From: Thermithiobacillus tepidarius DSM 3134
Lineage (GTDB): Bacteria; Pseudomonadota; Gammaproteobacteria; Acidithiobacillales; Thermithiobacillaceae
Assembly (NCBI RefSeq): GCF_000423825.1
Contig: NZ_AUIS01000010.1
Span: forward strand, 1-64,000
Reading direction: 5' to 3'
Length of the DNA: 64,000 nt
In this document: piece after piece, positions 1 through 64,000 of the stretch
Layout: each line of letters starts with the position of its first letter
Position numbering within the stretch: position 1 is the first letter of the stretch
Notes under the pieces: model-generated
What the model saw: only the letters and a program-made list of their open reading frames with translations
What the model was told of the DNA's origin: nothing
The model's database searches: none
Translations under genes and position numbers: made by a program

Positions 1-1020
1 GGCCGGAAGATTCTGGAGGAGCTGGTGCGGGCGATGGATCCGGGCTTGGTGGTGGAGAGTTTTGCGGAGCCGGAGGCGGCGCTGGCGCGTGCCCAGCGGC
101 AGCCGCCGGACCTGATCCTGACCGACTACAAGATGCCGAGCATGGACGGCGTGACCTTCATCCAGCGCATCCGCGCCCTGCCCGGCTGCGCCGACGTGCC
201 GCTGGTGGTGATCACGGTGGTGGAGGACCCGCAGATCCGCTACCAGGCCCTGGATGCCGGCGCCAGCGACTTCCTCACCCGTCCCATCGACCAGTACGAA
301 TGCCGCGCCCGCTGCCGCAACCTGCTGACCCTGCGCCGCCAGCAGCAGCTCATCAAGCACCGCGCCCACTGGCTGGAAGACCAGGTGGCCCTGGCCACCC
401 GCGAGATCCGCGCCCGCGAGCGCGAGACCCTGCTGCGCCTGGCCAAGGCCGGCGAGTACCGCGACGAGGAGACCGGCAATCACGTGCTGCGCATGGCCAA
501 GTACTCGCGCCTGTTGGCCGAAGCCGTGGGCCTGAGCGAGGCCGAGTGCGACGAGATCGAGCTGGCCGCGCCCATGCACGACATCGGCAAGATCGGCGTG
601 CCCGACAGCATCCTGCTCAAGGCCGGCCGGCTCACCGCCGAGGAGTTCCGCATCATGCAGGCGCACACCACGATCGGCCATGCCATCCTGAGCGGCAGTC
701 CGTCGCGCTATCTGCAGCTCGGCGCGGTGATTGCCCTGGGCCATCACGAGCAGTACGACGGCAGCGGCTATCCGCAGGGCCTGCGCGGCCAGGCCATTCC
801 GCTGGCCGCCCGCATCGTGGCGGTGGCCGACGTCTACGATGCCCTGACCTCCACCCGGCCCTACAAGCCGGCCTGGTCGGTCGCCGATGCCCGCCGCTAC
901 CTCCAGCAGCAGGCCGGCCGCCACTTCGACCCCGACTGCGTCCACGCCTTCCTCGCCCAAAGCGACAAGGTGCGCGAGATCCAGGAGCTGTTGCGCGACA
1001 ACCCGGTGCCTGAACAGTAG
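1..1020 (+). CDS. rpfG: HD-GYP response regulator, RpfG type (5' end outside window)
   Basis: The reading frame is open from base 1, so the start lies to the left of the window and 339 residues are visible. The N-terminal part is a CheY-like receiver with the phospho-acceptor Asp in LTDYKMP and a Lys-to-Arg-like C-terminal signature (TRPID). A short helical linker leads to an HD-GYP domain with HDIGKIGVPD and HHEQYDGSGYP, the metal-binding and GYP signatures of cyclic di-GMP phosphodiesterases. RpfG proteins hydrolyse cyclic di-GMP in the cytoplasm when phosphorylated by the DSF sensor RpfC. The next gene, 89 bases downstream on the same strand, is an RpfC-like hybrid kinase and the one after that is rpfF, which makes the rpfG assignment strong. 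Enzyme activity is inferred from the intact motifs. Confidence 0.9.
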   Translation, partial: GRKILEELVRAMDPGLVVESFAEPEAALARAQRQPPDLILTDYKMPSMDGVTFIQRIRALPGCADVPLVVITVVEDPQIRYQALDAGASDFLTRPIDQYECRARCRNLLTLRRQQQLIKHRAHWLEDQVALATREIRARERETLLRLAKAGEYRDEETGNHVLRMAKYSRLLAEAVGLSEAECDEIELAAPMHDIGKIGVPDSILLKAGRLTAEEFRIMQAHTTIGHAILSGSPSRYLQLGAVIALGHHEQYDGSGYPQGLRGQAIPLAARIVAVADVYDALTSTRPYKPAWSVADARRYLQQQAGRHFDPDCVHAFLAQSDKVREIQELLRDNPVPEQ

Positions 1021-1109
1021 CAGGTTTCGCAGACTCAAAAACAATAATCAGGCGGCAGGCGGATCCGACAGGGCCGGTGCACGCCAGGCAACCCTAGCTT
1101 CCGAACGCT

Positions 1110-3677
1110 ATGGCAACTGAATCGAACACACCATCCATTACGGGATTTTTCCAAACACTCAGGAGCCGCCTCGCCCGCCGCCCCGACAGCGAGCACGAGC
1201 AGGCGATCATCCGTGTTTTCGTCGGCGTCATCATTTTCATCTACTTTCTGTCACCCATCTACACGATGCGTGTCAGCGATCCCACCATCCTGCCCATCGT
1301 CCACTTCGGGAGTGGCCTGTTTCTGGGCTTTGCCGTGCTGCTGTTCCTCAGCATCCTGGCCTGGCCCGGCCAATCCACTGTTCGGCGGCTGCTTGGCATC
1401 GTTGCCGACATAAGCGGCGCGTCTTGCAGCTTGTATCTGAGTGGCGAGGTGGGAACGCCGATCCTCGCCGTCTATCTTTGGGTGATCGTGGGCAACGGCT
1501 TTCGCTACGGCATGAGATACCTGTTCGCAGCAACGGTACTGAGTATTGCCGGCTTTTCCGCGGTCCACTATCTGAGCGATTTCTGGTCGTCCCAGCCCAT
1601 CTTCAGTGCCGGCATCCTGATCACCCTGACAGTGGTGCCCATGTACGTGGCAACCCTGGTCAGGCGGCTGAATGCCGCGGTCGACCGGGCCAACGAGGCC
1701 AATCAGGCCAAGTCCCGGTTCCTGGCCAACATGAGCCATGAGTTGCGGACCCCCTTGAACGGCGTCATCGGTATGAGCGACCTGCTCCTGGATACGCGGC
1801 TCAACGCGGAACAGAAAGAGCTCGCCCGCACCATCCAGTCCTCGGCGCACACGTTGCTCGATCTCATCGAAAACATCCTCGACATTTCCAAGATCGAGGC
1901 GGGCAAGCTCACCATCGAAACCGTGGACTTCGACCTGCACGCCCTGGTCAACAACGCGGTCATGCTCTTCGCGCCCCAGGCCAGGCAGAAAGGCTTGCTC
2001 CTGTCCACCCACATCGCCCCGGAAACCAACTTCATGCTGCGCGGCGATCCGCGCCACCTGCGGCAGATCCTCATCAACCTCATCAGCAACGCGGTCAAGT
2101 TTACGGACCGGGGCCACGTGGATATCCGGGTGCACCCGCTCAACCGCGGCGCCGACAAGCCGCTCATCCATTTCGAAATCGTCGATACCGGCATCGGCAT
2201 CCCGGCAGCAGCGCAGGAACGCATTTTCGAGAGCTTCACCCAGGCGGACGCTTCCATGACGCGCCGCTACGGCGGCACCGGGCTGGGTACCACCATCGCC
2301 AAGCAGCTGGTGGAGCTGCTGGGGGGACGCATCGGCCTGCACAGCCGGGAGGGCATCGGCACCACCTTCTGGTTCGACCTCCCCTTCGAAGCCCAGGCCG
2401 CCTCGTCTCATGCGAACATCCCCGGCACCACCCTGGCTGCGAGCCGGGTACTGGTGCTTGCCGGCGAAGCATTTGCCGACGGCATCAGTGGCCATCTCGC
2501 CACGTGGGCCGTCAAAAGCGAGCTGGCGACCAGCTCGGCCCAGGCGTTCTCGCGGCTCATGGAGGCGGGCAGGCGCGGCACGCCCTATGACGTGGTGCTG
2601 GTCGAGCATCAACATCTGGACATGGCAGCCGAACAGTTTGCAGCCGCCGCGCGCAATGAGCAGGTATTGCGGCAGCTGTCCCTGGTGCTGATCGATGCGG
2701 GGCGCGACACCGCAGGCGACGAAGCCCTCCTGAAGGCGGGATATTCCTCGGTGCTGCACACCCCGCTGGACAAGACCCTTCTGTTCAATGCCCTGCATGC
2801 GGCGCACACGGAACACGAACGCACGGAAAACGTGGTGTCACTGGCCGAGCACTACAAGGAACGGACGGGCGCCCATCATCTGCGGATTCTCGTGGCGGAG
2901 GACAACGCCACCAACCAGAAAGTGATACAGGGCATTCTGAATCACGCAGGGCACGAGGTGCACCTGGTCGGCGACGGAGAGCAAGCGCTCGACGTCCTGA
3001 GCCGGCCGACCCATGCCTTCGATCTCATCATCCTGGACATGAGCATGCCGCGGATCGGCGGTCTGGATGTCCTGAAGGCCTACCGCTTCATGAACACCAG
3101 CAGCAGCGTGCCGGTGATCGTGCTCACGGCGAACGCCACCCGCGAAGCCATGGATGCCTGCCAGGAGGCCGGGGCCAGCGCGTATCTCACCAAGCCGGTG
3201 AACGCCAAGTGGCTCCTGGAAACCATTGCTGCCCTCGTGCCGCAAGCCCAGTCCGCGGTCAGCACCGAATGCATTCCCATGCAGACTGTGCACGAAGCGA
3301 GCGGCAGGCCCGAGGCCAAGCTGGACGAATATGCTCTCCACAGGCTGGGCCAGTTGGGCTCCGGCCCCGATTTCATCCGGGAGCTGGTGGAGGGCTTTGC
3401 CCGCGACGGCGAACACCTCATGCAGGAATTGCAGGAGGCCGCATTACAGCGCGATTTTCCACGCTTTCATGATGCCGTGCATGCGCTCAAGGGCAGCGCC
3501 GGCGAACTCGGTGCCGTGCTGCTGGTGCGGCTCTGTGCCGAGGGCATGGCATTGAAGCCCTATGAGCTGGGCTCGTCCAAGCCGATTGCCCTGGCGGCCC
3601 GGATCAAAGAGGCCTTCGACGCCACCTGTGCGGCGCTGACGGAATACGTGGACCGGCAACAGAACGCCATGACCTGA
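1110..3677 (+). CDS. rpfC: RpfC-type hybrid sensor histidine kinase, DSF sensor
   Basis: This 855-residue membrane kinase is predicted to detect the DSF fatty-acid signal and phosphorylate RpfG. Residues 1 to about 190 hold several hydrophobic helices with very short external loops, as in RpfC. The HisKA H-box ([13 protein letters not shown]) has His210. The ATPase domain has DTGIGIP and [11 protein letters not shown] canonical receiver starts near residue 590 with acceptor Asp643 (LIILDMSMP). A C-terminal Hpt domain carries His791 in [11 protein letters not shown]. Between the ATPase and the receiver, at about residues 446-570, lies an extra receiver-like segment whose acceptor position reads VLVEHQH (Glu499), so it is probably a pseudo-receiver. 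From memory RpfC of Xanthomonas is about 726 residues; the additional module would explain the greater length. The gene follows rpfG and is convergent with rpfF. Confidence 0.9.
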
Positions 3678-3691
3678 TCACAAGCGGCATG

Positions 3692-3726
3692 GCACCCCAA
3701 CGGACGCAGGGCCAGCGTTGGGGTGC
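3692..3726. terminator. Hairpin between convergent rpfC and rpfF
   Basis: An 11-base-pair perfect inverted repeat (GCACCCCAACG / CGTTGGGGTGC) with a 13-base loop lies in the 62-base gap between the two convergent stop codons. There is no strong U-tract on either strand. It is probably a bidirectional terminator or an RNA-stabilising hairpin shared by rpfC and rpfF. Confidence 0.6.
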
Positions 3727-3739
3727 TGTCCCATCAGGT

Positions 3740-4618
3740 TCAAGCAGCAGATTGGCCTTTGCTGGATTGCCGCGATACGAGCCGCTCCATCATGCGCAGA
3801 TCGCTCGATTGCAGGCGCATGGCAGCCTCGACCCAGATTTCCCCGATCTTTATCAATTCTTCATAGCTGATGGGATCGCAGCTGTCTTGCACCTCGCGCA
3901 GGGCGCGGTACGCATTCCGCGATTTGTTTTCCCTTTTGATGTAATCGTACACAGCCTTCTCCCCCTGGCCGTCTTCGGCCAGCACATCGACCACCCCCAG
4001 ATCGTACAACTCCTCCGCCGTATATACCTTGCCACTGAGGATGATTCGCCGGGCCTGCGCGCTGCCCAGTTTACGGGACAAGAAACTGTAGGCTCCCATC
4101 CCCGGAAACAGGTTGAAGAGCACTTCCGGCAATCCCATTTTGGCACTGCGCTCGGCAATCAGGACGTTGCTTGACATCGCCCCCTCGAATCCGCCGCCCA
4201 GCGCGTCGCCCTGCACCAAAGAAATAGTGGTGACGTCGCTCCGGCCAAAATGGGTCATGTTCGCGTACAAAACGTCGATGCACGCCTTTGCATACGTGAA
4301 CAGACTGGCACGGTCCTGTGCCAGCACGAGCCTGCGGAAAAGGTCGAGATCGCCGCCCAGATTGAACACGCCCGGAATCCTGGAAGCCAGGACATGATAG
4401 CGGAATGGACGATCAACCCGGCTGTCGTTCCAGGATGAAGTCTCGCCGCACCAGTTGAGGAGTTCGTCGAGCAGGGTGGGCGTGAAGCACGGACGAGGCG
4501 CAGAATGCATGTAGCACCACATGAGCTGGTACTGACCGTCGTAATGAAGGCTGAACTGGGTACGCGGCATCTGGTTCGAAGAGGCGAAAAGATTGGTGGA
4601 CTGGGTCGAGCAGTTCAT
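3740..4618 (-). CDS. rpfF: RpfF, DSF synthase (enoyl-CoA hydratase/crotonase family)
   Basis: RpfF makes cis-2-unsaturated fatty-acid signals (DSF) from acyl-ACP, acting as both dehydratase and thioesterase. The 292-residue product has the crotonase fold signatures GGGFEGAM and GLPEVLFNLFPGMGA. Glu145 and Glu165 sit 20 residues apart, matching the two catalytic glutamates of Xanthomonas RpfF (Glu141 and Glu161). I chose the ATG at 4618 because AAGGAG lies just upstream. An in-frame ATG 90 bases earlier would add an unrelated 30-residue extension. The gene converges with rpfC, as in xanthomonads. No rpfB-like acyl-CoA ligase is visible beside it. Confidence 0.93.
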   Translation of the reverse strand: MNCSTQSTNLFASSNQMPRTQFSLHYDGQYQLMWCYMHSAPRPCFTPTLLDELLNWCGETSSWNDSRVDRPFRYHVLASRIPGVFNLGGDLDLFRRLVLAQDRASLFTYAKACIDVLYANMTHFGRSDVTTISLVQGDALGGGFEGAMSSNVLIAERSAKMGLPEVLFNLFPGMGAYSFLSRKLGSAQARRIILSGKVYTAEELYDLGVVDVLAEDGQGEKAVYDYIKRENKSRNAYRALREVQDSCDPISYEELIKIGEIWVEAAMRLQSSDLRMMERLVSRQSSKGQSAA

Positions 4619-4844
4619 GCGGATCTCCTTTGTGAATGGAAAACAGGTGGTTGACAGCGAGGGGGAAGCACCGGAAAGTGCTTGTCGGTGCTCATGGCAA
4701 CTTTCCATGAAGCAGTGCTCTCAATCAAGGAGAATAGCCGCATTTCGGCCTATCCGGGTTTGGCGGACACGGCAATGACCGCAAGCTTGCTGCGGCTGGG
4801 CTGGGATGGGCTGGAGAGATAGGGCGAGGAGGCGGGTGGACTGC

Positions 4845-4873
4845 GAAAACAGCCGCGCCCTGAGGCGCGGCTT
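4845..4873 (-). terminator. Terminator downstream of the DUF3618 gene
   Basis: A 9-base-pair stem (AGCCGCGCC / GGCGCGGCT) with a 4-base loop ends 12 bases past the stop codon of the minus-strand gene, followed on that strand by GTTTT. This resembles a Rho-independent terminator for the three-gene unit 6807-4885. Confidence 0.65.
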
Positions 4874-4884
4874 GTGCATCGGCG

Positions 4885-5802
4885 CTAGTGGGTGCCGAGG
4901 CCTTGCCGGTCGGCTTCGTCACTGGCCGCGCTGCGCGCCGCTTCGGCAACGTGCTGCGCCTTCTGCAGCAGTCCTTCCCCGGCTTCGCGGTTCAGGCCCT
5001 GCCGGTCGGCCTCGTCCTTGAGCGCTTGGCCGGCGGCCGCGGCCACGCTCTGCACTTTCTGCATCTGCTCGTCCGCGGTCTCCTTGGCCTGGTGCATCAG
5101 CTCGTCACGCTTGGCGCCCAATAATTGGTCCTCTCGGCGCGTGGTCGGCAAGCTGGCGCCGAGTGCGGCGCCGATGGCGATGCCCAGGGCGCCCAACAGC
5201 AAGGGCTGCTCGTGCAGCAAGGTATCGAAGCCGCCCTTGGCCCGCCCTGCCTGTTGCCGGGCCGCTTCGCCCAGGCGCCCGGCCTGCTGGCGCGCGCCGC
5301 TAATGCCGTGGCCCAGCTTCTCCCGGGTGCCCTGGGCCATGTCGCTGGCCTTTTGCTTGACGCTGCCCGCCAGCTCGCCGGCCTTGTGGGCCGCCTGGCC
5401 GGCCTTCTCGCGGCCGGAGGCCAGGGAGGCCTTGAGGTCGCCCGCGCCAGCCGTGGCGGGTTCGCTGCCGGCACTGCCCGCCGCCGCACCCCGGGAGCCG
5501 GACATCATCAGCCAAGCCAAGCCAACGCCCATCAAAGTGGCTGGCATGGGATTTTGCTTGACGGCGTTGCCGAAATTGGAGACGAACTCACTGCTCGAGC
5601 CGCCCCGCAGGTAGTGCAGCACCTCATCCATCAGCTGTCCCGGGGACAGCTTCTTCTCGATGGCATCCAGCGTGCTGCTCATTTCCGCCCGGGTGCGCTC
5701 GATCTCGCTTTCGATGGCCTCGGGCGTACGCTCGCCGTCGTACGGCGGATTGCGCTCGTAAACAGTGCCGGCGCCATGCTGCATGTCGTCTCGCGATTTC
5801 AT
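4885..5802 (-). CDS. DUF3618 family membrane-associated protein
   Basis: This 305-residue protein has the DUF3618 signature near its N-terminus (TPEAIESEIERTRAEMSSTL, then a KKLSPGQLMDEVL stretch), followed by a hydrophobic segment around PATLMGVGLAWLMMSG. A long Ala/Gly/Lys/Gln-rich helical region with amphipathic repeats comes next, then a second glycine-rich hydrophobic segment (LGALGIAIGAALGASL). Two imperfect copies of AADEADRQGL-type sequence occur near the end. The biochemical role is unknown. It is the last gene of a three-gene unit and overlaps the stop of the preceding holin-like gene by four bases. Such trios may be stress-related envelope proteins; that is inference. Confidence 0.75.
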   Translation of the reverse strand: MKSRDDMQHGAGTVYERNPPYDGERTPEAIESEIERTRAEMSSTLDAIEKKLSPGQLMDEVLHYLRGGSSSEFVSNFGNAVKQNPMPATLMGVGLAWLMMSGSRGAAAGSAGSEPATAGAGDLKASLASGREKAGQAAHKAGELAGSVKQKASDMAQGTREKLGHGISGARQQAGRLGEAARQQAGRAKGGFDTLLHEQPLLLGALGIAIGAALGASLPTTRREDQLLGAKRDELMHQAKETADEQMQKVQSVAAAAGQALKDEADRQGLNREAGEGLLQKAQHVAEAARSAASDEADRQGLGTH

Positions 5803-6194
5803 GTCATCTGCTCCTTGGCGAACTGTTTATCCCGCCGGAGCGATTCGACGGTCCGGCGCGGGGTGAGGTTTTGTGCCTTCAGATTGTCGCGGCCCTTTTG
5901 CAGGAGCATGAAGCCGATGCCCAAGACCACGACGCCGACGATGAGCGCCGCCAGCCAGAGCGCCATGACTTGGCCCAGGCCAAGCACCAGCGCAGCCAGC
6001 AGCACCAGGAAGCCGGCAAAGGCCACTGCCCCGCCGACGGCAAGGGAAGCCAGCCCGGCCCCGGCCTGGGTGACCTTTTCGGTGGTTTCCACCTTGGCCA
6101 ACTCCACTTCCTTGCGCACGAGCAAGGACATTTCGCCGGTCAGTTCCTTGAACAGCGATGCCAGAGAACGTTCATCCTTAGTAGTCACTTGCAT
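5799..6194 (-). CDS. Phage-holin-like (Phage_holin_3_6-type) small membrane protein
   Basis: The 131-residue product has an amphipathic N-terminal half (LASLFKELTGEMSLLVRKEV) and two hydrophobic helices in the second half (roughly residues 45-75 and 80-105). That layout fits the chromosomal holin-superfamily proteins that accompany DUF3618 genes; it does not indicate a prophage. The ATG at 6194 is preceded by GGAGG, so I prefer it to a longer upstream in-frame start. It overlaps the gene before it by 17 bases and the gene after it by four bases, so the three are probably co-translated. Confidence 0.75.
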   Translation of the reverse strand: MQVTTKDERSLASLFKELTGEMSLLVRKEVELAKVETTEKVTQAGAGLASLAVGGAVAFAGFLVLLAALVLGLGQVMALWLAALIVGVVVLGIGFMLLQKGRDNLKAQNLTPRRTVESLRRDKQFAKEQMT

Positions 6195-6807
6195 GGGAGC
6201 CTCCTGTACGTACCGTTTCCGTGCCGATGCTGGCGCTATCCACGCCGCCGTTCGCGGTGGACGAAGCGGCATGGCCGGTCGCGGCGCCCTCCGGAGGTTC
6301 CGCGCCGTACTCGCTCTCGCTGCGCTCGGCCGAGCTCTTGAGGAAGCGGGAAAGCAGAAAGCCGATGGCCACGGCGCCGCCGATCACCACCGCCGGTTGC
6401 CGGCGCGCGAAGTCTTCCGCCTGGCGGACCAGGGAGTCGACGTCCTTGTCGCGCAAGGTGCCGGAAAGATCGTCCAGCCCCTCTGCGGCCCAGTCGACGT
6501 AACGGGCCATGCTGGCCTGGCCTTGCGCATTCAACTGCTGGGCCGTCTGCCGCAGGGCGACGGCGATGCTGCCGACCTGCTCGGCAGCCGTGTGCTTCTG
6601 ATCGCTGATCAACGACTTCGTGCGGTGCCGGGCCTCTTCCTTGAGCCGACTGGCCTCTTCACGCACGCGGTTCACCGACTCCTTGGCCGCGGCCGCCGCA
6701 TCGGGCTGTCCGGCATGACCGGCCGCGCCGGTGGGCGGCACCGTGGAGCCGGGCGGCCCCGCCGGATTGGGTTCACGAAGGTAGGGATTGGTGCTGGGGT
6801 TATCCAT
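6178..6807 (-). CDS. DUF883/ElaB-like C-tail-anchored protein
   Basis: This 209-residue protein is first in the three-gene unit. Its N-terminal 45 residues are Pro/Ala/Gly rich. A charged helical region follows (about residues 45-130, rich in Glu, Lys, Arg and Gln). A hydrophobic segment RQPAVVIGGAVAIGFLLSRF and a short polar tail come last. This resembles the DUF883/YqjD/ElaB group, which anchors to the inner membrane by a C-terminal helix and in enteric bacteria binds ribosomes in stationary phase. Similarity here is in layout only, so function is not assigned. The ATG at 6807 has a GGAGG upstream. Confidence 0.65.
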   Translation of the reverse strand: MDNPSTNPYLREPNPAGPPGSTVPPTGAAGHAGQPDAAAAAKESVNRVREEASRLKEEARHRTKSLISDQKHTAAEQVGSIAVALRQTAQQLNAQGQASMARYVDWAAEGLDDLSGTLRDKDVDSLVRQAEDFARRQPAVVIGGAVAIGFLLSRFLKSSAERSESEYGAEPPEGAATGHAASSTANGGVDSASIGTETVRTGGSHASDY

Positions 6808-6969
6808 GACGACCTCCTTCCTGTCTGTACGCAACGGTTCCATCCAGTGGAGGAGATGCCCCGCCTGCCGGGCCTCTCCGGAGGTGCTGCATATTGGCTA
6901 GGTGAAGGTCTTGACATTGGGATGATCGCGATGGTTCCTTCGAGCCCAGTCCCCAGAAAGGAGAGTCAA

Positions 6970-8061
6970 ATGGCCCAAAACACCCGGCGCATCGCGGTTT
7001 TCGTGTCGCCGCACGGATTCGGCCATGCCGCCCGCGCGACGGCGGTCATGGCGGCATTGCAAGCACTGGCGCCCGATCCCGGCTTTGAAGTGTTCACCAC
7101 GGTGCCGCGCTGGTTCTTCGCCGACTCCCTGGGCGAGACGGCCTTCGGCTATCACGAATGCCTGACCGACCTTGGTCTGGTCCAGCGCACGCCCTTCATG
7201 GAGGACATCGCCGGCACGATCCGGGCACTGGACGACCTGCTGCCCTTCCGCCCCGCCGTCGTGGACGCGCTGGCCGCACGCATCCGGCAACTGGGCTGCC
7301 GCATGGTGCTCTGCGACATCGCCCCCTTGGGCATCGCGGTCGCCCGCCGGGCCGGACTGCCCGCGGTGCTGGTGGAGAATTTTCTCTGGGACTGGATCTA
7401 CCAAGGCTACGGAGATGCCGCCCTCGACCGCCACGGCGCTTACTTGGCAGCGCTCTTTGCGCAGGCCGACTACCACGTGCAGGCCACCCCGGCCTGCCTG
7501 CCGCGGCCGGCCGACCTGCACGCGGCCCCCGTGAGCCGGGCGCCCCGCACGGCGCCGGCGCAGATACGCCAAGCGCTGGCGGTCGAAGCGGGACAGAAAA
7601 TGCTGCTGCTGACCCTGGGTGGCGTCCGGGGCGGCTTTCCGTCCCTGAAGGCGCTGGCGGCGCGGGATGACGTCTGCTTCGTGATTCCCGGCGCGTCGCC
7701 GGCGCCGGATTTCCGGGGCAACCTGCGGCTGTTGCCGCACCGCTCCAGCTTTTTCCACCCCGACCTCATGGCGGCCGCGGACGCCGTGGCGGGCAAGCTG
7801 GGCTACAGCACGGTCGCGGAGCTCTATTACGCGGGCGCGCCCTTCGCCTACGTCTGGCGGGAGCGGTTCCGGGAATCGGCGCCGCTGGGCGCCTTCGTGT
7901 CAGCCGAAATGGCAGGCTTCGGGATCGCGCCGGACGCCTTCGAGTCCGGCGCCTGGCTGGAGCGCCTGGATGAGCTGCTGAGCCTGCCTCCCCGCCCACG
8001 GCAGGAAGAAAACGGCGCGACGCAGATCGCGCGCTTCATGCTGGCGCATTGGCCTGCCTGA
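6970..8061 (+). CDS. Glycosyltransferase-like protein with HGFGHAAR motif (GT-B fold)
   Basis: The 363-residue product starts at an ATG preceded by AAAGGAGAG. The N-terminus carries SPHGFGHAARATAV (His15 and His19), the glycine-rich start of MurG-like GT-B enzymes, also found in the N-terminal domain of arabinokinase-like proteins. The C-terminal half has a KLGYSTVAELYYAGAPF stretch, equivalent to the donor-nucleotide binding region of UDP-glycosyltransferases. Donor and acceptor are unknown. The gene is divergent from the envelope trio, with 162 bases between them, and converges with the HAF-repeat gene. It stands alone, without other polysaccharide genes nearby. Confidence 0.7.
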   Translation: MAQNTRRIAVFVSPHGFGHAARATAVMAALQALAPDPGFEVFTTVPRWFFADSLGETAFGYHECLTDLGLVQRTPFMEDIAGTIRALDDLLPFRPAVVDALAARIRQLGCRMVLCDIAPLGIAVARRAGLPAVLVENFLWDWIYQGYGDAALDRHGAYLAALFAQADYHVQATPACLPRPADLHAAPVSRAPRTAPAQIRQALAVEAGQKMLLLTLGGVRGGFPSLKALAARDDVCFVIPGASPAPDFRGNLRLLPHRSSFFHPDLMAAADAVAGKLGYSTVAELYYAGAPFAYVWRERFRESAPLGAFVSAEMAGFGIAPDAFESGAWLERLDELLSLPPRPRQEENGATQIARFMLAHWPA

Positions 8062-8086
8062 AGCGCGCCCGGACAGCCGGCGCCGC

Positions 8087-9178
8087 TCAGCGGCGCGGGG
8101 CCATGCCCCACCGGGCGGACGCCACCCGCATCGGTGTCAGCAGGAAGGCATGCACTTGCCCGTTGGGATCGAGGCCACGACCGACGATCTGGCCCAGGTC
8201 ATTGATGGCGAACGCCATCTGCAGCGTCCAGCCCGCCCCGGCGGGCAAGAGCGCATTCAGGTCCGTCATTCCCTGCTCCGGCCGCCAGAGAAAAGCCCGC
8301 ATCTGCCCATCCGCCGCATAGGACCAGCCCACCACCTCGCCGCGCTTGTTGATGTCCTGGGCCCAGCTGTCGCTGCCGCCCAGGGTGCCGAGATCCCGCA
8401 TGCCGCTGCCCGGCTGCCACAGGAAGGCATGGGAGGCAAAGGACGTCGTGGAAACACCCGCCCCTCCCACCACCTGTCCCTGGTCATTGATGGCCGCGGC
8501 GCTGCTGCTGCCGCCGCCGAGCGTGCCCAGATCCGTCATGCCCCGGTCCGCCTGCCACAGAAAGGCATGCATTTGTCCCGCCGCCGCCCCGCCCAGCTCC
8601 GACCAGCCCACCACTTGGCCCAGGTTGTTGACGCCGGCCGCGCCGCTGTAGGCACCGCCCAAGGTGCCGAGATCCCGCATGCCGCTCCCCGCTTGCCACG
8701 AAAAGGCGCGCCCGCTCTGATCGCCCAGGGTGGCCACGCCGACTACCTGGCCCTGCTCGTTGATGGCATTGGCATCGCTGTAGCTGCCGCCCAGCGAGCC
8801 GAGCACGGTCACGCCCCGTTGGGGATCCCACAGAAACGCCAGCGGCGACAGGCCCTCGCGCTGGAAGGAGCCGACCACCTGAGCGCGCATGTTGATGCCG
8901 CGGGCCACGCTGGTGAGGCTGGCGAGCCCGGCGGGATTAAGATCGAACACCCGGCCCGCTTGCCAGCGGGCCGCATGCGTGAGGCCGCTGCCTGTCGCAT
9001 CCGACCAGCCCACCACCTGACCCCGCTCGCTGATGCCCTCCGCGCTGCTGCTGCCCGCCGCCAGCGCGCCGAGATCGCTGAGCAGGTAAGGAGCGGCCCA
9101 CGCGCCGGCGGACCACCCCAGCAGGCCAAGGAACAGGGCAAATGATTGGTATGAAAGACGTAAGAGGGATTGCCGCAT
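8087..9178 (-). CDS. Secreted HAF-repeat protein
   Basis: This 363-residue protein begins with a clear signal peptide (hydrophobic core FALFLGLLGWSAGAWA, cleavage after AWA). The mature part consists of five to six HAF repeats of about 45-50 residues. Each contains versions of HAFLWQ, GMTDLGTLGG, AAAINDQGQVVG and GWS. The family is thought to form a beta-propeller-like extracellular structure; no enzymatic function is established. I chose the ATG at 9178 because AAAGGA lies upstream and the signal peptide starts there. There is no PEP-CTERM or LPXTG-like anchor at the C-terminus, so the protein is probably released to the periplasm or exterior. Confidence 0.8.
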   Translation of the reverse strand: MRQSLLRLSYQSFALFLGLLGWSAGAWAAPYLLSDLGALAAGSSSAEGISERGQVVGWSDATGSGLTHAARWQAGRVFDLNPAGLASLTSVARGINMRAQVVGSFQREGLSPLAFLWDPQRGVTVLGSLGGSYSDANAINEQGQVVGVATLGDQSGRAFSWQAGSGMRDLGTLGGAYSGAAGVNNLGQVVGWSELGGAAAGQMHAFLWQADRGMTDLGTLGGGSSSAAAINDQGQVVGGAGVSTTSFASHAFLWQPGSGMRDLGTLGGSDSWAQDINKRGEVVGWSYAADGQMRAFLWRPEQGMTDLNALLPAGAGWTLQMAFAINDLGQIVGRGLDPNGQVHAFLLTPMRVASARWGMAPRR

Positions 9179-9267
9179 CGCATTATCCTTTGGGCCTGGC
9201 GGCCCGAACTTGAGAAGGGAAGGCATGGAGGCACGCATTGCCCGCGACCGCACGGGCACGGCAAATG

Positions 9268-9307
9268 CCCCTGGCTTTGCTTTTAGCCGGCGGCGGATAC
9301 CCAGGGG
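9268..9307 (-). other. Hairpin in the 5' leader region of the HAF-repeat gene
   Basis: A perfect 7-base-pair stem (CCCCTGG 9301-9307 region paired with CCAGGGG 9268-9274, as read on the minus strand) encloses 26 bases that contain a GGCTAAAAGCAAAGCC-like element. It lies about 90 bases upstream of the HAF gene start, so it would be in a long 5' leader. I compared it by eye with the class I cyclic di-GMP riboswitch: the GCAAAGCC string matches, but the paired GCAAACC and the tetraloop receptor are absent. The element is unassigned. The rest of the roughly 300-base gap from 9179 to 9477 shows nothing else I recognise. Confidence 0.35.
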
Positions 9308-9477
9308 AATCGGCCTTATTGCCTAGCGGGGTGCGGGTTGGAGGGGGTAAAAAGCCGGAAAGATTGGAAAAACAAAGAGGTGGGAAGGCAAGCGTGCGGG
9401 GCGGCAACTTGGGAAACAGCGCCAGGTCCCGTCCGGAAACTGACCACGCGGGCTGGCAGGTTGAGGACACATGGGAA

Positions 9478-9553
9478 TGGTGGGCCGGCTGAGACTCGAA
9501 CTCAGGACCAACGGATTAAAAGTCCGCTGCTCTACCAACTGAGCTACCGGCCC
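9478..9553 (-). tRNA. tRNA-Lys (anticodon TTT), CCA encoded
   Basis: The minus strand folds into a complete 76-base cloverleaf. The acceptor stem pairs GGGCCGG with CCGGCCC, the discriminator base is A and CCA is encoded. The D-arm reads TAGCTCAGTTGGTAGAGCA, and the T-arm contains GTTCGAGTC. The anticodon loop CTTTTAA gives anticodon TTT, reading lysine AAA and AAG codons. The gene follows queC by 53 bases in the same orientation, as at the equivalent tol-pal/que locus of other gammaproteobacteria. Confidence 0.96.
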
Positions 9554-9606
9554 GGCAGGAAGCCGCGATTATCCGCAGTGCGTGCCCTGTCTGTCAATAT
9601 CGGCGG

Positions 9607-10296
9607 TCAGGCGTCCGGCTGGTAGGGGGTGGGGTCGGGGAAGCCGGCGGCGGCGAAGCCGAGGGCGCGCAGGCGGCAGGAGTCGCAACGGCCGCAGGCG
9701 CGGCCGGCGCCGTCGGGGTTGTAGCAGGAGCGGGTCAGGCCGTAGTCCACGCCCAGAGAGCTGCCCAGGCGGATGATCTCGGCCTTGCTCTGATACTGCA
9801 GCGGCGCATGGATGCGGAAGGCGGCGCCCTCGGCTCCGGCGCGCGTGCCCAGGCGGGCGAGATTCTCGAAGGCCTGGATGAAGGCCGGGCGGCAGTCGGG
9901 GTAGCCCGAGTAGTCCTGGCTGTTCACGCCGATGAAGATGTCCTGGGCGCCCAGGGTCTCGGCGTAAGCCAGGGACAGGGACAGGAAGACGGTGTTGCGG
10001 GCCGGCACGTAGGTGACGGGAATCCCTTCCGCGCCCGCTTCCGGCACGTCGATGCTGGGATCGGTCAGGGCCGAGTGGCCGAAGGCGGCGAGATTGATGG
10101 GCATGGTCCGGAAGGAGGCGGCCTTCTGCTGGGCAGCGACGGCGGCGGCGGCCTCCAGCTCATGGCAATGGCGCTGGCCGTAGTCGAAGGCCAGGGCGTG
10201 GCAGGCAAAGCCGTTGCGCAGGGCCACGGCAAGCACGGTTGCGGAGTCCAGTCCCCCGGACAGCAGGATCACGGCTGGGGATGTCTTGTTTTCCAT
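9607..10296 (-). CDS. queC: 7-cyano-7-deazaguanine synthase
   Basis: QueC converts 7-carboxy-7-deazaguanine to preQ0 using ATP and ammonia in queuosine biosynthesis. The 229-residue protein has the PP-loop [10 protein letters not shown] near the N-terminus, [25 protein letters not shown] and [14 protein letters not shown]. The C-terminal zinc site is formed by the cysteines of [18 protein letters not shown]. It is full length for the family. It follows queE on the same strand but is separated from it by 221 bases that include the heptanucleotide array. Confidence 0.95.
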
Positions 10297-10307
10297 GCTC
10301 GAATCTC

Positions 10308-10447
10308 ATTCGTGATTCGTGATTCGTGATTCGTGATTCGTGATTCGTGATTCGTGATTCGTGATTCGTGATTCGTGATTCGTGATTCGTGATTCGTGAT
10401 TCGTGATTCGTGATTCGTGATTCGTGATTCGTGATTCGTGATTCGTG
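10308..10447. repeat. Perfect 20-copy heptanucleotide tandem array between queE and queC
   Basis: The unit ATTCGTG (CACGAAT on the other strand) is repeated 20 times without interruption over 140 bases. It lies directly upstream of the queC start codon, at 12 bases distance, in the gap after queE. Because seven is not a multiple of three and the unit has no stop codon in this phase, several frames stay open and translate to NHESRIT repeats. These frames have no coding character otherwise. Perfect short-unit arrays change copy number by replication slippage, so the distance between a queC promoter or queE and the queC start may vary. Confidence 0.97.
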
Positions 10448-10517
10448 CGCGAGTGTGGCGCAGGCCGCGCCGCCGCGCAAGCCGTTTCACCATTCACGAC
10501 TCATGTTTCACCGTCCG

Positions 10518-11162
10518 TCAATGCCCCGGCACGTCACCCCAGAGCAGCTTGTGCAGCTGGATCTGCATGCGCACCGGCAGCCGGTCTGCCAAGATCCAGT
10601 CCGCCAGTTCGCGCGGGTTGATCTGGCCGTGGGACGGCGACAGCAGCACTTCGCAGCGCTGCGCCAGACCATGGCGCGCGATCACGTCCCTGGCCCATTC
10701 GTAGTCGGTCCGGCTGCACACGACGATCTTGACCTGATCCTGGGGGGCCAAGTGCGCCAGGTTCTCCCAGCGGTTGCGTGCTTCCTCGCCGGAGCCGGGG
10801 GTCTTGAGGTCCAGCACCTTCACCACGCGCGGGTCCACCGGCGCCACGTCCAGCGCGCCGCTGGTCTCGAGGAAAACCTCGTAGCCGGCATCGCACAGGG
10901 CCGTCAGCAGCGGCAGCACCGCGCGCTGCGCCAGCGGTTCGCCGCCCGTGACCACCACCAGCGGTGCGCCGAAGGCGGCCACCTGGTCAAGGATCTCGGC
11001 CTGGCTCATGGTGGTGCCGCCCTGGAAGGCATAGGTGGTATCGCAATACTGGCAGCGCAGTGGACAACCCGTCAGCCGCACGAAGGTGGCGGGCCGGCCC
11101 ACGCTGCGGGTTTCTCCCTGCAGGCTGTGGAAGATCTCCGTAATGCGCAGGGTGTTGTCCAT
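10518..11162 (-). CDS. queE: 7-carboxy-7-deazaguanine synthase (radical SAM)
   Basis: QueE rearranges 6-carboxy-tetrahydropterin to 7-carboxy-7-deazaguanine, the step before QueC. The 214-residue protein has the radical-SAM cluster motif CPLRCQYC (CX3CX2C), followed by DTTYAF and VVTGGEPLAQ. I chose the ATG at 11162, which overlaps the stop of cpoB as TGATG. A longer open frame runs upstream into cpoB but lacks family similarity. The substrate comes from QueD, which is not in this window. Confidence 0.94.
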   Translation of the reverse strand: MDNTLRITEIFHSLQGETRSVGRPATFVRLTGCPLRCQYCDTTYAFQGGTTMSQAEILDQVAAFGAPLVVVTGGEPLAQRAVLPLLTALCDAGYEVFLETSGALDVAPVDPRVVKVLDLKTPGSGEEARNRWENLAHLAPQDQVKIVVCSRTDYEWARDVIARHGLAQRCEVLLSPSHGQINPRELADWILADRLPVRMQIQLHKLLWGDVPGH

Positions 11163-12094
11163 CAATGGCCGGCTTTCTTCAACTGCTCCAGCTTTTGGCG
11201 CGCCTGCTGGGCCGCGCGGCTGGAGGGATAGCGGGTGATCACCTGATTGTACAGCCCCTTGGCCATGGACCACTGCTTGCCGTCCTCATAGATCCCGGCG
11301 CGCCGATAAAGGGCGTCGGCGGCCTTTTCGCTGGTGGGGAAACGCATGTCCACCACCTGCAGCGATTTCAGCGCCGCGTCCGAGCGGCCCAGCACGTACT
11401 GAGCCTCGCCCATCCAGTAGTAGGCGTTGGGCAGCCGGCTGCTGCCGGGATATTTCTTGATGAAAGCCGCGAAGGCATCGACCGCGGGCCCGTACTTGCC
11501 CTGCTTGAGCAGGTTGAAGGCGCTGTCGTAGGCCTGCACATCGCCGTTGTCGGCCACGGCGGCGGGCCGCGCCGGCGCGGCGGTGCTGGCGACCGGCGCC
11601 GGCGCGGCCTGCGCAGAAGCCGGGAAGCTGGGCGGCGGCGGAGTCACCACCAGGCCCGGGCGCTTCTCCGGCGGCGTGGCGGCCGCCGGGGGCGTGGGAG
11701 CGGGCACCGGCGCGGCGGCCTCTGCGGCAGCCGGCGCCGGAGCACCCTTGTCCTCCAGCAGGGTCACACGGCGCTCCAAGGCCTCCATCTGCTTGCCGAA
11801 TAGCTGCCGGGATTCCTCGGCCTTGTGCTGCTGCACTTCGATCTGGCCCTGCAGCTCGCGGATCTGCTCCTGCAGTTTCTGCATCTGCGTGGTCAGGTTT
11901 TCCAGCGCTTGGCGGCCGTTGCCGCTGGCCGCCTGTACCGCCACCAGGCTGTCCAGTTGCGCCTTGAGCACGCTGGTCTGCTGTTCGAGCTGGGTGAGCC
12001 GCTCGCCAGTGGACAGAGCCCAGGCGGGTGCCGCCTGCCCCATGCCGCCCAGCAGCAGGGCCACTGCGATTGCCAAAGTCTTGGAATTACGCAT
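11162..12094 (-). CDS. cpoB: Cell division coordinator CpoB (YbgF)
   Basis: CpoB is a periplasmic protein that couples Tol-Pal outer-membrane constriction with PBP1B during division. The 310-residue product has a signal peptide ending in APAWA, then a coiled-coil region from about residue 30 to 110 (heptad-like runs rich in Gln, Leu and Glu). An Ala/Pro linker and a C-terminal TPR domain follow (AYDSAFNLLKQGKYGPAVDAF; YPGSSRLPNAYYWMGEAQY). It is the last gene of the tol-pal cluster, starting two bases after pal ends, and overlaps queE by one base. Confidence 0.93.
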   Translation of the reverse strand: MRNSKTLAIAVALLLGGMGQAAPAWALSTGERLTQLEQQTSVLKAQLDSLVAVQAASGNGRQALENLTTQMQKLQEQIRELQGQIEVQQHKAEESRQLFGKQMEALERRVTLLEDKGAPAPAAAEAAAPVPAPTPPAAATPPEKRPGLVVTPPPPSFPASAQAAPAPVASTAAPARPAAVADNGDVQAYDSAFNLLKQGKYGPAVDAFAAFIKKYPGSSRLPNAYYWMGEAQYVLGRSDAALKSLQVVDMRFPTSEKAADALYRRAGIYEDGKQWSMAKGLYNQVITRYPSSRAAQQARQKLEQLKKAGH

Positions 12095-12096
12095 AC

Positions 12097-12672
12097 TTAC
12101 CGCCTGGTGTAAACGAAGTCGCCGCGACGGTTTTCGGCCCAGGCCGCCTCGTCGTGGCCGGGATTGAGCGGTTTCTCGGCACCGAAGCTGATGACTTCGA
12201 TGCGGTCGGCGCTCACGCCGTTGGCCAGCAGGAAATCCCGCACGGCCATGGCGCGCCGCTCGCCCAGAGCGAGATTGTAGGCGCGGGTGCCGCGCTCGTC
12301 CGTGTTGCCCTCGATGCGCACCCGCACGTTGGGATGGCGAGCCATGTACTCGGCATGGGTACGGGCGATGGCCTGATTGGGGGCGTCCAGCAAGTCACTG
12401 TCGAAGGCAAAGTGCACGCGCATCTCCCTGGGCAGATCGCCCTGCTCGGCGGCATTCAGGCCCTCCCCCTGCCCGCTCAGATCCTCGCCGGTCACGGCAC
12501 CCGGCTTGACACCGGCGGTATCCGCACCGGCACCGGCGCTGAGGCTCTTTTCCTCGATCTTGGCGCCCGGGCCTTCGGGCTTGCTCGGCTTGGTGGCGCA
12601 GCCCGCCAGCAGCGCGACGGCCAGCACCCAGGCAATATTCCGATGACCCCGATTTAACAGCAACTGCCTCAT
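12097..12672 (-). CDS. pal: Peptidoglycan-associated lipoprotein Pal
   Basis: Pal is an outer-membrane lipoprotein that binds peptidoglycan and TolB. The 191-residue protein has a signal sequence with lipobox LLAGC. A disordered Gly/Ala/Lys-rich spacer follows, then an OmpA-like domain (FAFDSDLLD, IEGNTDERGTRAYNLALGERRA, ISFGAEKP). The ATG at 12672 precedes the signal sequence directly; an earlier in-frame ATG 42 bases upstream has no signal peptide. It lies between tolB and cpoB. Confidence 0.95.
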   Translation of the reverse strand: MRQLLLNRGHRNIAWVLAVALLAGCATKPSKPEGPGAKIEEKSLSAGAGADTAGVKPGAVTGEDLSGQGEGLNAAEQGDLPREMRVHFAFDSDLLDAPNQAIARTHAEYMARHPNVRVRIEGNTDERGTRAYNLALGERRAMAVRDFLLANGVSADRIEVISFGAEKPLNPGHDEAAWAENRRGDFVYTRR

Positions 12673-12745
12673 AGCGACATCCTTTTTGCTTGCTTGTTGG
12701 AGGTGTAAACCCATTGTAGTGCGCCCTCGGCGCCAACTCTAGCCG

Positions 12746-14020
12746 TCAGCGCGGCGACCAGGCCGGCTCGCGGATATCCTCGCGGGGCACCTGGATCACC
12801 TGCTTGACCCGGCCATCCACGCTCACCGCCGCCAGTACCTGCCGGCCGCCGCGCCGGGTGGCGTAGAGGGCCATGCGGCCGTTGGGCGCGAAGCTGGGCG
12901 ATTCGTTGTTGGCGGTCTGGTCCAGCACCCGCAGCCCGGAGCCGTCCTCGTTGATGCGGGCCAGGGTGTAGACCCCGCCGCTGCGATGGACGAAGGCGAT
13001 GGTGCCGCCGCGCGGGGCGTAGGTCGCCGCCGCGTTGTAGCTGCCCGAGAAGGTCAGCCGCCGCGGCTCGCCGCCGCCGGCGGCCACCCGGTACAGCTGC
13101 GGCGAGCCGCTGCGGTCGGAGGTGAAGACGATGCTGCGGCCGTCCGGCGACCAGGTGGGCTCGGTGTCGATGGCCGGGTTGTTGGTGAGACGCCGCAGCT
13201 CGCGGCTGGACAGGTCCAGCACGTAGAGTTCGGCATTGCCGTCCCGCGACAGGCTCAGGGCCAGGGAGCGACCGTCGGGCGAGAAGGCGGGCGCGCTGTT
13301 GATGCCCGGGTAGAAGGCCACGCGCTCGCGCTTGCCGGTGCCGAGATCCTGGATGTAGACCGCGGAACGACCGGCCTCGAAGGACACGTAGGCCAGCTTG
13401 CGCCCGTCCGGCGACCAGGCCGGCGACATGAGCGGCGCGCGGCTGGACACCACCACCTGCGGGTTGGCGCCGTCCGAGTCGGACACGTTCAGGCGATAGG
13501 TCTTGCCGCTCTGGGTGATGTAGGCCAGGCGGCTGAAGAAGGCGCCGGGCTCGCCGGTGAGCTTTTCGTAGATGATGTCGGCGATGCGGTGGGCCAGAGC
13601 GCGCAGTTCCGATTCCGGCACGGTGAAGCGCTGGGCCGCCAGCTCCTGGCCGTTGCCCGGCGCGTAGAGGCGGAACTCCACGCTGAGCTGACCGCCGGCC
13701 GGCTGCACCCGGCCGATGACCAACGCATCGGTGCCGATGCTCTTCCAGGTGCCCAGGTTCACCTCGCCGGGTGTGTGCGGCTGGGCGGGAAAGGTGCGCG
13801 GGTCCATGATGCGGAACAGGCCGCTGCGGTTGAGGTCAGCGCGGATGACGGCGCCGATGTCCGTCTGCCCTCCCCCGTTGCCGCCGAAAGGCACCACGGC
13901 CACCGGACGGCCGTCCTTGACCGCCTGGGTGATGTCGATGGTCAGCGCCGCCTGCGCAGGCGCGGACAGCAGGGCGAAAGCACAGAGACTGGCAAGGAGG
14001 GCGAGTACTCGATCAACCAT
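12746..14020 (-). CDS. tolB: Tol-Pal system beta-propeller protein TolB
   Basis: TolB is a periplasmic beta-propeller that exchanges between TolA and Pal. The 424-residue protein has a signal peptide ending in APAQA. An N-terminal alpha/beta domain covers about residues 25-160, and a propeller with five WSPDGRKLAYVS-type repeats follows (SPAWSPDG, APAFSPDG, EPTWSPDG, ATYAPRGG, SPSFAPNG). I chose the ATG at 14020, which overlaps the end of tolA by eight bases and begins a proper signal peptide. Confidence 0.95.
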   Translation of the reverse strand: MVDRVLALLASLCAFALLSAPAQAALTIDITQAVKDGRPVAVVPFGGNGGGQTDIGAVIRADLNRSGLFRIMDPRTFPAQPHTPGEVNLGTWKSIGTDALVIGRVQPAGGQLSVEFRLYAPGNGQELAAQRFTVPESELRALAHRIADIIYEKLTGEPGAFFSRLAYITQSGKTYRLNVSDSDGANPQVVVSSRAPLMSPAWSPDGRKLAYVSFEAGRSAVYIQDLGTGKRERVAFYPGINSAPAFSPDGRSLALSLSRDGNAELYVLDLSSRELRRLTNNPAIDTEPTWSPDGRSIVFTSDRSGSPQLYRVAAGGGEPRRLTFSGSYNAAATYAPRGGTIAFVHRSGGVYTLARINEDGSGLRVLDQTANNESPSFAPNGRMALYATRRGGRQVLAAVSVDGRVKQVIQVPREDIREPAWSPR

Positions 14021-14950
14021 TCTGGATATCCTTTGCGCTGAAGTTGAAGTCGATTTCCCGGAACTCACTGTAAAGATCCGGCCGGTTGGGCACGGGCAGC
14101 GGCGACGAGCGCATCACCGCGGCCTCCACCGCGCGGTCAAAGGCGGCATTGCCGCTGGAGCTGATGGTGCGCACGGTCAGCACGTTGCCGGACGGGTCCA
14201 GGCGCACCCGCACCCGGCTGCTGAGCCCTGCCTTGATATCGGTCGAGCTCCAGTTGCGGCTGACCTTTTCCTTGATCTGCCGGATGTACTTGCCCAAAAG
14301 ATCCGCGGCTTCGGCCTTGCGGGCGGCAGCCTGCTGCGCCGCCTGGCTTTGGCTGCTTTCCGCCGCCAGTTGCTCGCGCAACTGCTGGGCCGCCCGCTGG
14401 CGCGCCTGGGCGTCGGCCTCCTTGGCGGCCCGGGCTTCTTTCGCCGCGCGCTCCTGCTCGGCCTTGGCCTCGGCGGCCAGCTGCTTTTGCATGGCCTCCT
14501 GGCGCCGCCGGGCCGCCTCTTTCGCGGCGGCCTCCTTGGCAGCCTGGGCCTGTTTGGCCTTTTCCTGCTCCTGCGCCGCCAGCTTGGCCGCTTCCGCCTG
14601 CCGCATCCGTGCCTGCGCGGCCGCCTCTGCCTTCGCGCGCGCCTGCTCCGCCGCCCGGTTGTCGGCCTGCGGCCGCTCGGGTGGGGTTTCGCGGCGGGGC
14701 TGCGGTTCGGGCAACGGGGCCGCGGGGGGTTCCATGGCGGCGGGCGGTGTCGCGGGCTCCGGCGCGGGCGCCGGCGTCGGCTCAGCCGGCGGCGTTGCCG
14801 GGGGGGTGGGCCCCTCCGCCACCAGGGTCGCCCGGATCGGCGCCTCCGGCGGCGGGGGCGGCGCCATCACGGACACGGTCAGGAGCAAAGCCAGCAAAAT
14901 CGCGCCGTGCAGCGCCAGCGAGGCGATGAGCGCCCAGGCCTTGCCGTCCA

Positions 14951-14951
<1 letters not shown>
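14013..14951 (-). CDS. tolA: TolA, energy-transducing cell-envelope protein
   Basis: TolA spans the periplasm and links the TolQR motor to TolB/Pal. The 312-residue product has one N-terminal membrane helix (LIASLALHGAILLALLLTVSV) that includes the conserved Ser-His of the SHLS-type motif. A Pro/Ala-rich stretch and a long Ala/Lys/Glu/Gln-rich helix follow (about residues 90-220). The C-terminal domain III contains KEKVSRNWSS, RVRLDPSGNVLTVR and SSGNAAFDRAVEAAV. It sits immediately after tolR: the two share the base at 14951. Confidence 0.93.
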
Positions 14952-15366
<415 letters not shown>

Positions 15367-15370
<4 letters not shown>

Positions 15371-16080
15371 GCCCGCGTCTCCTGGGTCTGGCGGTTGAGG
15401 ATGTTGGAGAACTCTTCCATGAAGGCCTCGTAGCGGGCGTTCAGGCGGTCCAGGTCATGGGTGAAGTAGTTGTAGGCCACCGCGGCGGGAATGGCGGCGA
15501 AGAGGCCGGCGGCGGTGGCGATCAGGGCTTCGGCGATGGCCGGCGCCACCGTCGCCAGGGTGGCCTGCTGCGCCACGCCGATGGCGGTGAAGGCATGCAT
15601 GATGCCCCACACGGTGCCGAAAAGGCCGATGAAGGGGCTCACCGAGCCGACCGTGGCCAGGAAGGCGAGATTGCTCTCCAGGGACTCCACCTCGCGCATC
15701 AGCGCCACGCGCATGGCACGGCGCGCGGCATCCAGGGCTTCCGTCGCCTGGCTGCCCACCTGCTGGCGCAAGCGGACGAACTCCTTGTAGCCCGCCCGGA
15801 AGATGGCGCCGTTGCCCGATTCCATCTCCGGATCGGCGATGGCCTCCTGGTAAAGCTCGCGCATGTCCTTTTCCTTCCAGAAGCGGTCCTCGAAGCGGCC
15901 GACGGCGCGCTGGGCGGCGCGCATTCGCGCCCACTTCCAGAAAATCATGGTCCAGGAGGCCAGCGAAGCCAGCAGCAGGAGCAGCATGACGGCCTTGACG
16001 GTCCAGGTGGCCTGCGTGATCAGGTTCAGGATGGACAACTGTCCGGGCGCGGCGGCGGCGAATGGGGCAACGGCGTTCAT
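15367..16080 (-). CDS. tolQ: TolQ, proton-channel protein
   Basis: This 237-residue inner-membrane protein of the MotA/TolQ/ExbB family has three predicted helices: around residues 25-50 (TVKAVMLLLLLASLASW), 135-160 and 170-200. The family signature SPFIGLFGTVWGIMHAF is present. It supplies proton flow for Tol-Pal movement at the division site. It overlaps ybgC upstream by four bases and tolR downstream by four bases. Confidence 0.95.
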
Positions 16081-16509
16081 ATTTGCTTGCTTTCCTCAAC
16101 GACGGTGGGAGACAGGTAAACTCGGGCGGCGTCGGCCAGGGCGGCCGGCAGCGGCACGGGGCGGAAGCGCTGCGCGTCCAGGCAGACCACTTCGATCTCG
16201 CCGGTGCACAGATGCCGCTCCCCGGCCCAGATGTCCTGATGGAAGTGCAGGCGCGCCCCGCGCAGGGCATGCAGCCGGGTCCCTATGCGCAGATAGTCGT
16301 TGAAGCGGGCCGGCTGCCGGTAATCGAGCTTGGCCGCGCGCACGGCGAAGACAATGCCCGGGTCGCGCTCCAGCGCATCCAGCTCGAAGCCCATGCAGCG
16401 CAGCATCTCCGTGCGCGCGCGCTCCATGAAGCGCAGGTAATTGGCGTGATAGACCACGCCACCGTGATCGGTGTCCTCGTAGTAGACGCGGATGTGATGG
16501 GTGGCGCAG

Positions 16510-16517
<8 letters not shown>
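16077..16517 (-). CDS. ybgC: Tol-Pal associated acyl-CoA thioesterase YbgC
   Basis: This 146-residue hotdog-fold thioesterase has the 4HBT signature [24 protein letters not shown] with the catalytic Asp and the Val-Val-Tyr-His pattern; long runs here are cited only as the family signature. YbgC hydrolyses acyl-CoA and associates with phospholipid synthesis. It heads the tol-pal genes, overlaps tolQ by four bases and overlaps the ruvB stop region by eight bases, so it is probably part of one long transcript from yebC/ruvC. Confidence 0.93.
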
Positions 16518-17550
<1,033 letters not shown>

Positions 17551-17616
17551 CTCTGACTTCCAGTGATGCGCGATGCGGCAGGTGCGGCCTGCCATGCCCC
17601 GCACGCATCGCGCCGA

Positions 17617-18204
17617 TTATTTCGCCAAGCCCTGCAACGCCAGGCGGATGTACTGCTCGGTGCTGAGATCGTCGGCCAGCCCCTGCACCACGCTCCCGGC
17701 CTGGGCCGGCTTGTAGCCGAGCGCCACCAGGGCGGCGATGGCCTCGTCCCGGGCGTTGTGCGGCTGACCCGCCGCGGGCGCGGCGCCGGGCAGCAGCGGA
17801 ATCGGGCCCAGCTTGTCCCGCAGCTCCAGCACCATGCGCTGCGCGGTCTTGCGCCCGATGCCGGGCACCGTCGCCAGGCGCGCCACGTTCTCGCTGTGAA
17901 TGGCTTGGCACAACTGCTCCGCGGTCAGGGCCGACAGGCAGGCCAAGGCCATTTTGGCGCCCACCCCGGTCACCCGCAGCAGGGTACGGAAGAGGTCGCG
18001 CTCGGCCTCGCTGGCAAAGCCGTACAGAAGCTGGGCGTCCTCGCGCACGACCAAGTGGGTGTAGAGATGGCAGGACTCGCCCACGGCGGGCATGTCGCAA
18101 AATGCCGACAGCGGCAGCTCCAGCTCGTAGCCCACGCCGTGCACGTCCAGCTCCAGCCACGGCGGCCGCTGCGACAGGATAACGCCGCGCAGTTGGGAAA
18201 TCAT
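17617..18204 (-). CDS. ruvA: Holliday junction DNA-binding protein RuvA
   Basis: RuvA binds four-way junctions and loads RuvB. The 195-residue protein has an N-terminal OB-fold ([17 protein letters not shown]), tandem helix-hairpin-helix motifs ([17 protein letters not shown] and [16 protein letters not shown]) and a C-terminal UBA-like domain that contacts RuvB. The start overlaps the ruvC stop as ATGA. Confidence 0.95.
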
Positions 18205-18710
18205 CTCCTCGCTCCTGTGACGCCGCGGCTTTGCAAATGCCGCAGGGTCTGGTCGGTATGGGCGTGGCACAGGGCGCAGGCCAGGGCATCGGCGGCGTCC
18301 GCCTGCGGCTTGCCGGGCAGCTGCAACAGCACCTGCACCATGTGCTGCACCTGCTGCTTCTGCGCATGCCCGCGGCCCACGGTGGCCTGCTTGATCTGCA
18401 GGGCCGTGTACTCGTGCACCTGCAGGGCCCGGTTCACCACCGCCACGATGGCCGCCCCGCGGGCTTGGCCGAGCTTCAGGGCCGAATCCGGGTTGCGCGC
18501 CATGAATACCCGCTCCACCGCCACCTCGTCGGGCCGGTACTGCTCCAGGATGCTGTCCATCTCGCGGAAGATGGTACGCAGGCGCTCCGGCAGGGGGCCA
18601 TCGCCGACCCGGATGCAGCCGCTGACCACATAGCGCAACTGCCCGCCCTGCAGGTCCACGATGCCGAAGCCGGTACGCACCGAGCCGGGATCTATGCCGA
18701 GAATACGCAT
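18201..18710 (-). CDS. ruvC: Holliday junction resolvase RuvC
   Basis: RuvC cuts Holliday junctions symmetrically. The 169-residue product starts [10 protein letters not shown] with catalytic Asp7. It continues with [23 protein letters not shown] (Glu of the active site in AVERVF) and [12 protein letters not shown], which holds the last acidic residue. It is the first gene of ruvCAB, 93 bases after yebC. Confidence 0.95.
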
Positions 18711-18803
18711 CTTGGGAAGTGGACGGTGAGTGGTGAAGCGTGATTCGCTGGCCGGACCACCCGCCGGCCTCTGCGCTTCACCTCTCACCCTCCACGCTTC
18801 GCC

Positions 18804-19559
18804 CTAACCGGCCGCCTGCAGGCGCTCCATCTCCTCGTCGGGGATGTCCTCGTTGGAGTAGACGTTCTGCACGTCATCGTTGTCTTCCAGGGCATCCAAG
18901 AGCTTCAGCAGGCGCTCGGCGTCCTCGCCGGTGACCACGGTATGGGTCTCCGGGATGCGGGTGATCTCCGCCTCCATGGGCTTCAGGCCGGCCGCCTCCA
19001 TGGCGTCTTTGACCTGCTGGAAGTCGGCCGGATCGGTGTAGACCTCGAAGCGGTCGGACTCGGTGACCACGTCCTCGGCGCCGGCTTCCAGGGCCGCCTC
19101 CAGCAGCTTGTCCTCATCCAGGCTGTCCTTGCCGAAGACCAGCAGGCCGCGCTTCTTGAAGAGATAGGCCACCGAACCGTCCTGGCCCAGGTTGCCGCCG
19201 CGCTTGGAGAAGATGTGGCGGATCTCGGCGACGGTGCGCACCCGATTGTCGGTCATGGTCTCCACCATGATGGCGACGCCGCCAGGCCCGTAGCCCTCGT
19301 AGGTGACTTCCTCGTAATTCACCCCCTCCAGCTCGCCCGTGCCGCGCTTGATGGCGCGCTCGACGTTGTCCTTGGCCATGTTGTTGTCATAGGCCTTGTC
19401 GATGGCCGTGCGCAGGCGCGGGTTGGCGGACGGATCGCCGCCGCCCAGGCGGGCGGCCACGGTGATCTCCTTGATCAGGCGGGTGAAGATCTTGCCGCGC
19501 TTGGCGTCCACGGCCGCCTTGCGGAACTTGATGTTGGCCCATTTGCTGTGTCCGGCCAT
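18804..19559 (-). CDS. yebC: YebC/PmpR family protein (TACO1-like)
   Basis: This 251-residue cytoplasmic protein begins [20 protein letters not shown], the standard YebC start. It contains [12 protein letters not shown] and [17 protein letters not shown]. YebC proteins were described as transcription regulators; recent work assigns ribosome-associated roles in translating difficult peptide stretches. Length and motifs are normal. It leads the unit toward ruvC, with a promoter-like sequence upstream. Confidence 0.93.
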
Positions 19560-19664
19560 GGGTACTGTCTCCTAATGCTCGATTCGGGTACGTGACGGGT
19601 CCGGGGCAACCGGCCCCGCCAAGCGGCTTGGGGCTTACGGGCTGCCGCCCGGCAAATTCGCTTG

Positions 19665-19694
19665 ATTATAACATCCGGATCGGGGCAGCGTCAT
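19665..19694 (-). promoter_or_regulatory. Promoter-like sequence upstream of yebC-ruv-tol
   Basis: On the minus strand a consensus -10 TATAAT (19665-19670) is preceded by ATGACG at 18 bases, a moderate -35. It sits about 105 bases upstream of the yebC start and overlaps the last bases of the acyltransferase gene. The perfect -10 in a GC-rich region makes it a good candidate sigma-70 promoter for yebC and the ruv and tol genes. Confidence 0.5.
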
Positions 19695-20299
19695 TCCAGG
19701 GCTTCGATGGCGGCCATGACCTCCAGCAGGATTTCCTGGCGGCTCATCTCCTTTTTCAGGCGCAGCTGCGGACCGTAGCGCAGATAGGGGCGCTGCCGGG
19801 TCAGATAGGTGCGGAGGTCGCCGCCGACCTGCCGGGCGCAGGTGATCCGGGCCGGAATCACGGGCGCCTCGGTCTGCTGCACCAGCCAGGCGATGCCTTC
19901 CCGCGCCGCCGCCGCATCGCGACCGATGCCGCCCTCCGGAAAGAGGCCCAGTACCCGTCCTTCCCACAACACTTGGCGCGCCTTCAGCAGGGCGGCGCGG
20001 TCGTGGCCGTCGCGCCGCACCGGAATGCAGCCGACCGCGTCCAGCAGGGGCCGCAGCAGGGGCTGATCGTAATACTCCTGGGCCACGATGAAGGAGATGA
20101 TGCGCTGGTTGCTGGCGATGAGCAGCACGGGATCGAGCACGGACACGTGATTGCAGGCCAGGATGGCCGGTCCGCCGGTCGGCACGGTGGAGCGGCCCAG
20201 ATAGGCGCCCTGCCAATAACGGGCGTAGGCGCGCATGGCGCCATGCAGCAGCTTTGCCCAACCGGGCCAGTAATCGGCGCGGTCAGGCAGACGCTGCAT
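19691..20299 (-). CDS. 1-acyl-sn-glycerol-3-phosphate acyltransferase family protein (PlsC-like)
   Basis: The 202-residue product has the acyltransferase block I NHVSVLD (NHX4D-type catalytic His-Asp), a GCIPVRR block II-like stretch and FPEGG, the block III glycerophosphate-binding motif. Such enzymes transfer a fatty acyl chain to lysophosphatidate or related lipids at the inner membrane. No clear membrane helix is present. It follows nadA after 20 bases and probably shares its transcript. The exact acceptor cannot be told from sequence. Confidence 0.8.
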   Translation of the reverse strand: MQRLPDRADYWPGWAKLLHGAMRAYARYWQGAYLGRSTVPTGGPAILACNHVSVLDPVLLIASNQRIISFIVAQEYYDQPLLRPLLDAVGCIPVRRDGHDRAALLKARQVLWEGRVLGLFPEGGIGRDAAAAREGIAWLVQQTEAPVIPARITCARQVGGDLRTYLTRQRPYLRYGPQLRLKKEMSRQEILLEVMAAIEALE

Positions 20300-20319
20300 G
20301 GCGGCTCGTCATGGACAAA

Positions 20320-21420
20320 CTAGGAAACATCCAGCATGCGCTGCAGGGCGACCTTGGCCAGCGCGGCCTCCTCGGCGGGCACCGTGATCTGGTTCACCAC
20401 CCGGCCCTCCACCAGGCTCTCCAGGGTCCAGGCCAGGTGCTCGGGATCGATGCGGAACATGGTGGAGCACATGCAAACCATGGGCGACATGAACTCCACC
20501 ACCTTGCCTTCGGCCTTCACCTCCTCGGCCAGGCGGTTGACCAGATTGAGCTCGGTGCCGACCAGCCAACGGGTGCCGGGCGCGGCCGCCTTGATGGTTT
20601 TGATGATGTACTCGGTGGAACCCACATGGTCGGACTGGCGGCACACCTCGAAGCTGGACTCCGGGTGGGAGATGACGAAACCCTCCGGATGGGCCGCGCG
20701 CCAGCGTTCGATGTGGGCCGGCTGAAACATCTGGTGCACGGAGCAGAAACCTTTCCACAGCAGCATCCTGGCATTGCGGATCTGCGCCTCCGTCAGTCCG
20801 CCGAGGGGCAGATCGGGATCCCAGACCGCCATCTCCTCCAAGGGAATGCCAAGCTGATGGCCGCTCCAGCGCCCCAGGTGCTCGTCGGGGAAGAACAGCA
20901 CCTTTTCGCGCCGGGCGAAGGCCCACTGCAGGATTTTCTGGGCATTGCTGGAGGTGCAGACGATGCCGCCGTGCTCGCCGCAGAAGGCCTTGAGATCGGC
21001 CGCCGAGTTGATGTAGGTCACCGGCGTGACCTGCTCGTCGGGATCGAGCACCTGAGCCAGCTCGCGCCAGGCCCGCTCCACCTTGACGATGTCGGCCATG
21101 TCGGCCATGGAGCAGCCCGCCGCCAGGTCCGGCAGGATGCTGATCTGCTCGGGCCGGCTCAGGATGTCGGCCACCTCGGCCATGAAGTGCACGCCGCAGA
21201 AGACGATGTACTCGGCATCCTGGCGGGCCGCCTCGCGCGACAGCATGAGGGAGTCGCCGTGGATGTCGGCATGGCGGTAGACCTCTTCGCGCTGATAGTG
21301 GTGGCCGAGAATGATGGCACGCTTGCCCAGCTTGGCCTTGGCCGCGCGGATGCGGGCGTCCAGCTCCTCGGGCTTGGCCGGACGCAGCTTGTCCAGGGAA
21401 ATCGCCGCAGTCGTCGCCAT
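20320..21420 (-). CDS. nadA: Quinolinate synthase NadA
   Basis: NadA condenses iminoaspartate with dihydroxyacetone phosphate to make quinolinate for NAD synthesis. The 366-residue protein has the three [4Fe-4S] cysteine positions seen in the family: VFCGVHFMAEVAD, WKGFCSVH and SPMVCMCSTMF. It also has GHHYQREEV near the N-terminus. I chose the ATG at 21420 (MATTAAISL), preceded by GGAGGAGG. The longer open frame continuing into nudB is a shadow. NadB is not in the window. Confidence 0.95.
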   Translation of the reverse strand: MATTAAISLDKLRPAKPEELDARIRAAKAKLGKRAIILGHHYQREEVYRHADIHGDSLMLSREAARQDAEYIVFCGVHFMAEVADILSRPEQISILPDLAAGCSMADMADIVKVERAWRELAQVLDPDEQVTPVTYINSAADLKAFCGEHGGIVCTSSNAQKILQWAFARREKVLFFPDEHLGRWSGHQLGIPLEEMAVWDPDLPLGGLTEAQIRNARMLLWKGFCSVHQMFQPAHIERWRAAHPEGFVISHPESSFEVCRQSDHVGSTEYIIKTIKAAAPGTRWLVGTELNLVNRLAEEVKAEGKVVEFMSPMVCMCSTMFRIDPEHLAWTLESLVEGRVVNQITVPAEEAALAKVALQRMLDVS

Positions 21421-21460
21421 GCTGATACCTCCTCCGATCGCTCCTACTGCAAAATATAGC

Positions 21461-21874
21461 TTAGATCCGCCGAATGGCCGCTTGGTTCGTCCAGGAGCTG
21501 GCCAAACGCAGGGCCTCCTGGCGGGGCAGCCAGCAGGCCTGACGGTGCTCGGCCGGGTCGAGGCGCACCGGCACGGGTGCCGGCAACGCCAAGGCGAAGA
21601 CGTGCTCCTCGTTTTCCTGCACCTCGGGCGCGTAGCGGCTGCGCCAGGCCGGGTGGATGGGAAAACGGTTGACGATTCCCGTGTCCACCAGGCCATCGGG
21701 CGCCAGGCCCGTCTCCTCGCCCAGCTCGCGGACCGCCGCCGCATGCCAGTCCTCGCCGGGCTCCAGGCTGCCGGTCACCGACTGCCAGAAGCCCGGCGGC
21801 TGTCTGCGCTCCAGCAACAGCACCCGCTCGCCGCTGTGGACCACCACCAGCACCGACTTAGGAAGCTTGTACAT
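21461..21874 (-). CDS. nudB: Dihydroneopterin triphosphate diphosphatase NudB (Nudix)
   Basis: NudB removes pyrophosphate from dihydroneopterin triphosphate in folate synthesis. The 137-residue protein has a complete Nudix box [20 protein letters not shown] with the following TGL, and a substrate-side [19 protein letters not shown]. It begins 17 bases inside the end of aspS, the common neighbour of nudB in proteobacteria, which supports the assignment. Confidence 0.9.
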
Positions 21875-23651
21875 CCTTGTCGGCGGCCGGGGCCTGGCGC
21901 AGGCGGATGCCCAGCTCGCGCAGCTGCTTGTCGGCCACCGGCGACGGCGCCTCGGTGAGCAGGCAGCCGGCCTTCTGGGTCTTGGGGAAGGCGATCACGT
22001 CGCGGATGGTATCCGCGCCGGACAGCAGCATCACCAGCCGGTCCAGGCCGAAAGCCAGGCCGCCGTGGGGCGGCGCGCCGAACTTGAGGGCATCGAGCAG
22101 GAAGCCGAACTTGTCCGCCGCCTCGGCATCGTCGATGCCGAGTGCCCGGAACACGCGCTGCTGCACCTCGGTGCTGTGGATGCGGATGGAGCCGCCGCCG
22201 ATCTCGTTGCCGTTCAGCACCATGTCATAGGCGCGCGACAGGATCCGGCCCGGCTCGCTTTCCAGCAAATCGAGCTGCTCGACCTTGGGCGCGGTGAAGG
22301 GATGATGCAGGGAAACCCAGCGCCCGGCCTCGTCGTCGTACTCGAACATGGGGAAATCGGTCACCCAGACCGGGGCCCAGTCGCCCCGCAGCAGGCCGCG
22401 GTCGAGGCCGATGCGGTTGCGCAGGTAGCCGAGGGCCTCGTTCACCACCTTGGCCTTGTCGGCACCGAAGAAGAGGATGTCGCCGGTCTGCGCGCCGCTG
22501 CGGCGCAGGATCTCGTCGATCACGGCATCGGGCAGGAATTTCAGGATGGGCGACTGCAGGCCCTCGCGGCCCTGGCCGAGATCGTTGACCTTGACCCAGG
22601 CCAAGCCCTTGGCGCCGTAGATCCCGACGAAAGCGGTGTATTCGTCGATCTGGGAGCGGGACAGCTCGGCGCCGCCGGGTACCCGCAGGCAGGCCACGCG
22701 CCCGCCGGTCTGCGCCGGCCCGCTGAACACCTTGAAGTCCACCTCGCGCATCAGGTCGGTGAGCTCGGTCAGCTCCAGGGGGTTGCGCAGATCGGGCCGG
22801 TCGAGGCCGAAGCGGCCGACCGACTCGGCGTAGGTCATGCGCGGGAAGGGATCGGGCAGCGCCACGCCCAGCACTTCGCGGAACAGCCCGCGGATCATGC
22901 CCTCGGTGATGCCCATGACGCCCTCCTCGTCGAGGAAGGAGGTCTCCAGATCGATTTGGGTGAACTCGGGTTGACGGTCGGCGCGCAGGTCCTCGTCGCG
23001 GAAGCATTTGGTGATCTGATAATAGCGGTCGAAGCCCGCCACCATCAGGAGCTGCTTGAAGAGCTGCGGGCTCTGCGGCAGGGCGAAGAACTGGCCGGGA
23101 TAGGTGCGCGACGGCACCAGGTAATCGCGCGCGCCCTCGGGGGTGGAGCGGGTCAGCACCGGCGTCTCCACGTCGATGAAGCCGTGCTCGTCGAGATAGT
23201 TGCGCACGAAGCGGGTGACCTGGTGGCGCAGGCGCAGGCTGTGCAGCATGGGCGCCCGGCGCAGATCCAGGTAGCGGTACTTGAGGCGCAGGTTTTCGTT
23301 GATTTCCTCGTCTTCCAGCGGGAAGGGCGGGGTCTCGGCCGTGTTCAGGATGGTGATGGATTGCGCCGCCACTTCGATGGCGCCGCTCGGCAGGTTGGGG
23401 TTGACCGTGCCCGCCGGGCGGGCGCGCACCAAGCCGGTCACCTGCAGCACGTACTCGCCGCGCACCGATTCCGCCACGGCGAAGGCGGCTTCGGCCTCCG
23501 GGTCGGCCACCACCTGCACCAGCCCCTCGCGGTCGCGCAGATCAATGAAGATCACGCCGCCGTGATCCCGGCGCCGGTGGGCCCAGCCGCACAGGGTGAC
23601 GACCTGACCCAACAGGGCCTCGTTCAGATTTCCACAATAATGGCTGCGCAT
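21858..23651 (-). CDS. aspS: Aspartyl-tRNA synthetase
   Basis: This is a class IIb aminoacyl-tRNA synthetase of 597 residues, normal for the bacterial-type AspRS. The N-terminal OB-fold anticodon-binding domain has [16 protein letters not shown]. The catalytic core has motif 2 [14 protein letters not shown] and motif 3 [13 protein letters not shown]. The bacterial GAD insertion lies between, at about residues 290-430. I cannot tell from sequence alone whether it is discriminating or also charges tRNA-Asn. It is followed by nudB with overlap. Confidence 0.96.
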
Positions 23652-23779
23652 ACATTCCCTTGGCGAATAACTGAGCGTGCCCGAGTGCCGGCGCGACGGG
23701 CCGGTGGCGTGATCAGCACGAAAAATGAAAAATATAGGGATTTAGCGGAGGGGACGCAAGACGGAGGCCCGCCGCACGC

Positions 23780-23816
23780 AAAAACGCCCAGGAGGCGTTG
23801 CCGCTCCTGGGCGTTT
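23780..23816 (-). terminator. Rho-independent terminator after the FmdB-type gene
   Basis: An 11-base-pair stem (ACGCCCAGGAG / CTCCTGGGCGT) with a 9-base loop is followed on the minus strand by five T residues. It lies 16 bases downstream of the zinc-ribbon gene and ends that transcript before aspS. Confidence 0.9.
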
Positions 23817-23831
23817 CGCCGGGGATGAAGC

Positions 23832-24086
23832 TTACCCCGCCGAGCAAGCGCCGGCGCCGCAGCCGCCGGCACCGCAAGCGGGTGCGGGCGCCTCGGGTTT
23901 CTTGCTGCCCTTGAAGTCGGTCTGATACCAACCGTTTCCCTTCAGCGCAAACCCTGCCGCACCGATCACACGGTCCAGGCTGGGCTTGCCGCACTCGGGA
24001 CAATCCACCAGACGGGCTTCGGTCATCTTTTGCTTCGCGGCGAAATGATGACCGCAGGATGCGCAAGCATAGTCGTAAGTCGGCAT
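23832..24086 (-). CDS. FmdB-type zinc-ribbon protein
   Basis: The 84-residue protein begins MPTYDYACASCGH and has two CXXC knuckles (CASC and CPEC) that should bind one zinc ion, followed by GAAGFALKGNGWY. This is the conserved FmdB/CxxC_CxxC_SSSS family. The tail is Cys/Gly/Ala rich (CGAGGCGAGACSAG). The family is linked to regulation by name only; function is unproven. I chose the ATG at 24086 with GGAGG upstream. It lies before aspS, its usual neighbour, but a terminator separates them. Confidence 0.85.
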   Translation of the reverse strand: MPTYDYACASCGHHFAAKQKMTEARLVDCPECGKPSLDRVIGAAGFALKGNGWYQTDFKGSKKPEAPAPACGAGGCGAGACSAG

Positions 24087-24439
24087 GCCAACCTCCAATT
24101 TATTACTGATCGCTAATATAAATACGGCTTTCCCCATGAAATTTCAAGCGTCCGGCGGGCGTGGGCGACCGGGCGCGGTCGCCAAAGTGCGCAGGCGCCC
24201 TTACCCCGCGGCCTTAAGACCTTGGTTATATTGTAAAGACGGCTCCGGGACCGTTACTTTGACAGCACCAAAAATACCACAATACAGCTTTGCAGCTAGC
24301 TTGGCCTTCGCTCGGCATTGGGGACAACGCAGCGGACGCGGCTCGAGCCCGCCCCCATGCGGCACGTTTTCCCGTTCCCAACCCGATGCGGCAAGCGGTT
24401 CCTCGCAGGACGCATGTGCAAGCCTTGTGGAGATGAGCG
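24087..24439. other. Divergent intergenic region, 353 bases
   Basis: The region separates the minus-strand zinc-ribbon gene from the plus-strand acyltransferase. On the plus strand a TTGACA (24259-24264) is followed after 16 bases by AATACA (24281-24286), a possible promoter about 150 bases upstream of the acyltransferase. On the minus strand an AT-rich stretch around 24105-24122 may serve the zinc-ribbon gene. I see no gene, repeat or structured RNA here. Confidence 0.4.
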
Positions 24440-25120
24440 ATGATACGGACCCGAGCGGAACACCCTGTCGTACGCAAGTTGAATCGCCTGTATGTGCTGT
24501 TTCGGCTGGCGCTGATGTGGCTGCAGGGCTATCGCAGCCGCTGGCGCATCCATCTGGGCCGCGGCTTTTTTTGCAACCAGCCGTCGCGCCTGCATGTCGG
24601 CGGCTGGGTCAGCTTCGGGCGCGACGTCAAGATCAACTTCGTGCCCAGCGCGGACCAGGCCATGGAAGCATCGTTGAGCATCGGCCGCAACGTCTATCTC
24701 GGCGAGCGCATCTCCATCAACCTGAGCGGCCCCTGCCGCATCGGCGACGACGTCATGATCGCGGAGGGCTGCGCTTTCTATGACTATGACCACGGCACCG
24801 ATCCCGACACCCTGATGCGCCTGCAGCCCAATGCCACGGCCGGCATCACCATCGGCAACGATGTGTGGATCGGCCACGGCGTGATCGTGCTCAAGGGCGT
24901 GAGCATCGGCGACGGCGCGGTGATCGGCGCCGGTTCGGTGCTGACCAAATCGGTGCCGCCCTACGAGATCTGGGCCGGCGTACCGGCCAAGCGCTTGCGC
25001 AAGCGGCAGCCAGCCCAAAAGAAAGCTCCGCTGGCCGAGGCCAAGCAGGCCGCCCTGAGCTTTGCCGTGGGCGTGACGCAAATCCCGGTGTTGCAGCACA
25101 TGGCCGGACTCTTCCCGTAA
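24440..25120 (+). CDS. Left-handed beta-helix (hexapeptide) acyltransferase
   Basis: The 226-residue protein has hexapeptide turns ([77 protein letters not shown]). This layout is typical of trimeric acetyl- or acyltransferases such as those of the maltose/xenobiotic acetyltransferase group. The catalytic His is probably in WIGHGV. A 60-residue basic N-terminal extension precedes the helix, and a short hydrophobic tail follows it. The acceptor is unknown; sugar-acyltransferases of polysaccharide synthesis look alike. It stands alone, 80 bases before the QueC-like gene. Confidence 0.8.
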
Positions 25121-25200
25121 GCGCGCGGCGCTTGGCCTGGCGATGCCATGGCGGCTGAGATAAAGTCTTCGCGCCGAGCCACAGCCAAGCGGATGCTCCC

Positions 25201-25815
25201 TTGTCGCACCTGATTCTGCTGAGCGGCGGCGTCGAAAGCGCCACGCTGCTCCACCACGCCCACCGCCGCGAACCCATATTCCCCGTTTTCCTGGATTACG
25301 GCCAGCGCGCCGCGCCCTGGGAACGCCGGGCGGCCCAGGCCCAATGCGACGCCCTGCGCCTGCCGCTGAAGCGCCTCGATCTGGCCTCCCTCGGCCGCGA
25401 CTTCCGTGCCGGGCAGAGCAAGCAGTTCCACGTGCCCCTGCCCCACCGCAACCTGATCGCCCTCAGCGTCGCGCTCAGCTACGCCACCCAAATCGGCGCC
25501 GAGCGCTTGTCGCTGGCCCTCAACCGGGAGGACACCCTCGCCTATCCGAGCGCAAGCCCGGCCTTTCTCGCCAGCTTCCGGGCGCTGGCGGGCACCCTGG
25601 GCGGCGTCGAGATCACCACGCCGCTGATCGAGCTGGACAAGGCCGAGGTGGTCCGCCTGGGCCGCAGCCTCGGCGTGGACTACGCGCGGACTTACAGTTG
25701 CCTGCTCGGCCACGCGCAGCATTGCGGCCGCTGTCCCCAGTGCCTGAAGCGGCAGGCCGCCTTTGCCGAAGCCGGCGTGAGCGAGCCGGAAGACTTTTAC
25801 CGCCAGCGGCGCTAG
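25201..25815 (+). CDS. QueC-like PP-loop protein, second copy
   Basis: The 204-residue product is a paralogue of QueC. It keeps the zinc ligands (SCLLGHAQHCGRCPQCLKRQ) and FLDYGQRAAPWE. The PP-loop reads SGGVESATLL, with Glu in place of the Asp of SGGxDS. The substrate-side region RNLIALSVALSYA parallels the [13 protein letters not shown] of QueC at 9607-10296. It starts at TTG, with no ATG or GTG in frame upstream. It could be a divergent preQ0 synthase or act on another 7-deazaguanine-like or carboxylate substrate. The neighbours, an acyltransferase and a SoxB-like phosphoesterase, do not decide this. No DNA-modification genes are adjacent. Confidence 0.75.
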   Translation: MSHLILLSGGVESATLLHHAHRREPIFPVFLDYGQRAAPWERRAAQAQCDALRLPLKRLDLASLGRDFRAGQSKQFHVPLPHRNLIALSVALSYATQIGAERLSLALNREDTLAYPSASPAFLASFRALAGTLGGVEITTPLIELDKAEVVRLGRSLGVDYARTYSCLLGHAQHCGRCPQCLKRQAAFAEAGVSEPEDFYRQRR

Positions 25816-25861
25816 CCATCCGGCGGCCCGCCCCCGCACTTTTCCGCAGGTGGAGGATACG

Positions 25862-27358
25862 ATGGCGCAGCACCTGACCATTCTGCAGATCAACGACACC
25901 CACGGCTATCTGGAGCCCCACCCGGAGCTCTTCTGGGACGGCGATCACGCGGTCTACCGGACGGCGGGCGGCTTCGCCCGCATCGCCACTCTCTTTGCCC
26001 AGGCGCGCCGCGAGCACCCGGACGCCGTCATCGCCCTGGACAATGGCGATACCATCCACGGCACCTTTGCCGCCGTGCACTCCCAGGGCCAGGCCCTGGT
26101 GCCGGTGCTGAACGTCCTGGGCCTGGACGGCATGACCGCGCACTGGGAGTTTGCCTACGGGCCGGCGCAGTTTCGCCGGATCACCGAGCAGCTGCACTAC
26201 CCCATGCTGGCCATCAACTGCTATCACCGGGACTCGGGCGAATTGGCCTATCCGCCCTACCGCGTCGTCGAGCGCGGCGGGCTGCGGGTGGGCATCATCG
26301 GCATCGCCGCCACCATCGTGGACAAGACCATGCCGCCGCATTTCAGCACCGGGCTGCGCTTCACCCTGGGCAGCGAGGAACTGCCGGGCCACATCCGCCA
26401 CCTGCGCCAGGCGGAAGGCGTGGATCTCGTGGCGGTGCTGTCGCATCTGGGGTTTCCGCAGGAGGTGAAGCTGGCGAGCGAGGTGGCCGGCATCGACGTG
26501 CTGCTGAGCGGGCACACCCACAACCGCTTGTACGAACCGGTGCAGGTCAACGGCGCCATCCTGATGCAGTCGGGCTGCCACGGCTCCTTCGTCGGTCGCC
26601 TGGATCTGACTTTGGAGCGCGGGCAGATCCGCGATTTCCGGCACCGGCTGCTGCCCGTGACCGAGGACATCCCCCCGGACCCCGCCGTGCAGGCCCTGGT
26701 GGAAGCGGCCCTGGCGCCGCACCGGGCCATGCTCGACACGGTGGTGGGGCACACGCGCACCGCACTGAACCGCAACACGGTGCTGGAGTCGACCATGGAC
26801 AACCTGCTGCTCGCCGCCCTGGTCGACGCCACCGGCGCCCCGCTCGCCTTCTCCAACGGCTGGCGCTACGGCGCGCCGGTCCCGCCGGGGCCGATCACCC
26901 TGAACGACCTGTGGAACATCATTCCCACCAATCCGCCCGTCTCCCTGGTGGAGCTCAGCGGCGCGGAGCTGTGGGCGATGATGGAGGAAAATCTGGAACG
27001 CACCTTCGCCTGCGACCCTTACCAGCAGATGGGCGGCTACGTGAAGCGCTGCCTGGGGGCGAACATCTACGTCAAGATCGAAAACCCGCCCGGGCAGCGC
27101 ATCCAGCGCTTTTTCGCCGGCGGCGAGCTGCTGCAGCCCGAGCGCATCTACACGGCAGCCTTCGTGACCAGCCAGGGCGTGCCGCAGAAATATGGCCGCC
27201 ACCGCCGCCACCTGGAGCTGCGCGCCATCGATGCCTTGCGCCAATACTGGCCAAGCACGAAAGCGTCTCGGCCGAGCTGCGCGGCTCGGTGGTGGCGGTG
27301 TGAATGGGGAACGAATCGGCAGCGTGGGATGGGGGTCGGGTCTGATCAGGGCAGGTAG
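25862..27358 (+). CDS. SoxB-like 5'-nucleotidase family metallophosphoesterase, probable 3' frameshift
   Basis: The N-terminal metallophosphatase domain has LQINDTHGYLEP, LDNGDTIHG, AHWEFAYG and LLSGHTHNRL. The C-terminal domain has SNGWRYG and DPYQQMGG. The usual GNHEFD motif reads AHWEFA, and DPYXQXGG is present. I recall both as features of SoxB rather than classic 5'-nucleotidases. There is no signal peptide or Tat motif, unlike SoxB. I chose the ATG at 25862 (GGAGG upstream). Near 27250 the natural C-terminus (LAKHESVSAELRGSVVAV, ending at 27303) lies in another frame, so one base seems missing and the annotated frame ends in unrelated residues. Confidence 0.75.
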   Translation: MAQHLTILQINDTHGYLEPHPELFWDGDHAVYRTAGGFARIATLFAQARREHPDAVIALDNGDTIHGTFAAVHSQGQALVPVLNVLGLDGMTAHWEFAYGPAQFRRITEQLHYPMLAINCYHRDSGELAYPPYRVVERGGLRVGIIGIAATIVDKTMPPHFSTGLRFTLGSEELPGHIRHLRQAEGVDLVAVLSHLGFPQEVKLASEVAGIDVLLSGHTHNRLYEPVQVNGAILMQSGCHGSFVGRLDLTLERGQIRDFRHRLLPVTEDIPPDPAVQALVEAALAPHRAMLDTVVGHTRTALNRNTVLESTMDNLLLAALVDATGAPLAFSNGWRYGAPVPPGPITLNDLWNIIPTNPPVSLVELSGAELWAMMEENLERTFACDPYQQMGGYVKRCLGANIYVKIENPPGQRIQRFFAGGELLQPERIYTAAFVTSQGVPQKYGRHRRHLELRAIDALRQYWPSTKASRPSCAARWWRCEWGTNRQRGMGVGSDQGR

Positions 27359-27415
27359 CGCGGGCGTGGCGCCATCAATGCCCCGGCAGCGAACTGGGCC
27401 GCGCTGCTCATGGAC

Positions 27416-27485
27416 TGTAGGAGCGGGCTGGCCCGCGATCCGCCGTTTCGGCCGCCCCTGCATCGCGGGCCAGCCCGCTCCCACA
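27416..27485. repeat. REP/BIME palindrome pair
   Basis: Two inverted copies of a 22-base REP-like element face each other: TAGGAGCGGGCTGGCCCGCG and its complement, with about 20 bases between. Each copy is itself palindromic (GCGGGCTGGCCCGC). The same family recurs at 36665, 42689, 46113, 46319, 46475 and 52967. No RAYT transposase gene is in the window. Confidence 0.9.
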
Positions 27486-27494
27486 ACCGGAAGC

Positions 27495-27694
27495 GGCAGC
27501 GGGGTTCAGGGTTTTGGTTTTCCCGCCCCGCTGGCCCGCCGAGCACCGCAGCGGCCGCGGGAAACGAGGGAGCATGTGCCTGAGCGCAATGAACGGTAAG
27601 GTGACTTGCCGTCGGGCAACCCCCGACACCCAAGAACCCGCGGGCGAGCCCGCGCCAACTCTCCAAGCGCGGGCTTGCACCAGCTCAGTCTACC
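27495..27694. repeat. Second dispersed intergenic module after the 27.4 kb palindrome
   Basis: This gap contains GGGGTTCAGGGTTTTGG (also at about 53050) and TTGCCGTCGGGCAACCCCCG followed by ACACCC and a GCGGGCGAGCCCGC hairpin (also at about 46766). No gene is recognisable. It appears to be a composite of dispersed repeats flanking the REP pair. Confidence 0.7.
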
Positions 27695-29713
27695 CTACCC
27701 ACCAAGCACCTGCCCCACCTCCCGAATCTCCGGCGAACACACCATGTCCTGGCAGACCCACGCCCCCACCGGACTGCCCTTGGGCTTGTCCAGGGCCGGG
27801 GGCAGGCCGGCCAGGTCGTTGGGCAGGGCCAGCACGTAGTCGGCGGGCGCCCAGTGCCGGCGCAGGGCGTCGCGCCAGGCGGGCAGCGCGTCGCGCTCGC
27901 CGCGCAGGAGGATGATGCGCGGCGGGTGCAGGTATTCGTCCAGGGCCAGCAGGAGGCTCATGGCGGCGGCCGGGTAGCGGGCCAGGGTGGCGTGGAAGGC
28001 CTGCAGGGTGCGCTCGGCGGCGCGCAGGTAGCGCGTTTCGCCCAGCAGGTGGCCGAGCCGCTGCAGGGCGAAGGCGGCCACGCCGTTGCCGGCGGGCATG
28101 GCGCTGTCGTGGGCGGGCTTGGGCCGGGAGATCAGCTTTTCATGACCATGGCCGGTGAAGAAGAAACCGCCCGCGGCCGTGTCCTCGAATTCGGCCAGCA
28201 GCACCTCCGCCAGCTCCTGGGCGAAGGCCAGGTCGCCGGCGCGGTAGTCGGCCTGCAGGAGGTCCAGCAGGGCATCGAGCAGGAAGGCGTAGTCGTCCAG
28301 GTAGGCATTGAGATGCGCCTGGCCGTCGGTGCAGGCGGCCAGCAGGCGCCCGCCCTGCCACAGGTTGCCGCGAACGAAGTCCACCGTCTCCTGCGCCACC
28401 GCGATCCAGTCGGGCCGCTCCAGGACGGCGCCGGCGCGGGCGAGGCCCTGGATCATCAGGGCATTCCAGCTGGTCAGGATCTTGTTGTCGATGCCGGGAG
28501 CCGGGCGCTCGGCGCGGGCGGCGAAAAGCTTGGCGCGGGCGGAATCGAGCAGGCCGGCCGCCCGCGCCGGGTCCAGCCCCAGGGCGGCGGCGACGGCTTC
28601 CAGCGGCTGCGCCACGTGCAGATGCCAGTGGCTGTGCTCGAAGTTGGGCGCCTGGTCGAGGCCGTAGTGGCGCGCCAGGACCCGGTACTCGTCGTCGCTC
28701 AGCCGCGCCTGCGCCATGTGCGGCTGCCACACGTAGAAGGCCCCCTCCCCGCCCTCGGCATCGGCGTCCAGGGCGGCGTAGAAGCCGCCCGCCGGCGCGC
28801 GCATCTCGCGCAGGACCCAGTCGACGGTCTCGGTGATCACCCGCTCGAAGCGCGCGTCGGCGCAGGCCCGATAGGCGTCGCTGTAGACGCTCAGCAGCAG
28901 GCCATTGTCGTAGAGCATCTTCTCGAAATGGGGAATCAGCCATTCGGCGTCCACGCTGTAGCGGTAGAAGCCGCCGCCCAACTGATCGTAGAGGCCGCCG
29001 TCGGCCATCTTGCGCAGGGAAAGGCAGGCCATGCGGCGGGCTTCGGCGTCATCGTGCTCGGCCGCGTAGCGCAACAGGAAGCTCAGATCGCTGGGATGGG
29101 GAAACTTGGGCGCGCCGCCGAAGCCGCCATGCACCGGGTCGAAGCTGTCGCCGAGCTGCCGGCGCGCGAATTCCAGTGGCGCGGCGTTCAGCGCCCCCGC
29201 CGCGCCGCCCTCGCCATGGCGCAGGGCATCGAGCAGGGAGGCATTCTGCTTGGCGATCTCGTCCGGGTGCTCGCGATAGAACTGGGCGACCCGCTCCAGC
29301 AGGCCGGCGAAGCCGGGCAGGTTGTAGCGGGCCGTCTTGGGGAAATAGGTGCCGCCGAAGAAAGGCACCTGGTCGGGGGTCAGGAACATGGTCAGCGGCC
29401 AGCCGCCGCTGCGCTGGGTGAGCATGGCGTGGGCGGCCTGGTAGATCTGGTCGAGGTCGGGACGCTCCTCGCGGTCCACCTTGATGTTGACGAAGTGCCG
29501 GTTCATCAGGGCGGCGATGTCCGGGTCCTCGAAGGATTCGTGGGCCATGACGTGGCACCAGTGACAGGCCGAGTAGCCGACGGACAGCAGGATGGGCTTG
29601 TTTTCCCGGCGGGCGCGGGCCAGGGCCTCCTCGCCCCAGGGATACCAGTCCACCGGATTGTCCGCGTGCTGCTTGAGATAGGGACTGGTCTCGTTGGCAA
29701 GGCGGTTGGGCAT
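27695..29713 (-). CDS. Thioredoxin-domain protein, DUF255/YyaL (SSP411) family
   Basis: The 672-residue protein starts [20 protein letters not shown]. It has a thioredoxin-like domain with [19 protein letters not shown] (redox CHWC) and FGGTYFP. A long (alpha/alpha)6-barrel-like domain follows, with similarity to glycosyl hydrolase/epimerase folds ([31 protein letters not shown]). The family is universally conserved but its substrate is not established. It is last in a minus-strand group with the hypothetical gene at 29774 and yjbQ. Confidence 0.9.
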
Positions 29714-29773
29714 GGTCTCCCCCTGTCGGTCGGCGGATATGCTGTTTGGACCGACGGACGCGGTCGGGGTTTC

Positions 29774-30202
29774 TCAGCCGAACATCCGGCGCCACCAGCG
29801 CTTGCGTCCCTCGGGCACGATGTGGGTGGCGCCCAGGTCCTCGGGCGGGATGCGGCTCAGCACCCAGCCGGGCAGGATGCGCTCGCCGCTGCTGCCGCAG
29901 GAGGCGCCGAGATTGTTGGGGTCGTAGACCTTGACCATGGCGGGCTGCTGGAGGTCGTCGGCGTAGACGATGCCGAGATAGTCCTCGTCGTGATCGCGGC
30001 GCAGCAGCGCGTCGATCTCGCCGACCAGACGGCGGAAATCCTCGGCGGCCAGCGGCGCCGCGGGCACCGCCTCGCCCACATGGTAGGCGTACCATTGGCC
30101 GTCGCTCTGCGCCCGCAGGACTTCCGCGAAGGCGTCCCACTGGGGCCAGCGCAGGATGTTCTTGAACACGCCGCGGTTGAATTTCTCGGTGAACTCGCCC
30201 AT
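29774..30202 (-). CDS. Conserved hypothetical protein, 142 residues
   Basis: I do not recognise the family. The protein is soluble, acidic in the middle (LLRRDHDEDYLG) and basic at the end (GRKRWWRRMFG). It contains VKVYDPNNLGASCGSSGERILPGW and no signal peptide or membrane segment. It lies 60 bases upstream of the thioredoxin-domain gene and 16 bases after yjbQ in the same direction, so it is probably co-transcribed with them. It is well supported as a gene by its fit with neighbours and full start-to-stop coding character. Confidence 0.75.
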   Translation of the reverse strand: MGEFTEKFNRGVFKNILRWPQWDAFAEVLRAQSDGQWYAYHVGEAVPAAPLAAEDFRRLVGEIDALLRRDHDEDYLGIVYADDLQQPAMVKVYDPNNLGASCGSSGERILPGWVLSRIPPEDLGATHIVPEGRKRWWRRMFG

Positions 30203-30218
30203 TGCCGTCTCCTTGGTC

Positions 30219-30638
30219 TCACTCGCCCATCCAGTGTAGCACGACGTGGCGCTGCTGCGGCGCGCGGCGGTGCTCGTAGAGATAGAGGCCCTGCCAGGTG
30301 CCGAGCAGCATGCGCCCCTGCTCCACCGGGATGCTGAGCTGGGCCTGGGTCAGCGCCGTGCGCACGTGGGCCGGCATGTCGTCGGGCCCCTCCAGCACGT
30401 GCTCGAAGAGCGGATCGCCATCCGGCACCAGGCGCGCGAAAAAGCGCTCCAGATCCGCCTGCACGTCGGGATCGTAGTTCTCCTGAATGAGCAGGCTGGC
30501 GGAGGTATGGCGGCTGAAGATGGTGAGCAGGCCCGTGCCGGCGCCCTCGCGGCGCAGCCAGTCGGCCGCGGCGTCGGTGAAGGCATGCATGCCGCGGCCG
30601 CGGGTGGGCAGATGGAGGTGATGGAGCAACTGACGCAT
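30219..30638 (-). CDS. yjbQ: YjbQ family protein (secondary thiamine-phosphate synthase-like)
   Basis: The 139-residue protein has the UPF0047 signature FSRHTSASLLIQENYDPDV and EGPDDMPAHVRTAL, and ends GTWQGLYLYEHR. E. coli YjbQ has weak thiamine-phosphate synthase activity; the physiological role remains uncertain. Size and motifs are normal for the family. It is divergent from orn, with 69 bases between. Confidence 0.9.
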   Translation of the reverse strand: MRQLLHHLHLPTRGRGMHAFTDAAADWLRREGAGTGLLTIFSRHTSASLLIQENYDPDVQADLERFFARLVPDGDPLFEHVLEGPDDMPAHVRTALTQAQLSIPVEQGRMLLGTWQGLYLYEHRRAPQQRHVVLHWMGE

Positions 30639-30707
30639 CGCTGGATTCCGTGGCGCGTTGAAAATCGGTTACTCTAGCGAAAACCATCAGCGCAGGAAAT
30701 CCGCCCC

Positions 30708-31250
30708 ATGATCCCCAATCCCAATCACCTCGTCTGGATCGACCTGGAGATGACCGGCCTGGATCCCGACCAGGACCGCATCATCGAAGTGGCCACCCTG
30801 ATCACCGACGCGGCCCTCGAACTGATCGCCGAGGGTCCCGTCATCGCCGTCCACCAGCCCGAGTCCGTGCTGGCCCGCATGGACGACTGGAACGTGCGCA
30901 CCCATGGCGAATCGGGCCTGACCGGGCGCGTGCGCCGTTCCACCATCGACGAGGCCGAGGCCGAGCGCCTGACCATGGAGTTCCTGAGCCGCTACGTCCC
31001 GGCCGGCGCCTCGCCCATGTGCGGCAACTCCATCTGCCAGGACCGCCGCTTCCTCGCCCGCCACATGCCCAAGCTGGAGGGTTTCTTCCATTACCGCAAC
31101 CTGGACGTGAGCACGCTCAAGGAGCTGGCCGCGCGCTGGTATCCGAAGCTGCCCAAGTTTCCCAAGCAGCAGAGCCATCAGGCCCTGGACGACATCCGCG
31201 AGTCGCTGGGGGAGCTGCGCTACTACCGGGATAAGCTCTTCGTCGGCTGA
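30708..31250 (+). CDS. orn: Oligoribonuclease
   Basis: Orn degrades 2-5 nucleotide RNAs, including pGpG from cyclic di-GMP breakdown. That links it functionally to the HD-GYP protein RpfG at the left edge. The 180-residue DEDDh exonuclease has Exo[11 protein letters not shown], Exo[13 protein letters not shown] and Exo[13 protein letters not shown] with the catalytic His-Asp. It is full length. Confidence 0.96.
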
Positions 31251-31289
31251 CGGGCCGTGCCTGTGCCGAGGACCGCGGGAGACGATGGC

Positions 31290-31739
31290 CTAGCGGCTCG
31301 ACCGGGCGAGCCAGCGGTCCAGTTGGTTGGCGAAGGCTTGGCGGTCGCTTTGGCTGAATGCGGCCGGACCGCCCGTGTTCACGCCGCTGCCGCGCAGCTC
31401 GTCCATGAAATTGCGCAGGCTCAGGCGCTCCCGGATGTTGTCCGGCGTGTAGAACTCCCCGCGCGGACTCAGCGCATGCCCGCCCCGTTCGATCACCGCG
31501 GCGGCCAGGGGAATGTCCGCGGTTACCACCAAGTCGCCGGGCTGCACCCGCTTGGCGATTTCGTTGTCCGCCACATCGAAGCCGCCGGACACCTGGATGG
31601 TCTTGATGTAGCGCGACGGGGGCGTGCGCAGCGGCTGGTTGGCCACCAGCGTCAGCGGCACCGGCATCCGCTCGGCGGCGCGAAACAGGATCTCCTTGAT
31701 GGCCCCGGGGCAGGCGTCCGCATCGACCCAGATCTGCAT
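31290..31739 (-). CDS. yaiI: YaiI/YqxD family protein (DUF188)
   Basis: The 149-residue protein starts [20 protein letters not shown] with the family's VDADACP motif. It contains [16 protein letters not shown] and [24 protein letters not shown]. It has a PIN-like Asp-rich fold by family assignment; activity is unproven. I chose the ATG at 31739. It starts 14 bases after the flavoprotein gene and probably shares its transcript. Confidence 0.9.
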
Positions 31740-31753
31740 GAGTTGCACCCCCT

Positions 31754-32926
31754 TTACACGAACTGCCCGGCCGCGTAGCCGGACGCCCAGGCCCACTGGA
31801 AATTGAAGCCGCCCAGTTGCCCGGTGACGTCCACGACCTCACCGATGAAATACAGCCCCGGCACCCGCTTGGCCTCCAGCGTCTTGGAGGACAGCTCGCG
31901 GGTGTCCACGCCGCCCAAGGTCACCTCGGCCTTCTTGTAGCCCGCCGTTCCGCTGGGCCGCACCGGCCAGTCGTGCAGGCGCGCGGCGATGGCCTCGAGC
32001 GCGCCCTCGCCGTACTGGCGCAGGGGCTGGGCCGAGGCGTAGGCCGCGCACCAGGCCTGGGCGAAGCGTTTGGGCAGATGCTGGCCGAGCAGATTCGGCA
32101 ACAGAGTCTGGCTGTGCCGATGGGCCAGCAGCAGCGCCTCGGCGTCGTGGTCGGGCAGCAGGTCGATGTGGATGGCATCGCCCGGCCGCCAATAGGAGGA
32201 AATCTGCAGGATGGCCGGCCCGCTCAGGCCGCGATGGGTGATGAGCAGGTTCTCGCGAAAGCGCGCGCCGTTGCAGCTGACCGCCGCATCCACGGCGACG
32301 CCGGGCACGTCGGCGAAGGCAGTCAGCTCTTCCGGGGCGAAGGTGAGCGGCACCAGAGCCGGACGCACGGGCGTGACATGGAGCCCGAACTGCTCGGCGA
32401 TGCGGTAGCCGAAGGGACTGGCGCCGATCTGCGGGATGGACAGGCCGCCGGTGGCGATCACCAGCGACTGCGCCGTCACCGCGCCGCGGTCCGTGTCCAG
32501 CTCGAAGCGCGCCGTCCGGCGCACCTGCCTGACTTGGCAGGGCATCCAGCGCACGACGCCCACGGCCTCGCACTCGCGCCGCAGCAGATCGATGATCTGC
32601 TGCGCGCTGCCGTCGCAAAAGAGCTGGCCGAGCTTCTTTTCGTGATAGCGGATGCCGTGCTTTTCCACCAGGGCGATGAAGTCCTGCGGCGTGAAGCGCG
32701 CCAGCGCCGAACGGCAGAAGTGCGGGTTCTGGGAAAGGTAGTTTTCCGGTCTGGCGTGCAGATTGGTGAAATTGCAGCGCCCGCCGCCGGAGATGCGGAT
32801 CTTCTCCGCCAGCTTGGCCGCATGGTCGATGAGCAGCACCGAGCGCCCGCGCTTGCCGGCCGCGATGGCGCACATCATGCCCGCCGCGCCGCTGCCGATG
32901 ATGACTACATCCTTTGCTGATTCCAT
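31754..32926 (-). CDS. HI0933/YhiN family FAD-dependent oxidoreductase
   Basis: The 390-residue flavoprotein has an N-terminal Rossmann motif [20 protein letters not shown], the family signature [14 protein letters not shown] and a C-terminal FAD-contact [27 protein letters not shown]. The family is widespread; its substrate and redox partner are unknown. It heads a two-gene minus-strand unit with yaiI. Confidence 0.88.
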
Positions 32927-33020
32927 GTGCCGCCCGGCTGCGACGCCGGCTTCCCCGCTCGATCGAAAGCGCGATTATCGCCGGAATCGGCCCCCCGGTC
33001 ACCCGCTGGCGACGAGCGGC

Positions 33021-34550
33021 TCAGCTCAGGGTGAAGCAGAACATCGCGCCTCCGCCGACCGCCCCTTCGGCCCAGATGTGCCCGCCATGGCGGGCGACGA
33101 TGCGCTGCGCGATGGCCAGACCGATGCCGGTGCCCTCGAATTCGGTGATGCCGTGCAGGCGCTGGAAGGGCTGGAAGAGCTTGCCGGCGTAGACCATGTC
33201 GAAGCCGGCGCCGTTGTCGCGGATGCAGTAGGCGCGCTTGCCGTCGGCCTCCGTTGCGATGAATTCGATGCGCGTTTGGTCGACCTTGCGGGTGAACTTC
33301 CAGGCATTGCCCAGCAGCTGTTCCAGAAGCACCTTCAGCAAGCGCGCGTCGCCATAGGCGGTCACGTGCGGCGCGACGATGAACTCCACCTGCCGCTCGG
33401 GCTGCGCGGCATACAGATTTTCGGCCACCTGCCAGGCGATCTCGCTCAGATTCACCTGCTCCCGCTGCATCTCGCTGCGCGTCACCCGCGACAGGTGCAG
33501 CAGGTCGTCGATCAGTTGCGCCATGCGCTGGCTGGCGGTGCGTACCCGATCGAGGTGCTTGCGCCCCTCCTCGTCGAGGGTATGGAAATAGTCCTCCAAC
33601 AGGGCGTGACTGAAGCCGTCGATGGCGCGCAGCGGCGCGCGCAGATCATGCGATACCGAATAGCTGAACGCCTCCAGCTCGCGGCTGATGGCCAGCAGCT
33701 CCGTCGTCCGTTGCGCCAGCTGCTGCTCCAGCTCCGCGTTGAGCTGCTCCATCCGGTCTGCCATCAGCTTGCGCTCGGTCAAATCCCGCAGGATCTTGAC
33801 GAAGAAGCGCAGGTTGCCCGCCTCGTCGCGCACGGACCGCAAGGCGCCGCTGGCCCAGAAGCGGCTGCCGTCCTTGCGCAGATGCCAGCGCTCGTCCTCG
33901 GCCCGCCCTTCCGTGATGGCTCTGCCCAGCTCCGCTTCCGGCATCCCGCGCTCCCGATCCTCGGGAGTGAAGATGAGCGCAGCGGGCAGGCCGACGACCT
34001 CGTCCTCCCGATAGCCGAAAATGCGCTCGGCGCCATGGCTCCAGCGGGTGACATGTCCCTCGGTATCAATGAAGATGAAGGCGAAATCCGTCACATTGGC
34101 GAGCATGAGCAAGAATTTTTCCTGCTCCGCCCGGATCGCCTCCGGGTGCTCGTCCCCGTCGAGGCGCCAGCCCATGCCCATGATCCTGGCCGGCCGGCCG
34201 CGCCCATCGACCACGGGCCACATTTCATGGCGCATCCATACGTAATTGCCGTTTTGATGGCAAATACGCAAATCGAGGCTGATTCGCCCTTTTTCCAGCA
34301 AGTTGGAGCGCGCTTCCAGGAATGCCTGCCGGTCATCGGGATGCACGCGCTGCAGGCACCAATCCGGAGAGCCCATCGCCTCTTCGGCGGCAAATCCCAG
34401 AATCGAGACTACATTTTCACTGATCCAGAGCGGCGTGGTAGCGGCGAGATCGAACGGGAGCAAATAAAGCACGGCGGAGCTGGCATTGATGACACTCTCG
34501 ATTTCTTTCCGGCCCGGCCGTCTGGATGAGGAACTTGCCAAGTTCACCAT
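33021..34550 (-). CDS. PAS/PAC sensor histidine kinase, cytoplasmic, orphan
   Basis: The 509-residue protein has two PAS domains: about residues 15-130 (PAS_3 type, with VHPDDRQAFLEA) and about 150-265 (AERIFGYREDEVVG, SRFWASGALRSVRDEAG). A coiled linker leads to a HisKA domain with SYSVSHDLRAPLRAIDG, phospho-acceptor His301. The ATPase has DNGAGFDM and FEGTGIGLAIAQRIVARHGG. This is the phytochrome-kinase-like subgroup. There are no membrane segments and no receiver nearby, so the partner regulator is elsewhere. The PAS sensors lack an obvious haem or flavin motif that I could identify. Confidence 0.9.
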   Translation of the reverse strand: MVNLASSSSRRPGRKEIESVINASSAVLYLLPFDLAATTPLWISENVVSILGFAAEEAMGSPDWCLQRVHPDDRQAFLEARSNLLEKGRISLDLRICHQNGNYVWMRHEMWPVVDGRGRPARIMGMGWRLDGDEHPEAIRAEQEKFLLMLANVTDFAFIFIDTEGHVTRWSHGAERIFGYREDEVVGLPAALIFTPEDRERGMPEAELGRAITEGRAEDERWHLRKDGSRFWASGALRSVRDEAGNLRFFVKILRDLTERKLMADRMEQLNAELEQQLAQRTTELLAISRELEAFSYSVSHDLRAPLRAIDGFSHALLEDYFHTLDEEGRKHLDRVRTASQRMAQLIDDLLHLSRVTRSEMQREQVNLSEIAWQVAENLYAAQPERQVEFIVAPHVTAYGDARLLKVLLEQLLGNAWKFTRKVDQTRIEFIATEADGKRAYCIRDNGAGFDMVYAGKLFQPFQRLHGITEFEGTGIGLAIAQRIVARHGGHIWAEGAVGGGAMFCFTLS

Positions 34551-34769
34551 GAGTTTTCGCCAGCTTGTCCAGCATTGTCAATGATGTATTTTATACCCAC
34601 GCATAATGATTATCACTCGACTTTGGTCGCAAAGCACGCGGCGCGCCAGCCCCCGGCTTGGGCATAAGCTTGGCAAATCGGGCTTGAGGCTGATAAAGCG
34701 GCACCCGCTGCAATCCGGCGCCATTCACTCCGATTTTTGCCTTCGGGCTGGCCTGCCATGGGGCGGGCG

Positions 34770-34797
34770 AAAAAAAGCGCGGGTTTGGGGCCCGCGC
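34770..34797 (-). terminator. Rho-independent terminator after the tsdBA-like operon
   Basis: A 7-base-pair stem (GCGCGGG / CCCGCGC) with a 7-base loop is followed on the minus strand by seven T residues. It begins 27 bases after the stop codon of the cytochrome gene. The rest of the gap 34551-34824 shows nothing else. Confidence 0.9.
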
Positions 34798-34824
34798 CGG
34801 TGAAGCGGATGGCCAGCCGAAGCA

Positions 34825-35799
34825 TCAGCCTTTCTTGCGGGGCAGGATCGGCGCCTCGCCGTAGTAGCAGTTCTCGTCGTGATATTTCTTGTCCGTCTCG
34901 GCGAGATTGCCGGTGAAGCGCGGGTCCTGCGGGCGCGGCTGGCTGTTCATGTAGGCGGCCACGTCCCAGGCGTCCTGGTCGCTCAGGCTGCCGCCCTTGC
35001 CCAAGGGCATGTTGGCCTTGATGAAGCCGGCGGCGGTGTTGATGCGATGCATGCCGGCGCCCCAGTTGAAGGAGTCCGGCCCCCAGAGCGGCGGGAACAC
35101 GTATTTGCCGTTGCTGGCCTTCTGGCCCAGGCCGTTGGCACCGTGGCAAACGGCACAGTTGGCGGCGAAGACCTTGGCACCCCGCTCGGCGCTGGGCTCC
35201 TGCGCCGGCTTGTCCAACTCGGGATAGCCGCGCCCGGCCATCTTGGTGTCGCCCACCGGCGCGCCTTCGGCCATCCAGTAAGCGTAGGTGACCAGCGCCT
35301 TCATGACCTCGCTGTCGGCGGGCGGGGCCTTGCCGTTCATGCTGTACATGAAGCAGCCCTGGAGCCGCTCCTCGAAGCTGTTGACCTCGCCAGTCTTCTT
35401 GCGGAAGGCCGGATAGCTGACGTAGGCGGCCCACAGCGGTGCGGAGTTGGGCTGGCGTCCGTGGTCGATGTGGCAATTGGCGCAGTTCAGCCCGTTGCCG
35501 GCGAAGCCTTTGGCGTACGTGGGCGTATCCGTGAAGATCAGCTCGCCTTGGCGCACCAGCTTGCCGAACTCGTTGTCCGGGATCTTCTCGGGCGGATTGA
35601 AGTAGGTGAGCGCCTTGCCGCCGGACTGGGCGGCGGGCGTGGGCGGCAGCCCGCGCGCGAGTTCGCCGGCGGGGGATTGGGTGGCCGCGGTCTGCGCCGC
35701 CGGCCGTGCCTGCTCCTCGCCGGGCTTTTCCTGGCAGCCGGCCAGGATCAGCGCGCTCCCCAGGAGCGCGAGCGCGGAAATAGCTCTCGGGTAATTCAT
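34825..35799 (-). CDS. tsdA: Dihaem cytochrome c of thiosulfate dehydrogenase (TsdA) type, lipoprotein form
   Basis: TsdA oxidises thiosulfate to tetrathionate (or the reverse). The 324-residue product has two CXXCH haem sites: CANCH (His110) and CAVCH (His219). Between them is RLQGCFMYSMNGKAPP, with Cys149 at the position of the unusual axial Cys ligand of TsdA. GLNCANCHIDHGR and MKALVTYAYWMAEGAPVG also fit TsdA. The signal sequence ends in lipobox ILAGC (Cys22), so it is probably membrane-anchored; characterised TsdA proteins that I recall are soluble. It follows a c4-like cytochrome gene after 39 bases. The direction of catalysis is not visible in the sequence. Confidence 0.8.
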   Translation of the reverse strand: MNYPRAISALALLGSALILAGCQEKPGEEQARPAAQTAATQSPAGELARGLPPTPAAQSGGKALTYFNPPEKIPDNEFGKLVRQGELIFTDTPTYAKGFAGNGLNCANCHIDHGRQPNSAPLWAAYVSYPAFRKKTGEVNSFEERLQGCFMYSMNGKAPPADSEVMKALVTYAYWMAEGAPVGDTKMAGRGYPELDKPAQEPSAERGAKVFAANCAVCHGANGLGQKASNGKYVFPPLWGPDSFNWGAGMHRINTAAGFIKANMPLGKGGSLSDQDAWDVAAYMNSQPRPQDPRFTGNLAETDKKYHDENCYYGEAPILPRKKG

Positions 35800-35838
35800 G
35801 GCTCACTCCCAAATAGTATTCAAACTCGCCGATCCTTG

Positions 35839-36510
35839 TTACTTGGCAGCGGGTTTCCCGGCCGTTGCCGGGCCCCCGGCGGGCAGCCCGGCGAAGTACG
35901 CAGCGACGGCCTGCATGTCCTCGGCGCTGAGCTTTTCGGCCACCGTCCGCATCAGGGCCACCGGATCGCTCTTGCGCGTGCCGTTCTTGTAGGCCTCGAG
36001 CTGGGCCTGGATATAGCTGGCGTGCTGTCCGGCAAGCATCGGGAAGTCGACCCCCACTCCCTCGCCGTTGGGGCCATGGCACTGGATGCACGCCGGCAGA
36101 TTCTTGTCGCGCCAGTGCCCCCTCGTGGCTAGCCGCTCCCCCCGCTGCAGCACTTCGGGAGACACTTGCGGCGCCGGCGGGACCGGGATTTTCTGCTGGG
36201 CAAAGTAAGTGGCCACGGCACGGGCCTCCTCGGGCGACAGCGCCTTGGCGATGGGCTCCATGGTGGGATTCTTGCGCGTGCCGTTCTTGAATGCCTCGAT
36301 CTGGGAGACCAAGTAATCGGCATTGATGCCCGCCAGCCGCGGGAAACCAGCCTGCGCCTGCCCGGCGCCGTTCGCCTGATGACAGCTGGCGCAGGCCGTG
36401 GCGCCGCGTCCATTGCCCTGAGTCACGAGCTGTTGCGCGTTCACTTGCGCCAGCGCTGGCGTGGACGCCACCACGCCGGCCACCAGAACCGCAGGGAGCC
36501 AATAACGCAT
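35839..36510 (-). CDS. Dihaem cytochrome c4-like protein, probable TsdB
   Basis: The 223-residue protein has a signal peptide ending in TPALA and two homologous haem c domains. The first has CASCHQANGAG and FPRLAGINADYLVSQIEAFKNG. The second has CIQCHGPNGEG and FPMLAGQHASYIQAQLEAYKNG. This repeat layout defines cytochrome c4. Placed directly upstream of the TsdA-like gene, it probably acts as its electron partner, as TsdB does in tsdBA operons. AAGGAG precedes the start at 36510. The long frame extending upstream is a shadow. Confidence 0.88.
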   Translation of the reverse strand: MRYWLPAVLVAGVVASTPALAQVNAQQLVTQGNGRGATACASCHQANGAGQAQAGFPRLAGINADYLVSQIEAFKNGTRKNPTMEPIAKALSPEEARAVATYFAQQKIPVPPAPQVSPEVLQRGERLATRGHWRDKNLPACIQCHGPNGEGVGVDFPMLAGQHASYIQAQLEAYKNGTRKSDPVALMRTVAEKLSAEDMQAVAAYFAGLPAGGPATAGKPAAK

Positions 36511-36749
36511 AAGCTGCTCCTTTTTTCTTTTAAAAACCTGGAATTTGTCGCGAACTGAAGAGTTTAAGCGCGCCACGCCGGCCACCCCAGAGGCTTTGGG
36601 CGGATGCCGCCCGCCGGCATCCGCCCCCGCGAGGTCCGCCACGGCCTCGGGGACGACCGGAAGTGATCGCGAGCAAGCTCGCTCCCGCATGCCCGGACGC
36701 GGCATCACGGCGCGCCAGCGGGCTTGCCCACGAGCCGCACAGCGGCCAC
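36511..36749. repeat. Intergenic region with a REP-like element
   Basis: The gap between the cytochrome c4-like gene and the dioxygenase gene contains one REP-family half at 36665-36688 (GATCGCGAGCAAGCTCGCTC) and a weaker related stretch near 36719-36735 (GCGGGCTTGCCCACGAGC). No gene or clear promoter was found. Confidence 0.65.
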
Positions 36750-37535
36750 TCAGGCAGCGCTTGCCTCCCCGCCGAAAACGTAGAGATCCATGGCCAGCGC
36801 GCCCTCGCTGATGCCGGCGTAGCGGCGCTGCACCCCGCCCCGCTCCCAGGCCGCACCCAAGGCAACGAAGAGCGGCAGCAGGTGCTCCTCGGTGGGATGG
36901 GCGCGCGCGGCGCCGGGGGCTTGGCGCCGATAGTCGAGCAGGCTGTCCAGATCGCGGGCCAGCAGGCGTTCGTGCATCCAGCCCTGGAAGGCGCGCACGT
37001 AGTCCGGTGCCGCCGCTTGGCCGGCGCCCCAGACGATGTCGGCCAAGTTGTGGGTGAGGCTGCCGGAGGCGAGGAGCAGGATGCCCGCCTCCCCCAGCCC
37101 GGCCAGGGCGCGGCCCAGCTCGAAGTGATGGCGCGGCCCCTGCTGCGGCTGCAAAGCCAGGGGCAGCACCGGAATGTCCGCCGCCGGATACATGGCCCGC
37201 AGCGGCACCCAGGCGCCGTGGTCCAGGCCGCGGGCCGGGTCCAGCTCGGCCCCAAGGCGTGCGGCCAGCCGTGCCGCCAACTCCGGATCGCCGGGCGGCG
37301 CGTAGCGCAGCGCGTGGAGAGCGGCCGGAAAGCCGCCGAAGTCGTGGATGGCGGCGGGCGCGTCGGCGGCGCCCAGGGCAGGGCGCGGGTGCAGCCAGTG
37401 GGCGGAAGCCACCAGGATGGCCCGCGGCCGCGGCAGCGCCGCCGCCAAGTCCCGCCAAGCGCCCACCGCCGGCCCGCCCTGCAGGGCCAGGGTGGGCGCG
37501 CCGTGGGACAGGAAGACGGCGGGCAGTCTGGCCAT
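36750..37535 (-). CDS. LigB-type extradiol dioxygenase (YgiD/DODA family)
   Basis: The 261-residue protein has the family's N-terminal FLSHGAPTLAL, ASAHWLHPRPALG and GLDHGAWVPLRAMYP. GSLTHNLADI and PTEEHLLPLFVALG follow. The conserved His residues in SHG, SAHW and DHG are those expected to bind the non-haem metal. E. coli YgiD has 4,5-DOPA extradiol dioxygenase activity; the natural substrate is unknown. It is last in the MarR-headed operon, three bases after a YceI gene, which hints at an aromatic or quinone substrate; that is inference. Confidence 0.88.
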   Translation of the reverse strand: MARLPAVFLSHGAPTLALQGGPAVGAWRDLAAALPRPRAILVASAHWLHPRPALGAADAPAAIHDFGGFPAALHALRYAPPGDPELAARLAARLGAELDPARGLDHGAWVPLRAMYPAADIPVLPLALQPQQGPRHHFELGRALAGLGEAGILLLASGSLTHNLADIVWGAGQAAAPDYVRAFQGWMHERLLARDLDSLLDYRRQAPGAARAHPTEEHLLPLFVALGAAWERGGVQRRYAGISEGALAMDLYVFGGEASAA

Positions 37536-37538
37536 GGC

Positions 37539-38102
37539 TCAGCTCTTGATGGCCTCGACGGGGATGGTGATCTTCACCTCATCGCCCAGAAGAGGCAGAT
37601 ACTTGGTCATGCCGAAGTCGGAGCGCTTGATGGTGGTGGTCGCGGTGGCGCCGCACACCTCCTTCTTCAGCATGGGATGCGGCGCGCACTGGAAGGATTC
37701 CACCGCGAGGCTCACGGGGCGGGTCGCGCCGAGCAGGGTGAGCTTGCCGTCGACGCCAGTGAGCCGATCGCCCTGGAAGATCAGCTTGTCGGACTTGAAG
37801 GTGATGGTCGGATACTTGGCGACGTTGAAGAAATCCTCAGTGCGCAGGTGCTTTTCCAGCTCCTCCAGGCCGGTGTCGACGGAGGCGGCGTCGATGGTGA
37901 TGTCCACGCTGCCGGTCTTGGCCGTCTTGTCCAGCACGATGGTGCCACTGGTCTTGTCGAAGCGGCCCTGCTGCATGGAGTAGCCGAAGTGACTGATGGC
38001 GAAGCTGGGGAAGGTGTGGCGCGGGTCCACCGTGTAGGTGTCGGCGGCGAAGGCCGGCGCAGCGATGGCGGCGAAGGCCAGGGCAACGAGGGTTTTCTTC
38101 AT
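37539..38102 (-). CDS. YceI-family periplasmic lipid/isoprenoid-binding protein
   Basis: The 187-residue product has a signal peptide ending in APAFA and a lipocalin-like YceI domain: YTVDPRHTFPSFAISHFGYS, GSVDITIDAASVDTGLEELEKHL, FFNVAKYPTITFKSDK and LTLLGATRPVSLAV. YceI proteins bind polyprenyl chains such as those of ubiquinone precursors. The C-terminal CAPHPMLKKEVCGA stretch has two cysteines that could form a disulfide. It follows another YceI gene by 28 bases. Confidence 0.93.
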   Translation of the reverse strand: MKKTLVALAFAAIAAPAFAADTYTVDPRHTFPSFAISHFGYSMQQGRFDKTSGTIVLDKTAKTGSVDITIDAASVDTGLEELEKHLRTEDFFNVAKYPTITFKSDKLIFQGDRLTGVDGKLTLLGATRPVSLAVESFQCAPHPMLKKEVCGATATTTIKRSDFGMTKYLPLLGDEVKITIPVEAIKS

Positions 38103-38130
38103 GCGATGCTCCTTTGCAGGGGATGAGAGT

Positions 38131-38685
38131 TCAGGGCACGAGGTAGAGCTTGAAGCGAACCTGCACGTCATCGGCCACGGTGCCGGTATCGGCCCAGTCG
38201 CCCTCGCCGATGCGGAACTGCAGGCGCTTGAGGGTGAAGCCGCCGTCGAACCAGGCGCCGTTGCCGGCCGGGCGCACGGTGAAGGGGGCGACGATGTCGC
38301 GGCTGACGCCCTTGATGCTGAGCTTGCCGACGGCCTGATAGCGGCCGGGGCCGAGCCGCTGCACCCGCTCGGACACGAAGGTGGCCTTGGGGAAGGCGGC
38401 CGTGTTGAACCAGGACTTGCCCTGGGCCTCGCTGTCGGCCTCCGCCAATCCGGTATCGATGCTGGCCAGGTCCACCTCGATGCGGGCGCGGCCGGCTTCC
38501 GGCCGGGCCGGATCCACCGCCACCTGGGCGGCGAAGCGCTTGAACTGCCCATCCACCGGCACGCCCATCTGTTGGCTGGTGAAGGTGATCCGGCTCTGGC
38601 CGGGCACGAGCCGGGTCAGCTCGGCGGCTTCGGCGGCAGGCAGCAGCGCCAGCAGCGCGGCCGCCAACAAAGCTTTCTTCGACAT
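38131..38685 (-). CDS. Second YceI-like periplasmic protein
   Basis: This 184-residue protein has a signal peptide (KKALLAAALLALLPAAEA) and a divergent YceI domain: QSRITFTSQQMGVPVDGQF, RIEVDLASIDTG, WFNTAAFPKATFVS, VGKLSIKGVSRDIVAPF and FRIGEGDWADTG. That RIGEGDWADT pattern belongs to the YceI subgroup that often pairs with cytochrome b561, which is the gene immediately upstream. I chose the ATG at 38685; an ATG five codons earlier (38700) is possible. Confidence 0.9.
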   Translation of the reverse strand: MSKKALLAAALLALLPAAEAAELTRLVPGQSRITFTSQQMGVPVDGQFKRFAAQVAVDPARPEAGRARIEVDLASIDTGLAEADSEAQGKSWFNTAAFPKATFVSERVQRLGPGRYQAVGKLSIKGVSRDIVAPFTVRPAGNGAWFDGGFTLKRLQFRIGEGDWADTGTVADDVQVRFKLYLVP

Positions 38686-38711
38686 TCCACGATTCTCCAT
38701 GACGCGCGGCA

Positions 38712-39239
38712 TTAGGAGCCCCGGAAGCGCATGCGCGCCAGCAGTCCGTCCCGGTCGACGAATTGGTGCTTGGCTGCGGCGGCCACGTGGAACAGCACCA
38801 GCGTCAGCAGGCCGTAGTTGAGGATTTCATGCAGCTCCTCCAGCGCTTCGCCCAAGGCTTTGTCCTTGCCCACTAGGTCGGGCAGCGGCAGCACGCCGAG
38901 CCACACCGTCTGGACACCCTTGGCCGAGCTCATCAGCCAGCCGGACAGGGGCACCGCCAGGATGAGCAGGTACAGCAGTCCATGCACCGCGCTGGCGGCA
39001 CGCCGCTGCCACGGCGCCATGCCGGCCGGATAGGGCGGCGCGGCATGGGTGGCGCGCCAGGCCAGCCGGGCGAGCAAGAGCAGCAACACGGTGATCCCCA
39101 GCCACTTGTGATAGCTGTAGAGCTGCAGCCGCGTCGGCGACAGGGGCAGCTCGTGCATGTACAGGCCCAAGGGAAAGGCAATGAAGATCAACAGCGCGAT
39201 CGTCCAGTGCAGGACGACGGCGGTCCGGGTATAAGTCAC
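38712..39239 (-). CDS. Cytochrome b561
   Basis: The 175-residue inner-membrane protein has four hydrophobic helices. Histidines in VVLHWTIALLIF, LYSYHKWLG, VHGLLYLLI and LFHVAAAAKHQF fit haem b ligands of the YodB/CybB family. Such proteins move electrons between the quinone pool and periplasmic partners. Translation starts at GTG 39239, overlapping the MarR stop as GTGA and preceded by AGGAGG. It sits between the marR-like gene and the two yceI genes. Confidence 0.9.
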   Translation of the reverse strand: MTYTRTAVVLHWTIALLIFIAFPLGLYMHELPLSPTRLQLYSYHKWLGITVLLLLLARLAWRATHAAPPYPAGMAPWQRRAASAVHGLLYLLILAVPLSGWLMSSAKGVQTVWLGVLPLPDLVGKDKALGEALEELHEILNYGLLTLVLFHVAAAAKHQFVDRDGLLARMRFRGS

Positions 39240-39685
39240 TCGTTTTCCTCCTGGCTGGCTGCGGCGAAGGCCGCCCGCAGACGGGCGAGCCCGGCCTCGA
39301 GTTCGGCGAGCTCCGCGGGCGACAGGCGGCCGAAGGCGCGCCTGCCGTGGGCGACCACGCCGGGAAAGATCCGCTGGAAGAGCGCGTCGCCGGCTGGCGT
39401 GAGCTCCACCCGGGTGCTGCGGCGGTCCGTCGCCGACGCCACCCGGCGGGTCAGGCCCTTCTCCTCCAGACGGTCGATCACGCCGGTCAACGTCCCCTTG
39501 GTGATCAGGGTCTGCTCCCCCAGCTCCTTGAAGCTCATGCCCGGCGTATTGCCGAGCGTGGCGATCACATCGAACTGGGGCGGCGTGAGCCCGAGCCTGC
39601 GGATGTAGGCCGCCGAATAGGCTTCGAAGGCCTGATAGCAGCGGGCGAGTTCGCGCAGGGTCTTGAGATAGGGTTCGCTGGGCAT
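39236..39685 (-). CDS. MarR-family transcriptional regulator
   Basis: The 149-residue winged-helix protein contains GLTPPQFDVIATLGNTPG and FKELGEQTLITKGTLTGVIDRLEEKGL (recognition helix region), then the wing RRVASATDRRSTRVELTPAG. It heads the operon with cytochrome b561, two YceI genes and the LigB-type dioxygenase. Two palindromic sites overlap its promoter, so autoregulation is likely. I chose the ATG at 39685 over a TTG 12 bases upstream because the TTG lies next to an operator and has no ribosome-binding site. The ligand is unknown; aromatic compounds are usual for the family. Confidence 0.88.
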   Translation of the reverse strand: MPSEPYLKTLRELARCYQAFEAYSAAYIRRLGLTPPQFDVIATLGNTPGMSFKELGEQTLITKGTLTGVIDRLEEKGLTRRVASATDRRSTRVELTPAGDALFQRIFPGVVAHGRRAFGRLSPAELAELEAGLARLRAAFAAASQEENE

Positions 39686-39700
39686 GGTGCCGATCAAATC

Positions 39701-39743
39701 GTTCTAACAAGAACAATATTAGTCCTAATTAGAACATTGTCAA
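39701..39743 (-). promoter_or_regulatory. MarR operon promoter with two palindromic operators
   Basis: On the minus strand the -35 is TTGACA (39738-39743) and the -10 is AATATT (39715-39720), 17 bases apart. Operator 1 (39722-39735) is GTTCTAATTAGGAC, one mismatch from a perfect palindrome, inside the spacer. Operator 2 (39701-39714) is GTTCTTGTTAGAAC, with perfect 5-base arms, and covers the expected start of transcription. The centres are 21 bases apart, two helical turns. Repressor binding would block RNA polymerase. Confidence 0.75.
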
Positions 39744-39929
39744 GCGTGCGCGAGCTTGGCCGACCAGACCAAGAGGATCAATGCCGGTGGATGTGCCGAG
39801 GCCGGCACATCCGGGCGACGAGGCTAGCCATGCCGCCATCAACGACCGCGCGCAAGGCGTAGGAAACCCATTCGTTGAGACGTGCCCCAGGCAAGAGCGC
39901 CCGCCAGCGGCCAGCTCGGCCCCGCACCT

Positions 39930-40956
39930 TCAGGCGAAAGTCGTCGCGGCAAAATTCCTGCGGGCGGGTGCGTCCATATTGCGGCGCTTTGTGGAGACCA
40001 GGAAGAGATTGTCGGCCAGCGTGGTCAGCAAACCCGTGCGGCGATTGACTGATTTGAGGAATTCGGAGGCTGAGACGAGCGCCCGGTGCCGCCGCAGGAA
40101 CAAATGCTTGTCGGTCACCTGGCCCTGGGTAAAGAAGCTCCCGACGAGGATTTGCGAGGGACCGATCAGCTTGTCGAAGGTCGCCTGCAGTTCCGCCGGC
40201 GTCCAGTAGCGGGTCTCGAAGCCACGCGCCTCCCGAAATCTGCGCCGGGCCTGGACAAAGAGGCTGCGCAGGCCGTAGGAATTCAGCATCTGGATCAGGC
40301 TTTGGCCGCCGTCGCTCAGCACCCGCTGGATTTCGGGCAGGGAGGCTTTCACATTTTCCTTGCTGAAATGCTGAAAGACGCTGTAGGAATAGACGAATTC
40401 GAAGCTGCCTTCGGCGAAGGGCAGATAGCGTGAATCCGCCACGACGTAAAGCGCCTCCCTGCCCAGTTGCCGGGCGACGCGGCGGGCGGTGAGCATGGCT
40501 TCCAGGGACGGATCGATGCCGACCGGCCTGTAGCCCTGCCGACTGGCGGCAATGCACCAGTGCCCCCCAGTTGCAGCCGATATCGAGGAAGCGCTTGTCG
40601 TCGCCCGGCGGAATGTCCAGTTCGGGAATGGGGTATTCCTTGAGCCTGCCAACCAGCGGCCGATACAGATTGCTGTTGGTGTCCGCGACCGCCTGCTGCA
40701 CATAGGGATCGACCTCCTCCGATCCACGGCTGCCCAAGCGCCCCGGCGGAGGCTCATCCTCCAGCAAGGCGAAGGTTTCGTTGGCATGCCGCGCGTGAGT
40801 ATGGTCGATGTCCTTGGGCAGCATGACCGGCACCCCGCCTATGACCGGGTAGCGATGTCCATGCGGGCAGCTCAGGGCGTCGGCATCGAAAGCCAAGGAT
40901 TGCCTGTCCAGCGGACAAGCGAGGTGGTCCAGCAGCCAGGGATCCAGCACGTACAT
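39930..40956 (-). pseudogene. Class I SAM methyltransferase with N-terminal zinc-ribbon, frameshifted
   Basis: The start at 40956 (GGGGAGGT upstream) encodes a Trm112-like domain: LDHLACPLDRQSL, LSCPHGHRYPVIGGVPVML. A class I methyltransferase domain follows, with motif I beginning FLDIGCNWG. At a run of six C (40563-40568; G on the coding strand) the frame changes. The rest (GYRPVGIDPSLEAML, VVADSRYLPFAEGSFEFVYS, HFSKENVKASLPEIQRVLSDGG) continues in another frame to the stop at 39930. The total length is 1027 bases, one more than a multiple of three. A one-base insertion, real or a sequencing error, explains this; the corrected protein has 341 residues. The substrate is unknown. Confidence 0.8.
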
Positions 40957-41147
40957 CTTCACCTCCCCGCGGCTTCGCCGCGTGGCGCGGAACGCGAAAA
41001 TGAACGTCGCATTATCCGGACGATACCCCGCCCGGCAATCCGGCCATTGGCAGGATGCAGGGGCCCGAAGCCGTGGCAGCCAGGCACCACTGCCAGATCC
41101 TGCGGAGTCCACATGCAGATTTTCCAGGCAGGCTTGGGCAATGCGGA

Positions 41148-42020
41148 TCAGGCCGTCGCCAGAAAGCCCAGCAGCAGTTCGTTGACCTGGGCCGTCGCGT
41201 CGCGCATCACCCAGTGGCCGGCATCGGGCACGAAGACCAGGCGCCCCGGCTCGCAGAGCTGGATGCTGGCCTGCGCCAGGCTCGGCGCCAGCGCCGGGTC
41301 TTTCACGCCCCAGATCAGCAGCGTGGGCACGCTGATCGGACCCGGGTCCGGCAGCAGCGGCCGCCGCCAGACCAGCGCCCGATACCAGTTCAGCATGGCG
41401 GTCAGCGCCCCTGGCTGGCGCCAGGCCGCGCGGTACTGCTCGAGCTCGGCATCGGCAAAGGCGTCCGGGCGGCTGCTGCCGCGCAGGGCCGTCACCAGGA
41501 TGTGGAAATCGCGCAGGCGCAGCACCCGCTCCGGCAGCCAGGGCAGGGCAAAAAAGGGCACGTAAGCGCTGCGCAGGAGCTGGCCCGGACGGGTGTGGAG
41601 CTCGCGGCGCATGGCCGCCGGATGCGGGGCGTTGAGCACGACCAGGCGCTCCAGCACTTCCGGATGGCGGGCCGCCAGCCACCAGGCGACCACCCCGCCC
41701 CAGTCGTGGCCGATCAGGGTCACGCGCGGGCGCCCGCTGAGGCGGATCAGGGCGAGGACATCAGCCGCCAGCTCCTCCAGCCGGTAGGCGGCGAGGCCAT
41801 GGGGCTTGTCGCTGCTGTTGTAGCCGCGCTGGTCCGGCGCCCAGACCCGCCAGCCCGCCGCCGCCAATGCCTCGACCTGCCGGAGCCAGCCCAGCCAAAG
41901 GTCAGGGAAGCCGTGCAGGAGCAGCACCAGGGGCCCGTCCGGCTCGCCCGCCGCCGCCACGTGCAGCGTCACGCCGTTGCCGGGCAGCCGCAGATGCTCC
42001 AGCGCCGTGCCCAACGCCAT
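41148..42020 (-). CDS. Alpha/beta hydrolase, epoxide-hydrolase-like
   Basis: The 290-residue protein has LLHGFPDLWLGW (oxyanion HGXP), DQRGYNSSDKP, nucleophile elbow IGHDWGGVVAWW with Asp as nucleophile, and a C-terminal DAGHWVMRDA with the catalytic His. An Asp nucleophile is usual for epoxide hydrolases and haloalkane dehalogenases. A cap region covers about residues 140-215. The start overlaps the stop of the flavoprotein gene upstream (TGATG), so the two are translationally coupled. Confidence 0.87.
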   Translation of the reverse strand: MALGTALEHLRLPGNGVTLHVAAAGEPDGPLVLLLHGFPDLWLGWLRQVEALAAAGWRVWAPDQRGYNSSDKPHGLAAYRLEELAADVLALIRLSGRPRVTLIGHDWGGVVAWWLAARHPEVLERLVVLNAPHPAAMRRELHTRPGQLLRSAYVPFFALPWLPERVLRLRDFHILVTALRGSSRPDAFADAELEQYRAAWRQPGALTAMLNWYRALVWRRPLLPDPGPISVPTLLIWGVKDPALAPSLAQASIQLCEPGRLVFVPDAGHWVMRDATAQVNELLLGFLATA

Positions 42021-42601
42021 CAGCGCCCTGCCCGCCCCAGCTCGCGCATCAGGGCGAGCCACTGCTCGCGGCGGGCGGCCTTGCCCTCCACCATGCCGAA
42101 GAGATTCACCATGACCGGCTTGATGCCGACAAAGGCCAGGATGTTGCGCTCCAGGCTCTTCAGGCTGTGGGCGTGGAAGTACCAGCGATAGACGAAGGCG
42201 GGCATGCCCATGGTGACGACGATGCGCGCCGAGCGGCCGGTGAGCAGCTTCTTGCCCATGCTCCCGGGCGCCGGCTGGCTGAAGGCGAAGCCGGGCCGCA
42301 TGACCTGTTCGAGAAAGCCCTTGAGCAGTGCCGGCATGCCGCCGAGCCAGAGGGGATAAAAGATCACCAGATGCTCGGCCCAGGCAATCGCTTCCTGGGC
42401 CTGGCGGATGCCGTCCGGCGCTTCCCGGTCCCAGTCGGCCTTGCTGCGCAGCAGCGGAAAGTCGAGCTCGGCCACCGCGATCCGCCGTATGCTGTGCCCG
42501 GTGGCTTCGGCCGCCTGGGCATAGGCGGCCGCCAGCGCGTGGTCCAGATGGGTGGCCTGCGGATCGGGATGACCCTGGATGATGGTAATGCGCCTGGCCA
42601 T
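42020..42601 (-). CDS. NAD(P)H dehydrogenase (quinone)/flavodoxin-like protein
   Basis: The 193-residue protein starts with the flavodoxin-like IIQGHPDPQATHLDHAL. It has YPLWLGGMPALLKGFLEQVM, the NQO1/KefF-type FMN/FAD-binding signature, and YRWYFHAHSLKSLERNIL. It probably reduces quinones by two electrons with NAD(P)H. It is coupled to the hydrolase gene downstream. Upstream at 42602-42759 there is only a REP-like element. Confidence 0.87.
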   Translation of the reverse strand: MARRITIIQGHPDPQATHLDHALAAAYAQAAEATGHSIRRIAVAELDFPLLRSKADWDREAPDGIRQAQEAIAWAEHLVIFYPLWLGGMPALLKGFLEQVMRPGFAFSQPAPGSMGKKLLTGRSARIVVTMGMPAFVYRWYFHAHSLKSLERNILAFVGIKPVMVNLFGMVEGKAARREQWLALMRELGRAGR

Positions 42602-42688
42602 GATGCGCCTCCTGGTCAGCGGGGAAAGAGGCCTGCTTTTGGTTTAGACCGGCCGGGGGCGCATTCGTCGGCAAAGCGGAATGAAGGG

Positions 42689-42754
42689 TATCGCGAGCAA
42701 GCTCGATCCCACGATTCGTGCCGTACGTCGTAGGCGCAGGCCAGCCCGCGATCG
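42689..42754. repeat. Degenerate REP palindrome pair
   Basis: One half at 42689-42710 (TATCGCGAGCAAGCTCGATC) and one inverted half at 42731-42753 (AGGCGCAGGCCAGCCCGCGA) belong to the REP family described at 27416. They lie in the gap between the exported methyltransferase and the flavoprotein gene. Confidence 0.7.
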
Positions 42755-42759
42755 AATCG

Positions 42760-43452
42760 CTATGGCCGCTTCACGAAGCGCAGGAAGTAATTCTCGCGCA
42801 TGAGCGGCTTGTCCTCGGCGAGCCGGAAGCCGGCCGCCTCCACCTCGCGGATCACCGTTTCCTTGCCGGCCCGCACATGGCTCAACACCCAGTTGGAGCT
42901 CATCCCCGGCTTGCGCTCGAAATCGACGATCACCAGCGTGCCGTCCGGGCGCAGTGCCTGGCGGATGGAGCGCAGCATGCTCTGGGGATATTCGAAGTGG
43001 TGATAAGCGTCCGAGCTGAACACGAGGTCCACCGACGCGGGCGGCAGCCCGGTATCGCGCTGCGAGTTGACGATGCCGGCGACGTTCCCGAGGCCGGCCG
43101 CCCGCGCCCGGCGCAGGATGTTGTCGATGAAGGTGCGCGAGATGTCCACCGCGTACACCTTGCCGGACGGACCGACCTTTTCGGCAAAAAGATAAGTGAA
43201 AAGACCCGTCCCCGCACCTAGATCCGCCACCGCCATGCCCGGCCGCACCCCGGTCGCGGCCACGATCTCGTTGCGCTTGTCGTAAACCTCCCGCCCGGGC
43301 GACTCGAAGCGCTTGACCCATTCCTGGTAGTTCGGATGCTCATAGGGCTGGTTCACGCCGGGCTGGACATTGCGCTCCTCCAGGCCGAAGGCCAGCGGCG
43401 AGCCCGCGACGGCGAAGCACACGGCCACTAGCACCCGCAGTGATGTCTTCAT
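42760..43452 (-). CDS. Exported class I SAM-dependent methyltransferase-like protein
   Basis: The 230-residue product begins with a convincing signal peptide (KTSLRVLVAVCFAVAGSPLAFG). It then carries a class I methyltransferase core: motif I VADLGAGTGLFTYLFAEKV, an acidic end of beta 2 in VYAVDIS, VDLVFSSDAYHHFEYPQSML, and LRPDGTLVIVDFERKPGMS. Motif I is intact, so S-adenosylmethionine binding seems possible, yet this cofactor is normally cytoplasmic. It may act in the periplasm or bind another ligand; related signal-bearing homologues are known to me as uncharacterised. I chose the ATG at 43452 because it starts the signal peptide. Confidence 0.8.
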   Translation of the reverse strand: MKTSLRVLVAVCFAVAGSPLAFGLEERNVQPGVNQPYEHPNYQEWVKRFESPGREVYDKRNEIVAATGVRPGMAVADLGAGTGLFTYLFAEKVGPSGKVYAVDISRTFIDNILRRARAAGLGNVAGIVNSQRDTGLPPASVDLVFSSDAYHHFEYPQSMLRSIRQALRPDGTLVIVDFERKPGMSSNWVLSHVRAGKETVIREVEAAGFRLAEDKPLMRENYFLRFVKRP

Positions 43453-43679
43453 CGCACCCTCCCCTCCGTTTCCTGCAACACATCCTCGACCATAACCCGG
43501 CTGGCCGGGCGTGACCATCCGCAAGGGGTCAGAGGCGCCGCGTCCGCGGGGCGGGCGAAGCGCGGTTAACCTTCCGCCGCCTCGCTCGTTATCCCCTGCA
43601 TCGAGCCATTGCGCGGCGCCCCGGCCCGGGGCCGCCGCGGCCAAGGACACGATCGCCTCACTACCATAAGGATTAGCAC

Positions 43680-44009
43680 GTGAAGAAAGCTCTCGCACTG
43701 CTGTTCATGCCAGTGCTGCTGGCCGGCTGCGCCACCACCGGCAACCCGAGCCTCGATGCCGCCGCCAACGCCGCCATCGCCGCCGCGGTGCTCAACGGCG
43801 TTACCGGTACCCAGCAGCCCGTCCCCGCTCCCGCTCCCGCTCCCGCGCCGGGCAACGGCACGGTATTGGGCGAGATCGCCGCCATTGGCAGCATCCTGGC
43901 CGGCACCCCGGGCGCCATCGGCGCCCCCAGCCAGCCCGCCCCCGCCTACTGCCCGCCGGGCTACGTCTGCACGCCCGCGCAGTATCCGCCGTACCCGTCG
44001 GGTTACTAG
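43680..44009 (+). CDS. Small Pro/Ala-rich lipoprotein
   Basis: The 109-residue product starts at GTG with AAGGA upstream. Its signal sequence ends in lipobox LLAGC. The mature part has an Ala-rich stretch (SLDAAANAAIAAAVLNG), a PAPAPAPAP repeat, and a C-terminal AYCPPGYVCTPAQYPPY with two cysteines. I do not recognise a family with a known role. It is probably attached to the outer membrane. It does not share a transcript with a clear neighbour: the next gene begins about 300 bases later. Confidence 0.75.
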   Translation: MKKALALLFMPVLLAGCATTGNPSLDAAANAAIAAAVLNGVTGTQQPVPAPAPAPAPGNGTVLGEIAAIGSILAGTPGAIGAPSQPAPAYCPPGYVCTPAQYPPYPSGY

Positions 44010-44307
44010 CAACGGCGCCGCGACGCACGGCCACCGCCCAGGGAAGCCATGCTTGCATCGCGGGCACGCTCGCTCATACTTGGCCTGCGGCACCGTTCCC
44101 ATGAGCCGCAACGCGAGCTTGCCCGCAAAAACAATGCGCCACCGCCGCAGGCGTCTCCGCACCCCCGGCAACTTGTCCACCGCTTAAGAGTCTAAATTTT
44201 CAAGCCAATTTGGCTTTGCGCTGCAGCAAAAGGCGACGTCACGACCGTGCAGGTCCGACACCCCCGACGGATCGACATGCGACCACCCAAAACGCAGGAG
44301 CGCTGAC
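44010..44307. other. Intergenic region, 298 bases
   Basis: Contains two degenerate REP-like strings, around 44054-44076 (GCATCGCGGGCACGCTCGCT) and 44109-44130 (ACGCGAGCTTGCCCGC). No gene or tRNA is recognisable. Confidence 0.5.
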
Positions 44308-44514
44308 ATGCCAAGACTCGAAGGCCACAAATCCCCCGTTACCCGCAACCTTCTCACGCTGCTGCTCCTGGTGCTGGTGCTGGCGGCAGCCGGATTCATC
44401 GTTTACCAGAATCGCGAGGAGCTGGGCCTGACGCAGCTCATGAGCGGCCTCGACGTGCCGGGCATCCAGGCCGTCGCGGCGCAGAACGCGCCCTTGGGCA
44501 TCCGGCCCGGATAA
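44308..44514 (+). CDS. Small single-helix membrane protein, 68 residues
   Basis: The ATG is preceded by AGGAG at a fitting distance. The product has one membrane helix (LLTLLLLVLVLAAAGFIVY) with a basic N-terminal side, so the C-terminal 35 residues should face the periplasm. I do not recognise the family. It lies 22 bases before the PRC-barrel gene in the same direction, so the two are probably co-transcribed and may work together. Confidence 0.7.
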   Translation: MPRLEGHKSPVTRNLLTLLLLVLVLAAAGFIVYQNREELGLTQLMSGLDVPGIQAVAAQNAPLGIRPG

Positions 44515-44536
44515 CCAGAATTTCAGGAGCCACGCC

Positions 44537-46015
44537 ATGCGAAAAGGACACAGCATCATCGGCTTGAACGTCATCAGCCAGTCGGACGGCGAAACCCTGG
44601 GCAAAGTGCGTGATCTGGTCTTCGACCGCGACAGCGACCGGCTGGTGGCGCTGATCCTGACCGACCGCGAGATCATGGGCCTGGTCAAGGCGCACATCGT
44701 GCCTTGGGAAGAAGTGGCCGTGCTCGGCCCGGACGCCGTCATGGTCAGGGATCATCAGGCGGACGTGGTCGCCGACCAGCGCCCGGAGATCCGTCGGCTC
44801 ATGGACGGCGACAGCGCCCTGGCCGGCACCCGCCTCTACACCACCGACGGCCGCGATCTCGGCACCGTCACCGACCTCTACGTGGACGAAAGCTCGGGCC
44901 GGGTGGTCGGTTATGAAGTCTCCGGCGGGCTGGTCGCCGATACCGTCAGCGGCAAGCGATTCCTGCCCTATGCCGAGGGCCTGAAGCTCGGCGAGGACGT
45001 GGCCCTGGTGCCGCCGACGGCGGCCCAGGAGATCGAGGAGCGGATACGCCAGGAGCCGGGCGGCCTCAGAGGAGTGGCGGCCTCGGCCAGCGGGCGCATC
45101 GGCGAAGCGGTGGACAGCGCCCGCAACCGCGCCTCCGCCCTCTACGAAAACATCGCCGAAGCCTCGGCGGAGCGGCAGAAGGAGTTCGTCGTCGGCAAGA
45201 CCGCCGCCCGCGACGTGCTGATCCCCGCCTCGCCCGCTGAGGGTGCCGCAGAGACCATCCTGGTCAGCAAGGGCGAAAGCATCACCCGCGAGCAGGCCGA
45301 GCGGGCCGAAGCCGCCGCGCGCCTGAGCCAGCTCGTGCTGGCGGCCGGCGGCGGCGTCATGGGCGAAGCCTGGAGCAGCGGCAAGGAGCGCCTCGGCAGC
45401 CTAACGGCGAGCGGCACCTCCAGCACCGCCGAGGCCGTGGTGGGCCGGACCGCCGGCCGCGAAGTCGTCCTGCCCAACGGCTCCACCCTCATCGCCCCGG
45501 GCATGGTCATCACCCGCGACACGCTGGAACAGGCGCGCCTGCACGGCAGAGAACGGGAGCTCATCGCCTCCGCCGGCCTGGGCATGGCCAGCCAGGGCGT
45601 GCAAGCCACCCGGGAAAAGGCGGGCAGCCTCTGGGAAACGCTCAAGGAAAAGGCTGCGGAGCTGGCCGACGCGGTGCAGGGCAAGCGCACGGAGTCGCAG
45701 CAGCGCTCGCTGCAGAACCGCATCAACCGCGCCCTCGGCCGCCCGGTCACGCGCGTGATCCTCGATCCGGCCGACAACGTGCTCCTCAACACGGGCGAGC
45801 TGATCACCCACGCGGCCATCGAGCGCGCCCGCGCCGCCGGCGTGCTCGACGTCCTGCTGGATTCCGTCTTCGAGGGCCCGCCCGAGATCTCCCCCGACAT
45901 GATGCGCGCCCCCACCCGCGGCGAGGCTGCGCTGGAAAACGTCGAAGGCCGCGAGCCAGGCCTCAGCCCGCCCCCTGACCGCTCCACCCCCGGCTCCCGT
46001 CCGGCCATGCGGTAA
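44537..46015 (+). CDS. PRC-barrel domain protein with three internal repeats
   Basis: The 492-residue protein has two N-terminal PRC-barrel domains: about residues 5-80 (GLNVISQSDGETLGKVRDLVFDRD, the first carrying a DREIMGL loop) and about 90-160. A linker rich in Ala and Ser follows. Three similar modules come next, near residues 217-272, 300-350 and 398-445. Each begins with G(K/R)(T/P)..R(D/E/V)V and ends in an acidic helix after an ITREQAER/ITRDTLEQA/ITHAAIERA turn. PRC domains occur in photosynthetic reaction centre H subunits and RNA-processing proteins. The function here is unknown. No signal peptide is evident. Confidence 0.78.
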   Translation: MRKGHSIIGLNVISQSDGETLGKVRDLVFDRDSDRLVALILTDREIMGLVKAHIVPWEEVAVLGPDAVMVRDHQADVVADQRPEIRRLMDGDSALAGTRLYTTDGRDLGTVTDLYVDESSGRVVGYEVSGGLVADTVSGKRFLPYAEGLKLGEDVALVPPTAAQEIEERIRQEPGGLRGVAASASGRIGEAVDSARNRASALYENIAEASAERQKEFVVGKTAARDVLIPASPAEGAAETILVSKGESITREQAERAEAAARLSQLVLAAGGGVMGEAWSSGKERLGSLTASGTSSTAEAVVGRTAGREVVLPNGSTLIAPGMVITRDTLEQARLHGRERELIASAGLGMASQGVQATREKAGSLWETLKEKAAELADAVQGKRTESQQRSLQNRINRALGRPVTRVILDPADNVLLNTGELITHAAIERARAAGVLDVLLDSVFEGPPEISPDMMRAPTRGEAALENVEGREPGLSPPPDRSTPGSRPAMR

Positions 46016-46026
46016 CGCAGAAGCAA

Positions 46027-46054
46027 AAAAGCGGCCCGATCGCCCGGGCCGCTT
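46027..46054 (+). terminator. Terminator after the PRC-barrel gene
   Basis: A 10-base-pair stem (AAAGCGGCCC / GGGCCGCTTT) with an 8-base loop lies 12 bases after the stop codon, followed by CGTTTCG. It is a good intrinsic terminator despite the short U-tract. Confidence 0.8.
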
Positions 46055-46112
46055 TCGTTTCGAATTGCCCCCTGATGCACCACCACGACCGGGAATGCCG
46101 CAGGAACGACCA

Positions 46113-46182
46113 GCAGGAGCGGGCTGGACCACGATACACGTTGCCGGCCGGCATGACCGATCGCGGGCCAGCTCGCTCCTGC
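46113..46182. repeat. REP palindrome pair in a repeat cluster (1 of 3)
   Basis: Inverted halves GCAGGAGCGGGCTGGACCAC and its partner GATCGCGGGCCAGCTCGCTC enclose about 20 bases. This is the same family as at 27416, with a slightly degenerate left half. Confidence 0.85.
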
Positions 46183-46318
46183 ATCCTGTGAACCAGTACG
46201 GCCGAGGTCGGCGCCGGGGCATCGCCGCGTCGGCCCTCACCCTGCCCGCTCCCGGCGGGAGCGGGTATTCGGGGGCTGCGGTGCCGTGCCAAAGCTTGGC
46301 GGGCCAGCATCCCCGGCT

Positions 46319-46386
46319 GTAGGAGCGGGCTCGCCCGCGATGGCTCGCTGGTCGGCACAGGGATCGCGAGCAAGCTCGCTCCTACG
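46319..46386. repeat. REP palindrome pair (2 of 3)
   Basis: Left half GTAGGAGCGGGCTCGCCCGC and right half GATCGCGAGCAAGCTCGCTC followed by CTACG. Both halves belong to the dispersed REP family. Just downstream, 46394-46424 is a hairpin GTTGGGCT ... AGCCCAAC. Confidence 0.88.
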
Positions 46387-46393
46387 TTAGACC

Positions 46394-46593
46394 GGTTGGG
46401 CTACGCAGGCGCAGCCCAACCTACTCGCTTGCGCGTCCAGGAAAGCGAACGCAGCGAGTAACGCGCGCAGGCGCGTAGGAGCGGGCTGGCCCGCGATTCG
46501 GTGGCGGCCGGGACGGCGGATCGCGGGCGAGCCCGCTCCTACGGTCGGCGGCGGCAACCTAGGTAGGTTGGGCTGAGTGCAGCGAAGCCCAAC
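46394..46593. repeat. Paired GTTGGGCT/AGCCCAAC hairpins flanking the third REP pair
   Basis: Two similar hairpins, at about 46394-46424 and 46562-46593, each consist of GTTGGGCT, a short variable loop and AGCCCAAC. They flank the REP pair at 46475-46543. This is a second dispersed intergenic repeat type, common in gammaproteobacteria. Confidence 0.75.
46475..46543. repeat. REP palindrome pair (3 of 3)
   Basis: Left half GTAGGAGCGGGCTGGCCCGC and right half GATCGCGGGCGAGCCCGCTC form a long inverted repeat with about 20 bases between. It is the copy closest to the 27416 element. Confidence 0.9.
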
Positions 46594-46862
46594 GGGGGTT
46601 GGGGGGCGCTGTTCCCACCCCGTTGCCCCGCCGCGTCGCGCAGGGGCGGGGCAACGGGGTGGTCTGAGCCAGAGCGGCCGGGAGGCGCGCAGGGAACCTG
46701 CAGGGCAGGGCAACGGGACGTCGTTTTCTTTGCTTCCTTTCTTTGGACGAACAAAAGAACGGAAGTTGCCGTCGGGCAACCCCCGACACCCGATTACCCG
46801 CGGGCGTCAGCCCGCTCCATCCCTCAGAAACGCAAACTGCGCGGCGCCGGCATCAGCACACC
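46594..46862. other. Repeat-derived intergenic sequence before cysS
   Basis: Holds a CCCCGTTGCCCCGCC-type inverted repeat (46617-46663). A TTTCTTTGGACGAACAAAAG string of a type I associate with dispersed repeats in other genomes follows, then TTGCCGTCGGGCAACCCCCG with ACACCC (46766-46791), also present at 27606. I see no gene. Most of the 847-base gap 46016-46862 is thus repeat-derived. Confidence 0.6.
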
Positions 46863-48260
46863 TCACCCCCGCCGCCACGTCGTCCCCTGTGCCCCATCCT
46901 CCAGCACGATGCCCTCCTCCGACAGCATCGCCCGTATCCGGTCCGCCTCCGCATAATTCTTCGCCTTTTTCGCCGCCGCCCGTTCGGCGATGAGCGCCTC
47001 GATGCGGGCCACATCCAGCACGGCGCCCGCCCCGCCCTGCAGGAAGGCCACCGGGTCCTGCTCCAGCAGCCCCAGCGTGTGGCCCAGGCGCTTCAGGAGG
47101 CCGGCCAGCTCGGCGGCCAGGGACTCGTCGACGCCCTTGGCGCGGTTGAGCTCGGTGGCCAGTTCGAAGAGCACGGCCAGGGCCTCGGGGGTGTTGAAGT
47201 CGTCGTCCATGGCGGCGATGAAGCGGGTGAGCCAGGGCGAGAGCTGCGCCGGGATCTCCTCGAAGGAGACGTAGTGGGCCGCTTCCACGCCCTTCAGGGC
47301 GGTGTAGAGGCGGGTGAGGCCGTTCTTGGCGATCTCCAGGTTCTCGTCGGAATAGTTGAGCGGGCTGCGGTAATGGCTGGAGAGGATGAAGAAGCGGACC
47401 ACCTCGCCGCCGAAGCGCGGCAGGAGCTCGCGGATGGTGAAGAAGTTGCCCAGCGACTTGGACATCTTCTCCTCGTTCACGCGCACGAAGCCGTTGTGCA
47501 TCCAGAGATTGGCGAAATGGCAGCCGGTTGCGCCCTCGCTTTGGGCGATCTCGTTTTCGTGGTGGGGAAATTGCAGGTCCATGCCGCCGCCGTGGATGTC
47601 GAAGTGGCAGCCCAGGGCGTCGATGGACATGACCGAGCACTCGATGTGCCAGCCGGGCCGGCCCCGCCCCCAGGGGGAATCCCAGGCCGGCTCGCCGGGC
47701 TTGGCGGCCTTCCACAGGGCAAAGTCCAGCGGATCGCGCTTGGCCTCGCCGGGCTCGACGCGGGCGCCGGCCTCCAGGTCCTCCAGGCTCTTGCCCGAGA
47801 GCTTGCCGTAGCCGGGGAAGCTGCGCACGGCGTAGTAGACGTCGCCGTTGGACGCGGCGTAGGCGTGGCCCTTTTCGATCAGGGTCTGGATCATGGCGAT
47901 CATGCCGGGCACGTGATAGGTGGCGCGCGGCTCCAGGTCGGGCAGGAGCACGTTGAGATCGCGCTCGTCCTCGTGCATGGCCGCGATGAAGCGGTCCGTC
48001 AGCGCATCGATGGGCTCGCCGTTCTCGGCGGCGCGGCGGATGATCTTGTCATCGATGTCGGTGATGTTGCGCACGTAGGTCACACGCAGACCGCTGGCGC
48101 GCAGGTAGCGTACCACCATGTCGAAGGTGATCATGACGCGGGCGTGGCCCAGGTGGCAGTGGTCGTAGACGGTCATGCCGCAGACGTACATGCGCACGTG
48201 GTTGGGCTCGATGGGGACCAACTCTTCCTTGCGGCGGGTCAGCGTGTTGTAGATGAGCAT
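46863..48260 (-). CDS. cysS: Cysteinyl-tRNA synthetase
   Basis: This class I synthetase of 465 residues is normal in length. It has the zinc-dependent HIGH-like region [21 protein letters not shown], the zinc ligands in GWHIECSVM and the KMSKS loop [11 protein letters not shown]. The C-terminal helical anticodon domain is intact. It is four bases downstream of gltX and probably co-transcribed with it. Confidence 0.96.
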
Positions 48261-48264
48261 GGAA

Positions 48265-49671
48265 TCAGGACTCTAGGTTGGCGATGCGTTGCAGGCGCGC
48301 GCGGGCGCGCTCGGGGCCGATGAGGGGCAGGAGCTGGGCGAGCTCGGGGCCATGGGTCTGGCCGGTCAGGGCGGCGCGCAGCGGCATGAAGAGCTGCTTG
48401 CCCTTGAGCCCGGCGGCCTGCCCGGCCTGGGCGGCGAGGGCCTTGAAGTCGGTGCCGTGGGTATCCAGCGCCGCCAGGGCGGCGGGCCACAGGGCCTCGG
48501 GCGCGCCGGCGATCACGGCGTGGGCCCCGGGCTCCAGGGGCGCGTCGCCGAAGCAGGCGGCGGCCCAGAGCTCGGCCTCCTCGGGGCCGTTGAGATTGGC
48601 GCGCACGGCAGTGACGAAGGCCTCGCGCCGGCTCTCCGGCACCGGGGTGGCGAGATAGTCCGCCAGCCAGGCCCAGATCCGCTCCCAAGGCAGGGTGAGC
48701 AGGGCCTGGCGCTGCCAATGGTCGAGCTGCTGGGGGTCGAAGCGCGCCGGCGAGCGGCCCAGGTGGGCCGCGTCGAAGCGGGCGGCGAGCCCCGCCAGGT
48801 CCAGCAGCGCGTCGCTGTCCAGGCTGTGGCCCAGGCGGGCAAGGTAATTGTCGACCGCCTCGGGGAAATAGCCCGCCTCGCGCAGCTCCGCCACGTTGCG
48901 CGAGCCGTTGCGCTTGGACAGGGGCTGGCCGTCGTCGCCGACGATGAGCGCCATGTGGCCGTAGCCCGGCACCGGCAGCCCCAGGGCCTGCAGCAGCAGG
49001 ATCTGACGCGGGGTGTTGGTGAGGTGGTCCTCGCCGCGCAGGACGAGGCTCACCTCCATCAAGGCGTCGTCGATGGCGTTGCAGAAGAAAAAGGCGGGCG
49101 TGCCGTCGGCGCGGCGGATGATGAAGTCGCCGATGTCGTCGCTCTGGAAACGCTGCGGCCCGCGCACCACGTCCGTGAACTCGACCGTCTGCCCTTCCGG
49201 CACGCGAAAGCGCAGGGTGGGCTGATGGCCGGCTTCCAGGCGCGCGGCGCGCTCGGCGGCGGACAGGCGGCGGCAGGCGCCGGCGTAGCGCGGTGCCCGG
49301 CCCTGGCTCAGTTGCAGCTTGCGCGACAGCTCCAGCTCCTCGGGCGAGCAGAAGCATGGATAGGCGAACGCCTGCGCTTCGAGCTCATGGTAGTAGCGGG
49401 CGTAGACCGCGCCGCGCTCGGATTGATGGTAGGGGCCATGCGGGCCGCCCGCCTCCGGCCCCTCCTCCCAGTGCAGCCCCAGCCAGCGCAGATCGGCCAT
49501 CAGGGCGGCGACATACTCGGGCCGCGAGCGCTCGGCGTCGGTGTCCTCGATGCGCAGGATGAAGCGGCCCTGGCCGCGGTGGGCCGCCAGCCAGGAAAAG
49601 AGCGCGGTGCGCACGTTGCCCAGGTGGATGAGCCCGGTGGGACTCGGTGCAAAGCGGGTGATCGTTGTCAT
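48265..49671 (-). CDS. gltX: Glutamyl-tRNA synthetase
   Basis: This class I synthetase of 468 residues has [20 protein letters not shown] with the HIGH variant HLGN, and KRNGSRNV as the KMSKS-like loop (LSKRNGS). Zinc-binding CFCSPEELE and a nearby Cys are present. I chose the ATG at 49671 ([13 protein letters not shown]). Gammaproteobacteria often have a second gltX or a gluQ; this copy looks like the main GluRS. It is the first gene of gltX-cysS. Confidence 0.95.
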
Positions 49672-49856
49672 GGGTTTATGGTAGTGGCGGCACGCATCGG
49701 CCGCAACCGCGGCCGCTTTGTCATGGCGGACGCTTGGCCGTATGATCGGATCGAGGACGCGCGGGTCGGCTTGCCCGGTGCGTCCTGCGACCTTCGCCCC
49801 TATCCCCGGCCAGACGATCTTCATAGCCTGTCCGAAACTTTCCGGGTCCGAACGCC

Positions 49857-50747
49857 ATGAAACATATCCTCGCCGTCGGCAACGCCACACTCGACCTCAT
49901 CTTCGCGCTCGAGGACTATCCCCGGGAGGACTCGGAGGTCCGCGCCCAGGACATGCAGATGCGCCGAGGCGGCAACGCCGCCAACACGCTGGCGGTGCTC
50001 AGCCAGCTCGGCCACCGCTGCGCCCTGGCGGGGGTGCTGGCGGACGGCGCGGAGTCGGACCTGATCCTGGCGGATCTGGCCCGCCATCACATCGACACCA
50101 GCGCCTGCCAGAAGCTGGCCGGCCGGCCGCCCACCTCCTGCGTGCTGCTGAACCGCCGCGACGGCAAGCGCACCATCGTCCATTACCGCGACATCCCCGA
50201 ATACAGCTTCGGCAGCTTCCAGCAGATCCGGCTCGCCCCCTGGGACTGGATCCACTTCGAGGCGCGCAGCAACGTCGGCGAGCTGGCCTGCATGCTGCGC
50301 CACGTGCGCGACCAGCGGCCGGACCTGCGCTGCTCGCTGGAGGTGGAAAAAGCGCGTCCCTGGGTGCGGCAGCTTTTCCCCATGGTGGACGTGCTGCTGT
50401 GCTCGCGCGCCTACGCCCACGCCAAGGGCTTCGCCCAACCCTACCCCTTTCTGCACTGGCTGCGGGAGCAGGCGCCGCAAGCGGATCTGATCGTGGCCTG
50501 GGGCGAGGAAGGCGCCTACGGCCTGGACCGCTATGACCAGCAGCATCACAGCCCGGCCTTCGCGCCGCCCGAGGTCAAGGATACCCTCGGCGCCGGCGAC
50601 ACTTTCAACGCCGCCGTCATCGATGCCTTTCTGCGCGACCTCACCCTGGACGAAATCCTGCAGGCGGGCTGCCATCTGGCCGGCGTGAAGTGCGGCCAGG
50701 AAGGCTTGGACGACCTGGTTGCCCCCAAGCTGCATCGCGTCAAGTAA
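49857..50747 (+). CDS. PfkB-family sugar kinase (ketohexokinase-like)
   Basis: The 296-residue product has the PfkB signature 1 RRGGNAANTLAVLSQLG and signature 2 DTLGAGDTFNAAVIDAF with the catalytic Asp. GNATLDLIF stands at the N-terminus. The overall pattern resembles ketohexokinase/fructokinase-type kinases, but the substrate cannot be fixed. A short-chain dehydrogenase gene follows after 13 bases and may share its metabolism. Confidence 0.85.
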   Translation: MKHILAVGNATLDLIFALEDYPREDSEVRAQDMQMRRGGNAANTLAVLSQLGHRCALAGVLADGAESDLILADLARHHIDTSACQKLAGRPPTSCVLLNRRDGKRTIVHYRDIPEYSFGSFQQIRLAPWDWIHFEARSNVGELACMLRHVRDQRPDLRCSLEVEKARPWVRQLFPMVDVLLCSRAYAHAKGFAQPYPFLHWLREQAPQADLIVAWGEEGAYGLDRYDQQHHSPAFAPPEVKDTLGAGDTFNAAVIDAFLRDLTLDEILQAGCHLAGVKCGQEGLDDLVAPKLHRVK

Positions 50748-50760
50748 CGAGGAGATCGAC

Positions 50761-51456
50761 ATGCCGAGCGTGCTCATCACCGGCACCGACCGCGGCCTGG
50801 GCCTGGAGTTTTCCCGTCAATACGCGCAGGCGGGCTGGCGCGTTTTCGCCTGCTGCCGGCGCCCGGAGCAGGCCGACGCCCTGCACCGGCTGGCCCGGGA
50901 GCATCCCCAGCTCAGCGTGCATCGCCTGGACGTCGGCGACCATGCGCAGATCGACGCCTTGGCCGACGAGTTGCGCGACGCCGCCATCGACGTGCTGCTC
51001 AATAATGCCGGCGTCTACGGCGACGAGGCGCAACAGGGTTTCGGGAATCTGGATTACGCGCGCTGGGCACAGGTGTTCCGCATCAACACCATGGCGGCGG
51101 TGAAGATGGCCGAGGCCTTCGTGGCGCAGGTGGCGCGCAGCGACCGGCGCGTGATCGCCGCGCTGTCCAGCAAGATGGGCAGCATCGCCGACAACACGAG
51201 CGGCGACAGCTATCTCTACCGCAGCAGCAAGGCCGCCCTCAATGCCGCCATGAAGAGTCTGGCCATCGACTTGGCGCCGCGCCGCATCGCCGTGCTGATC
51301 CTGCATCCCGGCTGGGCGCAGACCCGCATGGGCGGCGAGCAGGCACCGCTGCCGGCTGCGGACAGCGTCGCCGGCATGCGCGGCATCATCGATCGTTTCA
51401 CCCTGGCCGACTCGGGGCGCTTCCTGAACTACGACGGCCGCGAGATCCCCTGGTAG
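50761..51456 (+). CDS. Short-chain dehydrogenase/reductase (C-factor-like)
   Basis: The 231-residue SDR has VLITGTDRGLGLEF (TGXXXGXG cofactor motif), LLNNAGVYGDE and the catalytic Tyr-Lys pair in YLYRSSKAALNAAMKSL, with Ser in AALSSKMGS. The form is the CsgA/C-factor-like subgroup, and the substrate is unknown. I chose the ATG at 50761 with GAGGAG upstream. It follows the sugar kinase gene. Confidence 0.88.
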   Translation: MPSVLITGTDRGLGLEFSRQYAQAGWRVFACCRRPEQADALHRLAREHPQLSVHRLDVGDHAQIDALADELRDAAIDVLLNNAGVYGDEAQQGFGNLDYARWAQVFRINTMAAVKMAEAFVAQVARSDRRVIAALSSKMGSIADNTSGDSYLYRSSKAALNAAMKSLAIDLAPRRIAVLILHPGWAQTRMGGEQAPLPAADSVAGMRGIIDRFTLADSGRFLNYDGREIPW

Positions 51457-51459
51457 GGG

Positions 51460-52362
51460 CTAGCGCAGCAGGCCGGCCAGCAGCGCGGGATCTTCCAGGC
51501 GCTTGAGAAACCAGCGCAGGGCCTTGCCGGCCGGCCCGCTGCGCCAGGCGATGCAGACCTGCGCCGCCGGCTTGGGCTCCGCCACCGCCTTGACCAGCAG
51601 CCGGCCCGCCGCCATGTCGGCGGCCGCCATGACTGCGGGCAGGAAGCCGACGCCCAGGCCCAGGCAATGGGCCTCTCGCTTGGCCTGCAGATCGGGCACG
51701 GTGAGCACGTCCTGGCCCGAGAGCAGGCCGGAGGTGCGCGGCGGCAGGTTGCGCGAGCTGTCGGCCGCGGACACGGCGCGGTAGCGCAGGATCGCCTCGC
51801 TTGGCAGGGGCTCCGGCATGCGCGCCAGCGGATGGTCGGGCGCAACCACGAAGACGAAGTCCACATTGCCGATCACGCGGGTGGCATAGCCGCCGCCGGG
51901 CGGCCCCTCCCCCGGCGCACCGATCACCAGGTCGGCCCGCTCCGACAGCAGCGCGTCCCAGCCGCCGCCGTAGACTTCCGTCAGCAAGCGCAGGCGCGTG
52001 CCGCACTCTTCCCGATAGAAATCGGCGATCAGAGGGAAAACGCGGCCCAGGGGAATGAGGTCGTTGACGGCAATGCGCAGCTCCGCCTCCCAGCCGGTGG
52101 CCACGCGCTTGACCCGGGATTCGATCTCCACGGCGGCGCGCAGCAGATGGCGGCCCTCGCGCAACAGCTCCCGGCCTGCCGGCGTCAGCACCGCCCGGTG
52201 GCCGCTGCGATCGAAGAGCCGCACGTCGAGATCCTGCTCCAGCTTCTGGACCGTGTAGGTGACCGCCGACGGCACGCGGTGCAGTTCCTCGGCCGCGGCC
52301 GCGAAGCTGCCCCTGCGGTCGATGGCGTCGAGCACCTGCAGCGCATCCAGTGTCAGTCGCAT
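51460..52362 (-). CDS. LysR-family transcriptional regulator
   Basis: The 300-residue regulator has an N-terminal winged helix (LQVLDAIDRRGSFAAAAEEL, AVTYTVQKLEQDLDVRLFDR) and a periplasmic-binding-like effector domain. I chose the ATG at 52362 (AGGAGGGG upstream). It is divergent from the DoxX gene, 126 bases apart, with the palindrome CGCCGGTGCCGGCG (52385-52398) between them. DoxX is therefore a likely target. The C-terminal neighbour is the convergent SDR gene. Confidence 0.9.
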   Translation of the reverse strand: MRLTLDALQVLDAIDRRGSFAAAAEELHRVPSAVTYTVQKLEQDLDVRLFDRSGHRAVLTPAGRELLREGRHLLRAAVEIESRVKRVATGWEAELRIAVNDLIPLGRVFPLIADFYREECGTRLRLLTEVYGGGWDALLSERADLVIGAPGEGPPGGGYATRVIGNVDFVFVVAPDHPLARMPEPLPSEAILRYRAVSAADSSRNLPPRTSGLLSGQDVLTVPDLQAKREAHCLGLGVGFLPAVMAAADMAAGRLLVKAVAEPKPAAQVCIAWRSGPAGKALRWFLKRLEDPALLAGLLR

Positions 52363-52384
52363 GTCCCCTCCTGCGCAGATTGTT

Positions 52385-52398
52385 CGCCGGTGCCGGCG
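52385..52398. promoter_or_regulatory. Inverted repeat between the LysR and DoxX genes
   Basis: Perfect 6-base arms CGCCGG and CCGGCG with a 2-base spacer, about 23 bases upstream of the LysR start. A LysR-type binding site is possible, though it is GC-rich and lacks the usual T-N11-A appearance. Confidence 0.35.
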
Positions 52399-52488
52399 GA
52401 TTGGCAAATGGTTGAGGCCAAAGGGAGTTGCAAACTTCGGCTACACTGTAAGGAGCAAAAATACCGGCAAAAGCGCCAAGGAGGAATC

Positions 52489-52908
52489 ATGAACGCGATG
52501 AAGCAATACGGTCCGCTGCTCGGGCGCATTCTGCTGGTGCTCCTGTTCCTGCTGTCCGGCTACAACAAGGTGGCGGGATTTTCCCAAACCGCCGGCTACA
52601 TGGCCAGCAAGAGCCTGCCCATGATCGAAGTCCTGCTGGTGCTGTCCATCCTCGTCGAGCTGGGCGGCGCCCTGATGATCCTGCTCGGCTGGCGCGCCCG
52701 CTGGGGCGCGCTGGCCCTCTTCCTGTGGATGATTCCGGTCACCTTCATCTTCCATAACTTCTGGGCCGTGGACCCTGCGCAGATGCAGAACCAGATGAAC
52801 CACTTCATGAAGAATCTCGCCATCATGGGCGGGCTGCTCTACGTCACGGCCTACGGCTCGGGGCCCTACAGCATCGACAAGAACAACCCCAACGACCTGC
52901 GCTTCTGA
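52489..52908 (+). CDS. DoxX family membrane protein
   Basis: The 139-residue protein has four hydrophobic helices (LLGRILLVLLFLLSGYNKV, IEVLLVLSILVELGGALMILLG, ALALFLWMIPVTFIF, and MGGLLYVTAYG), the DoxX layout. DoxX proteins are linked to thiosulfate:quinone oxidoreductase in archaea and to redox homeostasis in bacteria, but the family is broad. AAGGAGGAAT lies upstream of the ATG at 52489. It is probably regulated by the divergent LysR protein. Confidence 0.85.
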   Translation: MNAMKQYGPLLGRILLVLLFLLSGYNKVAGFSQTAGYMASKSLPMIEVLLVLSILVELGGALMILLGWRARWGALALFLWMIPVTFIFHNFWAVDPAQMQNQMNHFMKNLAIMGGLLYVTAYGSGPYSIDKNNPNDLRF

Positions 52909-52966
52909 CGCCGCTCCGGCTCCACAGACCTCGCCGGCCTGGTGCCCGACGGACGCCGGCAAGGAT

Positions 52967-53036
52967 GCGGGATCGGGCTGGCCCACGATTGTTTGCCTGT
53001 CGACACGGCGGATCGCGGGCCAGCCCGCTCCTACGG
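52967..53036. repeat. REP palindrome pair between DoxX and DUF1992 genes
   Basis: Left half GCGGGATCGGGCTGGCCCAC (degenerate) and right half GATCGCGGGCCAGCCCGCTC. It is followed at 53046 by GGGGTTCAGGATTTTGG, the second module also found after the 27416 pair. The remainder of the 320-base gap (52909-53228) has no gene. Confidence 0.85.
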
Positions 53037-53228
53037 CCGGCGGCGGCAGCGGGGTTCAGGATTTTGGTTTCTTGGTTCCTGGGCAAGCCAGAGACAGCGG
53101 CCAACGGGAGTTTGCCGCTGCGCTGTCGGCCCCTGCGACGCCTCAGGCAGCCGGCGCTGCCCGTTTTCGCAAAGCGCAACCGGGAGCAAGCCAGCCCGCG
53201 CTGGCAGCCCGCCCCCAAGCATCAGCAC

Positions 53229-53600
53229 TCAATCCTTCTCCAACTTGCGCAGCAGCTTCTCGTAGTAACCCGCCTCGATCTGGACATTGACCTCCCGGCC
53301 GCGCATGAGGCTCAACTTGCCCATCAGATAATCCAGGCGCTTGATGGCCCGCTGGCGCTCGCCGGCGTCCTCCACGGCGCCCAGCAGATCCGAAAGCTGC
53401 CGGATCTCCCTCTGCAGTTCCAGCTCCGGCGGCAGGCAGCCGGCATTCTTGAGCACCTTGTAGGCCATGCGCAGCTCCGCGGGCACCATGGACAGGTCCT
53501 CGAGCTGCAGCGGCTTGCCGGCTCCGGGCAGGTTGTCGAACTCGCCCCGCTGCATCGCCTCGAGGATGCGCTCTTCGGCCAGTTTCTCGATGATTCCCAT
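53229..53600 (-). CDS. DUF1992/DnaJ-homologue-subfamily-C28-like protein
   Basis: The 123-residue protein starts MGIIEKLAEERILEAMQRGE. It contains FDNLPGAGKPL and RMAYKVLKNAG, the conserved DUF1992 pattern. No J-domain is present in this bacterial form. The function is unknown. I chose the ATG at 53600 with AAGGA upstream. Confidence 0.85.
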   Translation of the reverse strand: MGIIEKLAEERILEAMQRGEFDNLPGAGKPLQLEDLSMVPAELRMAYKVLKNAGCLPPELELQREIRQLSDLLGAVEDAGERQRAIKRLDYLMGKLSLMRGREVNVQIEAGYYEKLLRKLEKD

Positions 53601-53783
53601 TGCAAATCCTTGCCATCCACGCGGGACGGCCGCTGGCGGTGGCGACGTGCGGCGCGGCACGTCCATGGGCGGAAAAATCGCCCTCTTTCCCGGCTTGACT
53701 TGCAAATGGCCGGAAAGTTTCTACTCTATAAAAGTTAAATCCTGAAAAGTCGCTGCCCCGCACCGCTAAGACGAGAATCCTGG

Positions 53784-54974
53784 ATGTCCCTCCCCGCCCT
53801 CCGACTCAAGCGCAACGAAGACAAGCGCCTGCGCAACGGCCACCTGTGGGTCTTCAGCAACGAAGTGGATACCCGCCTGACCCCGCTCAAGGGCCTGCCG
53901 CCGGGCACGCTGGCGCGGGTGCAGGACGCGGCGGGCAAGGACGTCGGCCTGGCCTTCGTCAGCCCGCAGTCGCTGATCTGCGCGCGGCTCGTCAGCCGCG
54001 ACGCGCACGCCCCCATCGACCGCGACTTCTTCCAGGCCCGCCTGGCGCGCGCCCTGGCCCTGCGCGAGCGGCACTTCCCGGTGCCCTTCTACCGCTGGGT
54101 CTACGGCGAGGGCGACTTGCTGCCGGGGCTGGTGGTGGATCGCTACGGTGATTACCTGGTGGTGCAGACCGCCACCTGGGGCATGGAAAACGCCCTGCCC
54201 CTCATCCTCGACGCCCTGAGCGCCCTGGTTCAGCCGCGCGGCATCCTGCTCAAGAACAACGGCAGCGCGCGCAAGCTGGAGGGCCTGCCCGCCGTGCTGG
54301 AGACAGCGCGCGACAGCATCCCCGAGCGCCTGGCGGTGGAGGAGAACGGCTGCCGTTTTCAGGTCGACGTGCTGGGCGGGCAGAAGACGGGCTGGTTCTA
54401 CGACCACCGCGCCAATCGCGCGCGCCTGCGCGACTGGGTGGCTGGGCGCCGGGTGCTGGATCTCTTCAGCTACGTGGGCGGCTGGGGCGTGCAGGCGGCC
54501 GCCTTCGGCGCGCGCGAGGTGCTGTGCGTGGACAGCTCCGCGCCCGCCCTGGCGCTGGTCCACGAGAACGCGCGCCTGAACCAGGTGGAGGCGCGCGTGC
54601 ACACCCACGCCGGCGACGTCTTCGCGGTCCTGAAGGAACTGGCGGAGGCGCCGCCTTTCGACGTGGTGATCCTGGACCCGCCGGCCTTCATCAAATCGCG
54701 CAAGGACATGGCCGAAGGCGTGCAGGCCTACCGGCGCGTCAACCAGCTGGCTCTCAAGGTGTTGGCCGCCGACGGCATGCTGGTGAGCGCTTCCTGCTCC
54801 CACCACCTGTCCCGGGACCTGCTGCTGGAGCAGGTGGCGCGCGCCGCGGCCCAGCAGCGCGCGCCGCTGCAGCTGCTGGCCGAAGGGCATCAGGATCTGG
54901 ATCACCCCATTCACCCGGGCATCCCCGAAAGCGCCTACATCAAGGCCCTTTTCCTGCACCGCACCCAAGAGTAG
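53784..54974 (+). CDS. 23S rRNA m5C methyltransferase-like protein (RlmI family)
   Basis: The 396-residue protein begins with a PUA-like domain (LKRNEDKRLRNGHLWVFSNEV). A methyltransferase core has LDLFSYVGGWGVQAAAFGA (motif I), VILDPPAFIKSRKD (motif IV DPPAF) and SASCSHHLS (motif VI catalytic Cys). RlmI of E. coli methylates 23S rRNA C1962; orthology is likely but not provable by eye. It lies directly upstream of the diguanylate cyclase gene with three bases between. Confidence 0.88.
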   Translation: MSLPALRLKRNEDKRLRNGHLWVFSNEVDTRLTPLKGLPPGTLARVQDAAGKDVGLAFVSPQSLICARLVSRDAHAPIDRDFFQARLARALALRERHFPVPFYRWVYGEGDLLPGLVVDRYGDYLVVQTATWGMENALPLILDALSALVQPRGILLKNNGSARKLEGLPAVLETARDSIPERLAVEENGCRFQVDVLGGQKTGWFYDHRANRARLRDWVAGRRVLDLFSYVGGWGVQAAAFGAREVLCVDSSAPALALVHENARLNQVEARVHTHAGDVFAVLKELAEAPPFDVVILDPPAFIKSRKDMAEGVQAYRRVNQLALKVLAADGMLVSASCSHHLSRDLLLEQVARAAAQQRAPLQLLAEGHQDLDHPIHPGIPESAYIKALFLHRTQE

Positions 54975-54977
54975 TTC

Positions 54978-56468
54978 GTGGCCCGGCCTCCCCTTTCCCT
55001 GCGCGACCTCACCCGCTCCCAGATCGCCATCGTGCTGCTGGCAGGCATCCTGGCCTTGGCGATCAACGGCTTCTTTCTGCTGAGGAGCTACGAGCAGGAA
55101 GAGTCGCGCATCCTCCAGAGCCAGGCGGTACAGCTGGCGCAGGGCATCGCCGCCACCGTGGACTCCTTCTCCATGGTCAGCCGGGCACTGGCCCGGGATC
55201 CGGAAATCCAGGACCTCCTGCTGCGCAAGGAGGAATACCGCATCAAGGAGGTGCTGGATACCCGCCGTCAGCACATGCCGCGCACCCTGAGCCTGGCGCT
55301 GGTGGACACCGGCGGCAGAATCTACGAATCGCGCGATTTCCCCCTGGGCCCCATCTGCCGGCAGCGGCTGCATTATCTGATCGCCAATCTCAATCGCGCG
55401 CCCGACCTGCCGGTCAACGATCCGGCCGACCCCACGCGCGGGCAGGTGGGCACTCTGACGCCGGTACGCGCCCCCGACGGCGACCAGATCATCGGCTACG
55501 TCTTCATCAGCTTCCGCTTCAGCTCCCTGCGCGAGGGCTTCGAGAACTTCTCCTCGCCGGACATGCATTTTCGCATCCGCGACCGTCGGGGGCAGATCAT
55601 TTACATCAGCACCCCGCAGCCGCCGGGGGGCACTTGGCTCCAAAGCGACTGGATCCAGATCCCGCACACGCCCTGGGCATTGCAGACGGATGCCCGGGGC
55701 TATGAGTTCGGCAAGATCATGCTGGTGCTGGCGGCGGTGAATCTCGCCGTCGCCGCCCTGGTCATCCTGGCCTTCGCCCTGATCCAGCGGCGCCTGCAGC
55801 GGGTGGTGCAGGCGGAGCTGGGCCAGTTGCACGAAACCCTGGCGGCCATTCACCAGGGGCAGACCACGCTGCCGGACCTCCAGCCCGGTCTGGCTGACAC
55901 CGCCAACCTCTGGGAAGACATCGGCGAACTGGCCCAGGACATCCACCAGCAGCAGAAGCAGCTTGAGCAGCTCAGCTTGAGCGACTCCCTGACCGGCCTG
56001 GCCAACCGCCGGCACTTCGAGATGGAACTGGAGCGCACCCTGTCCCTGGCCAAGCGCGGCATCCATGTCACCCTGGCGCTCATCGACCTGGATCACTTCA
56101 AGACCGTCAACGACAATGCCGGCCACTTGGCCGGCGACGCGGCCCTGCGGCTCTTCGCCGATACCCTGCGCCAGCACACCCGCTCCTCCGATTTCTGCGC
56201 CCGTCTCGGCGGCGACGAATTCGCCGTGCTCTGCATCAGTCTGCCCGAGGCGCAGCAGCAGGAAGCATTCAGCCGCTTTGCCACGGATTTCCATGCCCGC
56301 CTGCAGACCCACACCGCCTTGCGCGGTTACGGCCTGAGCATGAGCGCCGGGGTGATCTCCATCGATCCCATGCGCGATCAGATCCCGGCCGACTGCCTGC
56401 GCCGCGCCGACGCGGCCCTCTACGCCGCCAAGACCCAGGGACGCAATAGAGTTGTCCTCGGCAATTAG
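54978..56468 (+). CDS. Diguanylate cyclase with extracytoplasmic sensor
   Basis: The 496-residue protein has an N-terminal membrane helix (IAIVLLAGILALAINGFFLL), a periplasmic sensor of about 190 residues of the dCache type, and a second helix near LVLAAVNLAVAALVILAFALI. A coiled HAMP-like linker leads to a GGDEF domain. The active-site motif is RLGGDEFAVL and an I-site RSSD lies five residues before it, so product inhibition is likely. It makes cyclic di-GMP, the messenger removed by the RpfG-type HD-GYP protein. It starts at GTG 54978, three bases after the rRNA methyltransferase gene. Confidence 0.9.
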   Translation: MARPPLSLRDLTRSQIAIVLLAGILALAINGFFLLRSYEQEESRILQSQAVQLAQGIAATVDSFSMVSRALARDPEIQDLLLRKEEYRIKEVLDTRRQHMPRTLSLALVDTGGRIYESRDFPLGPICRQRLHYLIANLNRAPDLPVNDPADPTRGQVGTLTPVRAPDGDQIIGYVFISFRFSSLREGFENFSSPDMHFRIRDRRGQIIYISTPQPPGGTWLQSDWIQIPHTPWALQTDARGYEFGKIMLVLAAVNLAVAALVILAFALIQRRLQRVVQAELGQLHETLAAIHQGQTTLPDLQPGLADTANLWEDIGELAQDIHQQQKQLEQLSLSDSLTGLANRRHFEMELERTLSLAKRGIHVTLALIDLDHFKTVNDNAGHLAGDAALRLFADTLRQHTRSSDFCARLGGDEFAVLCISLPEAQQQEAFSRFATDFHARLQTHTALRGYGLSMSAGVISIDPMRDQIPADCLRRADAALYAAKTQGRNRVVLGN

Positions 56469-56544
56469 TGTAAGATAATCGCCCCTGTTCATCGGCCCGC
56501 CTCCGCAGCCGCGGACGGATAGGCCATGCATCCGGAGAATTTCC

Positions 56545-57168
56545 ATGCGCCGGCGGTTGATGCTTGCGGCTTTTTTCGTGCTGGGCCCGCTGGCCTTGGC
56601 CCGGATCGCGGCGTGCTCCTCGCCGGCGCCCACCCCTTCTTCTCACGACAAGGAGCAATCCATGGCCCATCCCCAAGTGGCACTGCACACCAATTACGGC
56701 AAGATCGTGCTGGAACTCGACGCGGACAAGGCGCCCAAGACCGTCGCCAATTTTCTCGAATACGTGCGCAACGGCCATTACAACGGGACCATCTTCCACC
56801 GGGTCATCGACGGCTTCATGATCCAGGGCGGCGGCTTCGACGCGGACATGCAGCAGAAGTCCACCGGCGCCCCCATCGAAAACGAAGCCGACAACGGCCT
56901 CAAGAACGCCCGCGGCACCATCGCCATGGCCCGCACCAACGACCCCCACTCGGCCACCGCCCAGTTCTTCATCAACGTGGCCGACAACGATTTCCTGAAC
57001 CACAGCGGCAAGAACCCGCAGGGCTGGGGCTATGCCGTCTTCGGCAAGGTGGTCCAGGGCATGGATGTGGTGGACAAGATCAAGGACGTGCGCACCGGCA
57101 ACCAAGGTTTCCACCAGAACGTGCCCACCGAACCGGTGATCATCGAGAGCGCCGAGGAAATCAAATAG
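56545..57168 (+). CDS. ppiB: Cyclophilin-type peptidyl-prolyl isomerase, with two possible starts
   Basis: The cyclophilin domain starts at [20 protein letters not shown] (ATG 56662, AAGGAG upstream, 168 residues, matching cytoplasmic PpiB). It has [16 protein letters not shown] and [17 protein letters not shown], with the catalytic Arg and the Gln-Phe pair. An earlier in-frame ATG at 56545 has GGAG upstream and would add 39 residues that read like a signal peptide with a possible lipobox (LARIAAC). The gene may produce both a cytoplasmic and an exported form. I give the long coordinates and note that the short start is the best-supported one. Confidence 0.85.
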
Positions 57169-57182
57169 CAGGATCGCAGCGA

Positions 57183-57202
57183 GGGGCGGCCAACGCCGCC
57201 CC
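57183..57202 (+). other. Hairpin just before lpxH
   Basis: GGGGCGGC and GCCGCCCC pair with a 4-base loop, ending two bases before the lpxH ATG. There is no U-tract, so a terminator is unlikely. The stem may hide or expose the ribosome-binding region of lpxH, which otherwise shows no clear Shine-Dalgarno. Confidence 0.35.
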
Positions 57203-57204
57203 CG

Positions 57205-57987
57205 ATGCCAGCCAAGATGACCGTCACCGGCCCCATTCTCTTCATCTCCGACCTCCATCTCAGCGCCACCCGACCGCAGATGGTCCAGCTCTTTCTCCGC
57301 TTTCTGGAGGAACGGGCGGCCCAGGCGGCGGCCCTGTACATCCTGGGGGATTTCTTCGAATACTGGGTGGGCCGGGGTGCCGAACAGGAGCCGGCCCACG
57401 GGGAGATCATCGATGTCTTGCGCGCCCTCACCGGGCGCGGCGTACCGGTGTGGATCATGGGCGGCAACCGCGACTTCATGCTGGGCGCCGATTTCGCCCG
57501 CCGCAGCGGCGCCCGCATCCTGCCCGACCCGAGCGTGATCATCCTGGACGGCCAGCCGGCGCTGCTGACCCACGGCGACCGCCTGTGCACCGATGACGTC
57601 GCCTACCAGCGCTTCCGCCGCGTCATCCAGCATCCCCTCACCCGCGCCACCCTGGGCCGGCTGCCCTATGCCTGGCGCACCCGCCTGGCCGGCAATCTGC
57701 GCAACGCCAGCCACAATGCCATGCAGCACAAGGCGCCGGTCATCATGGACGTCAACCCGGATGCCGTGCTCGCCGCCTGCCGGGGCGATCCCCCTTACCC
57801 CTCGGCCCCGCACGGCCAGCCCTATCCCCTCCTCATCCACGGCCACACCCACCGCCCCGCCGTGCACCACTACACCATCGACGGCCATGCCTGCCGGCGC
57901 ATCGTGCTGGGCGACTGGTACGAGACCGGCAGCGTGCTGTGCTGTGAGGGCGGCGAGTGCCGATTGGAACGCTTCGGGGTGGCGTAA
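57205..57987 (+). CDS. lpxH: UDP-2,3-diacylglucosamine diphosphatase LpxH
   Basis: LpxH cleaves UDP-2,3-diacylglucosamine to lipid X in lipid A synthesis. The 260-residue calcineurin-like enzyme has the metal motifs FISDLHLS, ILGDFFEYWVG, GGNRDFMLG, LTHGDRLCTDD and HGHTHRPA. It is full length. An alternative start is the ATG 12 bases downstream (57217). It follows ppiB closely, the usual neighbour. It converges with the acylphosphatase gene. Confidence 0.93.
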   Translation: MPAKMTVTGPILFISDLHLSATRPQMVQLFLRFLEERAAQAAALYILGDFFEYWVGRGAEQEPAHGEIIDVLRALTGRGVPVWIMGGNRDFMLGADFARRSGARILPDPSVIILDGQPALLTHGDRLCTDDVAYQRFRRVIQHPLTRATLGRLPYAWRTRLAGNLRNASHNAMQHKAPVIMDVNPDAVLAACRGDPPYPSAPHGQPYPLLIHGHTHRPAVHHYTIDGHACRRIVLGDWYETGSVLCCEGGECRLERFGVA

Positions 57988-58099
57988 CGGCTGGTCAGCA
58001 GCCGAGATCTTCAGGGAGTGGAGGGAACAGGTGAGGGACAGCGGGCGCAAGCCGCTCCTTGCCTGCCAGGCTTGAGCTGGGCCAGTTCCACCCCACCTG

Positions 58100-58378
58100 C
58101 TACACCGTTTCTTGCACCTCGAATCCCGCCATCCCCCGCGGCGACTCCCACCGTACCCGGCACTCCCGCACCTCCGCCAGCGGCGGCCCCCGGCGCAGCC
58201 AGTCCAGAAGCGCCTGCAAGGCCGCCCCGTCGCCCTCGGCCCAGACTTCCACCGTGCCGTCGCGCCGGTTGCGCACCCAGCCGGCCAGCCCCAGTTCCGC
58301 CGCCCGCCGCCGGGCATGGGCGCGGAAGGCCACGCCCTGCACCCGTCCCGCCACGATCACCGAGCACGCCTGCGCCAT
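58100..58378 (-). CDS. acyP: Acylphosphatase
   Basis: The 92-residue enzyme has the acylphosphatase signature VIVAGRVQGVAFRAHARRRA (catalytic Arg in VQGVAFR) and GWVRNRRDGTVEVWAEG with the Asn. It hydrolyses acyl phosphates such as acetyl phosphate. It is the last gene in a minus-strand group with the adaptor and TolC genes, nine bases after the adaptor stop. Confidence 0.92.
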   Translation of the reverse strand: MAQACSVIVAGRVQGVAFRAHARRRAAELGLAGWVRNRRDGTVEVWAEGDGAALQALLDWLRRGPPLAEVRECRVRWESPRGMAGFEVQETV

Positions 58379-58387
58379 GGCCGCCTC

Positions 58388-59185
58388 CTAGGGTTGCTCT
58401 GCCGCCGCGTCCTCCGTCTTTCCTTCGACCTTTTTGCCGTCCGCCTGATCCGCGGCATCGGGCAGGATCACCGTGGCCTGCATGCCCGGGCGCAGACTGC
58501 GCCCATCATGGAGCACCTGCAGCACCAGGAACTGGCGGTCGGGCCGGGAGGCGACCGGCTGGACCTGGATGAGCACGGCATCAAAGCGGCGCCCGCCCGC
58601 GCGCACCGGCAGCTTGTCGCCGACGCGCAGCGCCGGCCCGGCGGGCACTTCCACGCTCAAGCGCAGGCTGCGCCCGTCCGGGGCCAGCAGGAACAGCCGG
58701 GGCGCGTTGAGGCGCGCCACCACGGTCTGGCCGGTGCTGACGTAGCTGCGCTGCACCCGGCCCGAAAAGGGCGCACGGATCTCCGTCAGGGCCAAGTCCA
58801 CCTGCGCCGCCTGCCACTGGGCCTGGCTCTGATCGTAGTCGCGCTGCGCCACTTCCAGATCGCGATCGGCAATGACGCCGCGCTCGTAGAGAATGCGCAT
58901 GCGCTCCAGCTGTCGCTTGGCATCCTCGGCGCGGGCAGCGGCATCGCGCACGCGGGCCTGGGCCGTGCGCGCATCCAGGCGCGCCAGCACCTTGCCGGCC
59001 TGCACCCGCTCGCCGGCACGCGCCTGCACCGCAACCACTTCGCCCGAAACCTGGGCGGACAGCAGGGTCTGGGCATTGCCGCGCAGGCTGCCGCTGTAGT
59101 CCGCGGCCGATGCCGCGCCCGCGCTGGTCAGAAGCAGGAGGGCCAGCAGACGGCCCGGAGTCGGATGGCTATTTCTCTTGTGCAT
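58388..59185 (-). CDS. Efflux periplasmic adaptor (HlyD/RND-MFP-like)
   Basis: The 265-residue protein has a signal peptide ending in ASAAD and a biotinyl-lipoyl-like strand VVAVQARAGERVQAGKVLARLD. An alpha-hairpin of about 70 residues follows (RVRDAAARAEDAKRQLERMR), then EIRAPFSGRVQRSYVSTGQTV and a beta-barrel. It is shorter than the usual 350-400 residues of this family. The upstream gene encodes TolC, but no inner-membrane pump lies in the window, so the partner transporter is elsewhere or the adaptor serves another system. Confidence 0.85.
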   Translation of the reverse strand: MHKRNSHPTPGRLLALLLLTSAGAASAADYSGSLRGNAQTLLSAQVSGEVVAVQARAGERVQAGKVLARLDARTAQARVRDAAARAEDAKRQLERMRILYERGVIADRDLEVAQRDYDQSQAQWQAAQVDLALTEIRAPFSGRVQRSYVSTGQTVVARLNAPRLFLLAPDGRSLRLSVEVPAGPALRVGDKLPVRAGGRRFDAVLIQVQPVASRPDRQFLVLQVLHDGRSLRPGMQATVILPDAADQADGKKVEGKTEDAAAEQP

Positions 59186-60557
59186 CGGCGGATTCCTTCG
59201 GGGAAGCGGGGACGGCCGGCGCGTCCAGGCGCACCGGCTGTCCCAGCAGGGCGTCGAGACGGGCCAGGCTCAGGGTGAGCTGGTACTGCACCTGGGCGTT
59301 GAACAGCTCGGCGTCGGTGTAATCTACCATCGAGTTGCCCAGATCCGACTGCAGCTCCAGCTCGTAGAGCGAGCGGCCCAGGTCCAGGGATTTGCTGCGG
59401 TAGCGCAGGCGCGTCTCCGCCTCGCGCAGGCGTTCGGTCAAGGTCTGGATCTCCGCGACCGTGTCCATCAGCACCTCGCGCAGGCGCAGACGGCGCTCGC
59501 CGAGCAACGCCTTGCTCTGCTGCAGCCGCGCCAGGGCCTTGCTCCGCAGCCCGCCCTGGGCGCCGCCCTGGTACAAGGGCCAGTCGAGGGCCAGCCCCAG
59601 ATACCAGCGGTCGCGGGTGACGAACTTGCGGGTGTAGTAGTTGGCCCGCGCCTCGGCGTCGAGGGTCGGCAGATAATTGGCCCGCGCCCCCCTGTAGTCC
59701 GCCTCGGCGGCGGCCAGTTCCGCCTGCGCCGCGCGCAGGGCCGGGTTCTTGGCCAGCGCCGCCTGATAAATCTCCTCGAACTCGCCCAGCTCGCGCGGCC
59801 CCGGCAAGGTCTTGGGCGGCAGCAGTTGCGAGGGGATTTCCCCCTCCACGCCGAGGGCGGTGGCCAAGCGCAGGCGGGCTTGGCGCTGCTGATGCTGGGT
59901 TTCGATGAAACGGCTGCGCAGGGTGCGGAAGGTGTCTTCCAGGCGCGCCAGCTCCAGCTCGGAGATCTGTCCCACTTCCTTGCGGTCGCGGCCGTCGCGG
60001 AAACGCACGAAGGCCACCGCCATGGCCTCGTTGGCCACGTCGTGGCGGCGGTCCGCCAGCAGCACGTCGAAGAAGCGCGCCATCACCTCGATGCGGCGCT
60101 GGTTGCGCACATCCGTCAGTTCGACCTGCCGCGCCGTCAGGCGCGCCTTGGCAGCGTCCAACCCCTCGCTGCTGCGGCCGAAATCATAGAGGCGCTGGCG
60201 CAGGAGCAGGCTGGCGCGGTGATCGTCCACCCAGCCGGATTCGTCGCCGTTGACCACCAGGCTCGACTGGGCGGCGGTGGTGATGGGCTCCACCCAGGCG
60301 AGCCGCCCTTCCGCGCGCAGGTCCGGCAACAGGGGACTGCGGGCGATGCGCCGGTCGGCCTCGCTTTCCGCCAAGCGCGCTTCGGCCGCCGCGATGTAGG
60401 GATTGCCCTGGTCGGCCAGGCGCAGGCATTCCTCCAGCGTCAGCGGCTCCGGCAACCGGGCAGCCTGCGCCCCGGGTGCCGACAGGAGCAAGGCCAGCAC
60501 CCCGCACAAGGACAGCCGGCGTGCCCGCCGGCGCGCCATGCTCGAAAGGCCGCGCAT
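59169..60557 (-). CDS. TolC-family outer-membrane factor
   Basis: The 462-residue protein has a signal peptide ending in PGAQA. The TolC repeats LTLEECLRLADQGNPYIAAAEA and PALRAAQAELAAAEADYRGARANYLPTLDAEA lie about 200 residues apart. Long helical stretches between form the trimeric tunnel. It overlaps the adaptor gene by 17 bases and starts one base after the upstream thioredoxin-fold gene, so all three are co-translated. There is no strong Shine-Dalgarno at 60557, fitting coupling. Confidence 0.88.
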   Translation of the reverse strand: MRGLSSMARRRARRLSLCGVLALLLSAPGAQAARLPEPLTLEECLRLADQGNPYIAAAEARLAESEADRRIARSPLLPDLRAEGRLAWVEPITTAAQSSLVVNGDESGWVDDHRASLLLRQRLYDFGRSSEGLDAAKARLTARQVELTDVRNQRRIEVMARFFDVLLADRRHDVANEAMAVAFVRFRDGRDRKEVGQISELELARLEDTFRTLRSRFIETQHQQRQARLRLATALGVEGEIPSQLLPPKTLPGPRELGEFEEIYQAALAKNPALRAAQAELAAAEADYRGARANYLPTLDAEARANYYTRKFVTRDRWYLGLALDWPLYQGGAQGGLRSKALARLQQSKALLGERRLRLREVLMDTVAEIQTLTERLREAETRLRYRSKSLDLGRSLYELELQSDLGNSMVDYTDAELFNAQVQYQLTLSLARLDALLGQPVRLDAPAVPASPKESADAQEK

Positions 60558-60558
60558 C

Positions 60559-61131
60559 TCAGGAAGACTGCGCGCGATTGCGTTTGTAGTTGATGAAGTT
60601 GTCGGTCTTGTAGGCGCCGCTGGCCACGAACTGGCCCAGCAGCATGAAAGTCTGCTGATCGGCGAAGCCGGTGAAGCGGGCCATTTCCTTGCCGTCCGGC
60701 CCGACGAAGACGAAAGTGGGGGTCAGGCGCGCCCGGTGGGCCAGGGCGAACTGACGCTGGGGCATCTCGCGGCCCGCGAAGTCCTTCACCGCCTGGCTGG
60801 CGTAGATGTCCACCTCGAAGATCTTGAAGTTCTTGCGGTAGAAGTCTTGCACCGTCGGCTGGTTCAGCACGGTGGCCTTCATTTTTTCGCAGAAGGGACA
60901 CTCGTCCTGCACGAACATGATCAGCACGCCCTTCTTGCCGGACTTGGCGGCGCTCTGGAGCTCGTCCTGGTAATCGCCGAAGCTTTGCTCGAAAAAGTGG
61001 GCCGAGGGGTTGCGCGGCTGCTCCGCGGCTTTGACGGACAGGCTGGCGAGTGCCATAAAGACGATGAGCAGGAGCAGAAAGGCAAGCCGGTAGGCTGATG
61101 TGGGTTTGATCTCTCGCAGACTGGCACGCAT
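60559..61131 (-). CDS. Exported thioredoxin-fold protein (SoxW-like)
   Basis: The 190-residue product has an N-terminal hydrophobic segment (YRLAFLLLLIVFMALASLSV), so it is membrane-anchored or exported. A thioredoxin fold contains FVQDECPFCEKMKATVL (redox CPFC) and LTPTFVFVGPDG. This resembles SoxW/DsbE-like periplasmic thioredoxins. I chose the ATG at 61131 with AAGGAG upstream. It heads the TolC/adaptor/acylphosphatase unit. Confidence 0.85.
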   Translation of the reverse strand: MRASLREIKPTSAYRLAFLLLLIVFMALASLSVKAAEQPRNPSAHFFEQSFGDYQDELQSAAKSGKKGVLIMFVQDECPFCEKMKATVLNQPTVQDFYRKNFKIFEVDIYASQAVKDFAGREMPQRQFALAHRARLTPTFVFVGPDGKEMARFTGFADQQTFMLLGQFVASGAYKTDNFINYKRNRAQSS

Positions 61132-61200
61132 AGCACTCTCCTTGGGTGTATCTGTTGTTCTGCCCAAGCAAATGCAGAATGCATGCCAGCGGCGGCCCAA

Positions 61201-61232
61201 ACAAAAGGCCCGCTGCCGGGGCAGCGGGCCTT
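61201..61232 (-). terminator. Rho-independent terminator after the TlpA-like gene
   Basis: A 12-base-pair stem (AAGGCCCGCTGC / GCAGCGGGCCTT) with a 4-base loop is followed on the minus strand by TTGT. It separates the TlpA/cytochrome pair from the SoxW-like unit. Confidence 0.9.
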
Positions 61233-61267
61233 GCTCCGGGCCGAAGGACTGTACCGCTTAGCACAGC

Positions 61268-61768
61268 TCAGCGCGTCGCGACTGTCCCTTTGCGCACAAA
61301 CTGCTCGAGCTGCGCGGGCGTCACGATGCCGGCCTGCTGGCCGACGATCTGGCCCTTGCGGTCGATGAAGAAGGTGGTGGGCAGCACGCGCACGCGGCCA
61401 TACTGATTCGCCACGTTGTTGTCGCCGATGACCACCGGATAGTTCACGTCGAACATGCGCACGAACTCCTTGACCTCGTCCGGATCGTCCATGGCCACGC
61501 CGAGCACCACCGCCTTGTCGCCGTAGCGGGTGTAGAAATCGGCCAGATCGGGGATCTCCTTGCGGCAGGGCGGGCACCAGGTGGCCCAGAAGTTGAGCAC
61601 CACCAGCTTGCCCCGGTACTGCTTGAGTTCGATGGGCTTGCCGTCGACCCCGGGCAGCTTGAAGTCCGGGGCGGGTTGCGCCGCCTGGGCCGGGGTGCTC
61701 AGGACGGTGAAGAAAGACAGCAGCAGGACGAGCCAGAGGCCGCGTTCAAAAATAGGCTTATTTCGCAT
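61268..61768 (-). CDS. TlpA/ResA-like thiol-disulfide oxidoreductase
   Basis: The 166-residue protein has a signal anchor (LWLVLLLSFFTVLSTPAQA). A thioredoxin fold follows, with NFWATWCPPCRKEIPDLADF (redox CPPC) and VLPTTFFIDRKG (cis-Pro). Such proteins reduce apocytochrome c or other periplasmic disulfides. It overlaps the cytochrome gene upstream by 11 bases, so the pair is translationally coupled. Confidence 0.9.
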   Translation of the reverse strand: MRNKPIFERGLWLVLLLSFFTVLSTPAQAAQPAPDFKLPGVDGKPIELKQYRGKLVVLNFWATWCPPCRKEIPDLADFYTRYGDKAVVLGVAMDDPDEVKEFVRMFDVNYPVVIGDNNVANQYGRVRVLPTTFFIDRKGQIVGQQAGIVTPAQLEQFVRKGTVATR

Positions 61769-62060
61769 ACTTGTAGTACCTGTTGTTGATGTAGGTGGCC
61801 ACGTTTTCCAGATCCTTCATGCTCAGGGGCTGCTTGAGCGCCCGGTTGCAGTTCTGCTGGGCGAAGATCAGGATGTCCTGCTGGCTCTTGGCGCGCCGGT
61901 CGGGCCGGGTGAAGACCTCGGCGCCGTGGCAGCTGACGCATTGCTGGTTGTAGATCTTCTCGCCGGCCACCGGGTCGCCGGCCAGCTTGGCTTGCGCCAG
62001 GCCGCCCGCGCCGAGCAGCACCGCGCCCGCAAGCGCGCTCAAGACAAAGGATTTACGCAT
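61758..62060 (-). CDS. Small class I cytochrome c, monohaem
   Basis: The 100-residue product has a signal peptide ending in LAQA, haem site CVSCHGAEVF and a C-terminal helix LSMKDLENVATYINNRYY. The expected distal Met ligand is near LKQPLSM. It is probably a soluble or anchored electron carrier in the periplasm. Its coupling to a TlpA-like protein suggests the latter keeps its cysteines reduced. It is divergent from ppk. Confidence 0.9.
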   Translation of the reverse strand: MRKSFVLSALAGAVLLGAGGLAQAKLAGDPVAGEKIYNQQCVSCHGAEVFTRPDRRAKSQQDILIFAQQNCNRALKQPLSMKDLENVATYINNRYYKYAK

Positions 62061-62174
62061 TCATCACTCTCCTGTTCGTACAAACGTCCGAAACACTGTG
62101 TTATTGTTAAGCAAAGTCAGCCCTTGCTGTCCGGCCACATCTATAAACGCTGCAGAAGGCAAACAGTTTAATCG

Positions 62175-64000
62175 ATGGACCTGACCGACACTACCGAACT
62201 CGCCCTCGACCATCCCAGCCTGTACTTCAACCGGGAGCTGAGCCTGTTGCAGTTCAACCGGCGCGTGTTGGCCCTGGCGCAGGATCCGAAGGTGCCCCTG
62301 CTGGAACGCCTCAAGTTCCTGTGCATCGTTTCCAACAACCTGGACGAGTTTTTCGAAGTGCGGGTAGCGGGTCTGATCCAGCAAATCGCATTTGGTTCCA
62401 CGCAGACCGGTCCCGACGGTGCATTGCCCGAGGCCGTGCTGGAAACGGTGTCGGCGGAAACGCACCGGCTGATCGGCGAGCAGTACCGCTGCCTGAACGA
62501 GTGCCTGCTGCCGGAACTGGCCCGGGAAAGCATCTGCTTCCTGCGCCGCGCCGACTGGACCGCGGCGCAGCGCGAGTGGGTGCGGCTCTACTTCGAGCGC
62601 GAGGTGCTGCCGGTGCTCACGCCCATGAGCCTGGATCCCGCTCACCCCTTCCCCAAGGTGCAGAACAAGGGCCTCAACTTCGCCGTCACCCTGGAAGGCC
62701 GCGACGCCTACGGCCGCAGCAGTCCCATCGCCATCGTGCAGGCGCCGCGGGTGCTGCCGCGCATCGTCAAGCTGCCCACCCACATCGCCGGCCCCAACGA
62801 TTTCATCTTCCTGTCCTCCATCATCCATGACAACGTGGACCGGCTCTTCCACGGGCTCAAGGTCACCGGCTTTCACCAGTTCCGGGTGACGCGCAACAGC
62901 GAGCTCTTCGTGGACGAGGAGGAGGTGGACAACCTGCTCTCGGCCCTGGCCGGCGAGCTGCCGCGCCGTCACTTCGGCGAGGAGGTGCGCCTGGAGGTGG
63001 CCGACACCTGCCCACCCGAAGTGGTCGAATTCCTGCTCAAGCATTTCAAGCTGGAGCACAGCGACCTCTTCCAGGTGCCGGGCCCGGTCAACCTGGCGCG
63101 GCTCATGGCGGTGATCGACCTCGCCAACCGCCCGGACCTGCTGTTTCCGCCCTTCACGCCCGCCCAGCCCAAGGCGATCAGCGGCCACACCAGCCTCTTC
63201 GCCCTGCTGCGCCGCCGTCCCCTGCTGCTGCACCACCCCTACCAGAGCTTCAGCCCGGTGGTGGAGTTCATCCGCCAGGCGGCGCAGGATCCCGACGTGC
63301 TGGCCATCAAGCAGACCCTCTACCGCACCACGCCCAACTCGCCCATCGTCGACGCCCTGATCGACGCGGCGGTGGCGGGCAAGCAGGTGACGGCGGTGGT
63401 GGAGTTGAAGGCGCGCTTCGACGAGGCCAACAACATCGCCCTGGCCGAACGGCTGGAGGCGGTGGGCGCCCAGGTGGTCTACGGCATCGTCGGCCACAAG
63501 ACGCACGCCAAGATGGCGCTGGTGGTGCGGCGCGAAAAGACGGGCATCCGCCTCTACGGCCACCTCGGCACCGGCAACTACCATCCGCGCACGGCGCGCC
63601 AGTACACCGATCTCAGTTTGCTGACCGCCGATCCGGATCTCACCCAGGACATGAACGATCTCTTCATGCACCTGACCGGCGTGGGCCGCGCGCCCAGGCT
63701 GCGCAAGCTGCTGCAGGCGCCTTTCAGCCTGCACGCCGGCATCCTGGCGCGCATCCGCCGCGAAACCGAACTGGCCCGCGCCGGCAAGGGCGGGCGCATC
63801 ATTGCGCGCATGAACTCCCTGCTGGAGCCGGAAATCATCCGCGCCCTCTACGAGGCCTCGCGCGCCGGCGTACGCATCGATCTCATCGTGCGCGGCGTGT
63901 GCTGCCTGCGGCCCGGCATTTCCGGCGTGTCCGACAACATCCGCGTCTTGTCCGTGGTGGACCGCTTCCTGGAACACAGCCGGGTCTACTGTTTCGAAAA
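62175..64000 (+). CDS. ppk: Polyphosphate kinase 1 (3' end outside window)
   Basis: Ppk makes polyphosphate from ATP. The visible 608 codons start MDLTDTTELALDHPSLYFNRELSLLQFN and run to the right edge. The phospho-acceptor His lies in YGIVGHKTHAKMALV. A second conserved His lies in DRFLEHSRVYCFEK at the edge. The N-terminal and catalytic domains look complete to that point. It is divergent from the cytochrome c gene, with 114 bases between. Confidence 0.95.
   Translation, partial: MDLTDTTELALDHPSLYFNRELSLLQFNRRVLALAQDPKVPLLERLKFLCIVSNNLDEFFEVRVAGLIQQIAFGSTQTGPDGALPEAVLETVSAETHRLIGEQYRCLNECLLPELARESICFLRRADWTAAQREWVRLYFEREVLPVLTPMSLDPAHPFPKVQNKGLNFAVTLEGRDAYGRSSPIAIVQAPRVLPRIVKLPTHIAGPNDFIFLSSIIHDNVDRLFHGLKVTGFHQFRVTRNSELFVDEEEVDNLLSALAGELPRRHFGEEVRLEVADTCPPEVVEFLLKHFKLEHSDLFQVPGPVNLARLMAVIDLANRPDLLFPPFTPAQPKAISGHTSLFALLRRRPLLLHHPYQSFSPVVEFIRQAAQDPDVLAIKQTLYRTTPNSPIVDALIDAAVAGKQVTAVVELKARFDEANNIALAERLEAVGAQVVYGIVGHKTHAKMALVVRREKTGIRLYGHLGTGNYHPRTARQYTDLSLLTADPDLTQDMNDLFMHLTGVGRAPRLRKLLQAPFSLHAGILARIRRETELARAGKGGRIIARMNSLLEPEIIRALYEASRAGVRIDLIVRGVCCLRPGISGVSDNIRVLSVVDRFLEHSRVYCFE

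Follow-up and report, generated by a model that had tools for sequence, protein, structure and literature searches.

A predicted MarR-controlled operon with paired operators and an lcoA-bcnA-bcnB core in Thermithiobacillus tepidarius DSM 3134

A small gene set on the minus strand of the Thermithiobacillus tepidarius contig, lying within the 64,000-nucleotide stretch analysed here (the window), probably defends the envelope against oxidised lipids and quinones. The protective genes are of a known type; the MarR regulator and operator that would switch them appear to be undescribed. On balance we favour an autoregulated envelope-protection operon, in which release of MarR by a quinone-like or oxidised aromatic compound would be answered by peroxyl radical quenching and by catechol cleavage by a LigB-type enzyme.

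Layout and promoter of the operon

The features of the locus, in the order of reading on the minus strand, were as follows.

39738..39743, minus strand: -35 element TTGACA from the promoter scan, 17 bases from the -10 element
39719..39738, minus strand: predicted operator 1, 20-mer AATGTTCTAATTAGGACTAA, 21.8 bits with the orthologue motif, in the promoter spacer
39735-39722, minus strand: core of operator 1, GTTCTAATTAGGAC, inside the 17-base spacer
39715..39720, minus strand: -10 element AATATT from the promoter scan (alternative TAATAT at 39721-39716, with a 16-base spacer)
39698..39717, minus strand: predicted operator 2, 20-mer ATTGTTCTTGTTAGAACGAT, 18.9 bits, over the expected transcription start
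39714-39701, minus strand: core of operator 2, GTTCTTGTTAGAAC, over the expected start
39236..39685, minus strand: MarR-family repressor (PF12802/PF01047) from its ATG, with a longer reading from TTG 39697
38712..39239, minus strand: LcoA-like cytochrome b561 (PF01292, 1.4e-33), GTG start
38131..38685, minus strand: YceI lipocalin 1, BcnA-like (PF04264), with other possible starts at 38700 and 38712
37539..38102, minus strand: YceI lipocalin 2, BcnB-like (PF04264)
36750..37535, minus strand: LigB-type enzyme resembling 4,5-DOPA extradiol dioxygenase (PF02900, 2.8e-27)

Domain matches confirmed the gene content originally predicted for all five genes (marR, cytochrome b561, two YceI genes and a LigB-type dioxygenase). 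The GTG start of the b561 gene overlaps the marR stop by 4 bases, the b561 gene lies directly 5' of the two YceI genes on one strand as in the LcoA-BcnA-BcnB layout, and only 3 bases separate the second YceI gene from the LigB gene. For MarR, the ATG at 39685 is the likelier start, since most orthologues begin near residue 8 of the TTG reading. The cytochrome c genes at 36510-34825 were excluded from the operon, as they stand 239 bases from LigB; tblastn with both of these genes against the listed orthologue loci gave no match at E 1e-6. A search for a terminator on the minus strand of 36300-39900 found none.

The predicted promoter architecture, TTGACA-17-AATATT carrying one palindrome in the spacer and one over the start at a distance of 21 bp, was also borne out on the minus strand. 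Scanning 36300-39900 for promoters returned only two overlapping readings of one promoter (shuffled sequences: mean 0.2, sd 0.4). A scoring motif built from orthologues, with the window held out, recovered both palindromes, which were the top two sites in the 64 kb (the next best scoring 0.9 bits), and 18.9 bits was never reached in 1000 dinucleotide-shuffled versions of the 180-base region. Across the whole 2.96-Mb genome, the two window sites were the sole matches to GTTCTAATTAGAAC with at most two mismatches; three mismatches added 5 more places, and the backwards control gave 25 places at up to three.

The operator in orthologous loci and other genomes

Seventy-six orthologous loci (L033-L108) were fetched for the locus counts. 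The order marR-lcoA-bcnA-bcnB was present in 23 of these, and marR came last (lcoA-bcnA-bcnB-marR) in five (L057, L059, L072, L100 and L106), where the operator precedes lcoA instead. The 835 kb of orthologue loci contained 67 sites scoring 15 bits or more; the next gene was marR for 59 and lcoA for five, the latter belonging precisely to the five loci with marR in last place. The site thus resembles real regulatory DNA, as judged from sequence comparison. In 28 of the 76 loci no site reached 15 bits, which suggests a different motif, or no motif at all, for the more distant orthologues.

A search of 369 genomes for the paired pattern, made independently of MarR, gave matches in the window's genome and in one other (G064) only, in both cases before a MarR orthologue; the backwards control of this stricter pattern matched none of the 369. 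Relaxing the spacing to 21 or 22 bp added no genome to these two (backwards control, 4/369). Together with the held-out motif and the locus comparison, the G064 match lends good support, at the level of sequence, to the original proposal that MarR would regulate its own operon through two phased operators.

Regions with at least two sites of 7 bits numbered 24, with a spacing of 21 or 22 bp in 19 and of 10 or 15 bp in five, and the paired regions were scattered over several parts of the MarR tree. A TTGACA-like box (at least 5/6 matches) abutted site 1 in 17 of the 19 paired regions (the window among them), whereas 291 of 4600 positions chosen at random had such a box. It is very unlikely that only one of the two palindromes matters as an operator, the other being a redundant copy. 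Such a reading would accommodate the 36 regions with just one site scoring 15 bits or more (31 before marR, five before lcoA), as well as the similar mean strength of single and paired operators (23.3 and 23.0 bits, p 0.46), a comparison that also led us to reject the idea that single operators are the stronger; it sits poorly with the recurrent 21 or 22 bp spacing, with the spread of pairs over the MarR tree and with a G064 pair that was recovered independently of MarR.

Paired sites are usually mirror images, the outer halves being near-identical (GTTCTAA) and the inner ones degenerate. By the full 10-base motif score the outer halves were not stronger in 4 of the 19 pairs (the window, L033, L042 and L086); the window pair fits the mirror pattern only by the 7-base core count. 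The symmetry could also have arisen in other ways, either through constraints of the promoter on the inner halves, which lie to either side of the -10 element, or through an inverted duplication that gave rise to the pair.

The signal and the role of the operon

The MarR model (mean pLDDT 92.3) has the winged-helix domain and helical ends of the family, and the 50 structural matches listed, mostly named MarR-type regulators, had Z values of 15 to 17. These matches include complexes with phenolic acids and with catechol; those to aromatic- or quinone-binding MarRs tie with many others, and no ligand is indicated. The best NCBIfam match was HpaR, below its cut-off, and the OhrR model scored as high, also below cut-off.

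The three genes behind marR match a described system. The b561 protein aligned over residues 3-172 to the b561 structure 5oc0, and the best PDB matches of the first and second lipocalin were 5IXH (6.8e-38) and 5IXG (9.1e-48), which PMC9113575 gives as the BcnA and BcnB structures, making the first BcnA-like and the second BcnB-like. Both lipocalin N-termini resemble signal peptides by eye. According to the same paper, lcoA-bcnA-bcnB of Burkholderia cenocepacia is a defence against lipid peroxyl radicals, the LcoA/BcnA system lowers membrane lipid peroxidation (a role drawn from deletion phenotypes), bcnB deletion is without a peroxidation phenotype, and antibiotics and paraquat induce lcoA and bcnA (PMC9113575).

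This published role speaks for one unlikely alternative, that MarR senses lipid hydroperoxides by cysteine oxidation in the manner of OhrR, the operon answering lipid peroxidation directly and quinones being incidental. The fold matches include OhrR (1z91, Z 15.3), and the window's MarR has a single cysteine, in helix 1 (Cys16 from the ATG, residue 20 in TTG numbering), which recurs in many rows that have the complete lcoA operon. However, cysteine occupies this position in only 36 of the 87 aligned rows; 50 of the other 51 have Ala, Thr, Ser or Gly and one a gap, and the non-cysteine rows include L043, L068 and L074, which have the same operon and an operator. A family-wide thiol sensor of the OhrR subgroup was rejected on this count, the position being compared among orthologues only, and the equal score of the HpaR model gives OhrR no preference.

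The dioxygenase scored 95.9 bits against PF02900 (gathering threshold 26.3) with conserved His motifs, which identifies a LigB catalytic domain. It matched PDB 8in2 at 1.6e-49 and keeps the motifs SHG, AHW, DHGAW and HPxxEH, but it did not qualify as a 4,5-DOPA dioxygenase by NF007914 (191.9 bits, cut-off 233). No signal peptide was visible. Of the 28 other loci that carry the complete b561-YceI-YceI set, none showed LigB (L033, L036 and L042 break off too close behind the second YceI gene to reveal it), so the dioxygenase does not define the operon. The same count weighs against a catabolic operon with LigB as the working enzyme and MarR sensing an aromatic acid or catechol nutrient, as do the lack of any catabolic gene among the LigB neighbours examined in the window and the unsuitability of periplasmic lipocalins and b561 for catabolism. 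Such an operon would suit the presence of LigB, the sub-threshold HpaR match and the phenolic-acid- and catechol-bound fold matches, and we regard it as distinctly improbable.

The defence against quinones or catechols first proposed for the operon survives in part. Against it, the core genes match a system with a published role in lipid peroxidation; in its favour, though indirectly, some loci place an orthologous marR near DODA, DoxX, an NDH-2-like oxidoreductase, pirin or a YqjG-type glutathione transferase. DODA and the YqjG-type (hydroquinone-reductase-type) transferase occur together near MarR in four loci; the transferases reach no NCBIfam model and were assigned by family test (L047, L052), structure match (L049, L052) or clustering only (L051). 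A second operator stands before DoxX-LigB-transferase in L052, and in G064 the paired operator and MarR orthologue are followed by DoxX and a quercetinase-type pirin. Neighbours in other loci, including cytochrome c', DsbA-like and methyltransferase genes, fit no single ligand.

In the envelope-protection operon that we favour, one MarR dimer on each operator, in the spacer and over the start, would block RNA polymerase and repress the operon, as promoter anatomy and conservation suggest. MarR would be released by a quinone-like or oxidised aromatic ligand and not by oxidation of its cysteine. LcoA-like b561 would then pass electrons to a quinone carried by the periplasmic BcnA/BcnB lipocalins, with lipid peroxyl radicals being quenched, as others have proposed for B. 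cenocepacia LcoA/BcnA and as homology suggests here; LigB/DODA may cleave a catechol arising from, or accompanying, quinone stress.

More tentatively, and with somewhat less than even confidence, one MarR lineage of Pseudomonadota, Cyanobacteriota and Nitrospirota may be a quinone-stress sensor that joins envelope lipid peroxyl quenching (lcoA-bcnAB) with quinone/catechol disposal (DODA, hydroquinone reductase, pirin, DoxX), in many members through mirror-symmetric operators 21-22 bp apart. If so, two defences thought of separately would share one sensor, and the mirrored pair, with its near-invariant outer GTTCTAA, would hold two dimers across the promoter in a symmetric and cooperative arrangement. 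The pair would offer a small, testable example of two MarR dimers at a single promoter. With a dedicated repressor and a clearly defined operator, the signal sensed by the lcoA-bcnAB system could be approached directly, and such a MarR would link the defence against lipid peroxidation with quinone stress.

Comparison with known systems

Literature searches and the available parts of PMC9113575 and PMC5350466 yielded no described dedicated regulator of lcoA-bcnA-bcnB; MarR does not occur as a term in the main texts of these two papers, the one 'marr' being an author's name. No open-licence paper was found that combines YceI, MarR and cytochrome b561, and no MarR or operator of this type was recognised in open-licence literature by title and abstract start. 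The B. cenocepacia set (PMC9113575; PMC5350466) has the same b561-YceI-YceI order as the window, whereas in the window marR comes first and a LigB/DODA gene last; the additions to the published system are thus its own MarR repressor, the operator and the DODA/LigB gene behind bcnB.

The dioxygenase is a near full-length match to YgiD-type 4,5-DOPA extradiol dioxygenases with their motifs kept, differing in its score below the family cut-off. Aromatic-responsive MarRs of the HpaR, BpsR, MftR and PecS types are among the best sequence and fold matches of the regulator, although it reaches no NCBIfam equivalog cut-off. MhqR of Staphylococcus aureus, a quinone-sensing MarR, is likewise a repressor of an operon carrying its own gene (mhqRED), with a quinone-binding pocket formed by F11, F39, E43 and H111 (PMC12893000). 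It shares the fold of the window's MarR (9qdr, Z 16.4; 9smz, Z 16.2), a level of Z at which many MarRs tie, but the two are only 23-24% identical in the fold alignment and their target genes differ.

Operon anatomy and surroundings

The operon occupies positions 39743 to 36750 of the minus strand in the window (contig 8 of a 2.96 Mb genome) and consists of a promoter, two palindromes with cores 21 bp apart and five closely packed genes encoding MarR, cytochrome b561, two YceI proteins and a LigB-type dioxygenase (LigB/DODA), an anatomy that the original prediction had read correctly, including TTGACA-17-AATATT:

39743-39738, minus strand: -35 box (TTGACA), 17 bases from the -10 box
39735-39722, minus strand: palindrome 1 core (site 1), inside the promoter spacer
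39720-39715, minus strand: -10 box (AATATT)
39714-39701, minus strand: palindrome 2 core (site 2), after the -10 box

Since the MarR and b561 genes share 4 bases and the gaps between the two YceI genes (28 bases) and from the second YceI to LigB (3 bases) are short, the five genes are likely to share a single transcript. These YceI genes were the only YceI matches in the whole genome.

Upstream of the operon, a SAM methyltransferase gene (39778-41682 and 39930-40787, minus strand) is apparently split over two frames, with the N-terminal part (recognised by eye) in one and the methyltransferase domain in the other, which points to a frameshift or to an error in the assembly. About 2.3 kb upstream lies a Flavodoxin_2/KefF-like protein of quinone-oxidoreductase type (42020-42601, minus strand) with no operator site. 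Behind the operon lie two cytochrome c genes (36510-34825, minus strand), one of them diheme and the other with a SoxA/TsdA-like domain; they hint at sulfur-compound oxidation.

The operon probably entered the genome from a betaproteobacterium-like source, with weak tree support. A search of 57 genomes taken as relatives, the window's own among them, gave the BcnA-type YceI no match above 38% identity at E 1e-15 outside its own genome. MarRs in six same-order genomes were 55–57% identical to that of the window and a seventh held one fragment (64% over 55 residues), while identity reached 69% in the metagenome rows L033 and L034.

Operator specificity and symmetry

A 20-base motif built from sites in 86 regions upstream of MarR orthologues (at least 44% identity), with the window held out, scored the window sites at 21.8 and 18.9 bits, the runner-up position in the 64 kb reaching 0.9; no shuffled promoter region out of 1000 reached 18.9 bits. 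Under a permissive cut-off of 7 bits, 56 of 87 regions (window included) carried a site and 24 carried two or more, compared with 7 of 435 shuffled regions, one of which had two or more. Across the whole genome, the window's two sites were the sole matches to GTTCTAATTAGAAC with up to two mismatches, and three mismatches added five places, fewer than the backwards control; the MarR therefore probably serves its own operon only.

The 835 kb of the 76 fetched orthologue loci (L033-L108) contained 67 sites scoring 15 bits or more, followed by marR in 59 cases, b561 in five and neither in three. The five sites before b561 belong to the five loci ordered b561-YceI-YceI-marR (L057, L059, L072, L100, L106), where marR itself has no site; L102, cut at its start, is a possible sixth locus with marR last. 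One site outside marR and b561 lies ahead of DoxX in the same run of genes (L052) and another lies within a predicted frame (L090). The third, a 19.8-bit operator in L034 (2603-2622), adjoins a purB-like lyase gene and is situated over 2 kb upstream of marR. No site of at least 15 bits was present in 28 of the 76 loci, including seven of ten cyanobacterial loci and ten proteobacterial bins (L061, L063, L065, L067, L070, L073, L077, L098, L099, L108).

Spacing in the 24 regions with at least two sites (7 bits) was 21 or 22 bp in 19, 10 bp in four and 15 bp in one. In 17 of these 19 pairs (window included), site 1 directly adjoins a TTGACA-like box matching at 5 or more of 6 positions, compared with 291 of 4600 random placements. 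The outer halves of sites 1 and 2 are alike (mean 7.5 of 8 positions, near GTTCTAA) and the inner halves drift, frequently to GTNCG, so that the pair is usually a mirror-symmetric unit of ~41 bp, a symmetry that is clearer in most pairs than in that of the window. Outer halves outscored inner halves in 15 of 19 pairs with the ten-base motif (exceptions: window, L033, L042, L086) and, with the seven-base core only, in eight of nine cases (one hand-picked representative per clade plus the genome G064), the window included and L042 failing (p 0.04). We read the pair as a putative seat for two MarR dimers forming one symmetric assembly; alternatively, promoter constraint on the inner halves could cause the symmetry, or the pair could descend from an inverted duplication. 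Paired regions are found at several distinct places in the MarR tree, in which forks are often unresolved. The analysis thus shows that the sites are present, conserved and placed at the head of the operon, with no other strong target; that MarR binds them and represses the operon is inferred.

Quinone-related neighbours and the signal

A search for the paired pattern that used no protein query, run on 369 genomes of the class, gave matches in two, the window's own and G064 (backwards control, 0/369); a relaxed pattern added no genome (control, 4/369). The G064 pair is embedded in TTGACA-17-TATTAT immediately before a MarR (50% identity to the window MarR over 131 residues), followed by DoxX and a quercetinase-type pirin, with no b561 or YceI match within the 9 kb taken.

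In four loci from cyanobacteria and Thiogranum (L047, L049, L051, L052), both LigB/DODA and a long glutathione transferase are encoded within ~5 kb of the MarR orthologue. Pfam was used to check this transferase in L047 and L052, and clustering to assign it in L051; the proteins of L052 and L049 matched E. coli YqjG among solved structures (1e-99 and 6e-106) and also a chain named glutathionyl hydroquinone reductase, and NCBIfam named none of the four. An NDH-2-type oxidoreductase is present in L047, a relative of it together with DoxX in L052, and a pirin in L071; YqjG, pirin and DoxX are families acting on quinones or polyphenols.

LigB lies outside the common operon, because none of the other 28 loci with marR and the full b561-YceI-YceI set (lcoA-bcnA-bcnB in Burkholderia cenocepacia) shows it, although L033 (the row nearest the window in the MarR tree), L036 and L042 end too early after the second YceI to tell. 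Both its substrate and the MarR ligand are putative. The best fold matches of the window MarR include S. aureus MhqR (Z 16.4 and 16.2), a quinone-sensing MarR according to PMC12893000; as many MarRs tie, this likeness is only a lead to quinone sensing. A helix-1 cysteine occurs in 36 of 87 aligned rows, a distribution that speaks against cysteine oxidation as the shared signal.

Other neighbourhoods were also seen. The MarR orthologue is near cytochrome c' in L038, L041, L083 (Pfam) and L062 (clustering only), L041 also having another b561. In the Nitrospirota loci L101, L103, L104 and L105, MarR, a short-chain dehydrogenase, a DsbA-like protein and YceI stand in a row, with a methyltransferase in two; these assignments come from Pfam for proteins of L105 and L101 and from clustering for all others.

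Comparison with the lcoA-bcnA-bcnB operon

Among YceI structures, 5IXH was by far the best match of the first YceI and 5IXG that of the second; PMC9113575 identifies them as BcnA and BcnB, respectively. Judged by these matches, the window's b561-BcnA-BcnB set is an lcoA-bcnA-bcnB operon, and identical gene order is reported in PMC5350466. According to PMC9113575, membrane lipid peroxidation was raised in lcoA and bcnA mutants but not in a bcnB mutant, and its authors propose that BcnA-bound quinone is re-reduced by LcoA; electron flow in the window operon is putative. PMC9113575 treats E. coli YceI and P. aeruginosa PA0423 as BcnA orthologues, whereas both matched the window's BcnB-like YceI better than the BcnA-like one (~100 vs 40–48 bits; 37539-38685, minus strand).

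The window's operon differs in its MarR: term searches of the main texts of PMC9113575 and PMC5350466 found no MarR regulator. The order marR-lcoA-bcnA-bcnB occurs in 23 of the 76 fetched loci and lcoA-bcnA-bcnB-marR in five. The protective core is already known, but the MarR that accompanies it, the mirrored pair of operators and the connection with genes for quinone disposal appear not to have been described in the literature searched.
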